From contig NZ_JACBGH010000008.1 of the NCBI RefSeq assembly GCF_013391695.1, forward strand, positions 1 to 64,000: a DNA stretch of 64,000 bases. Direction: 5' to 3'. This DNA is from Thiomicrorhabdus cannonii. GTDB taxonomy: Bacteria; Pseudomonadota; Gammaproteobacteria; Thiomicrospirales; Thiomicrospiraceae. Position 1 is the stretch's first letter, and each line of letters begins with the position of its first letter. The translations under genes were made by a program, and so were the position numbers. The notes below the pieces were generated by a model. The model ran no database searches, was not told the DNA's origin, and worked only from the letters and a program-made list of their open reading frames with translations. Below, one piece after another: positions 1 to 64,000 of the stretch.

Positions 1-80
1 GTTGAGAGAGCGGTAGAATTTTCGCCCTGAAGATAGCGCTTTGCTATGGTGACTTTTGTATTGCGACTGTATTTGGACAT
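1..80 (-). CDS. IS3-family transposase OrfA, N-terminal part only
   Basis: From ATG at 80 the minus strand encodes 26 residues beginning MSKYSRNTKVTIAKRYLQGE and then runs off the window. The basic start followed by an amphipathic helix with the AKRYLQGE pattern matches the helix-turn-helix start of IS3-type OrfA proteins, which bind the element's ends. It begins just inside the terminal repeat, as expected for orfA. The identification is from a short piece, so another HTH protein is possible. Confidence 0.55.
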   Translation of the reverse strand, partial: MSKYSRNTKVTIAKRYLQGENSTALS

Positions 81-119
81 GAAAAACCCCCAAAGTTGGT
101 GTCCAACATTTGGGGGTCA
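1..119 (-). mobile_element. Edge of an IS3-family insertion sequence (left part outside window)
   Basis: The minus strand reads from a terminal TGACCCCCAAA at about 119, through a short inverted repeat (CCCCCAAA at 87-94 against TTTGGGGG at 109-116), into the start of a transposase-like reading frame at 80. The terminal TGA followed by a TTGGACA-like inner part is typical of IS150-type IS3 elements. The rest of the element lies outside the window, so neither the far end nor a target duplication can be checked. The family call rests on the end sequence and 26 codons of OrfA. Confidence 0.6.
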
Positions 120-161
120 CTTCATTTCAATCCGGTTTTTTTATGCGCTTAGTTTGGTGGC

Positions 162-1223
162 TTACTTGGCGACAATCTGGCTCATGACTTCGCACAGACG
201 GGCGTTTTCAATGTCATTACCGATGGTAATGCGCAGGAACTGGTCGATGCGCGGCAGTTTGAAGTGGCGCACAATAATCGCGTTTTCACGCAGCGCTTGC
301 GCGAGTTGTGCCGCATCGTGCTCAGGGTGGCGTGCAAAGATGAAGTTGGCCGCAGATGGCAGCACTTCGAAGCCCAAAGAGGTGAGGTGGCTGACCAGAT
401 TTTCGCGGGTGGCGATAATCTTGCCACAGGTTTGCTGGAAATAGACTTCGTCTTCAAAGGCAGCGATGGCGGCCGGAATCGCCAAACGGTCCAACGGGTA
501 GGAGTTGAAGCTGTTTTTGACGCGTTCCAACGCTTCGATCAGATGCGCCTGCCCCAGCGCAAAGCCGACGCGGATACCGGCCAATGAGCGCGATTTGGAG
601 AGGGTTTGCACGACTAACAGATTGGCGTATTGGTTGATCAATTTGGCGGCACTCTCCCCGCCGAAGTCGATATAGGCTTCATCGACCACCACCACCGCAT
701 GTGGGTGCATTTGCAACAGTTTTTCCACCGCGGCTAACGGCAGCACTCGGCCGGTCGGCGCGTTAGGATTGGGGAAGATAATCCCGCCGCAGGTTTGTTT
801 GTAATCGTTAACGTCGATTTCAAAGGCGTCGTTCAGCGGAATCTGGCGGTAATCGATTTCGTAAAGACCGCAGTACACCGGATAGAAACTGTAGGAAATA
901 TCAGGGAACAGCAGTGGCGCATCGTGCTTGAGCAGTGCCTGGAAGGCGTGCGCCAAGACTTCGTCGGAACCGTTGCCGACAAACACCTGATTGGCGTCAA
1001 GCGCGTGGTAGTTGGCAATCGCCTGTTTCAAGGCTTCGGCATTGGGATCGGGGTAGAGCTTCAAAGAGTCATTATTGGCCGCCGCAATCGCCGCCAACAC
1101 TTTTGGCGAGGGGCCGTATGGGTTCTCGTTGGTGTTGAGTTTGACCAGATTGCTGACCTTCGGCTGCTCGCCGGGCACATAAGGGGTGAGTTTGTGAACG
1201 ATCGGGCTCCAAAACTGACTCAT
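162..1223 (-). CDS. hisC: Histidinol-phosphate aminotransferase
   Basis: A PLP-dependent fold-type I aminotransferase that converts imidazole-acetol phosphate to histidinol phosphate in histidine synthesis. Seen: the N-terminal [12 protein letters not shown] segment, the nucleotide/PLP-binding [17 protein letters not shown] with the PLP-binding Asp, and [14 protein letters not shown] with the Schiff-base Lys. The last arginine-containing segment FLRITIG binds the substrate phosphate. The ATG at 1223 gives 353 residues, the family's normal size; an in-frame GTG at 1235 is the alternative. It stands alone, divergent from mutT, with an IS element directly after its 3' end. Confidence 0.93.
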
Positions 1224-1338
1224 AGCGTGATCCACTGTAAATTAGATGAAATGAGCTGTATTTTAACCCAAGCCGGGCGGGAAGGTTTAAATCTATAGAG
1301 TCGCTTGCGATAAAATAATCCATCAAGGAATGGGCCTG

Positions 1339-1360
1339 ACCCGGCCTGTTGAGATTTTTT
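1339..1360 (-). repeat. Dispersed 20-bp repeat, copy 1
   Basis: Reads AAATCTCAACAGGCCGGGTC on the minus strand. It lies in the hisC-mutT divergent promoter region, about 20 bp before mutT. Confidence 0.85.
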
Positions 1361-1380
1361 AAACGGATTGAAGGAACACT

Positions 1381-2340
1381 ATGCAGCAGGAAACCATCAA
1401 CTGGATTGACGTGGCGATAGGGGTGCTGCGCAAGCAGGATAAGATCTGTTTGACGCAGCGTCAGGCGCATCAGCACCTGGCGGATTTCTGGGAATTTCCC
1501 GGCGGTAAGATCGAAGCGGGTGAAAGCGTTGAAGCCGCTTTAGAGCGCGAGTTCAAAGAGGAAATCGGCGTTCAAACCGCCGCCTGGAAGCCGGTCATGG
1601 TGGTGCCTTGGCGTTATGAAAAGGTCGCGGTGCGGCTGCATGTTTATGAAACCGCGCAGTTTGAGGGTGAAGCCCACGGCAAAGAGGGACAGGCGTTGTT
1701 GTGGTGTGCAGTGGACGATCTGGCGAAGGTGAACTTTCCCGAAGCCAATCGCGGCATCGTTCAAGCCTTGTTATTGCCGGATATTTACATGAGCGTCGGT
1801 GATTTTATTGACCACGAAGATGCCTTGGCCCGTTTTGAAAAAGCCTTGCAGGATGGCGTGCGTCTGGCGCAGTTAAAGGCCAAAGGCATGGATGATGCCG
1901 CTTTTGAAACGCTGGCCAACGACATGGCGGAACTGGCCCATCTGCACGGCGCCAAGCTGTTGTTGAATGCCGAACCGGCGTGGCTGGAACGGGTGCCGTT
2001 GGCGGCGGGGATCCAGTTGTCTTCCAAGCAGGCGGGGGCCTATGCAAGGCGTCCGATTTCCGATGACAAGCTGTTGGCGGTATCGGTGCATGATCTGTCG
2101 CAGGCACAGGCGGCGTTGCAGTTGCAGGCGGATTTTTTGACGTTATCCCCCATCAAGGCCACGGCGGCGCATCCCGATTTGCAGGCACTGGGTTGGGACG
2201 GTATGGCGGAGATGATTACGCAACTGCCGGTGCCGGTCTATGCGTTGGGCGGCATGAAAATGAGTGATAAGGAAGAGGCTAAAGCGCACGGCGCACAGGG
2301 TGTGGCGCTGACCAAAGGGGCTTGGCCGGAATCGGTTTAA
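1381..2340 (+). CDS. mutT: MutT-type Nudix hydrolase fused to a ThiE-like domain
   Basis: The N-terminal part (about residues 5-130) is a Nudix hydrolase with an intact Nudix box, GGKIEAGESVEAALEREF then KEEIGV, of the kind that hydrolyses 8-oxo-dGTP to prevent transversions. The C-terminal part (about 140-319) is a TIM-barrel resembling thiamine-phosphate synthase, ending in VPVYALGGM. This two-domain form is common in gammaproteobacteria; whether the ThiE-like half makes thiamine phosphate is doubtful, since these versions are usually divergent. It is convergent with coaE and ends at the inverted-repeat terminator 2361-2410. The start has AAGGAACACT just before the ATG. Confidence 0.88.
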   Translation: MQQETINWIDVAIGVLRKQDKICLTQRQAHQHLADFWEFPGGKIEAGESVEAALEREFKEEIGVQTAAWKPVMVVPWRYEKVAVRLHVYETAQFEGEAHGKEGQALLWCAVDDLAKVNFPEANRGIVQALLLPDIYMSVGDFIDHEDALARFEKALQDGVRLAQLKAKGMDDAAFETLANDMAELAHLHGAKLLLNAEPAWLERVPLAAGIQLSSKQAGAYARRPISDDKLLAVSVHDLSQAQAALQLQADFLTLSPIKATAAHPDLQALGWDGMAEMITQLPVPVYALGGMKMSDKEEAKAHGAQGVALTKGAWPESV

Positions 2341-2360
2341 ACGCGTTTGTTTGCGTCAAA

Positions 2361-2380
2361 AAAACTCAACAGGCCGGGTA
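2361..2380 (+). repeat. Dispersed 20-bp repeat, copy 2
   Basis: AAAACTCAACAGGCCGGGTA, an exact match to the consensus. It is the left arm of a perfect inverted pair with copy 3. Confidence 0.92.
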
Positions 2381-2390
2381 GCAAGCTGTT

Positions 2391-2410
2391 TACCCGGCCT
2401 GTTGAGTTTT
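2391..2410 (-). repeat. Dispersed 20-bp repeat, copy 3
   Basis: Exact reverse complement of copy 2; right arm of the terminator stem between mutT and coaE. Confidence 0.92.
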
Positions 2411-2431
2411 TAAAAGGCGGATTTGTGCGTT

Positions 2432-3073
2432 TTAAGCGGCGTTGTCAAACATAAACCATTCGGGCAAATGTTCGCTAAGTTGCTGCTGCAGCGCCTGTTG
2501 ATCGCCGTTGTTGTCAATAATACGGTCGGCCCAGTGCAGGCGTTGTTGACGGCTGGCCTGTTGTTGGATGATGGCTTGAATCTGTGCGGCTGTCTGGCCG
2601 TCGCGTTGGCTGGCGCGCGTCAGTTGCGTGGCTTCGTCACAATCCACCACCCAGATTTCGTCTAGATAGTCGGGTTTTTCGCCTTGCAGTGTTTCCACCA
2701 AAAGCGGGATGGCCACGACAATCGCGGCGATAGGTTCACCTTGTTGCCAACGCTGTTGGCAGGTTTCAATCTCTGCCAGCATGGTTTGGCGTATCAATGG
2801 ATGCAAAATGGCTTCCAGGCGCTGTTTTTGGGTTGGATCGGCAAAGATCGTGGCGCGCAGCTTGGCGCGGTCGAGTTCACCTTGCTCGGTCAAATAGTCT
2901 TGGCCGAATTCGGCGATGACTTGACGTAATCCCTCGCTATGCGGTTGCACCACTTCACGGGCAATCTGGTCGGTATCGATAATCGCCGCATGGTGCTCGG
3001 CCAAGAGGCCGCAAACGGTACTTTTGCCGCTGCCGATGCCGCCGGTCAAACCGATGACTTTAAGCCTCTTCAT
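2432..3073 (-). CDS. coaE: Dephospho-CoA kinase
   Basis: The last enzyme of coenzyme A synthesis: it phosphorylates the ribose 3'-hydroxyl of dephospho-CoA with ATP. The start MKRLKVIGLTGGIGSGKST carries the P-loop GGIGSGKST at about residues 9-17, followed by DTDQIAREVV (substrate-binding Asp) and FGQDYLTEQGELDRAKL, both typical of CoaE. The start at 3073 gives 213 residues, the family's usual length. A longer frame from 3136 would add a non-conserved tail. The start overlaps the 3' end of the GGDEF/EAL gene by about 14 bases, suggesting co-transcription. Confidence 0.93.
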   Translation of the reverse strand: MKRLKVIGLTGGIGSGKSTVCGLLAEHHAAIIDTDQIAREVVQPHSEGLRQVIAEFGQDYLTEQGELDRAKLRATIFADPTQKQRLEAILHPLIRQTMLAEIETCQQRWQQGEPIAAIVVAIPLLVETLQGEKPDYLDEIWVVDCDEATQLTRASQRDGQTAAQIQAIIQQQASRQQRLHWADRIIDNNGDQQALQQQLSEHLPEWFMFDNAA

Positions 3074-5315
3074 GGGCTTGAAGGGATGGCGGCGTGAAGT
3101 CGGGCGCGGGTTTGCCCAGCAGATAACCCTGCACATGGGTGGCGCCTGCCAGACGGGCCTGTTCGAGCATGTGGCTGTCTTCGATCCCTTCCATGACCAG
3201 ATCGAATCCGGCTTGGATAATCATATCCGCCGTCGCCATAATGATCTGCTGGGTTTTGCTGTCGGAGCCCAGGGCGCGGCTCATCGACATATCGAATTTA
3301 ATGATATCAACCGGCATGCTGGCCAGATAGCGGATTGACGAGTAACCGCTGCCGAAGTCGTCCAGCGCGATTTTGAAGCCTTGCTGGCGCAGTTTGTTGA
3401 GCACTTTTTGGGCGTATTCGATATGGTCGATGAGCACGTTTTCGGTAATTTCGATAACCACTTTATAGCGTTGCAATAGCGGCAGGAAGGGCTCGAACAG
3501 CGAAACCAGGTTGGGCTGCAGCAGCGTTTTGCCGGAGAGGTTGATGGACAGCCCGCTGCGTTCGGGCAGCTGTCCTTTTTTTAGTACCTCGAGTGCGGCG
3601 AGTATGACCTGCTGGTCGATCTCGACTTCCAAGCGGCGGCGTTCGATGACCTTGAAGATTTCGTAAGGCTGAATGAGACCTTCTTCGCCTTCAATGCGCA
3701 GCAGGGCTTCGTAGTAGAAGGTTGGGTTGCTCAGCGACACGATAGGCTGAAAATGCAGCTGAATGTGTTTGCCGGTATGGGCGCTGGAAACCACGCGGTT
3801 GATGACTTTGTTGGAAACCAGGGCGCTGGCTTCGGTTTCGAGCATGAGGTTGTAAGTCTGAATCTTGCTGGTATGCGACTGTTTGGCCTTGTACATCGCA
3901 ATGTCGGCCTGGCGGGGCAGGTTGGTCAGAAAGTCTTCCTTCTGGGTGGCAAGACTGCTGATGCCGATGCTGAAGGTCATTTTTTCCTTAATGCCGATGC
4001 TCTGGAACGGATAGTCGTTCAATGCCACCAGGCACTTCTCGGCGATTTCCAGAATCTCTTTTTCGGTGCGGTGTTGGATAATCACGGCAAATTCATCGCC
4101 GCCGATGCGATAGGCCGGACTTTCCAGCGGCAGTGCCTGCTGGATGACCTTGGCGGAGATGCGGATGACTTCGTCGCCGATTTCATGGCCGTAGGTATCG
4201 TTGAGCGCCTTGAAGAAGTCGCAGTCAAATAGCATGAAGGCGGTGGCAATCGGGTGCTTATGATAGTTTTGGATGACTTCGTTCCAGGCCTCGTCGAACG
4301 CGCGTCGATTGTAGATATTGGTTAAAGGGTCACGCCGCGCCTGTTCCCAGACAATCAGGTTCTGCTGGTCGAGCTGTGTCTGGGTCTGTTGCAGGTTGTG
4401 ATGAAATTCGAACAGCGTTTCTTTAAATTCTTCCAGCTCCTTAAGCCAGAAGGTTTCGGCGGGAGGACGCTGTTCGCTGTTGGGATTGGCTTTAAGAGCG
4501 TGCAGGTAGTTCGAGAGCGTAATCAGCGGCGAGCGCATCAGCTTGTTCAGCAGCAGCATGACCAGGCCGGCCACCAACGCCAGGGTGACGATGAGTTCGA
4601 GAATAAATTTCTGGATCAGCTCCCACAAATAGAAGTTGACTGGATTGTCCACCGCTTTGAACTGGATATGGTCGATGACCGCTTCGGTTGACAGTGATGG
4701 GCTAGGTTCAAAGATCAGCGAGCTTTTATCCAGATAAAAAAACTGGTTCTGTTTGAGCAGGGCTTGTTTGATATCCAGCGCGAGACCGACGTATCCCAGA
4801 AGTTCCTGGTTGTCGCGTTGGTAAATCGGATGAAACACCACCACATAGGGCAAGTCGTTGCGGGAAAACTTCAGACTGGCCTTGGGGAGGGTGTCGATGT
4901 GCTCCGGCAGCAGACTGTCGAGATCGCTTTGCGGCGAGGCCGGCGCCAGCAGGCTTCCCTTGCGGTTATAAAGCTCGATCTCTTGGTAGTAGGGTTGGAA
5001 ATAGGCGCTCTCTTTGAAGCGTTCGTCGTGCCAGAAGAAGTAATAACTCGGGTTGTGCAGCTGCTGGTGGACTTCGTCCCAGTCGGCCAGGGTCTGCAGC
5101 TGCTCGTAGGTGGTGTTCAGCGTGTGATTGAGCGCTTTAAAGAGTTCCTGCTGGGCCTCTTTGTGGGTCTGCTGCAGCATGGAAGCCTGCAATGCCTTGC
5201 CCTCTTTATAAAAGGACCAGATCATCAGCGATAGTAGCAGGGTTCCAATAGTTAAAAACGAGACAAAATAGAAGTGGCTTGGCTGTGTGAGTTTTAATGT
5301 ATATTTTGTTTTCAC
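3060..5315 (-). CDS. Membrane GGDEF/EAL protein with CHASE4-like sensor
   Basis: A predicted cyclic-di-GMP synthesis/degradation enzyme. Order: transmembrane helix (about 14-35), periplasmic CHASE4-like region (about 40-225, containing FFWHDERF and YVVVFHPIYQ), second helix (about 238-260), GGDEF domain with intact GGDEF at about residue 405, and EAL domain with EALLR at about 536, ENVLIDH and DDFGSGYSS. Both catalytic signatures look intact, so it may be bifunctional or one domain may be regulatory; sequence alone does not decide. The periplasmic ligand is unknown. It lies upstream of coaE and downstream of the secreted hydrolase on the same strand. Confidence 0.9.
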   Translation of the reverse strand: MKTKYTLKLTQPSHFYFVSFLTIGTLLLSLMIWSFYKEGKALQASMLQQTHKEAQQELFKALNHTLNTTYEQLQTLADWDEVHQQLHNPSYYFFWHDERFKESAYFQPYYQEIELYNRKGSLLAPASPQSDLDSLLPEHIDTLPKASLKFSRNDLPYVVVFHPIYQRDNQELLGYVGLALDIKQALLKQNQFFYLDKSSLIFEPSPSLSTEAVIDHIQFKAVDNPVNFYLWELIQKFILELIVTLALVAGLVMLLLNKLMRSPLITLSNYLHALKANPNSEQRPPAETFWLKELEEFKETLFEFHHNLQQTQTQLDQQNLIVWEQARRDPLTNIYNRRAFDEAWNEVIQNYHKHPIATAFMLFDCDFFKALNDTYGHEIGDEVIRISAKVIQQALPLESPAYRIGGDEFAVIIQHRTEKEILEIAEKCLVALNDYPFQSIGIKEKMTFSIGISSLATQKEDFLTNLPRQADIAMYKAKQSHTSKIQTYNLMLETEASALVSNKVINRVVSSAHTGKHIQLHFQPIVSLSNPTFYYEALLRIEGEEGLIQPYEIFKVIERRRLEVEIDQQVILAALEVLKKGQLPERSGLSINLSGKTLLQPNLVSLFEPFLPLLQRYKVVIEITENVLIDHIEYAQKVLNKLRQQGFKIALDDFGSGYSSIRYLASMPVDIIKFDMSMSRALGSDSKTQQIIMATADMIIQAGFDLVMEGIEDSHMLEQARLAGATHVQGYLLGKPAPDFTPPSLQAHEEA

Positions 5316-5333
5316 AAAGTGCCCGGAATGAGG

Positions 5334-6218
5334 TTATTTAAAGTGTTGGCCAAGAATTTTAATCAGTTGTTCTTGTAGGTCAAATTCATATTCGCTGGAG
5401 AAGAAGTGGTTGGCGCCTTCCACTACGATCAGGTGGGTAGGGGTGTTTTTTAACTCGTCCAACCAGTCCAATCCCACATCTAGGTGGCGCTTGTCGGCAC
5501 TTCCCATAAGAGTATAAGAGGGAATGGTTAAATTGGAAAGCTGTTTGAGGATATAGGCGCGATCCAGCTTCTGGTAGGAGAGGAAGCTCTCCGGGGTGGC
5601 GTAATAGTCTTTTTTGCAGAAAAGAAAACTGTATTTATGGGGGGCGAGTTTGTTCTCTTTGATGGCTTGTGTCGCATAAGCGATATCTGACGACTGTGTC
5701 CCCAATTCAGGGCCATTCAGATAGAACAGGCTCGTGAAAATGGCTAATTTGATCGCCGGATCCTGTTGTTGTTCCAGATAGGCCAGAAGTTCCTGGCTAC
5801 CGCTGGAGTGGCCGACAAGCACGATATCCTGATAACCTTTCTGTTTAAGCCAGGCGATCCAGGCTTCAATCTCGTTGATGTCGTCCTGCAAGGTGTGGGT
5901 GTGGATGGAATTGCACTTAACCGATTGTTTGCGCAGGTTGATGTTCAAAGTCAGTGTCGGGCTGAGCGTGGTGTAGCCGCCTTCTTGCATGGCGTTGGCC
6001 ATGGATTTGACGGTATGGAACTGATTGGTGGTCAGAAAACCATGCAGAATAAGCACGGCGGGTTTGTTTGCCTCGCCCTTGAAAAATTCGGCCTCGGCTT
6101 TCAGGTCATGGCCGGGAATCGTGTGGGTGACGACCTGTGCAAACGCGGAAACGGAGAGCGACGCAAGTAAAACGGCAATCCGTTGGAGGGTTCTGAGAAA
6201 ATTTATCTGTTGAGACAT
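5334..6218 (-). CDS. Exported alpha/beta hydrolase
   Basis: A 294-residue alpha/beta-fold hydrolase with an N-terminal signal peptide (hydrophobic core IAVLLASLSVSAFA, likely cut after AFA). Seen: LILHGFLTT (oxyanion region), nucleophile elbow VGHSSGS, GSADKRHLDVG with a likely acid residue, and GANHFF with the catalytic His near the C-terminus. The layout resembles small periplasmic esterase/lysophospholipase-like proteins. The substrate cannot be read from the sequence. It lies 18 bp upstream of the GGDEF/EAL gene, so the two may be co-transcribed. Confidence 0.7.
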   Translation of the reverse strand: MSQQINFLRTLQRIAVLLASLSVSAFAQVVTHTIPGHDLKAEAEFFKGEANKPAVLILHGFLTTNQFHTVKSMANAMQEGGYTTLSPTLTLNINLRKQSVKCNSIHTHTLQDDINEIEAWIAWLKQKGYQDIVLVGHSSGSQELLAYLEQQQDPAIKLAIFTSLFYLNGPELGTQSSDIAYATQAIKENKLAPHKYSFLFCKKDYYATPESFLSYQKLDRAYILKQLSNLTIPSYTLMGSADKRHLDVGLDWLDELKNTPTHLIVVEGANHFFSSEYEFDLQEQLIKILGQHFK

Positions 6219-6480
6219 GCGTTGCCTTTTTACTGCGAATTCTAAGGTTGGGTAAAGATTAGCAGAACTTCCAATACAGGTAAACAGCTTAGGAAATAGT
6301 ATTCCTTTTTAAGGTCAATTACTTATTTTATGGCGTTCCATGTTGGTTATGGTGATTCTAGGGCGATAAATGGATGTCTGCGTCATTGCCTAAGCTGATC
6401 CATGTTCAAAACACAGGTTTTGATACAATGGTGTCAATCATTGGATATTTAGATCCGTCAGCAAGGTAAGGAATAAATCG
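6219..6480. other. Divergent intergenic region
   Basis: 262 bp, A/T-rich, between the hydrolase and asnB-like genes. It must hold both promoters. A TACAAT hexamer at about 6424 could be the -10 for the rightward gene, but no convincing -35 is visible. The sequence AGGTAAGGAATAAATCG before the ATG at 6481 serves as ribosome binding site. No small gene or hairpin is evident. Confidence 0.4.
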
Positions 6481-8295
6481 ATGTGCGGAATTTGTGGAGA
6501 AATTTACTGGGATGGCCAATTGGCGAGCGAATCGCGCCTGAAGCCGATGTTGAGCGAACTGGAACGCCGCGGGCCGGATGATGGCGGCACCTGGGTGCAG
6601 GATCATGTAGGCTTGGGGCATCGCCGCCTGTCGATTATTGACTTGACAGATGGCGGCCATCAGCCGATGCGTGACCGAGAGCTGAGCTTGGTTTTCAACG
6701 GTTGTATCTACAACTATCAGGCGCTCACCGCCGAGCTGCAGGCGCTCGGCCACGAATTCCATTCGCACTCTGACACCGAGGTCATTTTAAAGGCGTACCG
6801 TCAATGGGGTATGGAGTGCGTGAGCCGTTTTGAAGGGATGTTTGCGTTTGCAATCTGGGATGATGACACGCACCAGCTGCTGCTGGCCAGAGACCGCATG
6901 GGCATCAAGCCGCTCTATTATGCGCCGGTCAAGGGAGGGGTGCGTTTTGCGTCCAATACCCAGGCACTGTTGACGGCGGACGACATCGATACATCGATTG
7001 ATCCGGTGGGGTTGCATCATCAGTTGACGCTGCACGCCGTGATTCCGGCGCCCTATACGATTCTTAAGGGGATTCGCAAGTTGGAACCCGGGCATTGGAT
7101 GATCGTCAACCCGGACGGGCAGATCTACAAGAAACGTTTCTGGTTTTTAGAGGCAAAACGACCGCAGGGCGCCGATGCGCCCAAAACTGAGCAGGCCTGG
7201 GTGGATGCGGTGCATGAGTCGCTCAAAGAAGCGGTCCACAAGCGTTTGACGGCGGCGGATGTGCCGGTAGGGGTGTTGCTGTCCGGCGGTATCGACTCCA
7301 GTCTGATTGTGGGTTTGTTGCATGAAGCCGGCGTTAAAAATATCAAAACCTTTTCCATCGGCTTCGAAGATGCGCCGGAAGAGAAAGGCAGCGAGTTTGA
7401 GTTTTCCGACAAGGTGGTGGAGCGTTTCAATACCGATCACAAAAAATACCTGATCTCCAATACCGAGGTGCTGCCGCGCTTGTCTGATGCCGTGGCGGCC
7501 ATGGCCGAGCCGATGGTGGGGCAGGATGCGGTGGCGTTTTATCTGTTGTCCGAACAGGTCGCTCAGGACGTCAAAGTGGTGATGTCGGGCCAAGGGGCGG
7601 ACGAAGTGTTTGGCGGTTATTTCTGGTATCCGAAAATGGCATCGGCCGGTGAAGGGATCGATCTGACCAATCCGCAGGCGGCGCTAGCGGCTTTCAGACC
7701 TTATTATTTCGACCGCTCGCATCAGGAGTGGCTGGACGTCATCAATCCGCAATACCATGTGGGGGACGTGACCTCCGATTACATCGGCGACCGGCTGACC
7801 GAGCCCGGTGCGGACACCTTTTTGGATCAGGTGTTGCGTCTGGATGTAACCACCCTGATTGTGGATGATCCGGTGAAGCGCGTCGATAACATGACGATGG
7901 CCTGGGGGCTGGAAGCGCGCGTGCCGTTTTTGGATCATAAGCTGGTGGAACTGGTCATGTCGGCGCCGCCGGAGTTGAAACTGAAAGAGAACGGCAAATA
8001 CCTGCTAAAGCGCATTTCACGAGGCTTGATTCCCGATGCGGTGATCGACCGTCCCAAGGTGGCCTTTCCGATGCCGGCATTGAAGTATGTGCGCGGTGAG
8101 TTCTACGATTTCATGAAAAAAGTGCTGACCAGCCCGCAGGCCCAGGCACGCGGCATCTTTAATGAAGCCGCGTTGCAGAGACTGTTGGACAATCCTGAGG
8201 CCCCTGAGGCATTTACGGCCATTCAGGGCAGCAAGTTGTGGCACGCCGCTTTATTGGAATATTGGTTGCAGATGCATGTGGATAAGACATTGTAA
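6481..8295 (+). CDS. Asparagine-synthase family amidotransferase, N-acetylglutaminylglutamine type
   Basis: Class II glutamine amidotransferase joined to an ATP-pyrophosphatase domain. Seen: catalytic Cys2 (MCGICGEIYWDGQ), RRGPDDGG, GHRRLSIIDL, FNGCIYNY and the PP-loop SGGIDSS at about residue 268. MCGICGEI, the DIDTSIDP-HH segment and HAVIPAPYTILKGIRKLEPG are closer to the N-acetylglutaminylglutamine amide (osmolyte) amidotransferases (TIGR03104) than to ordinary AsnB; this is from memory of the family, not a search. The usual partner, an N-acetylglutaminylglutamine synthetase, is not next to it. If that reading is wrong, it is a plain asparagine synthetase. Confidence 0.75.
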   Translation: MCGICGEIYWDGQLASESRLKPMLSELERRGPDDGGTWVQDHVGLGHRRLSIIDLTDGGHQPMRDRELSLVFNGCIYNYQALTAELQALGHEFHSHSDTEVILKAYRQWGMECVSRFEGMFAFAIWDDDTHQLLLARDRMGIKPLYYAPVKGGVRFASNTQALLTADDIDTSIDPVGLHHQLTLHAVIPAPYTILKGIRKLEPGHWMIVNPDGQIYKKRFWFLEAKRPQGADAPKTEQAWVDAVHESLKEAVHKRLTAADVPVGVLLSGGIDSSLIVGLLHEAGVKNIKTFSIGFEDAPEEKGSEFEFSDKVVERFNTDHKKYLISNTEVLPRLSDAVAAMAEPMVGQDAVAFYLLSEQVAQDVKVVMSGQGADEVFGGYFWYPKMASAGEGIDLTNPQAALAAFRPYYFDRSHQEWLDVINPQYHVGDVTSDYIGDRLTEPGADTFLDQVLRLDVTTLIVDDPVKRVDNMTMAWGLEARVPFLDHKLVELVMSAPPELKLKENGKYLLKRISRGLIPDAVIDRPKVAFPMPALKYVRGEFYDFMKKVLTSPQAQARGIFNEAALQRLLDNPEAPEAFTAIQGSKLWHAALLEYWLQMHVDKTL

Positions 8296-8413
8296 TAAGC
8301 ATTGCTAATTCCATATAAGTCGAATCTATATTGGGCTGTATTTTTAGAGTATAACCTAGTAAAATAGTATGAAATTACACAACCGTTTAATGGGCTTTGC
8401 AGAAGGAGTCACC

Positions 8414-8758
8414 ATGTCAGAAGCTTTGGAAAAAGAAACACTCGCGCGCATCCACGATCAGGTCACGAATAATCCGGTGGTACTGTATATGAAAGGCACC
8501 CCGCAGATGCCGTCATGCGGTTTTTCGAGCCGTGCCGCGCAGGCATTGATGGAAACCGGCGAAAAATTTGCATTTGTGAATGTCTTGGCCGATCCGGCGA
8601 TTTTTGAATATTTGCCGAAATATCAGGATTGGCCGACTTTCCCGCAGCTATACATCGGCGGCGAACTGCAAGGCGGCTGTGATATTACGCTGGAACTGGC
8701 GGCAGCGGGAGATTTGAAAGAGATGATGGCAAAAGCGAATGCCGCTGCGCAAGGTTGA
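8414..8758 (+). CDS. grxD: Monothiol glutaredoxin (Grx4 type)
   Basis: A CGFS-type glutaredoxin that carries [2Fe-2S] clusters with glutathione and BolA-like partners. The motif MKGTPQMPSCGFSSRA holds the single active Cys and the conserved Lys; WPTFPQLYIGGELQGGCDI is the glutathione-binding part. The ATG at 8414 is chosen because AGAAGGAG lies 6 bases upstream and gives 114 residues, the normal length; the frame is open further upstream to 8369. A strong terminator follows at 8796-8832. Confidence 0.94.
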   Translation: MSEALEKETLARIHDQVTNNPVVLYMKGTPQMPSCGFSSRAAQALMETGEKFAFVNVLADPAIFEYLPKYQDWPTFPQLYIGGELQGGCDITLELAAAGDLKEMMAKANAAAQG

Positions 8759-8795
8759 TTGATTTCGCCTGATTGATTTCGGTTCTCTAAAAATA

Positions 8796-8832
8796 AACGC
8801 CCCGTGTGACAAACCACACGGGGCGTTTTTTT
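8796..8832 (+). terminator. Intrinsic terminator after grxD
   Basis: A 13-bp stem AACGCCCCGTGTG / CACACGGGGCGTT with a 6-base loop, followed by a run of T. Confidence 0.9.
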
Positions 8833-8842
8833 ATGCCGCAAA

Positions 8843-8862
8843 AAAACTCAACAGGCCGGGTT
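8843..8862 (+). repeat. Dispersed 20-bp repeat, copy 4
   Basis: AAAACTCAACAGGCCGGGTT. Its last base touches the stop codon of rnt (minus strand), so rnt transcripts end in the reverse complement followed by a T-run. Confidence 0.9.
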
Positions 8863-9479
8863 CAGTCGACTTCCCGATAAAGCGGCCATTGGTTGACAAT
8901 TTCACAAAACAGGTCTGCGGTCTTTTCGGTGTCATACACCGCGGAGTGGGCCTGTGCATTGTCCCACGCCATACCGGCTTTTTCGGCGGCTTTGGCCAGC
9001 ACCGTTTGACCGTAGGCAAGTCCGGCAAGTGAGACTGTATCGAAGGTGCTGAATTCGTGAAACGGTGATTTCAGTTGGCAGCGTTCGGCGGCTTTTTTGA
9101 CAAAGCCCAGATCAAAGAAGGCATTATGACCGACCAAAATCGCACGCGTACAACCTGTCTCCTTGAGTTGTTGCTGAATGGGGGCAAACAGATACTGCAA
9201 CGCCAGCTTTTCGCTCACGGCCCCGCGAAAAGGATGATAAGGGTCATCTATACCGATGAATTTGAGAGCGGAGGGGTCAAGGTTGGCGCCTTCAAACGGC
9301 AGAATGTTTTTGGCGAAGGTCGCGTCGCGTAATAGATCGCCGTTATGGTCCATCTTGAGTGTGACCACGGCCATTTCGATGAGGGCATCGGTGTCGGCGT
9401 TGAAGCCCGCGGTTTCAACATCGACCACCACCGGCAGAAAGCCGCGAAAGCGCTCTTTAATATGGGTAATTCGTGACAT
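8862..9479 (-). CDS. rnt: Ribonuclease T
   Basis: A DEDD-family 3'-5' exoribonuclease that trims the 3' ends of tRNAs and other stable RNAs. Seen: [18 protein letters not shown] (first acidic pair D-x-E), [10 protein letters not shown] (second Asp), and the late His/Asp segment [15 protein letters not shown] (DEDDh). From the ATG at 9479 the protein is 205 residues; an in-frame ATG at 9506 adds nine poorly conserved residues and cannot be excluded, because neither start has a strong ribosome binding site. It is convergent with grxD. Confidence 0.92.
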
Positions 9480-9531
9480 GGGCTGCTTTAGCTGCTTTGG
9501 CAGCATTAAAGAGTGGAGTTAGAAAGCACCA

Positions 9532-10818
9532 TTATAAAGGCTTAATGAGTACTTTGGAGTTACGTTGATAATTATAGAGTTGCTGTTTCTTTTCAGGCAG
9601 TGCGTTCACCGCGCTCAAAGCAAAACCGTGTTCGATAAACCAGTGGTGCGTATGGGTCGTCAATAAGAATAACTTGTTGATGACGGTGTGTTTGGCTTTG
9701 GCCTCAATCGCGTTGAGCAGCTCTTCGCCGAGTTCCTGGCCCTGATATTGCGGATGCACCGCCAGACAGGCGAGCTCGCCAAAACCGTTTTCATGCTGAT
9801 AAAGTGCCGCGCAGCCGATAATGAGGTGATCGCGTTCGAGCACGATGAAGTTTTCGATTTCCAGTTCCAGCAACTCGCGCGAACGCTTGACCAACACGCC
9901 TTGCTGTTCAAGCGGGGCGATCAGGTCGAGTATGCCGCCGACATCCTCGATGCTAGCCTGGCGAACCTGGTGATAGCGGTCGCTGAATACCAGAGTGCCG
10001 ACGCCGTCGCGGGTAAAGAGTTCGAGCAGAATGGCGCTGGGATCCTGTTTATCCATTAAATGGATGCGGCGCACCTTTTCACTGGCTTTGCGAACCTGTT
10101 TCAGTAGGTGTTCCTGTTCGGCATTTTGCGGTGATTGCATCAGCTGATGGAGTTCCGGCACACTGAGTTGTTTCGGCAGGCCGGCCATCTCTTCCGGCGT
10201 GGTGAAAATCATCAGCTTGTCCGCCTGGAGGGCGGAAGCCACTTCGCAGGCCTGTTCCAGTGTATTGAGATTGAAAATCTCACCCGTCAGTGAATAGGCT
10301 AATGGGGTCAGCAGGGTGATCTGGCCGGCATTGAGGTTGGCGGAAATGGCCTGATGATTGATTTTTCTTAATTTGCCGGTATGTTGGTAGTCAACGCCGT
10401 CAATGACCCCTTTTGGCTGCGCGATGACCCAGTTGCCGGAGGTGATCGTCAGCGGGGTGGGTTGCATGCAGTTGGCCTGGCTGAAACTGGCTTCGACCTG
10501 ACTGCGCACGCTGCCGATGGTTTGCTGAAAAACCGGTAGCAGTTCGCTGCTGGTGATACGGAAATGGCGGTGGGTTTGCCAGTTTAAGCCGGCATCTTGC
10601 AGCGCATCGTTGATTTGCGGGGTGGCTCCCATCACCAACACTATTTTCAGGCCCAGATTGTGTAACAGTCCGACATCCTGTGCCAACTGTTTGCGGCTCT
10701 CCGCGGTGATGAGCAGTTCGCCAGGCAGGTAGATAACACAGGTTTTCTCGCGGTGTTGTTCTATGTAACGAGACGATTGTCTAAGACTATTGATGAATTC
10801 GAGTTCAGATTTCTGCAT
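9532..10818 (-). CDS. argA: Amino-acid N-acetyltransferase (N-acetylglutamate synthase)
   Basis: Acetylates glutamate with acetyl-CoA, the first step of arginine synthesis. It has the classical ArgA layout: an N-terminal amino-acid-kinase-like domain (about 1-285, LVMGATPQINDAL, ITSGNWVIAQPKGVIDGVDY) that senses arginine but does not phosphorylate, and a C-terminal GNAT domain (about 290-428, ELACLAVHPQYQGQELGEELL for acetyl-CoA binding, FLLTTHTHHWFIEHGF). Its 428 residues match the family. It is the first gene of the minus-strand block argA-rnt and stands divergent from ilvD. Confidence 0.93.
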   Translation of the reverse strand: MQKSELEFINSLRQSSRYIEQHREKTCVIYLPGELLITAESRKQLAQDVGLLHNLGLKIVLVMGATPQINDALQDAGLNWQTHRHFRITSSELLPVFQQTIGSVRSQVEASFSQANCMQPTPLTITSGNWVIAQPKGVIDGVDYQHTGKLRKINHQAISANLNAGQITLLTPLAYSLTGEIFNLNTLEQACEVASALQADKLMIFTTPEEMAGLPKQLSVPELHQLMQSPQNAEQEHLLKQVRKASEKVRRIHLMDKQDPSAILLELFTRDGVGTLVFSDRYHQVRQASIEDVGGILDLIAPLEQQGVLVKRSRELLELEIENFIVLERDHLIIGCAALYQHENGFGELACLAVHPQYQGQELGEELLNAIEAKAKHTVINKLFLLTTHTHHWFIEHGFALSAVNALPEKKQQLYNYQRNSKVLIKPL

Positions 10819-10984
10819 GGCCTGTCACGTGTCAGTAATGGCGGATTGATGAAAAAACCGCGCCGATTGAGTCATATCCTAGGTATCTTAAAGTCAGATA
10901 TGCGAAAATAATGCCAAATAGTTTTAAGAGTATAACAGCCCCGCAGTGATTGTGAAATCATTGCTCAGCTTTAAGGAGTTTGAA

Positions 10985-12844
10985 ATGCCGCAATACCGTT
11001 CAAGAACCAGTACCCACGGCCGTAACATGGCCGGTGCCCGTGCTCTGTGGCGTGCCACAGGAATGGAAACTCAGGATTTTGGCAAGCCGATTATTGCTAT
11101 TGCCAACTCATTCACACAATTCGTACCGGGGCATGTGCACCTCAAGGACATGGGGCAGTTGGTCGCACGCGTGATCGAACAGCACGGTGGTGTCGCCAAA
11201 GAGTTCAATACCATTGCCGTGGATGACGGTATCGCGATGGGACATGATGGTATGTTGTACTCGTTGCCATCACGCGACCTGATTGCGGATTCGGTGGAGT
11301 ATATGTGTAACGCGCACTGTGCAGATGCGCTGGTGTGTATCTCCAACTGCGACAAGATTACGCCGGGCATGATGATGGCGGCGATGCGTCTGAATATTCC
11401 GACCATCTTTGTCACCGGCGGTCCGATGGAATCGGGCAAGACCGTGTTGGGTGGCGAAGGTATCAAGCTGGATCTGGTGGATGCGATGGTCATGGCCGCC
11501 GACAGCCACTGTTCGGACAGTGATGTCGAAGAGGTCGAACGCTCGGCCTGCCCAACTTGCGGTTCTTGCTCGGGGATGTTTACCGCCAACTCGATGAACT
11601 GTCTGGCGGAAGCCTTGGGTATTGCCTTGCCAGGTAACGGTACGACGCTGGCCACGCACGCCGATCGCAAGCATTTGTTTGAGGAAGCCGGACGCCGTAT
11701 TGTTGAAATCACCAAGCAATATTATGAGCAGGATGACGATTCCGTTCTGCCACGTTCGATTGCTACGCTTGAAGCCTTTGAAAACGCAATGTCTTTGGAT
11801 GTGGCCATGGGCGGTTCGACCAATACCATTTTGCATCTGTTGGCGATTGCACGTGAAGCGGAAGTGAACTTTACGATGGCGGATATCGATCATATCTCTC
11901 GCCGCGTTCCCTGTTTGTCAAAAGTGGCACCGAACTCCAAGATTTATCATATGGAAGACGTGCATCGCGCCGGCGGCATTATGCGCATTCTGGGTGAGCT
12001 AGAGCGCGGTGATCTGCTGCATACCGATGTGGGTACGGTGCATGCCTCGACTATGGGGGCGGCACTGGAGTTGTGGGATATCCGCAGAACCGATAATCCG
12101 GCCGTGGAAAAATTCTTTAAGGCGGCTCCGGGTAATGTTCGTACCACAGTAGCCTTCAGCCAGGACAAGCGCTGGAAGGAGCTTGACAAGGATGAGGTAA
12201 ACGGTTGTATTCGCAGCGTTGAGCACGCCTATACCAAAGACGGCGGTTTGGCGGTATTGTACGGCAATATCGCTCAGGATGGCTGTGTCGTTAAAACGGC
12301 GGGTGTAGACGAGGAAATCTTCAAATTTACCGGTAAGGCGCGTATTTACGAAAGCCAGGATGCAGCGGTTGCGGGCATTCTGGGGGATGAAGTCCAGGCC
12401 GGTGAAGTCGTTATTATTCGTTATGAAGGACCGAAGGGTGGCCCGGGGATGCAGGAAATGCTTTATCCGACGAGCTATCTAAAGTCGAAAGGCTTGGGCA
12501 AGGAATGTGCATTGTTAACCGATGGGCGCTTCTCTGGCGGGACTTCAGGACTGTCGATCGGTCACGTGTCACCTGAGGCGGCCGAAGGTGGCAATATTGG
12601 TTTGGTGGAAAATGGCGATATCATTGAGATCGATATTCCGAATCGTACAATTAATGTAAGATTGAGCGATGAAGAGTTGGCTGAGCGCCGGTTGGCAATG
12701 AAGGCGAAAGGGCGCGATGCCTGGAAGCCGAGTGCGCCAAGAACACGTAAGGTTTCTGCCGCTTTGAGAGCCTATGCGGCCATGGCGACTAGCGCTGCGT
12801 TTGGCGCTGTGCGTGATGTAGATCAAATTGAACGCAATAAATAA
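10985..12844 (+). CDS. ilvD: Dihydroxy-acid dehydratase
   Basis: An Fe-S dehydratase that makes the 2-keto acids for valine and isoleucine. Seen: the [20 protein letters not shown] start, [15 protein letters not shown] and [20 protein letters not shown], which hold the cluster cysteines, and [18 protein letters not shown] near the end. The ATG at 10985 has TTTAAGGAG 7 bases upstream and gives 619 residues; the frame is open to 10946 but without support. The other ilv genes lie 34 kb away. The TerB-like gene follows after 12 bases and is probably co-transcribed. Confidence 0.96.
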
Positions 12845-12856
12845 GTGGAGTAGGGA

Positions 12857-13255
12857 ATGTTTGCAGATCGCTTAACCCAAGAACAGCGTCAGGTTGTGTT
12901 TGACTTGGCGGCCTATATTGCGGCAGCCGACAATGATGTATCCGAGGAAGAAGTTCAGTATCTGAAAGACTTTAGCGATGCCTATGGTATTCAATATGAT
13001 CTTAATAAGGCTAATATTAATATTAGCGAGTCGATTCAGAAGTTGGATAGCAAGCAGTCCAGAGTGATTACCTTGCAGGAGATTATTAAAATCTCCTATA
13101 AAGATGGTCACTTTGGTAAAGAAGAGCAGGACAAGGTATTTATGATCGCCCAAAAGATGGGATTGAATGATCCTGAGCTGCTCATGCGCATTGAAAATTG
13201 GGTTCGTCAGGGATTCGATTGGATTTACGAAGGCGAAGAGATGCTGAAGTACTGA
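12857..13255 (+). CDS. TerB-like helical protein
   Basis: A 132-residue soluble, acidic, all-helical protein. Residues 1-60 (LAAYIAAADNDVSEEEVQYLKDF) and 70-110 (ISYKDGHFGKEEQDKVFMIAQKMGL) form the acidic repeat of TerB/DjlA-like domains, which bind metal ions or serve as interaction modules; it lacks signal peptide and membrane helices. Its function is unknown. It is tightly spaced behind ilvD, with GGAGTAGGG before its ATG, and is followed by a terminator at 13281-13301. Confidence 0.65.
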   Translation: MFADRLTQEQRQVVFDLAAYIAAADNDVSEEEVQYLKDFSDAYGIQYDLNKANINISESIQKLDSKQSRVITLQEIIKISYKDGHFGKEEQDKVFMIAQKMGLNDPELLMRIENWVRQGFDWIYEGEEMLKY

Positions 13256-13280
13256 AGCCTTCACAAGTTCTTGTTATAAG

Positions 13281-13301
13281 CCGGCATTAGCCGGTTTTTT
13301 T
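13281..13301 (+). terminator. Intrinsic terminator after the TerB-like gene
   Basis: A short GC stem CCGGC-ATTA-GCCGG followed by seven T. The stem is weak but the U-tract is clean. Confidence 0.65.
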
Positions 13302-13376
13302 ATAGCTAGAATCTGTGTAGCGCGCCGTTGGTTATGGCCGGATTTAAAGATACAGGCAGGTAGAAAGTTCAGACAA

Positions 13377-13402
13377 TAAAAAACCCAGCAGAGTGCTGGG
13401 TT
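13377..13402 (-). terminator. Intrinsic terminator of the sox operon
   Basis: On the minus strand a 9-bp stem AACCCAGCA / TGCTGGGTT is followed by a T-run, just after soxA. Confidence 0.85.
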
Positions 13403-13423
13403 CTTAAGGCGAAGCCGTGAGGA

Positions 13424-14254
13424 TTACTCGCGGTAGCCTGGACCATTGATTTCTAAACCATTAGAAATGTAAGCTTCAAAGAACTCTAGGTTTTTAAACT
13501 CTTCGCTCTGAGCTTTGAATGGTGTAGCACGCATGTTTTTCATACATCCCACGTAACGGTTGTGAAGCGTGCTCAGGAACTGGTTGCCCGCACGGTATAC
13601 CGGGAAGTGAGTAGTGTGACCTACGCTCGGAGACAAGATGTTCGAACGAGCCAAACGCCCTGAGTTGTAAGTGTGACACTTAGCACAAGACAGGTTTAGC
13701 TGACCACGAGGCGTCAAATAGATTTCACGGCCTTTGTTATAGGCTGCTTTTGCGCCTTCGCTGTCAATCTTGACGTTAATCTGTTGACCGCGTGCTTGAT
13801 AAGCTAGATAACCGCTTACGTTGGCAAGATCACCTTTTTCCCACTTGTACTCTTTCAGACCATTGTCGGTACGGCACTTGTTGATAGCACCTTCAAGAGT
13901 CACAACTGTATTGGCAGCGTTGTCAAAGTAGGGGTATTTTGCACGGATTTGTGTAACGTCGGAGCCGAAGCATTTTTCGTAAACAGCTTTATCTTTGTTC
14001 CAAGCTGCTTCACCTGCATCGACTGCATCAGTGTATGGAGGGAATTCTTCGATGGCTTCCCATTGAGCCTTTTTGTCTGCTGAATAAATGTACGCGCCAT
14101 CTTTGTAGTCAGCAACATCAACTTTTGGCAATTTAGCCTTGAAATAGTCGACTTGCTGTGCGCGGTCTGTTTCAGGGTCTACGTTAGCTGCCATAGTAGT
14201 TGTGGCAGTAACCGATACACCCAATGATAAGGCGATTAGTAACGCTTTTTTCAT
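13424..14254 (-). CDS. soxA: SoxA, c-type cytochrome subunit of SoxAX
   Basis: SoxAX joins thiosulfate to the cysteine of SoxY in the periplasm and passes two electrons to cytochrome c. Seen: a signal peptide (MKKALLIALSLGVSVTATTTMAA), one heme site CAKCH at about residue 190, and GCMKNMRATPF holding the cysteine that ligates the heme and is the catalytic site. There is no second CxxCH, so this is the single-heme form; the N-terminal half has two cysteines likely in a disulfide. The ATG at 14254 has GGAGG 8 bases upstream. It is last in soxX-soxY-soxZ-soxA and is followed by a terminator. Confidence 0.93.
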   Translation of the reverse strand: MKKALLIALSLGVSVTATTTMAANVDPETDRAQQVDYFKAKLPKVDVADYKDGAYIYSADKKAQWEAIEEFPPYTDAVDAGEAAWNKDKAVYEKCFGSDVTQIRAKYPYFDNAANTVVTLEGAINKCRTDNGLKEYKWEKGDLANVSGYLAYQARGQQINVKIDSEGAKAAYNKGREIYLTPRGQLNLSCAKCHTYNSGRLARSNILSPSVGHTTHFPVYRAGNQFLSTLHNRYVGCMKNMRATPFKAQSEEFKNLEFFEAYISNGLEINGPGYRE

Positions 14255-14313
14255 TCCAATCCTCCGTCCGAGAGCTCTGTTTATTTCTTTTATTATTTTA
14301 TTTGGCAAGCTGT

Positions 14314-14339
14314 GTATGCCTGCTAGTTAGCAGGCATAC
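14314..14339 (-). other. Perfect stem-loop between soxZ and soxA
   Basis: GTATGCCTGCTA (14314-14325) and TAGCAGGCATAC (14328-14339) are exact reverse complements, separated by 2 bases. No U-tract follows, so it is more likely an mRNA processing or stability hairpin than a terminator. It lies in the 96-bp soxZ-soxA gap. Confidence 0.7.
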
Positions 14340-14350
14340 CACTTAGTAAA

Positions 14351-14659
14351 TTACACTTTCAGTGTTTCTTCACCAGTGTCACCAGTGTTGTCAGTCAAAG
14401 AGATTTTAACTTCGTCACCGCTGTTAGCGTTTAGCATGATTGCCATGTATGGGTTAGCAGAAACTGCACCAGACCAGTCAGAGTTAACTGCTTCTACACC
14501 GTTAACAGTTACTTTAACGTTGTTGATGAACTTAGCTGGGTATGGTTTACCAGTTTTTTTGTTCATACGCACGCCAGATTCCATCTCGTGCTTGATTAGC
14601 GCTTTAACTTCTGCAACGCCACCTTTTGCTTTACCACGCATTCTGATATTGATAGCCAT
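14351..14659 (-). CDS. soxZ: SoxZ, sulfur carrier partner
   Basis: Forms the SoxYZ heterodimer that carries the sulfur substrate through the Sox cycle. The 102-residue protein has the family's start MAINIRMRGKAKGGVAEVKALIKHEME split around RGKAKGG, and the late PYMAIMLNANSGDEVKISL beta segments. It has no signal peptide, as expected, since SoxZ is exported with SoxY. The codons are strongly biased toward A/T-ending forms compared with nearby genes, consistent with high expression. Confidence 0.95.
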   Translation of the reverse strand: MAINIRMRGKAKGGVAEVKALIKHEMESGVRMNKKTGKPYPAKFINNVKVTVNGVEAVNSDWSGAVSANPYMAIMLNANSGDEVKISLTDNTGDTGEETLKV

Positions 14660-14722
14660 GTTTTATCCTTTTACTAATTCTTCAGTGTCTATATAAACTT
14701 AGTGATAGTTTACGAGTGGGGA

Positions 14723-15190
14723 TTAACCGCCACAACCACCGATAGTTACTTTAACTTCTTGTTCTGCTTTGAATAGTTTTCCGCCAGCTTTAACGATAGC
14801 GATAACATTCATAGTCTCACCCATTTTGATACGAGTAGAAACATAACCTTGAGCAGCAGCGCCGAAGTTGTAAGTACAAACTAGAGGCATTGGGTTTTTG
14901 CTAGCCATGATAGCGATAGATTCAACACCGCTCATTGAAGTAGCGTCAACAGTAACAGGAGTTACAGCACCGTTTTCAGCGATAGCTGGCGCTTTCAGTT
15001 TGATGTCGCCAGAAGCAGCGGCAGCAGCTGAACCGTATACGCTGTTTAGCGCGTCATCAGTTGTTTTAGCTGCGAATGCTTTAGCATTCCAGTCAGCCAG
15101 AACAGTGCTTGGTGTTAGTAGACCAGCATTAACTGCTACAGCAGCTGCGCCAGTTGCAAGGGTACCTTTAAGGAAAGATCTACGTTTCAT
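14723..15190 (-). CDS. soxY: SoxY, thiosulfate-binding sulfur carrier
   Basis: Carries the growing sulfur intermediate on the cysteine of its C-terminal swinging arm. Seen: a Tat-type signal (MKRRSFLKGTLATGAAAV), the mature immunoglobulin-like domain, and the diagnostic C-terminal GGCGG, intact at the last five residues. It is paired with soxZ 63 bp downstream. SoxY alone has the export signal and should take SoxZ with it. Confidence 0.96.
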   Translation of the reverse strand: MKRRSFLKGTLATGAAAVAVNAGLLTPSTVLADWNAKAFAAKTTDDALNSVYGSAAAAASGDIKLKAPAIAENGAVTPVTVDATSMSGVESIAIMASKNPMPLVCTYNFGAAAQGYVSTRIKMGETMNVIAIVKAGGKLFKAEQEVKVTIGGCGG

Positions 15191-15230
15191 AAGGTTTTAA
15201 ACTCCCGGTTAAGGTTTTGATCAATAAAAA

Positions 15231-15611
15231 TTACAGAGTGTAGATGTAATCAACAATTTTGCTGATCTCATCATCCGTAAGGATTCCATGTTGTCCAAAT
15301 GGAGGCATCATGCTGTTTGGTACAGTCTGAGTTTCAGGTGTGCCCCAAACTTTGTTGAATAGCTTTTGCTTGTCAGGGTAGCGAAGCTTCATTGCAATCA
15401 ATGCAGGTCCGATATTCCCTGGCATAGCCCCGTCACCCGTCATGTGGCAAGCCAAGCAATTGCCTTTTGAACGGTCAAAAGCCAATTTCTTGCCTTGTTC
15501 AACGGGTGTCAAAGTTTTTGCGGCATCTGCAGCGTTTGCAGCTACAGGCGTCATTACAACAGATGTAAGTGCTAAAGCAGTCAACAACTTCTTCATGCTA
15601 GAATTCAACAT
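15231..15611 (-). CDS. soxX: SoxX, monoheme cytochrome c of SoxAX
   Basis: The small heme partner of SoxA. Seen: a signal peptide (KKLLTALALTSVVMTPVAANA), one heme site CLACH, and the Met-ligand region NSMMPPFG. The ATG at 15611 is chosen because TAGGAGGAG stands 6-8 bases upstream; an internal ATG at 15596 lacks such a site. It is the first gene of the operon, after a 190-bp A/T-rich region (15612-15801) that must hold the sox promoter. soxB and soxCD are not in the window. Confidence 0.93.
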   Translation of the reverse strand: MLNSSMKKLLTALALTSVVMTPVAANAADAAKTLTPVEQGKKLAFDRSKGNCLACHMTGDGAMPGNIGPALIAMKLRYPDKQKLFNKVWGTPETQTVPNSMMPPFGQHGILTDDEISKIVDYIYTL

Positions 15612-15801
15612 TCTTCTCCTCCTAAAGAGTTTTATTACGTTCCCGTTTATATAGTTTGGTATTCGGGTTTCTTATAGTTTTTGAACAAAATTTGCTCTTG
15701 GAGACTTAGCTTACCCAGTAAAAATCGAAACGCAAGTTTTTTGCTCGAAATTCCCATAGTATTATTTAATAAAAACTTAATAAATTCTTATGGCGCGTTT
15801 C

Positions 15802-17259
15802 TCAGTTTTCTTCTTTATGCTTCTCTTTCAACAGGTTGGCGTTATTTAGTTTAAACGCGGCTATTTTCTGTTTGAGTTTTTCGTCTGTTGGCGGCATTTC
15901 GTTTTCCGCGTTTTTGAGATAAATCTGCGTACGCTTGAGGTTGCCGATATTGAAGTAGGCTTGTGCTTCGGCAAGGTAGGCGTGCGCTGTCTTATGGTGA
16001 TTTTGATAGAGCATGGCTAATAATTTGTATGGGTCGTATTGGTATTTGAGAGTGGGTATTCTGGACTCCAGTACGCTGATGGCCTTGTCGGTGTCGCCTG
16101 TCTTTTCCAGCAGTTTTGCATACTCCATGATTACCGCGCTGTCTTGTGGAAACAGTTCGAGTGTCAATTCGGCTTGCTTTTGGGGGTTGAATTCCGGCTG
16201 GTTGGTTTGCAGGTTGGCTAATGCTAACAATCGGGTTTGGAATAGACGCTGCGTCGGGTTGTTTTTGATGGCTTGTTGTAAGCAATCAAAGATTGGCGCT
16301 GAGTTATCTGCCGTAATGTTCAGAGTGTCTGTCCGTTGTAAACTCTTCCAGTAGCACGTCTGCGTTTCGCTTAGTGTTGCCGGCAGGGTGGGATCCTCGT
16401 GCTTGCTGATGGCTTTAAGCTTCAGTTTAATCAGGTTGAGGCTTTCTTCATCGGCCTTGAATATCAGAGGCGGGAAACTATAGGCCCTGTTTTTAGCCTC
16501 TGCTAAACGGTGCTCTGTGACGGGATGGGTTAAGAGGATTTCAAGCGGTTTGAATTCATTGTTGCGGTACTCCTGCGCCAAACGCCCAAAAAAGTCGCCC
16601 ATTGCAAACGGGTTGTAACCGCTCTTGTAGAGGTAGGCGATGCCGGTAAAATCGGCTTCTGATTCGTGGGCGCGTGAGAATTTCAGTTGTTGTTGCATGG
16701 AAGCCCCCATGCTTCCCATGAGTACCGCCATGCCGGCTTCGGCGTTCTGTGATCCGACCAGTATCGCGGCAATAAATGAGGCAAGGCTCGCCAGGTTGCT
16801 GCCGGATTGCGCTTCATAGCGTCGTGATAGATGATTCTGGGTCACGTGGGCGATTTCGTGGGCGATGACCGAGGCCAGTTCGTCTTCGCTGCGTACGGCT
16901 CGGATGAGTCCGGTATGGATGCCTATCACGCCGTCGGGTCCTGCGAAGGCGTTGATCGACGGCTCGTCGATGACGTAAAACGCGAAGTGTCGATTTTCCC
17001 CTGTGTGTTGGACGATTTTGTGCCCTATTCGACGAATGTAATTGTTAATGTCGGCATCCGAGACGATTTGATATTCTTCATGCAGTGCTGCCGTGAAGGC
17101 GCGTCCAAGTTCGGCCTCTTTTTCGGGGGTATATTCGACTAAGTCGCTGGAGCCAAGATTTGGCAGCGTTTCCGCTTTTACGGGGGGCGTGCATAACAGG
17201 CAGGCTAACATCAGACCTGTGGTCAACCAAAAAGGGTAGGTGAGTGTCGAGAAGTTCAT
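15802..17259 (-). CDS. bepA: BepA-type periplasmic M48 metalloprotease with TPR tail
   Basis: A zinc protease of outer-membrane protein assembly quality control. Seen: signal peptide to about residue 29 (cut after VKA), the zinc motif HEIAHVTQNH at about 140 and the third ligand in SRAHESEADFTG, then tetratricopeptide-like helices from about residue 330 to the end. Its 485 residues match BepA/YfgC. It lies upstream of the sox operon on the same strand but is separated by a promoter-sized gap, and is probably an independent unit. Its 5' region contains repeat copy 5. Confidence 0.85.
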   Translation of the reverse strand: MNFSTLTYPFWLTTGLMLACLLCTPPVKAETLPNLGSSDLVEYTPEKEAELGRAFTAALHEEYQIVSDADINNYIRRIGHKIVQHTGENRHFAFYVIDEPSINAFAGPDGVIGIHTGLIRAVRSEDELASVIAHEIAHVTQNHLSRRYEAQSGSNLASLASFIAAILVGSQNAEAGMAVLMGSMGASMQQQLKFSRAHESEADFTGIAYLYKSGYNPFAMGDFFGRLAQEYRNNEFKPLEILLTHPVTEHRLAEAKNRAYSFPPLIFKADEESLNLIKLKLKAISKHEDPTLPATLSETQTCYWKSLQRTDTLNITADNSAPIFDCLQQAIKNNPTQRLFQTRLLALANLQTNQPEFNPQKQAELTLELFPQDSAVIMEYAKLLEKTGDTDKAISVLESRIPTLKYQYDPYKLLAMLYQNHHKTAHAYLAEAQAYFNIGNLKRTQIYLKNAENEMPPTDEKLKQKIAAFKLNNANLLKEKHKEEN

Positions 17260-17290
17260 CAGGTGTCTGTCGTTTGATTGAGGGAAAAAT

Positions 17291-17310
17291 AAACTCAGCA
17301 GGCCGGGTAG
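17291..17310 (+). repeat. Dispersed 20-bp repeat, copy 5
   Basis: AAACTCAGCAGGCCGGGTAG, the G variant at the AACAGG/AGCAGG position. It lies between the divergent starts of bepA and tusA, 31 bp before bepA. Confidence 0.88.
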
Positions 17311-17423
17311 CGCGGGCTTGGGCGATATTTCTGTTTATTATAGGGTTAAAGTGCAATCTATGGGTTATGTGATAATATAAATCCAGACTTTAGTCACTTT
17401 CATTTTTATTGGATGGAATCAAG

Positions 17424-17639
17424 ATGGAATGCTTGGATTTAACCGGATTGGCCTGTCCAATGCCGCTGATTAAATTAAAAAAATATTTGGCTGAAACAGC
17501 CGGTCAGAGCCGGCCTTTTCTCGTGTCGGTTTCTGATAGAGGGGCGTTGAAGGATATTCCCGCTTTTTGCCTTCAAAAAGGGCTGGCATGTCAGCTTGTC
17601 AGCGATAATGTCCCCATTCAATTCCAAATTCATGGATGA
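17424..17639 (+). CDS. tusA: TusA-family sulfur carrier
   Basis: A 71-residue cytoplasmic protein that accepts persulfide sulfur on a conserved cysteine. Seen: LDLTGLACPMPLIKLKKYL with the CPxP motif at about residue 11, and the small alpha/beta fold. The ATG at 17424 is preceded by ATGGAATCAAG; an upstream TTG would add five residues. The next gene, dsrE-like, begins 4 bases after the stop, and such tusA-dsrE2 pairs move sulfur between oxidation and assimilation. Confidence 0.9.
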   Translation: MECLDLTGLACPMPLIKLKKYLAETAGQSRPFLVSVSDRGALKDIPAFCLQKGLACQLVSDNVPIQFQIHG

Positions 17640-17643
17640 TTTT

Positions 17644-18177
17644 ATGCATACACAGCCCCATTCCGATAGTTTGCCCGCACAGTTCAGCATCATCCACTCC
17701 AAAGGTACCTTGGATTGGGCCTATGCCACGTTTATTCTGGCAAGCAGTGCGGCAGTGATGGACAAAAGGGTTGAGCTGTTTTTCAGTTTTTATGGTCTGC
17801 AGTGTTTGTTAAAGGATACGCGCGGCTTAAAAGTGTCCCCTCTGGGGCGCCCCGACATGATTATCCGCAGTCCGCACGGTCCGGACTGGTTTAAGCGCAT
17901 TGATTGGAATCGGGCGTTGCCGGGCATGGTGTGGACCTTGCCGGGGATGGCGACACTGGTAACGCATGGCTTTAAAAAGCAGATGGCCAGGCAGGGGCAG
18001 ATGCCGATAGCCGAATTGCGCGCACTTTGCCTTGAATTGGGGGTCAAGATGACGGCATGTCAAATGACCGTCGACCTGTTCGGTTTTGAAGCGGATGATT
18101 TTATCGACGGCATCGAATTTGCCGGAGCGCCCACCTATTTTGTGCATACGCCTGAAAATCAGAGCCTGTTTATTTAA
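17644..18177 (+). CDS. dsrE2: DsrE2-like sulfur-relay protein
   Basis: A 177-residue protein of the DsrE/DsrF superfamily (DsrE2 type). Seen: SIIHSKGTLDWAYATFILAS at the start of the fold, a central hydrophobic stretch LPGMVWTLPGMATLV, and TACQMTVDLFGFEADDF, which holds the cysteine that carries sulfur in this family. It is directly behind tusA, the typical partner that passes sulfur to or from it. The ATG at 17644 or one at 17632 could be the start; the shorter is given. No sHdr or Dsr genes are nearby, so the acceptor is unknown. Confidence 0.82.
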   Translation: MHTQPHSDSLPAQFSIIHSKGTLDWAYATFILASSAAVMDKRVELFFSFYGLQCLLKDTRGLKVSPLGRPDMIIRSPHGPDWFKRIDWNRALPGMVWTLPGMATLVTHGFKKQMARQGQMPIAELRALCLELGVKMTACQMTVDLFGFEADDFIDGIEFAGAPTYFVHTPENQSLFI

Positions 18178-18262
18178 AAGGCGCAGACCGCTTGTGGTTG
18201 ATGCGTCTGTGTCAGCGTTGCTACGATTTGAATATAGTTATTGATTAAATTTAGAGAGAAAA

Positions 18263-19147
18263 ATGTCTTACAAACCCCTTACTAAAGCAGTGCTTCCGGT
18301 TGCCGGACTGGGCACGCGTTTTTTACCGGCCACCAAAGCCATCCCCAAAGAGATGTTGACCGTCGTCGACAAGCCATTGATTCAATATATTGTGCATGAA
18401 GCGGCTGAGGCGGGCATTACCGATATTATTTTGGTGACTCATTCCAGCAAGGGCGCCATCGAAAACCATTTTGACAAGCACTATGAGCTGGAAACCGAAT
18501 TGGCGCTGCGCGGCAAGCAGGAACGTCTGCTGCCGTTACGGGAAATCACTCCGGAAGGGGTTCGCTTAGTGAGCGTGCGTCAGCCGGAAGCCTTGGGTTT
18601 GGGGCATGCCATTTTGTGCGCCTCGCCGGTGATCGCCGAAGATGAGCCTTTTGCGGTACTGTTGCCGGATGTATTGATGCACCATCCGCAGAAAGGTTGT
18701 CTGGCACAAATGGTCGATACCTATCAGAAATTGCACACCAGTGTGGTGGCGCTGGAGGAGGTGCCGGACGACCAGGTTGAAAAGTATGGTATCGCCGAAG
18801 TGCAGGGGCCGGACTTGCGTATTACGCGATTGGTTGAAAAGCCCAAGGTCAACGAGGCGCCGTCCAATTTGTCCGTAGTGGGGCGTTATATTTTTACGCC
18901 GCGCTTGATGAGCTTGTTGAAGCATACCCAACCGGGGGCCGGCGGCGAGATTCAACTCACCGATGCCATGGATGCGTTATTGCAGGAAGAGGTGATGTTC
19001 GGGTTTGAGTTCAAAGGCGGTAAAAGCTACGATTGCGGCGACAAGCACGGTTATTTGCAGGCCAATGTTGAATATGCGTTGCGCGACGCCAAACTCGGCG
19101 ATACATTTAGAGAATATCTGATGTCACTTGACTTGCAGGCGCGTTGA
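18263..19147 (+). CDS. galU: UTP-glucose-1-phosphate uridylyltransferase
   Basis: Makes UDP-glucose from UTP and glucose 1-phosphate. Seen: the N-terminal nucleotide-binding signature GLGTRFLPATKAIPKEML, LPDVLMHHP (metal-binding Asp), GRYIFTPRL and GGEIQLTDAMDAL. The 294 residues match GalU. The ATG has TAGAGAGAAAA just upstream. It begins a run galU-pgi-ugd that supplies sugar nucleotides for envelope or exopolysaccharide; the glucan synthase at 48.6 kb would use its product. Confidence 0.95.
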   Translation: MSYKPLTKAVLPVAGLGTRFLPATKAIPKEMLTVVDKPLIQYIVHEAAEAGITDIILVTHSSKGAIENHFDKHYELETELALRGKQERLLPLREITPEGVRLVSVRQPEALGLGHAILCASPVIAEDEPFAVLLPDVLMHHPQKGCLAQMVDTYQKLHTSVVALEEVPDDQVEKYGIAEVQGPDLRITRLVEKPKVNEAPSNLSVVGRYIFTPRLMSLLKHTQPGAGGEIQLTDAMDALLQEEVMFGFEFKGGKSYDCGDKHGYLQANVEYALRDAKLGDTFREYLMSLDLQAR

Positions 19148-19212
19148 TATTGCCGGATGAGATGAGTGGTTCAACGATAAATCAGGACAGTTGAAGTCAA
19201 AGAGGGGGATGA

Positions 19213-20844
19213 ATGGGGGTGCAACATAGTCAAGCGTGGATGGCTTTGCAGAAACATTGCCAGGACGGAGCGGGGCAGCAGCATTTAAAAACGTTGTTTG
19301 CCGATGCGCATCGTGCGGAACACTTCTCCATTGAGTTGGACGAATTGTTTTTGGATTACTCCAAGAATCGCATTACCGAGGAAACCCTCTCTTTATTAAT
19401 AGCCCTGGCTGAACAGCAAGCGTTGCCGGATTGGATCAGCCGTCTGCTGACCGGCGATGTGGTTAATGATACGGAAGCGCGCCCGGCGCTGCATACCGCC
19501 GCGCGGGCAGAAGGTGAGGATGTGCAGGGTGTGGCGGCCGAGGTGCAGGCCGATATCGAGTTGCAGCTGCAGAAAATGGCCAAAATCGTCGACAAGATCC
19601 GCTCCGGCCACTGGCGCGGCTTCAGCGGTAAGCCGATTACCGATGTCGTCAACATCGGTGTCGGTGGGTCTGATCTGGGGCCTTTGATGGTCACCCATGC
19701 TTTGCAGACGATTGAGTCGCCGGTGAATTTGCACTTCATCTCGTCGATTGACGGCACGCAGACATCCAATCTATTGAACCATCTCAATCAGGAAACCACC
19801 CTTTTTATTCTCGCCTCCAAATCGTTTACGACGATTGATACCCTTTCCAATGCGGAAACTGCAAAGGATTGGTTGGAAGAGAAGATTGCAGATTCGCAAA
19901 CCCTGTTGTCCCAACATTTTCTGGGGGTCTCGACCCGTCCTGATTTAATGAGCGAATGGGGGCTTCCGGAGGATAATCAGCTGTTGTTTTGGGATTGGAT
20001 AGGCGGGCGCTATTCCATGTGGTCGACGATTGGTATGCCGATTGCGCTGAAAGTGGGAATGGACGGATTCAGGGAGATGTTGCAGGGCGCACATCTGCTG
20101 GATAAGCATTTCGGCTCGGCCCCTATGTCGCAGAATATACCGGTTTTAATGGGATTGATCGATATCTGGAATATCAACTTTCTGGATATTCAGGCCAAGG
20201 CCATTTTGCCGTATGACGCCCGTTTGAAGTATTTGCCGGCGTATTTTGAGCAGCTGGTCATGGAGAGCAACGGGAAGTCGGTCAATCGCGCCGGTGAGCG
20301 GGTAGGCTACAAAACCTGCCCGATTCTGTGGGGCGAGGTAGGGCCGAACGCGCAGCATGCGTTTTATCAGCTACTGCATCAGGGTACCCAGTCTGTCATG
20401 TGCGATTTTATCGCGCCCGTCGAACGTGATGATTTCAAGACGGATGCCGGTACGGAAAAAGATCACAGCTTGCGTTATCAGCATCAACTGGCTATGGCCA
20501 ATTGTTTTGCCCAGTCACGCGTGTTGATGTTGGGAGATGCCGCCATTCCCGAGTCGATCAAGGCCAAGTTCGATTCACCTTTCAAACATTATCCCGGCAA
20601 TCAGCCTTCCAATACGATTTTGTTAAAAACCATTTCACCCAAAACCTTGGGAATGTTGGTGGCGCTGTATGAGCATAAGACTTTTGTGGAAGCGGTCATC
20701 TGGGAGATCAATCCGTTTGACCAGTGGGGGGTGGAGCTTGGCAAGCTGATCGCCAAAGAAACCCATGCAGCCATTAAAGATGTTGCTTTATCCGAGGCCT
20801 TTGATTCATCCACCCAAAACCTGATTAAGAGGATTGCAAAATGA
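19213..20844 (+). CDS. pgi: Glucose-6-phosphate isomerase
   Basis: Interconverts glucose 6-phosphate and fructose 6-phosphate. Seen: VVNIGVGGSDLGPLMV, DWIGGRYSMWSTIG (family signature 1), the catalytic Glu region VMESNGKSVNR, and GELG-type end IWEINPFDQWGVELGK (signature 2). Its 543 residues match the bacterial enzyme. The start has AGAGGGGGATGA before the ATG. The stop overlaps the ugd start by 4 bases (ATGA), so the two are translationally coupled. Confidence 0.96.
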   Translation: MGVQHSQAWMALQKHCQDGAGQQHLKTLFADAHRAEHFSIELDELFLDYSKNRITEETLSLLIALAEQQALPDWISRLLTGDVVNDTEARPALHTAARAEGEDVQGVAAEVQADIELQLQKMAKIVDKIRSGHWRGFSGKPITDVVNIGVGGSDLGPLMVTHALQTIESPVNLHFISSIDGTQTSNLLNHLNQETTLFILASKSFTTIDTLSNAETAKDWLEEKIADSQTLLSQHFLGVSTRPDLMSEWGLPEDNQLLFWDWIGGRYSMWSTIGMPIALKVGMDGFREMLQGAHLLDKHFGSAPMSQNIPVLMGLIDIWNINFLDIQAKAILPYDARLKYLPAYFEQLVMESNGKSVNRAGERVGYKTCPILWGEVGPNAQHAFYQLLHQGTQSVMCDFIAPVERDDFKTDAGTEKDHSLRYQHQLAMANCFAQSRVLMLGDAAIPESIKAKFDSPFKHYPGNQPSNTILLKTISPKTLGMLVALYEHKTFVEAVIWEINPFDQWGVELGKLIAKETHAAIKDVALSEAFDSSTQNLIKRIAK

Positions 20845-22151
20845 AAGTATCGGTATTTGGTTGCGAATTGAGCGGTCTGGTGACGGCCGGCGCCCTGGCT
20901 CAAACCGGTAATCAGGTGCTGGCCTTGCCGATAGGCGTGGTCAAGGTGGACGATTTGAAGCGCGGGGTTCTGCCGCGCAATGAACCGGGATTGGACGGTT
21001 TGTTGCAATCGCAGGTCGAAGAAGGGCGTTTGCAGTTTGAGGGGGATTGGAAAAAAGGCGTCGCGCATGGCGAAGTGCTGATTCTGAGTATGCCGTCCTG
21101 GCGCCTGGAGCGTGCCGAAGAGGTCATCAAAACCATTGGCGAACAGGCCAGAGGGGATGTGCTGGTGGTCAATCAAAGCTCATTTCCGATCGGCACCGCG
21201 GACCGTTTCGAGGCGCAAATCAAGCTGGCGTTTGCGCAGCGCGGTTTGGTCGCTAAAGTGGCGGTCGTGGCCATGCCGGAATTTATCAGTGAGGGTTCGG
21301 CCATCAGCGACTTCGTCAAGCCGGATCGCATTATTTTGGGAAGTCATGATCCGCAAGCGATTCAGCAGGTGCGTGATCTGATGCGTCCGTTCAACCGTGT
21401 CATCGATCAATTTAAAGTCATGAGTACGCGTGCCGCCGAATACACCAAGTACGCAGTCAACGCGCTTTTGGCAACGCGAATCAGCTTGATTAACGAACTG
21501 GCCAATAATGCCGAGCATTTCAATATCGACATGGAAGAGGTGCGCCAGGGGTTGGGCTCTGATCATCGTATCGGATTTAACTACCTCTACCCGGGCTGCG
21601 GTTTTGGCGGGCCGAGCTTTGCTGCCGATGTCAAAAACCTGGTCGGTACCTTACAGAGCAAGGGTTATGATGCCGATCTGCTGAAAGCAGTGCTCAGCAA
21701 TAACGAAATCCAGAAAGAGGTGCTGTTTCGCAAGGCGTGGCGCTTTTTTGATACGCGCTTGAAAGGGCGTAAAATCGCGGTCTGGGGTCTGTCTTTCAAA
21801 CCCAATACCTCCACGGTCGAAAATGCACCCAGTTTGAAGACCATCGAGGCGTTTGTCGAACAAGGCGCCATTGTGAAAGCCTATGACCCCAAAGCCATGA
21901 AAGACTTTGCCGCCCATTGGCATCATCCAGAAGGCTTGGAGCTGGTAAACGATATGTATGAGGCGTTGCAAGACGTGGATGCCTTGCTGATTATGACCGA
22001 GTGGAAAGCGTTCTGGAATCCGGATTTTAAACGCATGAAGCAGCTGATGCGCAAGCCGGTGATTTTTGACGGGCGCAATATCTATGAACCGGATCGCGTT
22101 ATGGAACGCGGTTTCCGCTACTTCGGTGTCGGGCGCGGTGAGATTGTCTGA
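20841..22151 (+). CDS. UDP-glucose/GDP-mannose dehydrogenase family protein, catalytic Cys absent
   Basis: Related to UDP-glucose 6-dehydrogenase over its whole 436 residues: an N-terminal Rossmann domain (MKVSVFGCELSGLVTAGALA), a central helical segment (EYTKYAVNALLATRISLINELANN) and a C-terminal UDP-binding domain (WGLSFKPNTSTVENAPSLK). Two sites are odd. The active-site loop reads GCGFGGPSFAADVKNL, where family members have GGSCFPKD, so the catalytic Cys aligns with Ser. The dinucleotide motif is GCELSG instead of GxGYVG. It may be a specialised or altered enzyme. The start overlaps pgi, suggesting an active operon member. Confidence 0.8.
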   Translation: MKVSVFGCELSGLVTAGALAQTGNQVLALPIGVVKVDDLKRGVLPRNEPGLDGLLQSQVEEGRLQFEGDWKKGVAHGEVLILSMPSWRLERAEEVIKTIGEQARGDVLVVNQSSFPIGTADRFEAQIKLAFAQRGLVAKVAVVAMPEFISEGSAISDFVKPDRIILGSHDPQAIQQVRDLMRPFNRVIDQFKVMSTRAAEYTKYAVNALLATRISLINELANNAEHFNIDMEEVRQGLGSDHRIGFNYLYPGCGFGGPSFAADVKNLVGTLQSKGYDADLLKAVLSNNEIQKEVLFRKAWRFFDTRLKGRKIAVWGLSFKPNTSTVENAPSLKTIEAFVEQGAIVKAYDPKAMKDFAAHWHHPEGLELVNDMYEALQDVDALLIMTEWKAFWNPDFKRMKQLMRKPVIFDGRNIYEPDRVMERGFRYFGVGRGEIV

Positions 22152-22261
22152 GCGGTTTGATTCGCTAATAAAGCCGTGCCCGGTTTATTGCCGAGCCTAA
22201 AAAAGAGTAGAATAGCAGCCGTCTGCCTATTTCACATTTAAATTAGTTGAAAGAGAGTGTT

Positions 22262-23098
22262 ATGAAACCGTTTGAACGTGGCATTTATTTACTGCCCAAC
22301 TTGATGACAACCGCGGCCCTGTTTGCCGGCTTTTATGCGGTCATAGCCGGAATGCAGGGGCATTTTGAGGCGGGTGCCATCGCCATTTTTGTGGCGATGA
22401 TTTTCGACGGTCTGGACGGGCGTGTAGCGCGTATGACCAACTCCACCAGTGCGTTTGGTGCAGAATATGACAGCCTGTCCGATATGGTTTCTTTTGGCCT
22501 TGCGCCGGCCTTGCTGGTTTATCAATGGGCCTTGCAGGATTTTGAAAAACTGGGGTGGGTCGTCGCGTTTATCTATACGGCGGCGGCGGCCTTGCGCCTG
22601 GCGCGCTTCAATACCCAGGTGGGCATTGCCGACAAACGCTATTTTCAGGGACTGCCAAGCCCGGCAGCCGCAGCATTGTTGGCCGGACTGGTGTGGATGG
22701 TCGAAACCAATCAGATGCAAAACGCCACCGTGCCGTTTGCGGCGCTGCTGCTAACGCTGTTTGCAGGTATTATGATGGTCAGCAATGTGCGTTTTAGTTC
22801 TTTCAAAGAGTTGAGCCTGAAAGACAAAGTGCCGTTTGTGACCCTGATTCTGATCGTGTTGGTGGCGGTGGTCATCACCTTGAAGCCGGCGATGTTCCTG
22901 TTCCTGATTTTCCTGGTTTATGCGATCTCCGGCCCGACGATGACCTTGCTGGCATTGAAGAAAACCCGCGAATTGCGCAAGCAGCATAAAAAAGAGGCCG
23001 CGGAGAATGTTGCGGCACCGGCAGAAGCGATTGCCGAAAACAGCACGCCGAAAACTCAACAGGCCGGGTTCGATACCGCCTCAGAAGAGAAACACTGA
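22262..23098 (+). CDS. pssA: CDP-diacylglycerol-serine O-phosphatidyltransferase
   Basis: Makes phosphatidylserine for phosphatidylethanolamine at the inner membrane. Seen: the CDP-alcohol phosphatidyltransferase motif DGLDGRVAR...GAEYDSLSD at about residues 45-70, and about six transmembrane helices, so it is the membrane (subclass II) enzyme. The ATG at 22262 follows GAAAGAGAGTGTT and gives 278 residues. The polar C-terminal tail (from about 240) is variable and contains repeat copy 6, encoding KTQQAGF. leuA begins 2 bases after the stop; pssA-leuA is a common neighbourhood. Confidence 0.93.
23051..23070 (+). repeat. Dispersed 20-bp repeat, copy 6 (inside pssA)
   Basis: AAAACTCAACAGGCCGGGTT. 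It lies in frame within the variable tail of pssA, 28 bases before the stop codon. Confidence 0.9.
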
Positions 23099-23100
23099 AA

Positions 23101-24645
23101 ATGAAAGAACAAGTCATTATTTTTGATACCACTTTGCGCGATGGTGAGCAAAGCCCCGGCGCTTCCATGACCAAGGAAGAGAAGGTGCGTATTGCCAAAC
23201 AGCTGGAAAAGCTGCGGGTCGATGTCATTGAAGCCGGTTTTCCGGCGGCCAGCCCCGGCGATTTTGAGGCGGTCAAGGCGGTGGCTTCGGTGGTCAAGGA
23301 CAGCACTGTCTGCGGTCTGGCGCGCGCGGTGGAAAACGACATTATGCGCGCCGGCGAGGCGATCAAACCGGCGAATTCCGGGCGTATCCATACTTTTATC
23401 GCCACCTCGCCGATCCATATGGAAAAGAAATTGCGCATGACGCCGGATGAAGTGGTGGAACGTGCCGTCTGGGCGGTCAAAAAGGCACGAAACTATACCG
23501 ACAACGTCGAGTTTTCACCGGAAGATGCCGGGCGTTCCGAGCCGGATTTCCTGTGCCGCGTGATTGAGGCGGTGATTGCCGCGGGGGCGACGACCATCAA
23601 TATTCCCGATACGGTCGGTTATAACGTGCCCGACCAGTTCGGCGCTTTGTTCAAGACGCTGATCGAACGTATCCCCAATTCCGATAAAGCCATTTTCTCG
23701 GCGCACTGTCATAACGATTTGGGACTGGCGGTGGCCAACTCGCTCGCAGCGGTGCAGAACGGCGCGCGCCAGATCGAATGTACCATCAACGGCCTGGGCG
23801 AGCGTGCCGGTAACACCGCTTTGGAAGAGGTGGTTATGGCTATCAAGACGCGGCAGGATATCTTTACGGTGGATACGCGTATCAACACCCGTGAAATTCT
23901 GGCGGCTTCGCGCTTGGTGTCGGGCATTACCGGTTTTGCGGTACAGCCCAACAAGGCGATTGTCGGTGCCAATGCGTTCTCGCACGAGTCGGGCATTCAT
24001 CAGGATGGCGTGCTGAAGCACCGCGAAACCTATGAAATCATGCGCGCCGAAGATGTGGGCTGGACGACCAATAAGATGGTGCTGGGCAAACATTCCGGCC
24101 GCAATGCGTTCCGCAGCCGCCTGGAAGAACTGGGCGTGACCTTTGACACCGAGCAGGAGTTGAATGACGCCTTTGGCCGTTTCAAAGAGTTGGCGGATCG
24201 CAAGCATGAGATTTACGACGAAGATCTGCAGGCGTTGGTGACCGACAGTTCCGCCGAGCGCGCCGAAAATGAAATCTACCGTCTGGTGGCTTTGAAGGTG
24301 GCGACCGAAACCGGCGAGCGTCCGCATGCGGAAGTGACCTTGTGGGTGAATGGCGAAGAGAACAGTGCGCGTGCCGATGGCGGCGGCGTGGTGGATGCCA
24401 CCTTCAAGGCGATTGAAAGCCTGGTGAAGTCGGGGGCGACGCTGGAACTTTATTCGGTCAGCAACGTCACCAACGGTACCGATTCGATGGGTGAAACCTC
24501 GGTGCGTCTGGAATTGGCAGGGCGCATCGTCAACGGGCAGGGGGCGGATACCGATATCGTCACCGCCTCGGCAAAAGCCTATATCAATGCCCTGAACAAG
24601 TTGCTGGCGGGCAACGCCAAAGCTCATCCGCAAGCGCCGGTATAA
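23101..24645 (+). CDS. leuA: 2-isopropylmalate synthase
   Basis: Condenses acetyl-CoA with 2-ketoisovalerate, the first committed step of leucine synthesis. Seen: [18 protein letters not shown] at the N-terminus (catalytic TIM-barrel), [25 protein letters not shown] with the metal-binding histidines, [13 protein letters not shown], and a C-terminal regulatory domain (about 390-514) for leucine feedback. Its 514 residues match LeuA. It is the second gene in pssA-leuA-holD-rimI. No attenuator is visible, as its upstream spacing is 2 bases. Confidence 0.96.
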
Positions 24646-24653
24646 GTTCGGTC

Positions 24654-25190
24654 GTGGTCAAGTTCTCCTCTGATCTGTTTGTACAGCTCGGCGGCCAGGT
24701 CTGGCAGACCCGGCCTGCTGAGTTTTGGCAGGCGCAAAAAAACGCCTCCGCGGTTGTGGAATCCAGAGGGCAAGGTGAAGCGGTTTCGCTGAAAACGCAG
24801 TCGTTGGCACCTGTTTCGGTATTATCTGAACGGCATCAGCTTGAGCCAGCCGGTTTGGTGTTGATCGGCAGCGGTCTGAATGCCATTTGGGAGAACGACG
24901 AGGCGCTCGAATGGCAACTGTGGCTGAACATCTGCCGGGCGTTCGCTTGGCCCGAAGAACAGGTGACCTATTTCGATACCGATGTATTGAGTTCCGAAGA
25001 GGCGGTTTTTACCACCTTGGAGGAGATCATGGCGTTGGATGTCGAGCAGGTGTTGTCTATGGCGCCGGAGCACGCGTTGTCCGAACAGTTGGCCGAAGGC
25101 TTTGCGGTGTTGACAGTACCCAGTTTAAGCGATATGTTGGCCGACCCTTATGCCAAGCGCGACTTCTACGAAACGCTGATGCGCGCCTGA
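24654..25190 (+). CDS. holD: DNA polymerase III psi subunit-like protein
   Basis: A 178-residue protein with weak similarity to HolD, which links the clamp loader (via chi) to single-strand binding protein. The evidence is the C-terminal SLSDMLADPYAKRDFYETL, which resembles the end of E. coli psi (P-x-L-x-D-x-x-A-x-P-x-A), and the position just upstream of rimI, as in enterobacteria. The rest of the sequence is poorly conserved in this family. It uses a GTG start 8 bases after leuA. Repeat copy 7 lies in the N-terminal part, encoding TRPAEF. Confidence 0.6.
   Translation: MVKFSSDLFVQLGGQVWQTRPAEFWQAQKNASAVVESRGQGEAVSLKTQSLAPVSVLSERHQLEPAGLVLIGSGLNAIWENDEALEWQLWLNICRAFAWPEEQVTYFDTDVLSSEEAVFTTLEEIMALDVEQVLSMAPEHALSEQLAEGFAVLTVPSLSDMLADPYAKRDFYETLMRA
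24708..24727 (-). repeat. Dispersed 20-bp repeat, copy 7 (inside holD)
   Basis: Minus-strand AAAACTCAGCAGGCCGGGTC. In frame with holD, where it encodes TRPAEF on the sense strand. Confidence 0.88.
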
Positions 25191-25238
25191 TTCCACTCCC
25201 TTTCCGATACACATTTCTGATAGTTTTAAGTTAATTAC

Positions 25239-25721
25239 ATGATGATGGAACTGAGTTACTTGCGTAATATGCAGGAAAGTGACCTTGACTGGGTGTTGCA
25301 GATTGAGCAGCAGGCGTATGACTTTCCCTGGAGTCTGCAAGGGTTTGAGAACAGCCTGGATCAGGGGTTGAACTATATTTTCTGCAATGCCGACGGTGAA
25401 GGTTTGGGGTATGCGTGCGTTCTGACGGTATTGGATGAAGCGCATCTGCTGAATCTCTGCGTGGCGCCTAAGTTCCAGGGCAGAGGGTTGGGGAAACAGG
25501 CGTTGCAAACATTGCAAAGCAAGCTCAAGGAAAGTGATTTCAATATCATGTTCCTGGAGGTGAGAGGTTCGAACGAAGCGGCGTTGAAGCTTTATGAACG
25601 TTGCGGCTTTAACCGTGACGGAGTGCGTGCCAATTATTACCGTTGCCATGAATGGGACGAGGAAAAGGGCGCGTTGGTTGAAACCAAAGAGGACGCGATT
25701 TTGATGTCTTGTCCTCTTTGA
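25239..25721 (+). CDS. rimI: Ribosomal-protein S18 alanine N-acetyltransferase
   Basis: A GNAT acetyltransferase for the N-terminus of ribosomal protein S18. Seen: EQQAYDFPWSLQGFENSL at the start, the acetyl-CoA-binding LCVAPKFQGRGLGKQALQTL, LEVRGSNEAALKLYERCGF and RANYY(R). Its 160 residues match RimI. Three consecutive ATG codons begin the frame, so the start may be up to six bases later. It ends the pssA-leuA-holD-rimI run and is convergent with suhB, with repeat copy 8 in the gap. Confidence 0.93.
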   Translation: MMMELSYLRNMQESDLDWVLQIEQQAYDFPWSLQGFENSLDQGLNYIFCNADGEGLGYACVLTVLDEAHLLNLCVAPKFQGRGLGKQALQTLQSKLKESDFNIMFLEVRGSNEAALKLYERCGFNRDGVRANYYRCHEWDEEKGALVETKEDAILMSCPL

Positions 25722-25734
25722 AAGTGGTCGGCTG

Positions 25735-25754
25735 AAAAGTCAGCAGGCCGGGTT
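25735..25754 (+). repeat. Dispersed 20-bp repeat, copy 8
   Basis: AAAAGTCAGCAGGCCGGGTT, one base off the consensus. It fills the rimI-suhB convergent gap and touches the suhB stop codon. Confidence 0.85.
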
Positions 25755-26562
25755 ATTTGCGCAATTCGGTCGGAATGGTTTTGGCCAGCGTCTGCGCCAT
25801 CTCTTTATAGAGTTTCGGGTTGGAAACCAGAATATTGCCGCTTTGCAGGTAGTTTTCACCGCCCATAAAATCGGTTACCAGTGCGCCGGCCTCTTTGGCA
25901 ATCAAGGCGCCGGCGGCGATATCCCAAGGTTTCAGGTTGAACTCCCAGTAACCGTCTACGCGGCCGCACGCTACATAAGCTAAGTCCAACGCCGCAGAAC
26001 CGGCACGGCGGATGCCGGCGGTCGATTGCATAAAGCTTTTCAAGCTTGCCATATAGCTGTCGAGATAGCTGAAATCATGGTACGGGAAGCCGGTCGCCAA
26101 CAACGCGTTGTCGAGGGTTTTCTGTTCGCTCACGCGGATACGGAAGTTGTTGAGTTTGGCGCCGCTGCCGCGGCTGGCGCTGAACATCTCGTCACGTAGC
26201 GGGTCGTAAATGACGCCGTGCATCAGTTTGCCTTTCTCTTTAATTGCAATGGATACCGCAAATTGTGGGAACTGGTGGAGGAAGTTGGTAGTGCCGTCCA
26301 GCGGATCGATGATCCATTCAATGTCGGATTTGCTGTTTTTAGCCGGGTTTTTGCCGCTCTCTTCCGCGAGGATATGATGATCCGGATAGTATTTACGGAT
26401 GGTTTGGATAATCGCCTGCTCCGCCTCTTTGTCGACTTCGCTGACGTAGTCGTTCTTGCCTTTGTGCTCAATATTGAGACGATCGATGTTGTCCAAATGG
26501 TGCATGATTTTTTGACCGGCGCTGCGGGCAGCTTGGATCGCGATATTGAGTAAAGGATGCAT
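25753..26562 (-). CDS. suhB: Inositol-1-monophosphatase family protein
   Basis: A metal-dependent sugar phosphatase; in E. coli SuhB also acts in rRNA transcription. Seen: EVDKEAEQAII, ILAEESG, WIIDPLDGTTNFLH (metal-binding motif 1) and the later WDIAAGALIAKEAGALVTD (motif 2). The ATG at 26562 has CAGGAAC 6 bases upstream and gives 269 residues; a longer frame to 26607 has no support. It is divergent from trmJ, as in many gammaproteobacteria. Confidence 0.93.
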   Translation of the reverse strand: MHPLLNIAIQAARSAGQKIMHHLDNIDRLNIEHKGKNDYVSEVDKEAEQAIIQTIRKYYPDHHILAEESGKNPAKNSKSDIEWIIDPLDGTTNFLHQFPQFAVSIAIKEKGKLMHGVIYDPLRDEMFSASRGSGAKLNNFRIRVSEQKTLDNALLATGFPYHDFSYLDSYMASLKSFMQSTAGIRRAGSAALDLAYVACGRVDGYWEFNLKPWDIAAGALIAKEAGALVTDFMGGENYLQSGNILVSNPKLYKEMAQTLAKTIPTELRK

Positions 26563-26671
26563 GGCGGAGTTCCTGTTTTGCGTGTTTTTTATTGTTAAAG
26601 AGAGCAAGGTTGCGAATTTTGACGGCTAAGGCGTTAAAATAGCGCAGAAAAATATTATAACGGAAAATAAG

Positions 26672-27490
26672 ATGATTGAAGAGAGTGACAAGCAAGATTC
26701 TGATTCAAGACAGGTCTATTTCGACAATTACAGTCTGCACCCCGGCCTGTCCAAAATCCGAGTCGTGCTGGTGGAAACCTCGCATCCGGGCAATATCGGC
26801 GCGGTGGCGCGCGCCATGAAAAACATGGGATTAAGCCGTTTGGTCTTGGTTTCCCCCAAGCATTTCCCGAGTCAGGAAGCGTCGCAGCGGGCGTCGAGTG
26901 CGGCCGATATCTTGAATAATGCCCAAGTGGTCGCTACATTGGATGAAGCGGTGGTGGGCGCGAAGCTGGTGGTGGGGGCGAGTGCGCGCTTGCGTAAAGT
27001 CGCCTGGCCGCAACTGGATGTGCGTGAAACGGCGATGCTGGCGTTACAAACCGCCGAAGAGGGTGAGATTGCGATGGTTTTCGGTCGTGAGGATTCCGGT
27101 TTAAGCAATGCCGAGCTGGATAAGTGTCATTATCTGGCGCATATTCCGAGCAATCCGGTTTATAGCTCGCTCAATCTGGGGCAGGCGGTGCAGGTCTTTG
27201 CCTACGAGTGTCTGATGGCCGCCGATCTGCAGCGCGAACATAGCAAAGGCTACCGTCATAAATTGGCGACAGCCGACCAGTTGGAAGGTTTTTACGAGCA
27301 TATGTTCCAGACGCTACAGGATATCGAGTTTCTGGATCCGGCTAAAAATGCGCGTTTTATGCGTCGCATGCGTCGACTGTTTAACCGTACGCAGTTGGAT
27401 GTCAAAGAGATTGATATCTTGCGCGGTATTTTGTCTGCCGCCCAGCGCCAGGCGGAACGCGCTCAGCAGCTTGGGCAAGGAGAGGAGTGA
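26672..27490 (+). CDS. trmJ: tRNA (cytidine/uridine-2'-O-)-methyltransferase
   Basis: A SPOUT-fold methyltransferase that modifies position 32 of several tRNAs. Seen: [36 protein letters not shown] and [22 protein letters not shown], the AdoMet knot signatures, followed by a C-terminal helical extension. Its 272 residues match TrmJ. Its stop lies against the cysE start. trmJ-cysE-iscR-isc is a familiar order in gammaproteobacteria. Confidence 0.94.
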
Positions 27491-27492
27491 AG

Positions 27493-28290
27493 GTGTTTAA
27501 GCGAATCAAATCGGACATCCAGTGTGTGTTTGAACGCGATCCGGCGGCACGCAATACCTTTGAGGTGTTGACGACCTATCCGGGGTTGCATGCCATTTTA
27601 TGGTACCGTGCAGCGCATTTTTTGTGGAACAAACGTTTGAAGTGGCTGGCGCGCTTCATCTCGACGGCGGCGCGCTGGTTCACCGGTATTGAAATCCACC
27701 CGGCCTGTAAAATCGGCGAACGCCTGTTTATCGACCACGGCATGGGGGTGGTGATCGGTGAGACCGCGGAAATCGGTGATGACTGCACGCTTTATCATGG
27801 CGTGACCTTGGGCGGGACGACCTGGCAGAAAGGCAAACGTCACCCGACGCTCGGGGATCGTGTCGTCGTTGGGGCCGGCGCTAAGGTGTTAGGGCCGATT
27901 ACGGTCGGCAATGATGCGCGTATCGGTTCCAATGCGGTGGTGGTCAAAGAGGTGCCCGAAGGACGAACTGTAGTGGGGATTCCGGGACGTATCGTCGAAC
28001 CCAATAAATCGGAAACGCTGAAGCGCCGCGAAAAAATGGCGGAAAAAATCGGTTTTGATGCCTATGGGGTCAAGCAGGATGTGACTGATCCGGTGGAGAA
28101 GGCGATTTACAGTTTGCTCGATCATATTCAGGTGCAGGATGAGAAACTCGAAAAAATGGCGCAAGCGTTGCATCGTTTGGGCGGGGAAACCATCGATATG
28201 CACCTGCCCAAGCTCGACGACGTGGTGTTGGAGCCTAGTGATCCGGAGCAGGCTGCGCACTTGAAGCAAAGCGGCCAGAAGCATGATTAA
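27493..28290 (+). CDS. cysE: Serine O-acetyltransferase
   Basis: Makes O-acetylserine for cysteine synthesis. Seen: [20 protein letters not shown] at the N-terminal helical domain and a left-handed beta-helix of hexapeptide repeats ([22 protein letters not shown], split by the HPG/HG catalytic His region, [16 protein letters not shown]). The GTG at 27493 is preferred because AGGAG stands 5 bases upstream, though an in-frame GTG at 27487 overlapping the trmJ stop is possible. The tail of about 40 residues after the beta-helix is longer than the cysteine-feedback peptide in E. coli. Confidence 0.93.
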
Positions 28291-28325
28291 ATAGGGTCAT
28301 GCAGTCATAAAAGAAGCTTATTTCA

Positions 28326-28350
28326 ATACTTGAGTTAAATGCAAGGTTAT
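28326..28350 (+). promoter_or_regulatory. IscR type 1-like operator
   Basis: The 25 bases ATACTTGAGT...AAGGTTAT follow the known type 1 IscR pattern at about 18 of 25 positions by eye (left arm ATACTTGA, right end GGTTAT). It overlaps the -35 of the promoter at 28330-28358, consistent with autorepression by [2Fe-2S]-IscR. The match is partial in the right half. Confidence 0.5.
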
Positions 28351-28358
28351 TATATACT
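28330..28358 (+). promoter_or_regulatory. Sigma-70 type promoter for iscR
   Basis: TTGAGT (28330-28335), a 17-base spacer and TATACT (28353-28358), 31 bases before the iscR ATG. Spacing is ideal. Confidence 0.6.
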
Positions 28359-28389
28359 TTAGCCATTCATTTAACGTGGGAATAAAACA

Positions 28390-28821
28390 ATGAAGTTGAC
28401 ATCAAAAGGGCGTTACGCCGTTACAGCGATGATTGATATTGCGTTAAATCAACAGCATGGGCCAATCACGTTGTCGTTGATTTCAGAGCGTCAAGGGATT
28501 TCGTTGTCTTATTTGGAGCAATTGTTTGCCAAGCTCAAGAAAGCGGACTTGGTGGCAAGTGCCAGAGGGCCGGGCGGGGGTTACCGCTTGAGCCGTCCTG
28601 CCGATGAGATTTCAATCAGCGCGATTATCCACGCGGTTGATGAGGTGATTGATGCACGCAAATGTGCAGGAAAAGCCAACTGTCATGGCGGCGACCAGTG
28701 TCTGTCGCATGAATTGTGGAGTGATTTGAGTGTTTTGATTGACTCCTTCTTGGGAAATATTACACTGCAGTCATTGCTGGATAAAAAGCATTCGAATATT
28801 AAAGAAATTAAATTCGCCTAA
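28390..28821 (+). CDS. iscR: Iron-sulfur cluster regulator IscR
   Basis: An Rrf2-family winged-helix repressor that senses the [2Fe-2S] cluster supply. Seen: [20 protein letters not shown] (family start), the DNA-binding helix [28 protein letters not shown] wing, and the cluster cysteines in [14 protein letters not shown] at about residues 92-104. Its 143 residues are slightly shorter than E. coli IscR. It is followed directly by an IscA-type gene; iscS, iscU, hscB and hscA are not present, so the isc locus is split. Confidence 0.93.
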
Positions 28822-28848
28822 GGTGTTTAGGCATTTGAGGGAAGAGAG

Positions 28849-29175
28849 ATGGCCGTTACTTTAACTGAGGCAGCAGCACAGCGCGTCAAGAATATGATAG
28901 CCAAGCGCGGCTCCGGGTTGGGCTTGCGCGTGGGTACCAAGGTCAGCGGTTGTGCCGGTTTTGCGTACGTAGTGGACTATGCCGACGAGATTAAAGAGGG
29001 CGATGCCGTGTTTGACTCTTTCGGAGTGAAAGTGGTGGTAGACCCCAAAAGTCTGGCCAATATCGATGGCATGGTGATCGATTATGTCAAAGAGAGTTTG
29101 CTGAACGAAGGCTTTGATTTTAAAAATCCCAATGTCAAGGACAGCTGCGGTTGTGGAGAATCCTTCACCGTCTAA
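28849..29175 (+). CDS. iscA: IscA-type iron-sulfur assembly protein
   Basis: An A-type carrier of Fe or Fe-S clusters. Seen: VTLTEAAAQRVKNMI at the start, GLRVGTKVSGCAGFAYVVDY with the first cysteine, and DSCGCGESF with the C-x-C pair near the end. Its 108 residues match IscA. It follows iscR by 27 bases with GGGAAGAGAG upstream of the ATG, so the IscR promoter likely drives both. A terminator follows at 29203-29230. Confidence 0.92.
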   Translation: MAVTLTEAAAQRVKNMIAKRGSGLGLRVGTKVSGCAGFAYVVDYADEIKEGDAVFDSFGVKVVVDPKSLANIDGMVIDYVKESLLNEGFDFKNPNVKDSCGCGESFTV

Positions 29176-29202
29176 GTTTGCAGTCTGGCATCCGAGCGGT
29201 TG

Positions 29203-29230
29203 ACCCCAGTTTGATCTGGGGTTTTGTTTT
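29203..29230 (+). terminator. Intrinsic terminator after iscA
   Basis: A 7-bp stem ACCCCAG / CTGGGGT with a 6-base loop, followed by TTTGTTTTT. Confidence 0.85.
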
Positions 29231-29288
29231 TATGCAGTAGGCCACAATAATTGTTAGAATAATGCGATTATTTTTTAAGGGAAATTCG

Positions 29289-29717
29289 ATGGAACGTACT
29301 TTTTCGATCATTAAGCCGGACGCGGTCAGTCGAAATTTAATTGGCGCGATTCTGCAACGCCTGGAAAGCAACGGGTTGCGCGTGGTGGCGTCGAAGATGT
29401 TGCGTTTAACCAAAGAACAGGCCGAAGGCTTTTATGCCGAGCATAAAGGGCGCGATTTTTATGAGCCTTTGATCGGTTACATGACCTCGGCTCCGGTGGT
29501 TGTGCAGGTCTTGGAGGGTGAAGGTGCCATTCAGAAAAACCGCCAGATCATGGGCGTGACCGATCCGCAGAAGGCTGCTGCAGGGACGATTCGCGCAGAT
29601 TTTGCGCTATCTGTCCGCGAAAACTCCGTACACGGTTCGGATTCGCCGGAAAGCGCGGCGCGCGAAATCAGCTACTTTTTCAGTCAGACTGAATTGTGTG
29701 CCAGAGGCGACAACTAA
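29289..29717 (+). CDS. ndk: Nucleoside diphosphate kinase
   Basis: Balances nucleoside triphosphate pools through a phosphohistidine. Seen: [19 protein letters not shown], the [15 protein letters not shown] segment and [18 protein letters not shown] with the active His. The ATG at 29289 has TAAGGGAAA 6 bases upstream and gives 142 residues; the frame is open to 29262. It begins the run ndk-rlmN-rodZ-hisS-yfgM-bamB-der, the same order as in many gammaproteobacteria. Confidence 0.96.
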
Positions 29718-29719
29718 GA

Positions 29720-30853
29720 ATGTTCGACGTGACAGAAAATACTATTGCTCAACCACAAACACTCTGTGAAAAGGTCGATCTGCTCGGCATGGATCGTGAG
29801 TCCATGCAGGCGTATTTTACTGAGATTGGTGAGAAGCCTTTCCGGGCCGCGCAGGTCATGAAATGGATTCATCAACATGGTGTCAGCGATTTTGACGAGA
29901 TGACCGACCTGAGCAAGGCGTTGCGCGACAAGCTCAAGCGCATTGCGCAGGTACGCACCCCTAAAATCGTGGCTGAACAACACTCCGATGACGGTACGAT
30001 CAAGTGGCTGTTGGAAGTGGATCACCACAACTGTATTGAAACGGTGTTCATTCCCGAAAAGTCGCGCGGCACCCTGTGTATTTCCTCGCAGGTCGGCTGT
30101 GCGCTGGAGTGCCGTTTCTGCTCCACCGGGCAGCAGGGTTTTAACCGCAATCTGGAAAACTGGGAGATCATCGCGCAGATGTGGGTTGCCAATAAGGCGC
30201 TCGGCTGCAAGCCCAAAGAGGAGCGCCGCATCTCCAATGTGGTGTTTATGGGGATGGGCGAACCGCTCCTGAATGTGACTCATGTCTTTCCCGCCGCCCG
30301 TATTCTGATGGACGATTACGCTTACGGGCTTTCCAAGCGTCGCGTGACTATCAGTACGGCGGGTGTTGTGCCGGCGATTGATAAAATCAAGGAAGAGGTC
30401 GATGTCAGTCTGGCCATTTCCTTGCATGCGCCCAACAATCCATTGCGCGATATCTTGGTGCCAATCAATCAGAAATATCCGTTGGAAGAGTTGATGCCTG
30501 CCTTGCATCGCTTCGTGGAAGGTGGTCACAGCAAAAAGCACGTAACGGTTGAGTATGTGATGTTGGATAAGGTCAACGATCTGCCCGAACATGCCGATCA
30601 GCTGATTGCACTGCTAGGCGATCTACCCTGTAAGATCAACTTGATTCCGTTCAACCCTTTCCCGAATGCCGAATACAAGCGTTCATCCAATAATGCGATT
30701 CATCGTTTTCAGCAAAAATTGATGGATGCCGGGTTGAATTGTACCGTGCGTAAAACACGCGGAGATGATATTGATGCCGCATGTGGGCAGTTGGCCGGAA
30801 AGGTCAAAGACCGTACCAAGCGAACCTTGCATAGGGTGCATTTCGATAGCTAA
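29720..30853 (+). CDS. rlmN: 23S rRNA/tRNA adenine-C2 methyltransferase
   Basis: A radical-SAM enzyme that methylates A2503 of 23S rRNA and A37 of some tRNAs. Seen: the [17 protein letters not shown]-terminal domain, the radical-SAM cluster [11 protein letters not shown] (C-x3-C-x2-C with ALEC), [11 protein letters not shown], and a late cysteine in [19 protein letters not shown], needed for the intermediate thioether. The ATG at 29720 follows the ndk stop by 2 bases and gives 377 residues. Confidence 0.96.
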
Positions 30854-30883
30854 GCTTGAGAGCTTGCAATAAAAGGAAAACAG

Positions 30884-31285
30884 ATGGCTGAGCAGCAAGA
30901 GAACCTCCAAACCCCGTTGAATGAACTGTTGGCTCAGGCCCGTGAGCGCAAGGGGATGACGCTGGAGGAGGCGGCTCAGAAATTGAATCTGACACAAACC
31001 CAGCTTCTGGCTTTTGAAGAGCAGGATTTGGATGTGCCAGCCATGTCGCCTTTTGAACGCGGTTATTTACGCAACTACGCCATTTTGCTGGAACTGGACA
31101 GTGCGCTCTATGAACCCTTGTTTCCCAAAGCGGAAGAGATCGGGAGCGAACTTAAATCCATGCGTCGCTTTCAATATGATGCGCCTAAGCCGCTGATTAA
31201 AAGTGGTTTTTTGCGTTTTATAATGTGGTTGCTCTTTGTGCTAGTGATGGTGGCATTGTTATGGACGCTGTGGCCGCAGCTGTAA
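30884..31285 (+). CDS. rodZ: Short RodZ-like protein (HTH plus one membrane helix)
   Basis: RodZ links MreB filaments to the membrane and the cell-wall machine. Here only the N-terminal half is present: a Cro-like helix-turn-helix (about residues 12-75, ERKGMTLEEAAQKLNLTQTQLLAFE), a basic linker and a single transmembrane helix FIMWLLFVLVMVALLWTLW at about 110-128. The usual periplasmic DUF4115 domain (full RodZ is about 330 residues) is missing, and only 42 bases separate its stop from hisS. So it is a genuine short form, not a frameshift I can see. Gene order identifies it as RodZ. Confidence 0.7.
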   Translation: MAEQQENLQTPLNELLAQARERKGMTLEEAAQKLNLTQTQLLAFEEQDLDVPAMSPFERGYLRNYAILLELDSALYEPLFPKAEEIGSELKSMRRFQYDAPKPLIKSGFLRFIMWLLFVLVMVALLWTLWPQL

Positions 31286-31327
31286 TAGTCAAAAATAGAA
31301 TTTAGGTTAGAAAGTTTAGAGAGTTTT

Positions 31328-32599
31328 ATGGGAAAACAGATTACCGGCATTCGCGGGATGAATGACCTTTATGGTTCTGAGGTTGAAGCGTTTGATTACT
31401 TGCTGGCTCAGGCGCAGCAGACTTTGCATCAATACGGTTATCAATCGATTCGTTTGCCGATTGTTGAAAAAACCGAACTGTTCGCCCGTTCCATCGGTGA
31501 AGTGACCGATATCGTCGAGAAAGAGATGTACACCTTTGCCGACCGCAACGGTGACAGTTTGACATTGCGACCAGAAGGTACGGCCGGCTGCGTGCGTGCC
31601 GTCATTGAAAACGGTTTGACCCATAACCAGGTGCAGAAGCTGTATTACAGCGGCCCGATGTTCCGTTATGAACGTCCGCAAAAGGGACGCTACCGTCAGT
31701 TTCACCAGTTGGGTGTGGAGGTGTTCGGTTTGAGCGAGGCGGACATCGACGCGGAACTGATTGCCATGACGGCACGTCTGTGGGAAAAACTGGGGCTGGA
31801 AAATCTGGAGTTGCAGATCAACTCGCTAGGTTCACAAGAGGCGCGCCAGGCGTATCGTGACAAGTTGGTGGCCTATTTGCTGGAGCATGAAGCGCATTTG
31901 GACGAAGATAGTCTGCGCCGTCTGCAAACCAACCCGTTGCGCATCCTCGACAGTAAAAATCCGGATATGAAAGCCCTGATTGAGGGCGCTCCGAAATTAC
32001 TGGAACATTTGGATGAAGAATCCAAAGCGCATTTTGAAGCGCTAAAAACCTATTTGGACGATTTGGGTATCGACTATGTCGTCAACCCGAATCTGGTACG
32101 TGGTTTGGACTATTATAACCGTACGGTTTTTGAATGGGTCACGACCGAGTTGGGGGCGCAAGGCACGGTTTGCGCCGGAGGACGCTATGATGGTTTGGTT
32201 GAGCAAATCGGTGGCAAGGCCACGCCGGCGGTCGGTTTTGCAATGGGGCTGGAGCGTTTGACTGCGCTGTTGATGGACAAGCAGCTGGTACCTGCGCATA
32301 CCGATGCCGATCTTTATCTGGTGCTGGTGGGGGAGCAGGTCAATCGTCCCGGCATCGTAATTGCCGAAAAGCTGCGTGACGACTTCCCCGCTTTGAATGT
32401 ACAGATGAACTGCGGCGGTGGCAGCTTCAAAAGCCAGTTTAAAAAAGCCGATAAATCCGGTGCGCGTTATGCGATTATTCTTGGCGACCAGGAAGTGCAG
32501 GATCAAACGGTTGCCGTCAAACCGCTGCGCGATACAACTGAACAGGCCACCCTGCGCTGGGATGAATTGTCGGCTTATTTAAAGCCGCTGTTTGCATGA
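31328..32599 (+). CDS. hisS: Histidyl-tRNA synthetase
   Basis: Charges tRNA-His. Seen: class II motif 2 [29 protein letters not shown] and [30 protein letters not shown] (histidine-binding HisA/HisB motifs, motif 3), and a C-terminal anticodon-binding domain (about 330-423). Its 423 residues match the bacterial enzyme. The gene normally found between rodZ and hisS, ispG, is absent. Confidence 0.97.
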
Positions 32600-32646
32600 T
32601 TTCGAGATAAACAATAGATACCATGACTCATTTTTAAGGAAGCGTG

Positions 32647-33288
32647 ATGAATCGTTACGAAACGGAAGAAGAACAGGTTGAAGCCATCAAGGCTTGGTGG
32701 AAGAAAAACGGTACCCAGTTGCTGACGGGTGTTTTAGTCGTGGCCGTGGCGTTTTCCGGCTGGCGTTATTGGACAAGTTATAATCAGGCGCAGTCAGCCA
32801 ATGCTTCCGCAATTTATGAGATTTTGCAAGCCAATATGCAGCAAGGCAGTTTTGGTGAAGTATCGCGCGAAGGCTTGAAACTGATTCAGGAACAGCCTCA
32901 AAGCCCTTATGCGGCGGGCGCGGCGTTGCTGGTGGCTAAATACCATCTTGAAAAAGGCGAAGTGGATGAAGCCAAGCAGCAGTTGCAGTGGGTGATTTCC
33001 AATGCAGAGGACGCGGCGTTGCAGCAGACGGCTAGTTTGCGTTTGGCGCGTATTTTGGCGGATCAAAAAGCGTTTTCAGAAGCGAAGCAGGCTCTGCAAA
33101 CAGTTAAACTGGATGCCGCTATGGCCGTAGAGCAGGCTAATTTTGACTATGTACAAGCGTTGATTGCACTGGGGGAGAACGATCTACCCGCAGCTCGCGA
33201 CGCTTTTGGTAAAGTGTTGAGCAACGCCGGCGCGTCCAAAAGTTTGAAGGGTATTGCGCAAGTGCAGTTGGACGATTTGGCGCAGTAA
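32647..33288 (+). CDS. yfgM: YfgM-type ancillary SecYEG/periplasmic chaperone protein
   Basis: A 213-residue protein with one N-terminal membrane helix (about 22-42, LLTGVLVVAVAFSGWRYW) and tetratricopeptide-like helices outside. The ETEEEQVEAIKAWWKKNG start is typical of YfgM, which works with PpiD at SecYEG. The ATG at 32647 has TTAAGGAAG upstream; a GTG three bases earlier is the alternative. It lies between hisS and bamB, as in E. coli. Confidence 0.9.
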   Translation: MNRYETEEEQVEAIKAWWKKNGTQLLTGVLVVAVAFSGWRYWTSYNQAQSANASAIYEILQANMQQGSFGEVSREGLKLIQEQPQSPYAAGAALLVAKYHLEKGEVDEAKQQLQWVISNAEDAALQQTASLRLARILADQKAFSEAKQALQTVKLDAAMAVEQANFDYVQALIALGENDLPAARDAFGKVLSNAGASKSLKGIAQVQLDDLAQ

Positions 33289-33372
33289 GCTTTATCTGAA
33301 ACAGTCCGACCATAGTGGTTGGATTGTTGGGTTGAGCCATAACAAAACACCATAAGTTGGGATAAAAAATAA

Positions 33373-34605
33373 GTGAAGTGGTTACGTAATGCAACGTGGT
33401 TGGTTTTAGCCGTCGAATTGGCTGCCTGTTCTTCAAGCAAGGTCGTCAGAACGCCTGCGGAGTTGGTTTCGATAGACTCGCCGTTACAGCTGGCACATAA
33501 CTGGCAGGTCACTTTGCATGCCATGCAAAGTGGTGACGAAGGCGGATTGAATATCGCGCAGAACCAGACGATGGTTTTCAGTGCAGATTCAACAGGCCTG
33601 GTATCGGCGTTTAAAAAGGCTAACCAGTCGCGCTGGACTGATCAGGTGGTTTGGCAGACGCAAATTGCCGAAAAAATCGCTTCCGGTCCGACCTATGCCG
33701 ACAAGTTTGTTCTGATTGGCACAACCAAAGGCAAGCTGATTGCTCTGGCTGAGCAGACGGGTGAGGTGCTTTGGCAGACCCAACTCTCCAGTGAGGTGTT
33801 GAGTCGTCCGGTGGTTGCGGATGGCAAGATTTTTACGCGTACCGTCGACGGCAACCTTTATGCCTTGCAGTTGGAGAATGGCGCCCAGATATGGGTGACG
33901 GAGCATCAGGTTCCCAACCTGTCATTGCGCGGTACATCGCCGGTTCTGTATCACCAGGGTGTGCTTTATATCGGTTGGGAGACCGGCAAGGTCGAAGCGG
34001 TTTCCGCCGAGTCCGGCAAGAGCTTGTGGGAAACCCGTATTGCCATTCCTCGCGGGCGTACCGATCTGGAGCGTATGGTGGATGTACAGTCGGCACTGGT
34101 GTTGAAGCATAACCGACTGGTTGCGTTGGCTTTCCACGGCAAACTGGTATCGATTAATCTGGATAACGGCAATTTGTATTTTGCCCAGGATGTTTCCGGT
34201 TTCCGAGACTTTGTAGTTGATGACAATGCCATTTATGTTGTGGATGAAGATGATATCGTCCAGGCTTATGATCTTTCAAACGGCACGAAACTGTGGAGTC
34301 AGGTAGGTCTGAAGTACCGCAATCTGGCCGACCTGGTGGAGTATCAGGACAACATAATGGCGATTGACGGCTATGGTTATGTACATTGGCTGGATAAAAC
34401 CCACGGCACGATTGTGGCACGCGTGAAACACAGCAACGACTATGGCGACCAGAACCGCGTGGTTCGGGCGGTCACCGAAGGGAATGTGCTCTACATGCTC
34501 GACAGCGGCGGCAGTATCAACCGTTATGAAATCAAGCCTTCCGACTTAGCGCTTTTTAAACAGGCAGAGATGCGCTCTGCCAAACAGGAGCCTGAACAGC
34601 AATGA
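33373..34605 (+). CDS. bamB: Outer-membrane assembly lipoprotein BamB
   Basis: An eight-bladed beta-propeller of the BAM complex that inserts outer-membrane proteins. Seen: a lipoprotein signal ending VELAAC, with the lipid-attached Cys near residue 20, and repeated PQQ-like blade motifs such as GEVLWQTQL and GKSLWETRI. The frame starts with GTG, 41 bases after an obvious gap; the 410 residues match BamB. It overlaps the start of der by 4 bases. Confidence 0.92.
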   Translation: MKWLRNATWLVLAVELAACSSSKVVRTPAELVSIDSPLQLAHNWQVTLHAMQSGDEGGLNIAQNQTMVFSADSTGLVSAFKKANQSRWTDQVVWQTQIAEKIASGPTYADKFVLIGTTKGKLIALAEQTGEVLWQTQLSSEVLSRPVVADGKIFTRTVDGNLYALQLENGAQIWVTEHQVPNLSLRGTSPVLYHQGVLYIGWETGKVEAVSAESGKSLWETRIAIPRGRTDLERMVDVQSALVLKHNRLVALAFHGKLVSINLDNGNLYFAQDVSGFRDFVVDDNAIYVVDEDDIVQAYDLSNGTKLWSQVGLKYRNLADLVEYQDNIMAIDGYGYVHWLDKTHGTIVARVKHSNDYGDQNRVVRAVTEGNVLYMLDSGGSINRYEIKPSDLALFKQAEMRSAKQEPEQQ

Positions 34606-36038
34606 GTAATAAACCGGTCATTGCGTTAGTGGGACGCCCCAACGTAGGTAAATCCACGTTATTTAACCGTTTGACACGTTCGCGTGATGCGATTGTGGCC
34701 GATTATCCCGGCCTGACGCGTGATCGTCAGTACGGTACCGGACGCGTCGGCGAGAAACCGTATATTGTGGTGGATACCGGCGGCCTGAGCGGGGAAAGCG
34801 ACGGGGTCGATCCTTTAATGGCGTCACAGGTGCAGGCCGCGCTGGAAGAGGCGGATGCGGTGCTGTTTTTGGTGGATGGCCGTCAAGGGTTGACGCATGG
34901 CGATGAAGTGATCGCCCAGTATGTGCGTCAGTTCGACAAGATCGTACAGGTCGTGGTCAACAAGGCCGAAGGCTGCAACTACGAACTGGTTAAGGCCGAT
35001 TTCTTCGGTTTGGGATTGGGAAGCCCGCAGCCGATCTCTTCGGCACACGGCGACAATGTCACCCAGGTCATCAATCATGTTTTAGCTCAGGTGCCCGAAA
35101 AACAAACGGCGGAAGGCGAGTTGGAGTTGGACGATACCCCGGGCATCCGCGTCGCGGTGATCGGTCGTCCGAATGTGGGTAAATCCACGCTGATCAACCG
35201 TATGATCGGTGAACAGCGTGTGGTGGCATTCGATATGCCGGGAACGACGCGTGACAGTATTTATGTACCGTTTGAGCGTAACGGCCAGGCCTATACCTTG
35301 ATTGATACCGCCGGGGTGCGCCGTCGTAAGAATATCTCCGAAAAGATTGAAAAGTTCAGTATCGTCAAGGCGATCGAGGCGATGGAAGATTCGCATGTCG
35401 TGATTCTGGTGATCGACGGTACCGAAGGTTTGACCGACCAGGATTTGACGTTGCTCGGTCTGGCGATTGATTCGGGCAGAGGTTTGGTATTGGCTGTGAA
35501 CAAGTGGGATAACCTCACGCCTGAGCAACGCCAGAAAGTGAATCACGATCTGGATTTCCGCCTGCAATTTATTGATTACGCCAAGCCGCATATGATTTCC
35601 GCTTTGCACGGCAGTGGCGTGGGCGACCTGTTCAAAACCGTCAATGCGGTGTACCAGGCCGCGATGAAGCGTGTATCGACGTCCGATCTTAACCGTGTTC
35701 TTGAGCAGGCCGTGTTGGAGCATCAACCACCGTTGATCGGCGGGCGACGCGTCAAACTGCGTTATGCCCATTTGGGTGGTTTGAACCCGCCGCGTGTCAT
35801 TATCCACGGCACGCAGGTCGATAAATTGCCGCAGGCTTATACGCGTTATTTGATTAATGTTTTCCGCAAAGCGTTCAAATGGGTGGGCACGCCTGTTTCG
35901 GTCGAATACAAAGTGACCGAGAACCCGTTTGAAGGTCGCAAAAACAAATTGGCAGAACGCAACCGCCAGAAAGACGATGGACCGGTTGCCATGAAAAAGA
36001 AGAAAAAGAAAGCCTTGCCACGGCGTAAGAGTCAATAA
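34602..36038 (+). CDS. der: Ribosome assembly GTPase Der (EngA)
   Basis: A double-GTPase needed for 50S ribosome assembly. Seen: two G1 motifs GRPNVGKSTLFNR (residue 10) and GRPNVGKSTLINR (about 187), two G3 motifs DTGG and DTAG, NKWD-type G4 motifs (NKAE, NKWD), and a C-terminal KH-like domain ending in the basic tail KKKKKKALPRRK. Its 478 residues match the family. It is the last gene of the operon, with a terminator at 36076-36103. Confidence 0.97.
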   Translation: MSNKPVIALVGRPNVGKSTLFNRLTRSRDAIVADYPGLTRDRQYGTGRVGEKPYIVVDTGGLSGESDGVDPLMASQVQAALEEADAVLFLVDGRQGLTHGDEVIAQYVRQFDKIVQVVVNKAEGCNYELVKADFFGLGLGSPQPISSAHGDNVTQVINHVLAQVPEKQTAEGELELDDTPGIRVAVIGRPNVGKSTLINRMIGEQRVVAFDMPGTTRDSIYVPFERNGQAYTLIDTAGVRRRKNISEKIEKFSIVKAIEAMEDSHVVILVIDGTEGLTDQDLTLLGLAIDSGRGLVLAVNKWDNLTPEQRQKVNHDLDFRLQFIDYAKPHMISALHGSGVGDLFKTVNAVYQAAMKRVSTSDLNRVLEQAVLEHQPPLIGGRRVKLRYAHLGGLNPPRVIIHGTQVDKLPQAYTRYLINVFRKAFKWVGTPVSVEYKVTENPFEGRKNKLAERNRQKDDGPVAMKKKKKKALPRRKSQ

Positions 36039-36075
36039 CGTTGTGCGTTTACGTGCAAGGTAAGAGTAATAAGTT

Positions 36076-36103
36076 AAACCGTTGCAAAACGGTTTCGTTT
36101 TTT
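36076..36103 (+). terminator. Intrinsic terminator after der
   Basis: An 8-bp stem AAACCGTT / AACGGTTT with a GCAA loop, followed by CGTTTTTT. Confidence 0.85.
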
Positions 36104-36132
36104 AAAGCATCACTGTTAAGAGTTCAGATAGC

Positions 36133-39100
36133 ATGAGTCCAAATCCGGCTAAACGCATCCGTGAGATCCCATACAACTATACATCGTTCTCCGATAAAGA
36201 GATTGTAGCGCGCTTTTTAGGGGAGTCGGGCTGGAAGACAATCGAGTCTTTGCGCGATTCTCGCAATACCGGCCGTTCGGCGCGTATGCTGTTTGAGGTG
36301 TTGGGGGATATTTGGGTCGTGACCCGTAACCCTTATATTCAGGATGATTTGATTGAAAACCCGAAACGCCGCGATGCGTTGATTGATGCTTTGAACCACC
36401 GCCTGAATCAGGTGGAAAAACGTTTGAACGGTAATGCCTTGGCGGCGGAATTGTTGGCGTCGGTCAACAAGGCAGTGGTGGAGTTCAAAGAGTGGTTCCC
36501 GCGCCAGATTGCGCTGCGCAATGCGGTGCGCAAAAAACTGTCCAAATTTACCCGTAACGACAATCTCGATTTTGGCGGATTGGCGCGTGTGTCGCATGCG
36601 ACCGACGCGACCGACTGGCGTGTGGAGTTGCCGCTGGTGGTGGTCTCTCCGGACACGGAAGAAGAGGTTGTCTATATCGTCAAAGCCTGTATTGAACTTG
36701 GGCTGACGATGATTCCGCGTGGCGGCGGTACCGGCTATACCGGCGGTGCGATTCCGCTGCATCCGGATTCGGTCGTGATCAATACCGAAAAACTCGAGTA
36801 TATGAGTCTGGTCGAACAGGTTGAACTGCCGGGAATCGGCAAGGTGCCTACGATTCAGACGGGCGCCGGTGTGGTGACGCGTCGCGTTTCCGAACAGGCG
36901 GAACGCTTCGGCTATGTCTTTGCGGTTGATCCGACCTCGCAGGATGCCTCCTGCATCGGCGGCAATATCGCCATGAATGCCGGCGGCAAAAAGGCGGTAT
37001 TGTGGGGAACCACGCTGGACAACCTGGCCTCGTGGAAAATGGTGATGCCGGATGCGACCTGGTTGGAAATTCGCCGCATCAATCATAACCTCGGCAAGCT
37101 ACAGGATCAGAAAACCGTCGTCTTCGAGATGCAGCGTTATGAAACCAACGGCAAAACCGAAATCGGCGCGCCGGAACGTCTGGAGATGCCCGGTTCCGCT
37201 TTCCGCAAGGCCGGGTTGGGCAAAGACGTTACCGACAAGTTTTTGAGCGGCCTGCCGGGCGTGCAGAAAGAGGGCTGTGACGGCATTATCACCTCGGCGC
37301 GCTTTGTGGTGCATCGCATGCCGAGCCATACGCGTACCGTCTGCCTGGAGTTCTTTGGTACAGACTTGAGCTTGGCGGTGCCGGCGATTGTCGAGATTAC
37401 CGACTATATCGAAAGCAAGAAGCAGCAAGGTATCTTGTTGGCCGGTTTGGAACACTTGGACGAGCGCTATATCAAGGCGGTCAAATACAACACCAAGGCG
37501 GATAGAAAAGAACTGCCGAAGATGATTCTGTTGGCCGATGTGTGCGGCGAGAACGGCTTTGAAGTGGCCAAGACCTGTTCGGAAATCGTCGAGCTTGCCA
37601 ACAAACGCGATGCCGAAGGTTTTATTGCGGTCAGCGAAGAAGCACGCAAGCGTTTCTGGTCGGACCGTTCACGCACCGCGGCGATTTCGGCGCATACCAA
37701 CGCCTTCAAAATCAACGAAGACGTGGTCATTCCACTGGCACGCCTCAACGACTACAACGTCGAAATCGAGCGCATCAATATCGAAATGTCGATCAAGAAC
37801 AAGCTCGATATTATTGAGGCGGTAAATGGTTACTTCTCCGAACCGATCAAGGAGTTCAGCCAGGCGGACGATTTTGAAGACAGTAAAGGGCCGGCCAGCT
37901 ATTTCAAAGGCAAGGTCGAGGCGACCAAAGCGCACCTCAATCAGGTGCGTCAGCGTTGGACATCGATTTTGGCGCATCTGGATGCGCCGGCGGCTGAACA
38001 CCTTAACCTTTACCATGAAGGTGTCGCTGCGAAAATCCGTCCTGAGGACAAGGTGCTTAATCTGTTGCTGCGTCGCGAATTGCGCATCTCCTACCGTAAA
38101 GAGGTCATGGACTTCCTCAGACAGACCTTTATCGGTAACGATTTTGAAGCCTTGCGCAAAAAACTGGATGAAATTCACGCCGAACTGCGCAATGCGCGCC
38201 TGTTTGTAGCTCTGCATATGCATGCCGGTGACGGCAATATCCACACCAATATTCCGGTGCACTCCAACAACTACGAGATGATTCATCTGGCCGATAAGGT
38301 GGTGGATCGCATTATGGCGGTGGCGCACCAGCTGGGCGGTGTTATCTCCGGCGAGCACGGCATTGGCATTACCAAGTTCCAGTATTTGGAAGAAGAGAAG
38401 ATCGAGGCGTTTGTTCATTATAAGAACAAGGTGGATCCGCAAGGCTATTTCAACAAAGGCAAATTGCTGCCGGGTTCCGGGTTGCAACGCGCCTATACGC
38501 CGTCGTTGAGCCTGGTGCAACAGGAAGCGCTGATTCTGGAAGCGAGCGAGTTGGATGCGTTGAACAACGACATCAAGGACTGTTTGCGTTGCGGTAAATG
38601 TAAGCCGGTCTGCCAGACACATATTCCACGCGCCAATCTGCTCTATTCACCGCGCAACAAGATTCTGGCCACGGGTCAGGTGATTGAGGCGTTCCTCTAC
38701 GAGGAGCAGACGCGTCGCGGAATTTCGTTGCATCACTTTGATGCGATGAACGATGTGGCCGACCACTGTACCACCTGCCACAAGTGCGCCACGCCTTGCC
38801 CGGTGAACATTGACTTTGGTGATGTTTCCATCCGCATGCGTACCATTTTGACGAATATGGGGCAGAAGCGTACCAGCTTGATGGTTAAGGCGGCGTTGAT
38901 CTTCCTGAACACAACCAATCCGCTGACCATCAAGGTGTTGCGCAAAACCATGATCGGCTGGGGTTCCATTGCGATGACGCTCGGACACAAACTGGCCAAG
39001 TGGAGCGGACTGCTCGGCAGCAAAAAGGCGTTGCCATCCAGCACCAGTCAACCGGCGCCGATTCAGCAGCAGGTCATCAACTTTGTACGCAGACCGTTGA

Positions 39101-39993
39101 ATACCGGTCCGAATAAATCCAGCTACCGTAACGTGCTGGGCTTGGAAGATGCAACCCAGGTGCCGATTGTGCGTGATCCGGCGCGAACCACCGAGGATTC
39201 GGAAGCGGTCTTCTATTTCCCGGGTTGTGGTTCGGAACGTCTGTTCAGCGATATCGGTTTGGCGACGATTTCGTCGCTGTATGATGCCGGCGTGCAGACG
39301 GTCTTGCCGCCGGGTTACCTGTGTTGCGGTTATCCGCAGGCGGCGGCCGGTCTGGCGGACAAGAGTTCGCAGATCACCACCGAAAACCGTGCGTTGTTCC
39401 ATCGTGTTGCCAATACCTTGAACTACATGGATATCAAAACGGTGATCGTTTCCTGCGGTACCTGTTACGATCAGCTGACGCAATATGAGTTCCAACGCAT
39501 TTTCCCGGGCTGTCGCTTGATGGATATCCACGAGTTCCTGACCGAGAAGGGCATGGGACTGGAGCAGTCCAGCGGCAAAAAATATCTGTATCATGCGCCT
39601 TGCCATGATCCGATGAAGCAGATGGACGGTACCACCGTTGCCAAAGATTTGCTGAAGGCCGAGGTGAAGTTCAGTGACCGCTGCTGCAGCGAGGCGGGGA
39701 CTCTGGCGACGGCACGTCCGGATATTGCCAACCAGTTGCGCTTCAGAAAAGAAGCGGAGCTGAAAAAAGGCTTGATTGACCTGACCGGTAATGACAAGGT
39801 CAAAGATGGCAGTGTCAAGCTGCTGACTTCTTGTCCGGCCTGTCAGCAAGGCTTGAATCGATACAGCGACAGCACCGGTTTGGATACCGATTATATTGTT
39901 GTCGAGTTGATGAAAAACCGCTACGGCGAGCATTGGAATGAGGAGTTCCTCAATAAGCTGCAAGCCGGTGGTATCGAGAAAGTCTTGCTTTAA
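36133..39993 (+). CDS. Large FAD- and Fe-S-binding dehydrogenase (DUF3683, D-lactate/2-hydroxyacid type)
   Basis: A 1286-residue flavoprotein. Order: an N-terminal DUF3683 domain (about 1-140, [17 protein letters not shown]), FAD-binding PCMH domain (about 150-420, [19 protein letters not shown]), FAD-linked oxidase C-terminal domain (about 440-800), two [4Fe-4S] motifs ([11 protein letters not shown] and [11 protein letters not shown], about 815-900), and two CCG-type cluster domains ([49 protein letters not shown], about 1030-1240). It belongs with Dld-type D-2-hydroxyacid dehydrogenases like YdiJ. The substrate is not known. Electrons probably pass to quinone or to the cytochromes c encoded just downstream. 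Confidence 0.82.
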
Positions 39994-40021
39994 AAGGCAG
40001 TTTAGATCGGTTAAACCCAAT

Positions 40022-40052
40022 AAAAAAGCGCTCAAACGAGCGCTTTTTTATT
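40022..40052. terminator. Bidirectional intrinsic terminator
   Basis: AAAAAAGCGCTC / GAGCGCTTTTTT with an AAAC loop, between the convergent large dehydrogenase and the cytochrome c gene. Confidence 0.9.
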
Positions 40053-40060
40053 GGCCTGAA

Positions 40061-40080
40061 AAAACTCAACAGGCCGGGTA
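40061..40080 (+). repeat. Dispersed 20-bp repeat, copy 9
   Basis: AAAACTCAACAGGCCGGGTA, exact consensus. It lies 15 bp beyond the 3' end of the cytochrome c gene (minus strand). Confidence 0.92.
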
Positions 40081-40095
40081 GTATTTTGCCTTTGA

Positions 40096-40395
40096 TTACT
40101 TAGCAGCTTGTGCCGCGTAATAACCCGCCAGGGCTTTGATTTCTTCGTCGGTCAGGCCTTTGGCGAAAGGCGTCATGGTCGCGTCCTTACGGAAACCGTC
40201 GCGGAAGTCCTTCAATTGTTTTTCCAGGTAGGCGGCGTGCTGACCCGCCAGTTTTGGAAAATTAGGCACAACGCTGTTGCCGTCCATACCGTGGCAGCCT
40301 ACGCAGGTATTGGCTTTTGCTGGAGCTTCAGACGCTTGAGCAGAAGCGGTTACCAGTAGTCCGGCGGTCAAAGTAACAAGTAGTAATTTTTTCAT
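40096..40395 (-). CDS. Small monoheme cytochrome c
   Basis: A 99-residue periplasmic class I cytochrome c. Seen: signal peptide MKKLLLVTLTAGLLVTASAQAS, heme site CVGCHGMDG, and a late Met ligand in KDATMTPFAKGLTDEEIKALAGYY. Such small cytochromes pass electrons from periplasmic dehydrogenases to terminal oxidases. The ATG at 40395 has GGAACGGAATA upstream; an earlier in-frame ATG at 40413 has less support. A second, similar cytochrome lies at 40573. Confidence 0.9.
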   Translation of the reverse strand: MKKLLLVTLTAGLLVTASAQASEAPAKANTCVGCHGMDGNSVVPNFPKLAGQHAAYLEKQLKDFRDGFRKDATMTPFAKGLTDEEIKALAGYYAAQAAK

Positions 40396-40522
40396 TATTC
40401 CGTTCCCGTTCATAAATTAACTGAATCGCCCACCATTAAAATCCAAGATGGCGTTGGGGTCAAGTCGCGCGGCGCATTGAAGCGCGGCAATGTTTGGATT
40501 CTTAGCAAAATGAGGGCAAAAA

Positions 40523-40552
40523 AAAACCGCTGAAAAAGATCAGCGGTTTTTC
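40523..40552 (-). terminator. Intrinsic terminator after the second cytochrome c
   Basis: AAAAACCGCTGAT / CAGCGGTTTTT on the minus strand, with a T-run after it. Confidence 0.85.
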
Positions 40553-40572
40553 GCTTGAAAGCTGACTCTGAA

Positions 40573-40878
40573 TTACAGAGAAGCAGTGTAAGCAGCGATG
40601 TTCTCGATGTCTGCGTCAGAAAGACCAGCAGCCATAGGAGCCATCATAGACGTCATTGGTCCCAATTGCTCACCAGCTTTGTACTTGTGAAGTTTTGCAG
40701 CAACGTCAGCAGCTGGTTGACCAGCTAGTTTTGGACCTACTCCGCCTTCACCAGCACCACCGTGGCAGCCTGCACACGTAGCGTAAGCAGCTTGACCAGC
40801 AGCAACGTCACCAGCTTGAGCAGCTGCACCGAAAGATAGAAGACCAGCAGTTGCCAGTGCGATTGTTAACTTTTTCAT
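40573..40878 (-). CDS. Small monoheme cytochrome c
   Basis: A 101-residue cytochrome c with signal peptide MKKLTIALATAGLLSFGAAAQAG, heme site CAGCHGGAGEGG and a Met-rich ligand region GPMTSMMAPMAAGLSD. It resembles the protein at 40096 but is not a near copy. The ATG at 40878 has TTTAGGAGAG 7 bases upstream, a strong site, so high expression is likely. Its own terminator separates it from the neighbouring cytochrome gene. Probable role is electron carrier between Sox/FCSD systems and an oxidase, not shown directly. Confidence 0.9.
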   Translation of the reverse strand: MKKLTIALATAGLLSFGAAAQAGDVAAGQAAYATCAGCHGGAGEGGVGPKLAGQPAADVAAKLHKYKAGEQLGPMTSMMAPMAAGLSDADIENIAAYTASL

Positions 40879-41146
40879 AATGTACTCTCCTAAAGCACGT
40901 GATAAAAAATTCGGGTTTTTCCCTGGATGCAATTACAAACGAAATCCCTATCTTAGTCAAGGTTGAAACCTTGAGTAACCCTGAAAAAACAGTCAAATAA
41001 TGAATAAAACCATAAGGTTTTAAAGTAAGTTTTGATAAAGTGACACGCAATGTTTTGCAAAACTTGGATGATGCATTTTTACAGGCTCAAAACGGACTGA
41101 TTGAAAGTGCGTATCCTGTGAGTTTAATGCGCAAAAGGAGAGGAAT

Positions 41147-41320
41147 TTGTTCAGATTGTGGATAGTGGTGTTGGTGATGACCGCGCTGAGTTGGCTGGTG
41201 TTGAAGTTGATTAATCGCCCCAAACATATCGGCCTGGTTTTATTGTTCTGGATTGCGGTGATTATGGGAACCACCTTATTGTTTTATGGCTTGTCGGTGT
41301 GGTTTACCAGCCAAGCCTAG
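41147..41320 (+). CDS. Small membrane protein, two helices
   Basis: A 57-residue reading frame from a TTG start at 41147, with AGGAGAGG about 5 bases upstream, to TAG at 41318-41320. It encodes two hydrophobic helices (FRLWIVVLVMTALSWLVLKL and IGLVLLFWIAVIMGTTLLFY) joined by a short basic loop INRPKH. I do not recognise a family. The clear ribosome binding site and well-formed helices support a real gene; it is convergent with rsgA, 5 bases apart. Confidence 0.55.
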   Translation: MFRLWIVVLVMTALSWLVLKLINRPKHIGLVLLFWIAVIMGTTLLFYGLSVWFTSQA

Positions 41321-41325
41321 AACCT

Positions 41326-42369
41326 TTAATGGCTGTTTTCCAGTTCGGCGGCTTTGAACTCTTCGCGCAAACGCTGGAAACTCTGATAGCGTGAATAGGC
41401 GATGTCGCCGTCTTCAACCGCCTGTTTGATGGCGCATTTGGGTTCGATGGTGTGGGTGCAGTTATTGAATTTGCACTGCCCTAGAAAAGGCGCAAAATCG
41501 GGGTACATGGCTTCCAGTTCACTCAGGCTGCAGGGGGCGGGGGTGAATTGACGCACGCCGGGGGAGTCGATCAGATTGCCGCCGTCGTGCAAGCCGGGGG
41601 CTGATTCCGGCAGGTGATAGAGGATGCTGTTGGTGGTGGTGTGCTTGCCCAGGCCGGAAGCGTCGGAAAGCGCACCGACACGGATTCCCAGATCGGGGAT
41701 CAGGGCGTTAATCAAGGACGATTTTCCGGCACCCGACGGGCCGACAAACACCGAATTTTTATGGGCCATAATGGCGCGCAACTCTTTCAGTCCTTCCTGC
41801 GAAACGGTTGAAGCCGGCACAATATCGATGCCCATGTCATCATACGGCAATAGCAGATCGGCCACCGCTTCCCAGTCCTCGTCGCCTTGCAGCAAATCGA
41901 CCTTGTTGATAATGATGATGGTGGGAATATCAAGCTGTTTGGCGGCCACCAGATAACGGTCGATCATGTCGGGATGGATGCCGGGCACCACCGGCATGAC
42001 GATACCGATAAAATCGATATTGGCGGCCACCATTCGGGTCTGCCCGCGAAAACCCGGCCTGCTGAGTTCGTGAGAGCGCGGCAGCACGCTAATCACCACG
42101 CCGCTTTGCGGTTCCACATCGGTTTGCCAGATGACCCGGTCGCCCGCGACCAGCTTGCCTAAATGCTGGCGGATGGCGCAGTTGTAGGTTTGGCCGTCGT
42201 CGCCTTCCACCAGCACGCGTTTGCCGAAACTGGTAATGACCAGGCCGGGTTGTTCGGCGCCGAGCAAGCTTTGGCTGTTTTCTGCAGAGCCGGCCTGTTC
42301 AAAACGATTTTTCTGACGTTTGTCGCTGACACGCCGTTTTTGTTGGGTGGTGAGTTTGCGCTTGCTCAT
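41326..42369 (-). CDS. rsgA: Small-subunit ribosome biogenesis GTPase RsgA
   Basis: A circularly permuted GTPase that matures the 30S subunit. Seen: a basic N-terminus SKRKLTTQQKRRV, OB-fold region, NKVDLL (G4), GPSGAGKSSLINAL (G1) and DSPGVRQF (G3) in permuted order, and a C-terminal zinc site CKFNNCTH...C. Its 347 residues match RsgA. A repeat copy sits inside it in ELSRPGFRGQ, close to a conserved R-P position. It starts 11 bases after phhB. Confidence 0.95.
   Translation of the reverse strand: MSKRKLTTQQKRRVSDKRQKNRFEQAGSAENSQSLLGAEQPGLVITSFGKRVLVEGDDGQTYNCAIRQHLGKLVAGDRVIWQTDVEPQSGVVISVLPRSHELSRPGFRGQTRMVAANIDFIGIVMPVVPGIHPDMIDRYLVAAKQLDIPTIIIINKVDLLQGDEDWEAVADLLLPYDDMGIDIVPASTVSQEGLKELRAIMAHKNSVFVGPSGAGKSSLINALIPDLGIRVGALSDASGLGKHTTTNSILYHLPESAPGLHDGGNLIDSPGVRQFTPAPCSLSELEAMYPDFAPFLGQCKFNNCTHTIEPKCAIKQAVEDGDIAYSRYQSFQRLREEFKAAELENSH
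42051..42070 (-). repeat. Dispersed 20-bp repeat, copy 10 (inside rsgA)
   Basis: Minus-strand CGAACTCAGCAGGCCGGGTT. In frame within rsgA, encoding ELSRPGF. Confidence 0.85.
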
Positions 42370-42380
42370 AAAAGGCGTTG

Positions 42381-42737
42381 TTAGTCTTCAAGCAGGGCGT
42401 TGATTTTGGCCGCCATAATCATGTCGTTATGCGTCAAACCGCCGGCATTGTGGGTGGTCAGGGTGATTTTGCATTGGTTATAGCCAAAGCAGATTTGCGG
42501 ATGGTGATCTTCGCGATGCGCCAGCCAGGTGACCGCGTTCACAAAGGCGACGGTCTGATGGTAGTTTTTGAAGCTGAAGGTCTTGTTGATTTCCGCATAA
42601 TTCAGAGGCGCTTCCCAGCCTTCCAGCTGACTCAGGTTGCTTTCAATCGCCGGAATAATCAGCGGCTTGCTGCCTTTGGCGATGGGCTCGCAGTGTTGCG
42701 TGGCGAGTTCTTTGACGAGTGGGTTAGCGGTTGTCAT
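42381..42737 (-). CDS. phhB: 4a-hydroxytetrahydrobiopterin dehydratase
   Basis: A 118-residue pterin-4a-carbinolamine dehydratase, which recycles the pterin cofactor of aromatic hydroxylases. Seen: the motif AHREDHHPQICFGYNQCKITLTTH with the HHP active site, and the C-terminal GLTHNDMIMAAKI. No phenylalanine hydroxylase gene is nearby, so its role here is uncertain; a molybdopterin-related role has been proposed for stand-alone copies. The start overlaps the M48 protease by 14 bases. Confidence 0.85.
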   Translation of the reverse strand: MTTANPLVKELATQHCEPIAKGSKPLIIPAIESNLSQLEGWEAPLNYAEINKTFSFKNYHQTVAFVNAVTWLAHREDHHPQICFGYNQCKITLTTHNAGGLTHNDMIMAAKINALLED

Positions 42738-44016
42738 CGTGTTTTACCTCCAAAGAAATGTCTTGTGTGTTCGTCGGCAAGGCATTGAGATGGTCAATGC
42801 GGATTTTGGCCGGCGGATGGCTGTCATGGTAAGCCGAATAGCTTGGATCGGGTGTCAATGTGCTGGCGTTGTCGCGGTACATCTTAAGCAGGGCCGACAC
42901 TAGATGTTGCGCGCCGACCTGCTCGGCGGCAAAGGCATCCGCCTCGAATTCGTGTTTGCGGCTCTTGATGGCCATAATCGGGCCGAGAAAAAAGAACATC
43001 ATCGGCACGGCGGTCATAAACAGCAGCAATGCCACGGCCGGCGATTGTGTACTCATCCCCAAGCCGGTATAAAACTGCGGCTGTTGTGCCAGCCAGCCCA
43101 GCAAGGCCAAACCGATAAAGCTCAGCGCGGTGCTTTCAATCAGGCGTTGTTTGATATGACCGTGTTTGAAGTGGCCTAGTTCGTGCGCCAGTACCGCTTC
43201 GACTTCGTCCGGCGTGAGTTTTTCCAGAAGGGTGTCGAAGAACACGATGCGTTTGTTTTTGCCAAATCCGGTGAAATAGGCGTTGCCGTGGCCGGAACGG
43301 GAGGAGCCGTCCATGACATAGATGCCATTGGATTCAAAACCGGTACGCGCCAACAGGTTTTGAATGCGCGTTTTCATGGCTTCGTCTTCCAGCGGCGTGA
43401 ATTTGTTGAAAATCGGTGCAATCCATTTCGGGTAGGCCCACATAATCACCAGTTGAAACGCCATCCACACCAGCCAGGTGTAAAGCCACCAGGCCTGTTC
43501 AAAATAGGCGTTCATAATCCACACAATCGCCCAGATCAGCGGCAAACCCAATGCCAGCATCAAAGCCCATTGTTTGAACAGGTCGCTGACGAACTTGCCG
43601 GCGGTGGTGCGGTTAAAGCCGAATTCCGCCTCGATTTTAAAGGTACTCATCACGCTGAAAGGCAGGTGCAGTACCGACAAGAACCACAGGGTTGAAAGCA
43701 GGAAAGCGACATCGCGCCAGATTGGTTCGAGTTGGGTTTGCTGCCACAGGTTGTGGAGTTCCTGAAAGCCGCCGCCCAGTGTCATAAAGGCCAGAATGGC
43801 GGCGTCGTAAAACAATGCCAGTCGCCCCAGTTGGAGTTTGGCGCGGCTGTAATCGGCGGCTTTCTGATGGGCTTCTAAGGTGACGACTTCGCTGAATTCT
43901 TGCGGCACCTGGTTACGATGCAGGCCAATATGAAACTGATTTTTGATGTTCAACCAGACTTCAATCAGCAGGTTCAAAATCAGCGCGGTCAAAAACAGTT
44001 GAGTAATCCAGTTCAT
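42724..44016 (-). CDS. Ste24-type M48 membrane metalloprotease
   Basis: A 430-residue, multi-pass membrane zinc protease of the CAAX prenyl protease 1/Ste24 type, likely for membrane protein quality control in bacteria. Seen: about seven transmembrane helices, the zinc motif HELGHFKHGHIKQ at about residue 280, and the third ligand in KHEFEADAFAAEQVG. A second M48 protein, the soluble BepA, is encoded at 15802. It overlaps the phhB start, so co-transcription of this gene, phhB and rsgA is likely. Confidence 0.87.
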   Translation of the reverse strand: MNWITQLFLTALILNLLIEVWLNIKNQFHIGLHRNQVPQEFSEVVTLEAHQKAADYSRAKLQLGRLALFYDAAILAFMTLGGGFQELHNLWQQTQLEPIWRDVAFLLSTLWFLSVLHLPFSVMSTFKIEAEFGFNRTTAGKFVSDLFKQWALMLALGLPLIWAIVWIMNAYFEQAWWLYTWLVWMAFQLVIMWAYPKWIAPIFNKFTPLEDEAMKTRIQNLLARTGFESNGIYVMDGSSRSGHGNAYFTGFGKNKRIVFFDTLLEKLTPDEVEAVLAHELGHFKHGHIKQRLIESTALSFIGLALLGWLAQQPQFYTGLGMSTQSPAVALLLFMTAVPMMFFFLGPIMAIKSRKHEFEADAFAAEQVGAQHLVSALLKMYRDNASTLTPDPSYSAYHDSHPPAKIRIDHLNALPTNTQDISLEVKHDDNR

Positions 44017-44046
44017 GCGTTCTTCTTAGGGTTCGTCTTCGTTTTC

Positions 44047-44079
44047 AAGCTACGTTTAAGCTACGTTTAAGCTACGTTT
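44047..44079. repeat. Three tandem 11-bp repeats in a divergent promoter
   Basis: AAGCTACGTTT occurs three times in exact tandem (44047-44057, 44058-44068, 44069-44079), between the divergent M48 protease and orn genes. The period is close to one helical turn, so it could be an operator array, or a replication-slippage repeat. Confidence 0.9.
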
Positions 44080-44146
44080 AAAGGAAACTTTTCGGTTAAT
44101 ATAGCGCCTATTGTATGTGAAACAGTTTGTAAGAAAAGAAGGTTTT

Positions 44147-44695
44147 ATGAAGTCGGATAAGAATTTAATTTGGATTGACCTTGAAATGACGGGCTTGGAA
44201 CCGAAAGAGCACCGCATTATTGAAATCGCCACGGTGGTGACCGATAGCGAATTGAATGTGTTGGCGGAAGGGCCGGTGATTGCCATTCAGACGGCACAGG
44301 CAGATCTGGATAAAATGGATGAGTGGTGTACCACCACCCACGGCAATTCGGGATTGACGCAGCGCATCAAGGAGAGCGCCATTTCCATGCGTGACGCCGA
44401 ATTGCAAACCATCGAGTTCCTGAGTCAGTATGTACCGAAAGGAAAATCCCCGATGTGCGGCAACAGTATCTGTCAGGACCGTCGTTTCTTGGTGGAGCAG
44501 ATGCCGGAACTGGAAGCGTTCTTCCATTACCGCAATCTGGATGTCAGCACGCTTAAAGAACTGGCGGTGCGTTGGGCGCCGACTGTTTATCAAGGCTTCA
44601 AAAAAAGCGGTTCGCATTTGGCCATGGCCGATATTATGGAATCCATCGGCGAGCTGAAGCATTATCGCGAACACCTCTTCAAAGACGGCATCTGA
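44147..44695 (+). CDS. orn: Oligoribonuclease
   Basis: A DEDDh exoribonuclease that degrades dinucleotides, including pGpG from cyclic-di-GMP. Seen: [18 protein letters not shown] (D-x-E), [11 protein letters not shown], and the C-terminal [11 protein letters not shown] with the His-Asp. The ATG at 44147 has AAGAAGG upstream and gives 182 residues; the frame is open to 44111. It is divergent from the M48 protease across the tandem repeats. Confidence 0.95.
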
Positions 44696-44810
44696 TTGAT
44701 CGTCACCTCATTGTTTTCAAGCGGTTGCTGGTTTTTGACCAAAAACGGAAAAATGCCGAATTTGGGCTAAAAAACAGCCGCTTGGAGTTCTAAAGTACAG
44801 CAAAGTCTTA

Positions 44811-44852
44811 TATAATTGCTCCCTTTACCGTCCATTATCCTGGACGGTTTTT
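44811..44852 (+). promoter_or_regulatory. Likely ilvB promoter -10 and 5' hairpin
   Basis: TATAAT at 44811-44816 in TTATATAATTGCT is a strong -10; no clear -35 stands at the right distance. A hairpin CCGTCC / GGACGG followed by five T (44828-44852) lies right after the expected start of transcription. It could end transcription early or belong to the upstream unit. No leader peptide rich in Val, Leu and Ile is evident. Confidence 0.45.
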
Positions 44853-44950
44853 GAAAACGTTTATGCTTGATAATTAAGCTTCTTAATGGTTGTTTTTACA
44901 AAGCTTTTTGAAGTCTTTGATTTATCGGGTTTTTATGGAGGACCATTGTT

Positions 44951-46654
44951 GTGGAAATGACTGGTGCCCAAATCTTCGTTAAATATCTCGAAGACGAGGG
45001 AGTAGAGCATATATGGGGTTATCCGGGTGGTGCAGTTCTGCCTATCTATGATGCCCTGGATACAGACGCCCAAAAATTGAACCATATTTTAGTGCGTCAT
45101 GAACAAGCTGCAGTTCACGCTGCGGACGGCTATGCGCGCTCTACAGGTAAACCAGGAGTGGTTCTTGTAACCTCCGGTCCGGGGGCGACCAATGCTGTTA
45201 CCGGTATTGCGACTGCCTATATGGATTCGATCCCGATGGTGTGTATCACCGGTCAGGTGCCAACCGCACTGATTGGTTTGGATGCATTCCAGGAGATCGA
45301 CACGGTCGGGATTACAAGACCAATCGTAAAACACAACTTCTTGGTCAAGGATGTCAGCGAACTGGCGATTACGCTCAAAAAAGCGTTCCATCTCGCTACG
45401 ACCGGCCGACCCGGCCCGGTTGTCGTTGACATTCCAAAAGATGTCCAAAACGCCAAAAGCACCTATGAATATCCGCAAGAAGTTGAGATGCGCTCCTATC
45501 TACCTGTGACGAAAGGTCATAGCGGTCAGATTAAGAAAGCGGTGGAGTTGATGCTTTCAGCCAAACGCCCGATTCTGTACACCGGTGGCGGTGTCGTGTT
45601 GGGTGACGCTTCGGAAGAATTGACGCAACTGGCGAGAAAACTGGGTTATCCGATTACCAACACGCTGATGGGCTTGGGGTCTTATCCGGCCGATGACAAG
45701 CAGTTTGTGGGGATGTTGGGGATGCACGGAACTTACGAAGCGAACCTGTCGATGCATCACAGTGATGTGATTATCGCCATCGGCGCGCGTTTTGATGACC
45801 GTGTTACCGGTAACCTGGAGAAGTTCTGTCCGGATGCGAAGATTATCCACGTGGATATCGACCCGGCGTCGATTTCGAAGAACGTCATCGTCGATGTGCC
45901 GATTGTCGGGCCGGTGAAGCAGGTGCTGACGGAAATGCTGAGCATTTTGGACAAGACCGAACAGAAACCGGACGAGAAGGCGCTGGCAGAGTGGTGGGAA
46001 CAGATCGAACAGTGGCGTTCAACCAACTGCCTGCGTTACGACACGCTGGGCGCCAAGATCAAGCCGCAAGCCGCGGTTGAAGCCTTGTGGGAAGTGACCA
46101 ACGGTGACGCCTATGTGGCATCGGACGTGGGCCAGCACCAGATGTATGCGGCGCAATACTACAGGTTCAACAAGCCGCGTCGTTGGTTGAACTCGGGTGG
46201 TTTGGGCACCATGGGCTTCGGTCTGCCGGCCGCGATGGGCGCGCAGATGGCGCATCCGGATGCGACCGTAGTGTGTGTGACCGGTGAAGGTTCCATTCAG
46301 ATGAATATTCAGGAACTTTCAACCTGTATGCAGTACGGATTGCCGGTCAAGGTAGTCTGTCTGAACAACGGCTTCCTGGGCATGGTGCGTCAGTGGCAGG
46401 AGTTCTTCTATGAGCGTCGTTATTCGATGTCTTATATGGACTCGTTGCCTGACTTTGTCAAACTGGCCGAGGCTTACGGGCATGTGGGCATGCGTATTGA
46501 AGATCCGAAACGTCTGAAAGAGCAGTTGGCAGACGCTTTCTCCGACAAATACAAAGATCGTTTTGTCTTTATCGACATCATTACCGACCAGCAGGAGAAC
46601 GTCTATCCGATGATTCCGGCCGGTGCAGGTCTGAACGAAATGATTTTGGTATAG
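44951..46654 (+). CDS. ilvB: Acetolactate synthase, large catalytic subunit
   Basis: Thiamine-diphosphate enzyme that makes acetolactate or acetohydroxybutyrate for valine, leucine and isoleucine. Seen: WGYPGGAVLPIYDAL, RHEQAAVHAADGYARSTGKPG (catalytic Glu), TSGPGATNAVTGIATAY, and the diphosphate-binding GEGSIQMNIQELST...NNGFLG. The GTG at 44951 is chosen because GGAGGA stands 8 bases upstream; an ATG at 44957 is the alternative. The 567 residues match the family. It is followed by ilvN after 9 bases. Confidence 0.95.
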   Translation: MEMTGAQIFVKYLEDEGVEHIWGYPGGAVLPIYDALDTDAQKLNHILVRHEQAAVHAADGYARSTGKPGVVLVTSGPGATNAVTGIATAYMDSIPMVCITGQVPTALIGLDAFQEIDTVGITRPIVKHNFLVKDVSELAITLKKAFHLATTGRPGPVVVDIPKDVQNAKSTYEYPQEVEMRSYLPVTKGHSGQIKKAVELMLSAKRPILYTGGGVVLGDASEELTQLARKLGYPITNTLMGLGSYPADDKQFVGMLGMHGTYEANLSMHHSDVIIAIGARFDDRVTGNLEKFCPDAKIIHVDIDPASISKNVIVDVPIVGPVKQVLTEMLSILDKTEQKPDEKALAEWWEQIEQWRSTNCLRYDTLGAKIKPQAAVEALWEVTNGDAYVASDVGQHQMYAAQYYRFNKPRRWLNSGGLGTMGFGLPAAMGAQMAHPDATVVCVTGEGSIQMNIQELSTCMQYGLPVKVVCLNNGFLGMVRQWQEFFYERRYSMSYMDSLPDFVKLAEAYGHVGMRIEDPKRLKEQLADAFSDKYKDRFVFIDIITDQQENVYPMIPAGAGLNEMILV

Positions 46655-46663
46655 GAGACGGCG

Positions 46664-47155
46664 ATGAAACATGTGATTTCAATGTTGATGGAAAACGAAT
46701 CCGGCGCGCTATCTCGTGTGGCGGGTCTGTTTTCTGCGCGTGGTTATAACATCCATGCACTGACGGTGGCGCCGACCGAAGACGAATCTTTGTCGCGTTT
46801 GACATTGGTGACATCGGGTACGGATCAGCAGATCGAGCAGATCGTCAAACACCTGAACCGTCTGATCGACGTGGTTAAGGTATTGGACTTGACCGAGGGT
46901 TCGCATATCGAGCGCGAGCTGATGTTGATCAAACTGTCTGCGACCGGCGAGATGCGCGAGGAGTTCAAACGCTTGGCGGATATCTTCCGTGGCGACATTG
47001 TCGACGTGACTTCCACCACCTATACCATTCAGATGGTGGGTGAAAGCAAGAAGCTGGACGCGTTCATTCAGACGATCGATGCCGGCCTGATTCTGGAAAC
47101 CGTGCGTTCCGGTACGGTCGGTGTGATGCGCGGCGAAAAATGTTTACACCTGTAA
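46664..47155 (+). CDS. ilvN: Acetolactate synthase, small regulatory subunit
   Basis: The valine-sensing ACT-domain partner of ilvB (also called IlvH). Seen: HVISMLMENESGALSRVAGLFSARGYNIH split at ESGALSRVAG, the ACT ligand site, and a C-terminal regulatory half ending in SGTVGVMRGEKCLHL. Its 163 residues match IlvH. GGAGACGGCG stands before the ATG. ilvC follows after 113 bp that include a UUCG hairpin. Confidence 0.95.
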   Translation: MKHVISMLMENESGALSRVAGLFSARGYNIHALTVAPTEDESLSRLTLVTSGTDQQIEQIVKHLNRLIDVVKVLDLTEGSHIERELMLIKLSATGEMREEFKRLADIFRGDIVDVTSTTYTIQMVGESKKLDAFIQTIDAGLILETVRSGTVGVMRGEKCLHL

Positions 47156-47198
47156 GGGCTTAATGGATAATTCCCGCCATTATTGCAGGTAATTATGG

Positions 47199-47216
47199 GC
47201 ATGCCTTCGGGCATGC
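47199..47216 (+). other. UUCG-loop hairpin between ilvN and ilvC
   Basis: GCATGCC-TTCG-GGCATGC, a perfect 7-bp stem with the very stable UUCG loop and no T-run after it. It likely stabilises or punctuates the ilvBN message rather than ending it. Confidence 0.6.
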
Positions 47217-47247
47217 GCTATCGAATTCAAAACTAACGATTATTTAA

Positions 47248-48285
<1,038 letters not shown>

Positions 48286-48394
48286 TTTTTTAGGGGCTTA
48301 TTTTCCTGATTTCTTTGTTGGAAGTTGGCTCGTTTACCATTTGTAAACGTCGCCAACTTCCGCCGCGAACTCAGAAAAAACGCCTCCTAAAAAA
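48286..48394 (+). other. Nested inverted repeats downstream of ilvC
   Basis: An outer stem pairs TTTTTTAGGGGC (48286-48297) with GCCTCCTAAAAAA (48382-48394). Inside it, GGAAGTTGGC (48320-48329) pairs with GCCAACTTCC (48352-48361) and GTTTAC with GTAAAC (48332-48337, 48343-48348). The inner hairpin has no T-run. It is followed by a separate terminator at 48407-48432. Confidence 0.6.
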
Positions 48395-48406
48395 CGAGTG
48401 TTAAAG

Positions 48407-48432
48407 AACCGGCTTTATGCCGGTTTTTTTGT
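48407..48432 (+). terminator. Intrinsic terminator of the ilv operon
   Basis: AACCGGC / GCCGGTT with a TTTAT loop, then TTTTTTG. The stretch from here to 48644 holds repeat copy 11 and no gene I can see. Confidence 0.85.
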
Positions 48433-48502
48433 TTTTATAGGCTGTTTTTGCTATTTACGCACTTTGTTGGTTGCCTCGTGAACGCAGCAAAAATGCCTGC
48501 GA

Positions 48503-48522
48503 AAATTCTGAACAGGCCGGGT
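48503..48522 (+). repeat. Dispersed 20-bp repeat, copy 11
   Basis: AAATTCTGAACAGGCCGGGT. The right 13 bases match the consensus; the left part has two changes. It lies in the ilvC-glucan synthase gap. Confidence 0.7.
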
Positions 48523-48644
48523 CAGCAATCCTTCGGCCTTTATGTTTGAAAATCTCCGTGAGATACTGCGTAGAGCATGAATATGGCTTAAAGGGTTTTA
48601 TGCTAGAATCCGCTCATTAGTAGGGGCCATTTTTTGGAGGTGTC

Positions 48645-51227
48645 ATGCACATCATTTCGGTCGTCGCGCTGTTTATTTCTATTGTGTTTGGTACCTACGC
48701 GTACTTCAATCAGCCGATTGAAGAGCCGGCCTGGCCAGATGACATTCCCGGGTTCGCCTTTTCGCCCTATCAGAAAGACCAGAGTCCTTTTCTCAATAAA
48801 TTTCCGACACCAGAACAGATAGAGCAGGATTTGAAGTTGTTGTCCGGCAAAGCCGACGCGATACGTACCTACACCGTGGACGGCGTGTTCGGGGAAATTC
48901 CGGCGTTGGCCTATCCGTACAAAATCAATATCGCCTTGGGAGCCTGGCTGGATAAGGATCAGGTTAAGAATCAACGTGAAGTAGAGACGTTAATTCAGCT
49001 CATTGAAGAGCCGCCTTACAACATCGTGCGTGCGCTGGTCGGTAACGAAGTGCTGCTGCGCGAGGATCTCAACGAAGCTGAGCTGATCGCGTGGTTGCAG
49101 CAGGTGCGTCAGCAGGTGAAAGTGCCGGTGAGCACGGCTGAACCTTGGCATGTCTGGATGAAGCACCCCGAGCTGGCTGAACAAGTGGATTACATCGCCG
49201 TGCATATGCTGCCTTTCTGGGAGGGGGTCGCCTTAAAGGACGCGGTTGATTACATCGTCGCTAAGATGAATCTGTTGAAGGCGGCCTTTCCGAATAAACC
49301 GATTGTGATTACCGAGGTGGGCTGGCCAAGCAAAGGTCGAACGATTAAACAGGCGGTGGCTTCGCGTGCCAATCAGGCGATTTTTATGCGTCGTTTTATC
49401 CATCGCGCCAAGGCGGAAGGTTATGTGTTTTACATGATGGAAGCGTTCGACCAGCCCTGGAAAAGCGCGATTGAAGGCAGTGTCGGCGGTCACTGGGGGC
49501 TTTACGATGTCAACCGCAAGCTCAAGTTTGAGCAGCAAACGCCGATTATCGCCCTGCCGCAGTGGCACTTTCTGGCAGCCGCCTCGGCCATTCTGGCGGT
49601 GGTGTTAATCACCTTTCTGCTGATCGACAGCGGCGCCTTACGCAAGCGTGGCCGCAGTTTTTTGGCGTTTCTGGCGTTTGCGATTTCCTCGCTGATGATC
49701 TGGCTGATTTACGACTATTCGCAGGAGTACCATACCTGGATCGGCGTGGTGGTCGGCGTCTTGTTGCTGTTGGGTGTGGTGGGGGTGATTTTGGTCATTC
49801 TCGCCGAGGCGCACGAATGGGCGGAGGCGATCTGGTTTAAGCAGCGCCGCCGCCCCTTGGTTGAGATGCCTTTGGCTGAGGGTGAACATCCGTTTGTGTC
49901 GATTCATGTGCCGGCCTACAACGAGCCGCCGGAGATGATGAAAGAGACGCTTTATGCGTTGAGCCAGCTGGATTATCCGTGTTTCGAAGTCTTGGTCATC
50001 GACAACAATACGCGCGACGAAACGGTATGGCGGCCGGTTGAGGCTTACTGTCAGGAGTTGGGCGAACGTTTCCGCTTTTATCATGTGGCCCCTTTGAGCG
50101 GTTTTAAAGCCGGCGCTTTGAATTATGCCTTGGCGCGAACCGACGAGCGTGCAGAGGTGATTGCCGTTATCGACAGCGATTATGTTGTCAGACCCGACTG
50201 GTTGCAGCGAATGGTGGGGCAGTTCAAAGAGCCGCAGGTCGCCATCGTGCAAGCGCCGCAAGACTATTCCGATTACCACCAGAACGCCTTCAAGGCGATG
50301 TGCTATGCGGAATATAAGGGGTTTTTCCATATCGGCATGGTCACACGAAACGAACGCAATGCGATCATTCAGCACGGCACCATGACCATGGTGCGCAGAG
50401 GTGTGCTTGAGGAGGTCGGCGGTTGGGGCGAAACGACCATTACCGAAGACGCTGAACTGGGGTTACGTATTTTCGAGAACGGCTATTCGGCGGTCTATAG
50501 CGAGCGGAGTTTCGGCAAGGGGCTGATGCCGGATACCTACATCGATTATAAAAAACAACGCTACCGCTGGGCTTATGGTGCCATGCAGATTTTGCGCGAA
50601 CACGCCGCGGCCTTTTTGGATTGGAAAAAGACCAAGCTGAAACCCGGGCAGCGTTATCACTTTTTTGCCGGCTGGTTGCCGTGGATTGCGGACGGTTTTA
50701 ACTACCTCTTCACGCTGCTGGCCATCGTTTGGACTCTGCTGATGCTGTATGATCCGATCCACTACAATGCGCCCGACTGGAAACTGGCGCTGATCCCGAT
50801 CTTCTTTTTCGGTTTTAAAATCAGCAAGATGATGGTGCTGTATATGGGGCATGTCGGCGCACGTTTCGGCACGGCGGTGGCGGCGGCTACGGCCGGTTTG
50901 GCCTTGTCGCACACGATTGCCAAAGCGGTGCTTTACGGACTGTTTATAGGTCGGAAAATGCCGTTTCTGCGCACGCCGAAACTGGCAGACAGCCATAGTC
51001 TTTGGCAGGCCTTGATAGATGCCTACGAAGAGGCACTGATGGCTATGATGCTGGTTGCCTGTGCCATCGCACTCTATCTGAATTTCGGCTTTGAAACCTT
51101 AGAGGTGAATTGGTGGCTGGGCGTGCTGCTGGTGCAGTCTTTGCCGTATTTTGCTTCGTTGGTCCTGTCGGTTATCAGCGCCATGCCCAGGTTATCGGGG
51201 GCGTGGATCGGTTTCAAGGCCGATTAG
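48645..51227 (+). CDS. Membrane glucan synthase with GH17 and GT2 domains (NdvB-like)
   Basis: An 860-residue membrane protein. Order: a membrane helix (about 3-20), a GH17-like glucanase domain (about 45-300) with GNEV and ITEVGWPSKG holding the two likely catalytic Glu, two to three helices (about 310-405), a GT2 glycosyltransferase domain (about 415-660) with IDNNTRDET, VIDSDYV, TEDAELGLRI and KKQRYRW (QxxRW), then helices at the end. This fusion is known from NdvB-type enzymes of cyclic or branched beta-glucan synthesis (Pseudomonas, Bradyrhizobium). Linkage is not readable. UDP-glucose would come from galU. Confidence 0.82.
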   Translation: MHIISVVALFISIVFGTYAYFNQPIEEPAWPDDIPGFAFSPYQKDQSPFLNKFPTPEQIEQDLKLLSGKADAIRTYTVDGVFGEIPALAYPYKINIALGAWLDKDQVKNQREVETLIQLIEEPPYNIVRALVGNEVLLREDLNEAELIAWLQQVRQQVKVPVSTAEPWHVWMKHPELAEQVDYIAVHMLPFWEGVALKDAVDYIVAKMNLLKAAFPNKPIVITEVGWPSKGRTIKQAVASRANQAIFMRRFIHRAKAEGYVFYMMEAFDQPWKSAIEGSVGGHWGLYDVNRKLKFEQQTPIIALPQWHFLAAASAILAVVLITFLLIDSGALRKRGRSFLAFLAFAISSLMIWLIYDYSQEYHTWIGVVVGVLLLLGVVGVILVILAEAHEWAEAIWFKQRRRPLVEMPLAEGEHPFVSIHVPAYNEPPEMMKETLYALSQLDYPCFEVLVIDNNTRDETVWRPVEAYCQELGERFRFYHVAPLSGFKAGALNYALARTDERAEVIAVIDSDYVVRPDWLQRMVGQFKEPQVAIVQAPQDYSDYHQNAFKAMCYAEYKGFFHIGMVTRNERNAIIQHGTMTMVRRGVLEEVGGWGETTITEDAELGLRIFENGYSAVYSERSFGKGLMPDTYIDYKKQRYRWAYGAMQILREHAAAFLDWKKTKLKPGQRYHFFAGWLPWIADGFNYLFTLLAIVWTLLMLYDPIHYNAPDWKLALIPIFFFGFKISKMMVLYMGHVGARFGTAVAAATAGLALSHTIAKAVLYGLFIGRKMPFLRTPKLADSHSLWQALIDAYEEALMAMMLVACAIALYLNFGFETLEVNWWLGVLLVQSLPYFASLVLSVISAMPRLSGAWIGFKAD

Positions 51228-51419
51228 AGGCAGAAGCTTTCTAGGGCGGGTAAACGATTGATACAGATGGCGTGCCGCGTTTTATTTCCTTTTATAAGGG
51301 TGTAAGAATTATTGAATTTGATAATCGCGGTTGCTTGTAGACATGGGCAAACTTATCCACGATATTGTTATGGTTTAATTTCAGTTTGCTTTACGAGAAG
51401 TTTTTAGAGGGGGATTCAA
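51228..51419. other. Intergenic region before the OFA transporter
   Basis: 192 bp with no convincing gene or terminator. Only a weak TAGGGCGGGTAAAC echo of the dispersed repeat is seen at about 51241-51255. TTAGAGGGGG stands before the ATG at 51420. Confidence 0.3.
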
Positions 51420-52664
51420 ATGGGAAAAAATAGATGGTTGATGGCCTTGGCGGCTGTGGGGGTGCATATCTGTATCGGCTCGGTCTATGCGTGGAGTGTC
51501 TACGTTAATCCGATCAAGGCCGAGATGAATTGGACCTTAACGGATGTAACGATTGCATTCAGTATCGCGATTTTCTTTTTGGGGTTGTCCGCCGCGTTAA
51601 TGGGCAAGTTTGTTGAAAGAAACGGCCCGAAAGCCTCCGCGATTATTGCCGCCGTGCTGTTTGGTTTGGGCACTATCGGGTCAGGTCTTGCGATCCTGAT
51701 GGAATCCAAAATGCTGCTCTATTTTTTCTATGGCGTATTGGGTGGCTGTGGTCTGGGGATCGGCTATATCGCCCCGGTTTCCACACTGGTCAAATGGTTC
51801 CCGGATAAGCGCGGCATGGCGACCGGTTTGGCGATCATGGGATTCGGTTTCGCTTCCGCCGTGTGGGGGCCGACCATCAAGGTTCTGATTTCCGAAGTGG
51901 GTGTCGCTTCAACCTTTATCATTCTAGGCGCGGCCTATTTTGTGATTATGTTTGCATCGGCTTTGTATCTGGAAAAACCGGAAGAGGGCTACTTGCCTGA
52001 AGGCTTCAAGAAAAAGGTGGAAGCCGGCCACAAAACCATCAAACAAGACCTGGCGATGCTGGGGGTGCATGAAGCCGTTAAAACCCCGCGTTTCTATGGT
52101 TTATGGCTGATGCTGTTCATTAACGTGACCTGCGGGATTGCGATCATCGGCGTGGCATCGCCGTTGTTGCAGGAGGTGCTTGGGGTGTCGGCACTGGTCG
52201 CGGCGGCGGCAGTGGGTCTGATGGGGATTTTCAATGGCGCCGGGCGTATTTTCTGGGCATCGCTGTCTGATTATTTGACGAGACCCGTCGTTTACATCAT
52301 TTTCTTTGCGACCCAGGCCGTTGCGTTTTATGCGTTGCCGTCGATTACCGAAATCATTATTTTCCAAGTGATTTTGTATTTCATTATGTCCTGTTACGGC
52401 GGCGGGTTTGCTTCATTGCCGGCTTATATCGGCGATATTTTCGGCACCAAGGAACTGGGCGCGATTCATGGCTATGTGCTCACCGCCTGGGCCGCGGCCG
52501 GTCTGGTAGGGCCGCTGATTATTTCGATGGTGAAGGACGCTACCGGTTCTTATGCGGAAACCTTGTATGTGTTCTCAGGCTTCTTTGTGGTGGCGTTGCT
52601 GATCTCGATTGCCATGTTGATTAACATCAAATCGATTCAGAAAAAGCAGGGGCTTGTTTCCTAA
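51420..52664 (+). CDS. OFA-family MFS transporter
   Basis: A 12-helix major facilitator of the oxalate/formate antiporter family. Seen: GSVYAWSVYVNPIKAEMNW (the first-helix family motif), GGCGLGIGYIAPVSTLVKWFPDKRGMATGL between helices 4 and 5, and GRIFWASLSD between helices 8 and 9. The family carries small organic acids, for example oxalate, formate or lactate. The substrate here is unknown. It has TTTTAGAGGGGG before the ATG and its own terminator, so it is monocistronic. Confidence 0.85.
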   Translation: MGKNRWLMALAAVGVHICIGSVYAWSVYVNPIKAEMNWTLTDVTIAFSIAIFFLGLSAALMGKFVERNGPKASAIIAAVLFGLGTIGSGLAILMESKMLLYFFYGVLGGCGLGIGYIAPVSTLVKWFPDKRGMATGLAIMGFGFASAVWGPTIKVLISEVGVASTFIILGAAYFVIMFASALYLEKPEEGYLPEGFKKKVEAGHKTIKQDLAMLGVHEAVKTPRFYGLWLMLFINVTCGIAIIGVASPLLQEVLGVSALVAAAAVGLMGIFNGAGRIFWASLSDYLTRPVVYIIFFATQAVAFYALPSITEIIIFQVILYFIMSCYGGGFASLPAYIGDIFGTKELGAIHGYVLTAWAAAGLVGPLIISMVKDATGSYAETLYVFSGFFVVALLISIAMLINIKSIQKKQGLVS

Positions 52665-52677
52665 AACGGAGAAGCCT

Positions 52678-52697
52678 ACCCGCCCTGTTCATTTTTA
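52678..52697 (-). repeat. Degenerate copy of the dispersed repeat
   Basis: The plus strand reads TACCCGCCCTGTTCATTTTT, which matches the reverse complement of the consensus apart from three changes. It lies directly after the OFA transporter stop. Counted separately from the 13 clear copies. Confidence 0.45.
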
Positions 52698-52721
52698 AGA
52701 CGTTTCAAAACGCGTTTGTTT

Positions 52722-52746
52722 AAGCCAGCTTCTTGCTGGCTTTTTT
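52722..52746 (+). terminator. Intrinsic terminator after the OFA transporter
   Basis: AAGCCAGC / GCTGGCTT with a TTCTT loop and six T. The same stem occurs after katG. Confidence 0.9.
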
Positions 52747-52889
52747 GTTTTGAGAGCCGTTTATAAGCGTTTAATAATATCCTTTTATCCGGCCTAAGTA
52801 TTTTTAGGGTATGTACTGATTGATAATGACCGCTACACTTCTTATGCTATAGGCACATGACACCTATTAAATGAGCAGAGGTAAGAGCA

Positions 52890-53642
52890 ATGTGGCGTTA
52901 TCATTTCAAGCATTTATGGTTTAGAGACCAATCCGAAGAGGTGGTGTTTATTAACAGATATGCGGTGCAGATGCGTGCCGGCCTGATGTTGATTTTGCCG
53001 ATTTATATGGTGATTGTGCTCTTTACGACGGTGCTGGCGCCGACCTGGACAGTAGTACCCAATACGTTTGCGGAAGAAACGTTTGATATGACCGATGAGT
53101 TGCGCACGATTTTCAATGTGCAGGCGTTTCGCACCGCTTTCGACTACACGGTTCCCAGCCTGGTGTTGCTCTACGGCCTGTTTGAGATGTTGGCCGGGAT
53201 GTTTACCAAAACCGCCTATTTGTCGCCCACGATCCATCTGGCGACCTTGTTGACACGCCATATCCGCCCTAAATGGGAACCCTTAAAACCCAAGCGTTTT
53301 GCCTGGTCGATCGGCGCCACGCTGATTGTCTCTTGCTTACTGTTTTTTAATCCCGACACGGCGGCGCGCTTTATCAACGGGCTGGTTGCCAGCCAGCTAT
53401 TGCCCACCGATGCCAACTGGATGCCCGATTTTATCCCCTTGCTGGTGGGGGTGTGTTTTCTGCTGATGTGGCTGGAAGCGGTATTCGGGTTTTGCCTGGG
53501 CTGCAAGCTGCATTGGATGCTCGCCAAGATCGGGATTTTCAAAGAGCATTGCTACGACTGCATGAATGTCGATTTTGACGAGAAACGCTGGATGGAAGAG
53601 CGTAAAGCCCTGGAAGCGGGCTTGCGAAAAAGTCGCGAATAA
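52890..53642 (+). CDS. DUF4395-like membrane protein
   Basis: A 250-residue protein with about four to five membrane helices, for example GLMLILPIYMVIVLFTTVLA near the start. The segment LEAVFGFCLGCKLH matches the cysteine motif of DUF4395 proteins; a second pair HCYDCMN follows. The function is unknown. The two Cys pairs facing one side could bind metal or form disulfides, as an inference. It has AGAGGTAAGAGC before its ATG and repeat copy 12 touching its stop codon. Confidence 0.65.
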   Translation: MWRYHFKHLWFRDQSEEVVFINRYAVQMRAGLMLILPIYMVIVLFTTVLAPTWTVVPNTFAEETFDMTDELRTIFNVQAFRTAFDYTVPSLVLLYGLFEMLAGMFTKTAYLSPTIHLATLLTRHIRPKWEPLKPKRFAWSIGATLIVSCLLFFNPDTAARFINGLVASQLLPTDANWMPDFIPLLVGVCFLLMWLEAVFGFCLGCKLHWMLAKIGIFKEHCYDCMNVDFDEKRWMEERKALEAGLRKSRE

Positions 53643-53661
53643 AAATTCAACAGGCCGGGTC
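53642..53661 (+). repeat. Dispersed 20-bp repeat, copy 12
   Basis: AAAATTCAACAGGCCGGGTC. It begins at the stop codon of the DUF4395-like gene. Confidence 0.88.
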
Positions 53662-53819
53662 TGCGGAAAGCGGCGTTGTGCCGGATTAATTAAATGGGCG
53701 GATGTCCCTATCAAAAAAAATGAAGAGGTGGGCAGGCAGAGCGCCTGCGTGTCAATGGGAGGGTCAACAGCCGGCTATCCCGCCAAACAGCGCGGGTGAG
53801 GTCGAGCGCGCTCATCAAT

Positions 53820-53856
53820 ATTGTTAAAAACTATCAATAGCTTCAGTTTAATTTAT
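53820..53856 (+). promoter_or_regulatory. OxyR-like site upstream of katG
   Basis: The left half ATTGTTAAAAACTAT follows the OxyR half-site ATAGnTnnnAnCTAT with one change. A second, poorer half stands seven bases later at 53842-53856 (T and A spacer bases and TTAT kept). It lies about 80 bases before katG. katG is a classical OxyR target, but the right half is weak. Confidence 0.35.
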
Positions 53857-53892
53857 TGGTAAAACGAACTCTAAGGACTTATACCTAGCTAG

Positions 53893-56112
<2,220 letters not shown>

Positions 56113-56137
56113 TTCATAACCGCTTGTAAGCCTTACA

Positions 56138-56164
56138 AAGCCAGCTGTATGCTGGCTTTTTTGT
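56138..56164 (+). terminator. Intrinsic terminator after katG
   Basis: AAGCCAGC / GCTGGCTT with a TGTAT loop and a T-run; same stem as 52722. Confidence 0.9.
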
Positions 56165-56193
56165 TTTTGCAAGCCTGAAAAAATCGGGCCGTA

Positions 56194-56213
56194 AAAACTC
56201 AACAGGCCGGGTA
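56194..56213 (+). repeat. Dispersed 20-bp repeat, copy 13
   Basis: AAAACTCAACAGGCCGGGTA from 56194. It lies between the convergent katG and NifX-like genes, just before the latter's stop codon. Confidence 0.92.
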
Positions 56214-56224
56214 GGCTATCCGTT

Positions 56225-56557
56225 TTAAAGCAAGTTCAGTTGCTTAAGGGCGCTGATCGGGTCTTCTGCGGCTGTCTGGTAAACGGCGATATTGTCCTGT
56301 TGCAGGCGTTGCAGCAAGCCGTCACCCAGCCCTTGTGTCATGAAGGCGTTGATGCCGTGTAACGGATGTTCGGGATGGTGTGATAAACCGCCTTCAAGGT
56401 GGCGCAAGGTTTGTTCGCGGTTTAATTTGACGTGGTGTTGGCGCACGATTTGACCGTCTGCGATTTCAAAGATTAAATATCCGGGACATTTGCCGGCATG
56501 GCCGGAAAGCGTATGTCCGTTGGGGCTCGTCATGGCGATTTTCAGAAGCGTTGTCAT
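56225..56557 (-). CDS. NifX/NafY-like dinitrogenase cofactor domain protein
   Basis: A 110-residue protein with the fold of the dinitrogenase iron-molybdenum cofactor family (NifX, NafY, C-terminal NifB). Seen: LKIAMTSPNGHTLSGHAGKCPGYLIFEI and a HHPEHPLHGINAFMTQGLGDGLLQRL segment. No nif genes are present in the window, so it is probably a stand-alone metal-cluster carrier of unknown job. It follows the thioesterase with a 4-base overlap. Confidence 0.65.
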   Translation of the reverse strand: MTTLLKIAMTSPNGHTLSGHAGKCPGYLIFEIADGQIVRQHHVKLNREQTLRHLEGGLSHHPEHPLHGINAFMTQGLGDGLLQRLQQDNIAVYQTAAEDPISALKQLNLL

Positions 56558-56991
56558 GTTGTCTCTCCTTGACTGAACCGGTTGGCGATGTGTTTCGCGA
56601 TAAGTTGGGCAAGCGGGGAACGGCGTAGCGGTTTTTGCATGGCATCCACCGTGACGACGGTGGTTTTGGCGGTCGCCAGCAAGGTATCCGAACCTGCTTT
56701 AAAGATGTGTTGCACAAATTGGTAGCGCAGTTTGCTCAGCGCGCTGACTTCGACCGTAATGTAAAAACGGTCGTGCGCTTTGATCGAATGCAGGTATTCG
56801 ATTTCGATTTTGGACACCATCAGATTGATGCCTTGTCTGGCTAAAGCGGCAAAGTCGATGCCGTTTTCAAGCAGAAAGCGGTGTCTGGCATGTTCAAAAT
56901 AGTGCTGGTAATGGGCGTTATTGACCACGCCCTGAATATCGCATTCATGATCGCGCGCCTCCATAATCAAGGGATGGGCGGTGCTTGGCAT
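56554..56991 (-). CDS. Acyl-CoA thioesterase (4HBT, hot-dog fold)
   Basis: A 145-residue hot-dog thioesterase. Seen: ECDIQGVVNNAHYQHYFEHARH with the Asp and HY region of the 4-hydroxybenzoyl-CoA thioesterase family. No Tol-Pal genes follow, so it is not shown to be YbgC. The ATG at 56991 overlaps the DUF3817 stop (TAATG); a longer frame to 57111 would run into the neighbour and is unlikely. Confidence 0.8.
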   Translation of the reverse strand: MPSTAHPLIMEARDHECDIQGVVNNAHYQHYFEHARHRFLLENGIDFAALARQGINLMVSKIEIEYLHSIKAHDRFYITVEVSALSKLRYQFVQHIFKAGSDTLLATAKTTVVTVDAMQKPLRRSPLAQLIAKHIANRFSQGETT

Positions 56992-57272
56992 TATGCGTCT
57001 GCCTTGTTTAATACTTTGGCTTTGTAGATAAAACTGCCAAAGGGGATCAGCGAGGCGATAAAACCCAACAGGGTTTGATTGGCATTCAGGCGAGAGCTCA
57101 TCAATCCCCACAGCAGCAACACATTGAAAGTGATGAAAAGCGCGCCGTGAATCGGGCCGATGATCGAAACCGCTTCGGGCAGGTCGAGCAAGCGCTTAAG
57201 CGGCACCGCAATAAACAGCAGGAGCAGCAAGGAGCTGCCTTCCAGTATGGAAAAAAGACGTAATAACTTCAT
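56991..57272 (-). CDS. DUF3817-like small membrane protein
   Basis: A 93-residue protein with three membrane helices: LRLFSILEGSSLLLLLFIAV, the central GPIHGALFITFNVLLLWGLM and TLLGFIASLIPFGSFIYKAK. The EG and PIHG motifs match DUF3817. The function is unknown. The ATG at 57272 has AGGACA upstream. It begins a small unit with the thioesterase and NifX-like genes, downstream of the respiratory operon's terminator. Confidence 0.75.
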   Translation of the reverse strand: MKLLRLFSILEGSSLLLLLFIAVPLKRLLDLPEAVSIIGPIHGALFITFNVLLLWGLMSSRLNANQTLLGFIASLIPFGSFIYKAKVLNKADA

Positions 57273-57290
57273 TTTGTGTCCTATAAATAG

Positions 57291-57325
57291 AAAAGCCTCC
57301 CACAATCGCGATTGTGAGAGGCTTT
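57291..57325 (-). terminator. Intrinsic terminator of the sulfide-respiratory operon
   Basis: On the minus strand AAAGCCTC...GAGGCTTTT encloses the palindrome CACAATCGCGATTGTG, giving a long stem followed by T's. It marks the end of the operon after the 32-residue peptide gene. Confidence 0.88.
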
Positions 57326-57338
57326 GTGCACGGTGTAC

Positions 57339-57437
57339 TTACAGTGATACGACAGTCAGTGTGCTCAACCACCACATCAGAGCAACCGAACCAAACGTGA
57401 GGATCAATCCCCAAATAATGGCTTTAATTCCAGTCAT
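57339..57437 (-). CDS. 32-residue single-helix membrane peptide (CydX-like in size)
   Basis: From ATG at 57437 with AAGGAG 6 bases upstream, the minus strand encodes MTGIKAIIWGLILTFGSVAL followed by MWWLSTLTVVSL and TAA. It has one hydrophobic helix and a short N-terminus. It is too short for routine calling but is well supported by its ribosome binding site, its position directly after the diheme cytochrome gene (10 bp) and before the operon's terminator. Small one-helix subunits of this size (CydX, CydS) are known in cytochrome bd oxidases; sequence similarity is not claimed. Confidence 0.7.
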   Translation of the reverse strand: MTGIKAIIWGLILTFGSVALMWWLSTLTVVSL

Positions 57438-57447
57438 GGCAGACTCC

Positions 57448-58158
57448 TTATGGTTTACGGTTTAGGGAGGCGTAGTATTGAGCCAGTGCATCAATCTCCG
57501 CATCCGTTAAATCGTGGGTGAATTGGGACATGCCTGCGTTCACGTCGTTATTGCGATGATGTCCCTGGTAGGCTTTCATGGTACGCACGAAATATTCGGG
57601 CACCTGACCCGCCAGAGCCGGAGTAACGCTGTTGCCTTCACCATGCATGCCGTGGCAGGAGGCGCAAGGCGTAATCATGCGATTAACATCACCTTTGCGC
57701 ACCAGACGATCGGCATGTGCGTGATCCTCCGGACTCAACGCCTGGCTGTACGACCAGGTGGTTACCGGGTTGGAGGCGTAAAACGCGGCGACATCGGCAA
57801 TCTGCTGATCGTCCATTGCCTGGGCGATTTTCACCATGATTTCGGCCTGCTTGTAATCCTCCCAACGACGGCCGTCACGGTAATCCAACATCATTTTGAT
57901 GGTGTAGTCCGTGGTTTGGCCATTGAGCGAAGCATAGTTGCGCGAAGGCGACTCGCCTTTTTCACCGTGACAGGCATTACACATCATCTGTTCGTGAATC
58001 TGCTGACCACGCGTCACATCGCCGGCCGGCATAGCTCTTAGTTGATTTTCCAGAGCGAAATTACTCCAGGGGTTTGCGTCGGGCTTGGCGTCATGGCCGG
58101 CCAAGGCGACACCGCTCATCCCGATGAGGGCGGCGGCTAAAAGGGTTTGTTTAAACAT
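57448..58158 (-). CDS. Diheme cytochrome c, FccA-like
   Basis: A 236-residue periplasmic cytochrome. Seen: signal peptide MFKQTLLAAALIGMSGVALA, first heme site CNACH (about residue 60) and second CASCH (about 165), each domain followed by a class I fold, with late LTDAEIDALAQYYASL. It could be the heme subunit of flavocytochrome c sulfide dehydrogenase, since the flavoprotein gene is directly upstream, or a cytochrome c4-like shuttle. The ATG at 58158 has GGAGGAAC upstream. Confidence 0.85.
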   Translation of the reverse strand: MFKQTLLAAALIGMSGVALAGHDAKPDANPWSNFALENQLRAMPAGDVTRGQQIHEQMMCNACHGEKGESPSRNYASLNGQTTDYTIKMMLDYRDGRRWEDYKQAEIMVKIAQAMDDQQIADVAAFYASNPVTTWSYSQALSPEDHAHADRLVRKGDVNRMITPCASCHGMHGEGNSVTPALAGQVPEYFVRTMKAYQGHHRNNDVNAGMSQFTHDLTDAEIDALAQYYASLNRKP

Positions 58159-58181
58159 ACTCGGTTCCTCCACCACGGCGA

Positions 58182-59513
58182 TCAAGAAAAGACATCTTTG
58201 ACAAATTCACGCTGCCAGTTTTTCTGGTAAACGGCTTCCAGAATCGGCTGAGCAGGTTTGTCGGTGATGGGCGAAACGCCGGCGGATTTGCCTTTGGCCA
58301 CAATACGGCCATCACGTACCTCGTAGATGGCTGCAATGGATACGCCATAATTCTGGCCGGCCAAGCTATAACAGACATTGGAATAGATGGCTTTGCCGGG
58401 TGCGTTGCCTTTGAGGGCGTCGGCAATGGCTTGGGCGCAGACTTTAGCCTGTGAATTGGCCGAGTAACCGGATTTTGGCATTTCATCGGCAATGCTACTG
58501 TCGCCTAGCACGTAGACTTCTTTATGCAGAGCCGATTCCATGGTGTCACGCTGAATCGGGCACCATCCGGAACTGTCGGTCAAACCGATGATCTGCGCCA
58601 GTTTACCGGCACGCTGGTTGGGGATGATGTTGATCAGATCAGCCTTGTAACTGCCGCCTTCGGTTTCCACGGTCATGTTTTTGGCGTCCAGACGCAGTAC
58701 GCGTCCCCCTTCCGAACCGGAGACCCATTCAATCAGAGAGTTATCCGATTTGTAACCGTAAAGACGTTCCCAGGCTTTCTTGAAAGGCACGTCTTTGGTG
58801 AAGCGGTCTTTAGGGTCCAGCACCAGTAGTTTGGCAGTAGGGTTATGTTCTTTGAAATACTCAGCAAAGAACGAGGCACGCTCATAAGGTCCCGGAGGGC
58901 AGCGGAACGGATTTTGCGGCGTGGCAATAATCGCCGTGCCGCCTTGCGGCAGGGCGAGTAACTGACGACGCAGTTCCAGTGTTTGCGGTCCGGCTTTGTA
59001 AGCGTGCGGGAAGGCGCCTTCGGCAAGTGTTGCGTCATATCCCTCATAGTCTTCGAAGCGGAAATCAATCCCCGGAGAGACGACGAGTTTGTCGTAGCTG
59101 AAGGTATCACCTTTTGCGGTCCGAACGGTTTTCTTGTCAAAATCCGCACCGATGACCGTGTCGATAACCACATTCACGTTGTATTTGTTTTTGATGGTGT
59201 CCAAATTGAATGTCAGTTCATCCAAGGTGTGCATGCCGATAATCACGTCGTTACTGCGTAGACACGTGATGTATTCTGGGTACTGCTCGATGATGGTGAT
59301 TTTGACATCTGGATCGGCAAAGCGCAGATATTTTGCCAAAGTAGCACCACCGACACCGCCACCCAGTACAACGACATGGGCCGCCGATTTAGCGTAGGCC
59401 TGTTGGCTGGCACCAAAAATACCGGTGCCCGCTACGGCGGTAGCGCCGAAGAGTTTGATCAGGTCGCGACGGGTGATCTTGCTGTCAAATTGTTTATTTT
59501 CGAGTTGGCTCAT
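58182..59513 (-). CDS. fccB: Flavocytochrome c sulfide dehydrogenase, flavoprotein subunit
   Basis: Oxidises sulfide to sulfur in the periplasm and passes electrons to heme c. Seen: Tat signal TRRDLIKLFGATAVAG with cut near AYA-K, FAD-binding VVVLGGGVGGATLAKYL (about residue 48), RCPPGPYERASFFAEYF and NVCYSLAG, which hold the cysteines near the flavin, and VYVLGDSSIADEMPKSGYSAN for FAD. Its 443 residues match FccB. The ATG overlaps the upstream cytochrome stop (ATGA). Position in one operon with oxidase-like subunits is unusual. Confidence 0.93.
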   Translation of the reverse strand: MSQLENKQFDSKITRRDLIKLFGATAVAGTGIFGASQQAYAKSAAHVVVLGGGVGGATLAKYLRFADPDVKITIIEQYPEYITCLRSNDVIIGMHTLDELTFNLDTIKNKYNVNVVIDTVIGADFDKKTVRTAKGDTFSYDKLVVSPGIDFRFEDYEGYDATLAEGAFPHAYKAGPQTLELRRQLLALPQGGTAIIATPQNPFRCPPGPYERASFFAEYFKEHNPTAKLLVLDPKDRFTKDVPFKKAWERLYGYKSDNSLIEWVSGSEGGRVLRLDAKNMTVETEGGSYKADLINIIPNQRAGKLAQIIGLTDSSGWCPIQRDTMESALHKEVYVLGDSSIADEMPKSGYSANSQAKVCAQAIADALKGNAPGKAIYSNVCYSLAGQNYGVSIAAIYEVRDGRIVAKGKSAGVSPITDKPAQPILEAVYQKNWQREFVKDVFS

Positions 59514-59890
59514 TGTTGACCTCCTGTCGAACGGGCTGTTGCATCAGCCTCCAAGGCTTCGTTCAGACTTGTGTTTTCCCATTGCTTGACGGGTTGTTTT
59601 TCAAACCAGTAAGCCATGGCTTTAATTTCTTCATCGGTAAAGCCGCGCGCCACGCGATCCATAATGATCGCAGGGCGGGTGCCTTCGCGGTAGGCGATCA
59701 TGGCGTCGATAAACTGTTTAGCAGGCATTCCCGCCAGTGGTGGCATGGCTTCGACAAATTCTTGGCCATTGGTGCCGTGGCAGGGAGCACACTGCCAGGC
59801 CATGGCACTGCCGCTGGCCATGATTTCGGCCGAAGCATTTTGCGCCATGGCCAGGAATCCGGCAGAAAGAATCAAATTACGTAATTTCAT
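59510..59890 (-). CDS. Monoheme cytochrome c
   Basis: A 126-residue cytochrome c. Seen: signal peptide MKLRNLILSAGFLAMAQNASA, heme site CAPCHGTNG, the central FVEAMPPLAGMPAKQF, and DRVARGFTDEEIKAMAYWF at the end. The ATG at 59890 has AAGGAGTACCGC upstream. It overlaps fccB by 4 bases, so the two are coupled. It is similar in layout to one half of the diheme protein on the other side of fccB and could be a heme partner for either flavoprotein or oxidase. Confidence 0.85.
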   Translation of the reverse strand: MKLRNLILSAGFLAMAQNASAEIMASGSAMAWQCAPCHGTNGQEFVEAMPPLAGMPAKQFIDAMIAYREGTRPAIIMDRVARGFTDEEIKAMAYWFEKQPVKQWENTSLNEALEADATARSTGGQQ

Positions 59891-59900
59891 GCGGTACTCC

Positions 59901-61148
59901 TTATTTAGCCCAGATATAGAAACCAACGACAAAGAACTGCACCAACCACAGGGCAACAATCCAGATAGCGATAGTACCCATTTTGTTGACCAGAGGACTT
60001 GGCGTGTAAACACCGACGGTTTGTCCGGTTTTCCAGGCAATTGTCAAGAAGTAGGACAAGACGCTACCACCGACAATCGCAAAGGTCAGGAAGAACAGGC
60101 CAGTTGAGTACCAGTCCATAACGATCTTGTAGTCCATGAAATCATAGTGGAAGGTGTCGTTAATGATGCCGTAACGCAACATCTCACGCGAAATCGCCAC
60201 TACCAGACCGATCACCAGCGCCATTGGCAGAGCCATGTAGCTGCACAGTTTGGCTTCGCCCTGTAGACGGATCTGTGCCCACAGCGCAAAAGCGATTACT
60301 GCAACGCCACCTGCGATACCCCAGAAAGAGGTTGCAAAGTTACCTGCTGTTTCTGGAAGCGTCATCATCCAAGCCACATATAGAACCGCTGAGATGACGG
60401 AACCGACTTTGATCCACTTTTTACCCACTTCCGAGGCCCAGTTCAGGTAGGCGTGGTCGGCATCTTCACGCACCGACTTAAAGCGGCGGTAAGTGACCAG
60501 CATGGCACCAGTAACTGGAATCGCCATGCTGATAAAGAATGCAAAGCGCCATAGGTTGTATGCATGCAGTTTGCTGCCCGAATAGTCGGCTACGCCGTTT
60601 GGAACAAACCACTCTTTCCATTGTTCCGGATGCAGCATGGCGGAAGTCAGGCTGTGCATAATGAAACCCACCACCAGCATGAGGGCGATGCTTAACAGGA
60701 TCGACCAGCGTGCTTTAGGCTGCACCGTTTTGTCTTTGTTTTTGCTGTTTACAAAGTAGAAGTAGTACATTGCCCAGTAAGCCAGAATCAGAATGACGAT
60801 AAAGGCGATAACCCAGAACGCTGACAGCACGTTAGAGGTGTACCAGTGTGGATCATAGATAACTTGTACAAACAGCAGAGGGGCAACCCCGACTACGATG
60901 GCAACGGAGACCGACACTTTGGAGATTTCCAACATGGCAGAACCCAGGCGGCGCCAGTAGCTGTTGTTGTTAAATGCGCCAAAGATAGCAATGGCGGATG
61001 TGCCCAGCATCAGCTGTACAAACAGAATATGCAGAGCAAAGGTTAAGACTCCCAACCCGATGAAAATGATCGGGTAGGTCGGAATCCCTGCGGGGTTACG
61101 CAGGGCGTACATCATCTCAGTGACCTGAGCGATTTGTTGAGCATCCAT
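59901..61148 (-). CDS. Polytopic membrane subunit resembling CydA, no heme c domain
   Basis: A 415-residue protein with about nine membrane helices. Near the start FALHILFVQLMLGTSAIAIFGAF (His40) echoes the heme-ligand helix of cytochrome bd subunit I (YHFLFVPLTLG). It is more like CydA than CydB by eye. It has no CxxCH. It probably pairs with the next upstream gene as the second half of a two-subunit oxidase-like complex. The ATG overlaps the upstream stop (TAATG). The relation is family-level and from memory; a search could show a different family. Confidence 0.55.
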   Translation of the reverse strand: MDAQQIAQVTEMMYALRNPAGIPTYPIIFIGLGVLTFALHILFVQLMLGTSAIAIFGAFNNNSYWRRLGSAMLEISKVSVSVAIVVGVAPLLFVQVIYDPHWYTSNVLSAFWVIAFIVILILAYWAMYYFYFVNSKNKDKTVQPKARWSILLSIALMLVVGFIMHSLTSAMLHPEQWKEWFVPNGVADYSGSKLHAYNLWRFAFFISMAIPVTGAMLVTYRRFKSVREDADHAYLNWASEVGKKWIKVGSVISAVLYVAWMMTLPETAGNFATSFWGIAGGVAVIAFALWAQIRLQGEAKLCSYMALPMALVIGLVVAISREMLRYGIINDTFHYDFMDYKIVMDWYSTGLFFLTFAIVGGSVLSYFLTIAWKTGQTVGVYTPSPLVNKMGTIAIWIVALWLVQFFVVGFYIWAK

Positions 61149-62605
61149 TATTTCACCTCCTGTGGCAGAGATAGGGCGGCTACCTTGTCGCTGGCCTGTT
61201 TTTCAGCCAAGGCACGATCGCGAGTCGCAACTTCTTCTTGAATGGCCACTTTAACCGCTTCGCTGCCACCTTGGTTGTTCAACAGCAGGTAAGCGGAAAG
61301 GGCTTTAACTTCACTGTCAATCATCGGCATTTTCGGCATATAGGCGATATTACCGGTGGTCAGTACCCCTTTGACGTATTTCTCCATACGCTCTTGGGTG
61401 ATGTTGTCAGGGAAGTAACGGTGTAGCGGACGAATCCCCGTTTCACTCGGTGAGTGACAGTTTGAGCAGTAAGTCATGGCAATGAATTCACCGGTTTGGA
61501 TCATATTGCCGTCATTCACTTCACGTAGGTGTTCAGGCGTGAAAGGGTGCGCTTTCAAGATGCCGACTTTTTCGATGGTTGGCAGTTGCGACTGAATATC
61601 CATTCCCGGTACATCGCGCGCAATGACCTGGTTGGAGTAGACGTACTGACCCGCAACATATGGCTTACGCATCGATTCACGCGCGGTCTCTTCGGGCCAC
61701 AAACCAGCCACTAGAATAATGACCGTCATAGCGCCGGCAAAACCTTGCACCAGCACCTGCGGACGCAACATAGTGATAATGAAGTAAGCCAGAGTGCCCG
61801 CCAATACCGCCATAATGCTCGGTACGAAGTAGTCAGGCAGACGGTTTTCCATTACCAATAGCGCTTGTGATGGTACCGATGTCAGATACCATTGGAACAT
61901 TGCCGCACCGATTAGGGTGGAGATAATCCCCAACCAACCCAGTTTGCGCGCCATTTCCTTCTTGAAAGCCGGATCTTTGATGCCGGCAACAACAATGCCA
62001 CCCACAACCGCTGTCATGGTGAACATGAATGCCATACGCATACCCAGCTGAATAAAGGTATTGGTGCCGTAGAAGCCGTTCAGATAACCGCCTTCTTCAA
62101 ACCAAGCTTCCTTACCTGGCAGCATCATGAATGACAGGATACCGACGATAATCACCATCGTTGCCAATGAGGCCATACCGAAAATCACCGAGATTTTCAT
62201 GTGGGTTTTTTTGTCAACACGGCCTACCAGATAAACAATCATATAGACGCCGACGACTTCGATAACGAAGAAGACCCATTCCGTGGCCCACTTCCATACG
62301 AAGGAGTGAATCAGGGCGCCGATACCGTTAGGGCTGGCGACGGTTGTCGAATACCAGATGCCAGGACCTGTAATGGAACCGGCAACATAGGTGAATACCA
62401 GTAAAAACAGACCATACTTCTTGATGAAGTCCAAAAGATCTTCACGATCTTCGCGGTAAGCTTTGTGGGAGAGATAAGCGAAGAGCAACGCCGCACCCAC
62501 GGAGGTGTGAGAGGCGAGCACATGGAAAGTTGCAATCAGCGCAACTACCCAGCCGGAACCAACCATTGGTTCATACCAGGTGGGGTAAAGGCTAATCAAG
62601 TCCAT
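61148..62605 (-). CDS. Cytochrome bd-like membrane subunit I with fused cytochrome c domain
   Basis: A 485-residue protein. Helices fill about residues 15-335; IATFHVLASHTSVGAALLF (His28, His33) and WKWATEWVFFVIEVVGVYM (Glu) resemble the heme-binding helices 1 and 3 of CydA. The quinol-loop region of ordinary CydA is not recognisable. After a periplasmic linker a class I cytochrome c domain follows, with CSNCH at about 380 and Met ligands in AYMPKMPMID. bd-superfamily members with a fused cytochrome c and no quinol site are known to exist. Here electron donor is likely a cytochrome c, not quinol. Confidence 0.65.
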   Translation of the reverse strand: MDLISLYPTWYEPMVGSGWVVALIATFHVLASHTSVGAALLFAYLSHKAYREDREDLLDFIKKYGLFLLVFTYVAGSITGPGIWYSTTVASPNGIGALIHSFVWKWATEWVFFVIEVVGVYMIVYLVGRVDKKTHMKISVIFGMASLATMVIIVGILSFMMLPGKEAWFEEGGYLNGFYGTNTFIQLGMRMAFMFTMTAVVGGIVVAGIKDPAFKKEMARKLGWLGIISTLIGAAMFQWYLTSVPSQALLVMENRLPDYFVPSIMAVLAGTLAYFIITMLRPQVLVQGFAGAMTVIILVAGLWPEETARESMRKPYVAGQYVYSNQVIARDVPGMDIQSQLPTIEKVGILKAHPFTPEHLREVNDGNMIQTGEFIAMTYCSNCHSPSETGIRPLHRYFPDNITQERMEKYVKGVLTTGNIAYMPKMPMIDSEVKALSAYLLLNNQGGSEAVKVAIQEEVATRDRALAEKQASDKVAALSLPQEVK

Positions 62606-63006
62606 ATGAATTTCCTTGTAATTAGTGTAGTTTATGACATATAAGCTAAGCTTATTTAAAGGGTATTCTAAAAAGATTGCGCGAGATTGGAATTCAAAAT
62701 GTTTTATTGATCCCAGTATAAAAAAATTTATAGGTCAGAAAGAAATGGTTATGGATGCGCTATCCCTTAGGATTATCTTAAAGAGTATTACGAATATTTA
62801 CTAAATAAAAGCGCAAATAAATTAATTAATGTTAATTTTTGATGAAAGGCGGTTGAAAAAAGCGGTGAAAAGGTTGGTCGCTGCGATGTTGCTGATTCAA
62901 GTGACGGAGTCTTTTAGTGCGTATTTGATGGGGCTTAAGTGAGCGTGAGCCGAATGACTGGCGACAGAGCAGGCTGCCGCCAAGGTTTTGTAACGGGATA
63001 AAAAAC
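62606..63006. other. A/T-rich intergenic region
   Basis: 401 bp between the respiratory operon (starting at 62605) and the pcm-like gene. It must hold the promoter for the operon. The left two thirds are very A/T-rich (TTAATTAATGTTAA around 62820). A possible 37-codon gene lies at 62829-62942. Nothing else is recognisable. Confidence 0.4.
62829..62942 (+). CDS. Possible small protein of 37 residues
   Basis: From ATG at 62829 the plus strand encodes MLIFDERRLKKAVKRLVAAM then LLIQVTESFSAYLMGLK and TGA. It has a basic N-terminal part and one short hydrophobic stretch. The ribosome binding site is poor (A/T-rich); a TTG start within, preceded by AAAGGCGG, would give a 29-residue form. No family is recognised. 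This may be a chance frame. Confidence 0.25.
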   Translation: MLIFDERRLKKAVKRLVAAMLLIQVTESFSAYLMGLK

Positions 63007-63654
63007 TTAAAGCTGAAAGGCCGGTTTTGCCTCAGCGTGATCCAGGTATTTCAGTTCGGTTTCAAACAGGCTTTCTACTTCCCATTCGCTGGCGCTGATT
63101 CGTGTCAGAACCTGCGCTGTCATCGCAGGAGCCTTGCCGCTGATTACCGCCAGGCGGCCGCCTAGATTTAACTTCTCTTTATAGGCTTGTGGAACTTCCG
63201 CCACGGCACCGGTCAGCACAATCACGTCGTATTGTTTGCCGTCGTTCCAGTCCTGACTGGCATCGCCGATCTGAAAATCGATATTTTCGTATTTTTGCAA
63301 GCGGGCTTTGGCTTTTTCCTGCAGGCCGGGGTGCAGTTCAACAGTGGTGACAGTTTGACCCAAGCTGGCCATAATGGCCGTCAGGAAGCCGCTGCCGGTG
63401 CCGATTTCCAAAACGCTGTCCGTTTCATCGATGTCGAGGGCTTGTAAAAGTCTAGCTTCGATTTTAGGCGCCATCATCGCTTCGTTTTCACCGATAGGCA
63501 GCTCGATGTCACTGTAGGCCAGGGCCTGGTAGGCCTCTTCCACAAACTCATGGCGCGGAATTTCTAGAAACAGATCCAGAACTTTTTGGTCAAGAATATC
63601 CCATGGACGAATTTGCTGTTCAACCATGAAAAAGCGGGCTTGATCAAAATTCAT
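63007..63654 (-). CDS. Protein-L-isoaspartate methyltransferase family protein
   Basis: A 215-residue AdoMet methyltransferase of the Pcm family. Seen: MVEQQIRPWDILDQKVLD at the start, VLEIGTGSGFLTAIMASLG (AdoMet motif I), VELHPGLQEKAK and the late GGRLAVISG. The isoaspartate-binding loop looks shortened, as in the Pcm-like proteins that often lie upstream of tolC. So repair of damaged proteins is not assured. The start has GAGAGGAACC before the ATG. Confidence 0.85.
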   Translation of the reverse strand: MNFDQARFFMVEQQIRPWDILDQKVLDLFLEIPRHEFVEEAYQALAYSDIELPIGENEAMMAPKIEARLLQALDIDETDSVLEIGTGSGFLTAIMASLGQTVTTVELHPGLQEKAKARLQKYENIDFQIGDASQDWNDGKQYDVIVLTGAVAEVPQAYKEKLNLGGRLAVISGKAPAMTAQVLTRISASEWEVESLFETELKYLDHAEAKPAFQL

Positions 63655-63903
63655 AACAGGTTCCTCTCACTGTTTGGTGCTGGGTTACAAGCGGCGACGG
63701 AGTTTCATCCTTGTTGGAGCGGCGTAAGTCGGCTTGTTTACAGGATTAATATTCAGCCCGGCATTATAGCTAAAAACGGCTGTTAAAGGATAGCCTTTTC
63801 GCATGAACAAGGCTCAAGCCGCAATAGGGGGTACGGAAGTATATCATGGCCAGCGCTTTATTTTTTAAACGGTCAAATCGCGTAGATTTGTTAAGATAGG
63901 CGC

Positions 63904-64000
63904 ATGAAACAACCAGCTACTTTTCTTTCTTTGTTGTCTCCGGCGGATAATACGGATGCCATTGCCACGGTGGAACACCTGTCTCTCGTGCAAAAAAACT
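63904..64000 (+). CDS. Start of an unidentified gene, cut by the window end
   Basis: From ATG at 63904 the frame is open for 32 codons to the window's end, starting MKQPATFLSLLSPADNTDAI. A weak AGATAGGCGC stands before it. I do not recognise it. The 250 bp before it (63655-63903) hold no other gene. Confidence 0.35.
   Translation, partial: MKQPATFLSLLSPADNTDAIATVEHLSLVQKN

Follow-up and report, generated by a model that had tools for sequence, protein, structure and literature searches.

Within the cytochrome bd superfamily, the OR-C type presumably carries a C-terminal heme c domain and has no quinol site, and to our knowledge it has not been biochemically characterised. The type is credited to Murali, Gennis & Hemp 2021, as cited in PMC13189123, PMC10839748, and PMC11707229. 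A further point of comparison is provided by the OR-N CydAA' proteins of Nitrospira and Nitrospina (PMC10839748, PMC3578206, PMC12342949), CydA-like proteins that miss the quinol-binding residues and are thought to pair, with a cytochrome c as presumed donor; they are encoded next to NXR, the lithotrophic dehydrogenase, together with mono- and diheme cytochromes c. Regarding sulfide oxidation, FccAB (1fcd from Allochromatium; 5n1t) and a membrane-bound flavocytochrome c from Thiobacillus sp. W5 (Visser et al. 1997, as cited in PMC9563475) serve for comparison.

The locus studied here lies in a window of 64,000 nucleotides, the whole stretch of DNA that was analysed, and consists of six minus-strand open reading frames running from position 62605 to position 57339 with gaps or overlaps of at most 23 bases. 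The gene order starts with subunit A (61148-62605, 485 aa), a CydA-like protein with about eight TM helices and a C-terminal periplasmic heme c domain, and subunit B (59901-61148, 415 aa), a second CydA-like membrane protein with about ten TM helices and no heme c. These are followed by a monoheme cytochrome c, c1 (59510-59890, 126 aa), by FccB (58182-59513, 443 aa), by a diheme cytochrome c, c2 (57448-58158, 236 aa), and by a single-TM peptide of 32 residues (57339-57437). The overlaps comprise one base between A and B and four bases between c1 and FccB, the remaining intergenic gaps being of 10 to 23 bases, and an intrinsic terminator on the same strand (57292-57325, a hairpin with a 15-bp stem and a T-rich tail) closes the operon. 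The initial annotation had described a single operon of six packed genes with overlapping starts, and both the positions of the reading frames and the terminator hairpin bear it out. Just beyond the terminator, also on the minus strand, a gene for a DUF3817 small membrane protein was found (56994-57272; PF12823, 6.7e-22), and this gene is close to the operon in nine loci, those of Thiobacillus and Thiothrix among them. A catalase-peroxidase-like gene, its identity taken from sequence reading only, is also located near the operon (53899-56112).

The A-B pair resembles the OR-C type in its bd fold, in having no recognisable quinol loop and in its heme c domain (C380xxC383H384 and M423, all invariant), a likeness drawn from features alone and not from a profile or a tree. 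It differs in that no fccB coupling was found for OR-C in the literature searched; the same literature gave no description of an fccB-coupled bd-like operon, which is not proof of novelty. The pairing, the missing quinol-binding residues, the cytochrome c donor, and the neighbouring dehydrogenase and cytochromes recall the OR-N proteins; however, the CydA-like protein of the NXR cluster has 14 TM helices (PMC3578206), whereas A has about eight and is fused to a heme c domain, its neighbouring dehydrogenase being FccB. In comparison with canonical CydAB (qOR; E. coli, Geobacillus), the fold, the heme d and b595 ligand positions, and E99/E107 are shared, but A has no b558 histidine, no recognised Q-loop, and an extra heme c, and B is closer in sequence to A than to CydB. 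The operon FccB is homologous to that of FccAB over its full length, with the catalytic disulfide and, in this species, the flavin-linking cysteine kept, but it belongs to a separate lineage that always adjoins bd-like genes. The flavocytochrome c of Thiobacillus sp. W5 is a membrane-bound FCSD of a sulfur oxidiser, as the proposed model of the operon would predict, although it is likened by its description and could be a different FccAB.

Membrane subunits A and B and their heme sites

A Pfam search with the A protein of the window alone returned only cytochrome c models and no PF01654, and searching PDB sequences with the profiles of A and B yielded cytochromes c only, or nothing. At the level of the A family, PF01654 (Cyt_bd_oxida_I) was matched by 20 of 36 members (best value 1.2e-5), and hhalign of the A profile to CydA resulted in an E value of 1e-5, clearest over the N-terminal helices. 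AlphaFold models were of medium confidence for A (pLDDT 73, pTM 0.60) and reached pLDDT 88 for B. When the A model was compared with the PDB using Foldseek, the best match was 5doq_A (prob 1.00, E 6.6e-4) and the next nine were also bd oxidase subunits; for the B model, the top 12 matches were bd subunits (prob 1.00), five of them with E<1e-3, including 9r2g_A and 8b4o_A (2e-5 each). In addition, A and B aligned with each other (hhalign E 1.2e-8), which identifies them as paralogues at the sequence level. Altogether, profiles and predicted structures place both proteins in the bd superfamily, in agreement with the initial annotation: bd oxidase subunits came out best for A and B in the Foldseek comparisons, and the models of both membrane subunits have bd folds, A retaining the ligand positions of hemes d and b595. 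The identification of B as a CydB homologue was discarded, since hhalign to CydB gave E 0.016, no sequence signal, and B is related to A instead; Foldseek with the B model does not distinguish CydA from CydB. A polysulfide-reductase (NrfD) type was also rejected for A-B, the NrfD-like chains of alternative complex III scoring well below bd subunits in Foldseek.

In E. coli bd-II, the ligands are H19 for heme d, E445 for heme b595, and H186/M393 for heme b558 (PMC8585947). By alignment and motif, H28 of A corresponds to H19, E109 and E116 to E99 and E107, and E310 to E445; these residues and R313 were unchanged in 21/21 diverse members, down to relatives of only 28% identity. Global hhalign of A and B to CydA held for the first helices only, and the match of the C-terminal ligand rests on the motif E-x-x-R-x-P-[WYF]-x-x-G of the E445 neighbourhood, present in 55/55 A proteins. 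The spacing between E109 and E116 is 7, one below that of E. coli, as expected for a Geobacillus-type protein without the Leu101 insertion, which is absent in Geobacillus (PMC8585947). The H186 column is occupied in A by phenylalanine (F193) in 20 of the 21 members and by leucine in the other, and no counterparts of M393 or of the Q-loop residues K252 and E257 appeared in the alignments of A, in C-terminal regions of low confidence, while H186, M393, K252, and E257 were all kept in 26/26 control CydAs. The sequence of A thus appears to have kept the oxygen site, lost the b558 histidine, and gained a heme c domain, with no quinol loop recognised. The heme c motif is CSNCH at positions 380-384, and M423 is the likely distal ligand. 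The positive-inside pattern indicates an N-out/C-out topology for A, and therefore a periplasmic heme c domain, on the same side as FccB, c1, and c2. Regarding the bypass of quinone that had been proposed initially, the loss of the b558 histidine and the lack of a recognisable quinol loop fit it, while the direction of electron flow stays an inference. In subunit B, H40 and R325 were found in 19/19 members and E322 in 18/19 (H in one), and B may also hold heme because of this conservation.

FccB, the cytochromes c and their conservation with A-B

The FccB protein carries a Tat signal (ITRRDLIKLF), from which a periplasmic location is predicted, and matches Allochromatium 1fcd with an E value of 4e-119, with PF21706 and PF09242 above cut-off. 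Residues C205 and C381 were invariant in 56 of 56 FccBs compared and align with C161 and C337 of 1fcd, which we take to be its catalytic disulfide; C84, aligned with C42 of 1fcd, presumably the flavin-linking cysteine, is present in the FccB of the window and kept in 29/56, with P or G in 27/56. These comparisons identify FccB as the true flavoprotein of a flavocytochrome c sulfide dehydrogenase, its catalytic cysteines intact, so that its initial assignment was upheld by the 1fcd and Pfam matches. The same can be said of the two cytochromes c, both with a Sec signal and PF00034 matches of 1.6e-5 for the monoheme c1 and 1e-15 for c2, which has two CxxCH motifs.

Regarding the partners of these cytochromes, c1-FccB precede A-B in seven Halothiobacillaceae-type loci, with c2 remaining behind A-B. 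Since c1 and FccB moved jointly and c2 was left with A-B, c1 is assigned to FccB, as its probable FccA-type partner, and c2 to A-B. Furthermore, c2 is the probable donor to subunit A because it accompanies A-B also where fccB is absent: one locus (L080) has A-B-c2 without fccB, and in another (L081) a diheme c is fused to B. As for the 32-residue peptide, 17 copies with ribosome-binding sites were found in Thiomicrorhabdus-, Thiomicrospira-, and Hydrogenovibrio-type genomes, with 219 synonymous vs 116 nonsynonymous codon differences, and both observations support a real gene within these genomes. It was not found in the operon-bearing lineages beyond these types, and a CydX/CcoQ-like accessory subunit is a possible identity.

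A scan of 84,980 genomes, which reaches only relatives sharing short peptide patterns, yielded 57 loci. The fccB gene adjoins A-B in 51/51 loci with enough flanking DNA, the remaining six being contig-end truncations, and a chance gene cluster is ruled out by this result. The order A-B-c1-FccB-c2 was observed in 44 of the 51, with c1-FccB in front in the Halothiobacillaceae-type loci described above. Gamma- and Betaproteobacteria carry the operon, as does at least one alphaproteobacterium (Roseospira), and its hosts include Thiomicrorhabdus, Thiomicrospira, Halothiobacillus, Thiobacillus, Thiomonas, and Thiothrix. It is conserved chiefly among sulfur-oxidising autotrophs, and by this operon the closest named relatives of the host are Thiomicrorhabdus. 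Among 369 gammaproteobacterial genomes, A was present in 10 and FccB in 124, nine of the ten A genomes having FccB, adjacent in seven (Fisher p = 3e-4, a value that ignores phylogeny, trees being better evidence).

In a tree of 82 FccBs, 52 operon FccBs and one encoded in a duplicated module next to an A-B operon (L026) were separated from 29 stand-alone FccBs with 100/100 support, and the two other FccBs of the host genome fell among the stand-alone group. The A proteins adjoining fccB formed one clade (SH-aLRT 89) with the fccB-free relatives outside, the latter having long branches and an unsure exact order. Because the operon FccBs form a lineage apart from the stand-alone ones, the operon FccB is considered a dedicated partner of A-B; the simple reading in which it would be shared freely among the FccBs of the cell was rejected on account of this branch. 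The simplest reading is that an A-B-c oxidase already in existence would have recruited FccB once, after which the two spread together.

The association of fccB with A-B suggested in the initial annotation was found in every testable locus, but it does not extend to the wider A-B family, as A-B genes without fccB are present in L066, L080, L081, L082, and L147, including a second pair in the host genome itself. A partnership with FccB is thus not obligatory across the wider family, and the existence of these relatives implies that the oxidase can also be supplied with electrons by other donors. Near the second pair of the host genome lie ZigA, which scored above cut-off, and two genes that scored below it, one for a Zur-like repressor and one resembling a TonB copper receptor. 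On a Methylosinus plasmid, the neighbours of A-B-c are methanobactin genes and a RegBA-like pair; on Thermus plasmids, A-B adjoins CobW-type GTPases and a component of a metal transporter; and in one gammaproteobacterium two Phenol_Hydrox genes (soluble methane monooxygenase-like) are found next to A-B. By inspection of these neighbourhoods, the fccB-free relatives tend to be close to zinc- or copper-starvation genes, which hints at an ancestral role as an oxidase needing no copper.

Proposed electron path and alternative explanations

From its sequence, the one heme-copper oxidase of the host genome (2.49 Mb) reads as cbb3 (CcoN, then CcoO). No canonical CydA was found in this genome, and the alternative of a canonical bd encoded at another locus was discarded on this basis. 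The operon is not the only sulfide route, since there are two stand-alone FccBs in the genome. Heme-copper oxidases are inhibited at about 1 uM sulfide (PMC8657789), and canonical bd promotes sulfide-resistant respiration according to Forte et al. 2016, as cited in PMC8657789, so that the arrangement of the operon makes sense for cells that live on sulfide.

We consider it likely that the products of the operon carry electrons from sulfide to oxygen independently of quinone, through a chain that ends in a copper-free bd-like oxidase, with O2 as the inferred acceptor. In this chain, periplasmic FccB would oxidise sulfide to sulfur or polysulfide at its flavin and the C205-C381 disulfide and would pass the electrons to the monoheme c1, its FccA. 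From c1, in the putative order of carriers, they would reach the heme c domain of A in the periplasm, probably via c2 or else directly, and then two active-site hemes (b595/d-like; ligands H28 and E310), where O2 would be reduced to water. Protons would be taken from the cytoplasm, and the charge separation would conserve energy without proton pumping. Reduction of O2 by A-B is predicted from ligand homology, and we know of no biochemically characterised A-B protein. Being predicted to be copper-free and bd-like, A-B could work on where sulfide inhibits cbb3 or strips it of copper. The assembly of A, B, c1, FccB, and c2 into one membrane-bound complex, a type of copper-free and quinone-free sulfide:oxygen oxidoreductase that has yet to be isolated, is proposed tentatively, at slightly less than even confidence.

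Other explanations of the locus were weighed against this chain. A-B might be a general cytochrome c:oxygen oxidase working on a common c pool, with fccB merely co-regulated under sulfide and no dedicated path between them, as the A-B relatives without fccB, one of them in the host genome, and the association of the diheme c with A-B in the absence of fccB would suggest. On the contrary, the operon FccBs are a lineage apart from stand-alone FccBs, including the two others of the host, and the link was kept when the gene order changed in Halothiobacillaceae, so that we regard this general role as rather unlikely. In the detoxification of O2, H2O2 or NO at the expense of sulfide electrons, A-B would act as an oxidase or peroxidase that does not conserve energy; bd oxidases have such side activities, and the catalase-peroxidase-like gene at 53899-56112 is near the operon. 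No stress regulator was found within the operon, however, and its conservation centres on sulfur-oxidising autotrophs, which makes this function improbable.

Instead of reducing O2, A-B might deliver electrons received from FccB and cytochrome c to the quinone pool, similar to alternative complex III and in the service of reverse electron transport; such a role was once suggested for a bd-like protein of Nitrospina (PMC3578206). Autotrophs that oxidise sulfur depend on reverse electron flow, and bd-like proteins without a Q-loop are suspected of such a role in nitrite oxidisers. Against it, the oxygen-site residues H28, E109, E116, and E310 are invariant, the alignments show no quinol-loop residues, and the location of fccB-free relatives beside metal-starvation genes is better explained by a copper-free oxidase; we thus give very little weight to this possibility.

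The preferred reading, a sulfide:oxygen chain, relates to the old question of how bacteria respire sulfide although it poisons heme-copper oxidases. O2 reduction by cytochrome-c-oxidising bd-superfamily enzymes is still unconfirmed in the portions of the literature available to us, and the operon would supply a natural donor for testing it. The operon offers a direct answer to the old question in the form of a dedicated sulfide dehydrogenase, c-type hemes, and what would be a copper-free bd-like oxidase.

Variation in the dehydrogenase

FccB, the flavoprotein of flavocytochrome c sulfide dehydrogenase, does not always keep its flavin-linking cysteine: of 56 FccBs, 27 (within loci L018-L056) have Pro or Gly at position 84 instead, namely those of the Thiobacillus, Thiomonas, Thiothrix and Halothiobacillus types. 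Given this replacement, the sequences indicate that flavin is probably bound non-covalently in these proteins. In Thiomicrorhabdus heinhorstiae, two operons are arranged in tandem (L003, 3999-13450); their A proteins are identical to each other, and their FccBs belong to two types, with 81% and 55% identity to the window FccB. This combination suggests that A-B was homogenised between the tandem copies while the dehydrogenase diverged.

Directly beyond the terminator of the window operon lies a gene for a DUF3817 small membrane protein (56994-57272). Such a gene is found next to the operon again in certain loci of the Thiobacillus, Thiothrix and Thiomicrorhabdus types.

A-B pairs without FccB

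A second A-B pair, lacking fccB, is present in the genome that carries the window operon (L066, 6047-8729; G000:C6), and it is possibly a copper-free oxidase for metal starvation. ZigA and a Zur-like repressor are encoded beside it, together with a TonB copper-receptor-like protein and a monoheme cytochrome c. In other genomes, A-B relatives without FccB adjoin methanobactin genes on a Methylosinus plasmid (L147, 7001-11943), methane-monooxygenase-like genes (L082, 1286-8031) and metal-transport/CobW genes on a Thermus plasmid (L148, 6004-10431).

Divergent pairs

Very divergent A-B pairs were observed in two genomes within the same phylum (L114 and L115), and these might represent an extension of the A-B family.
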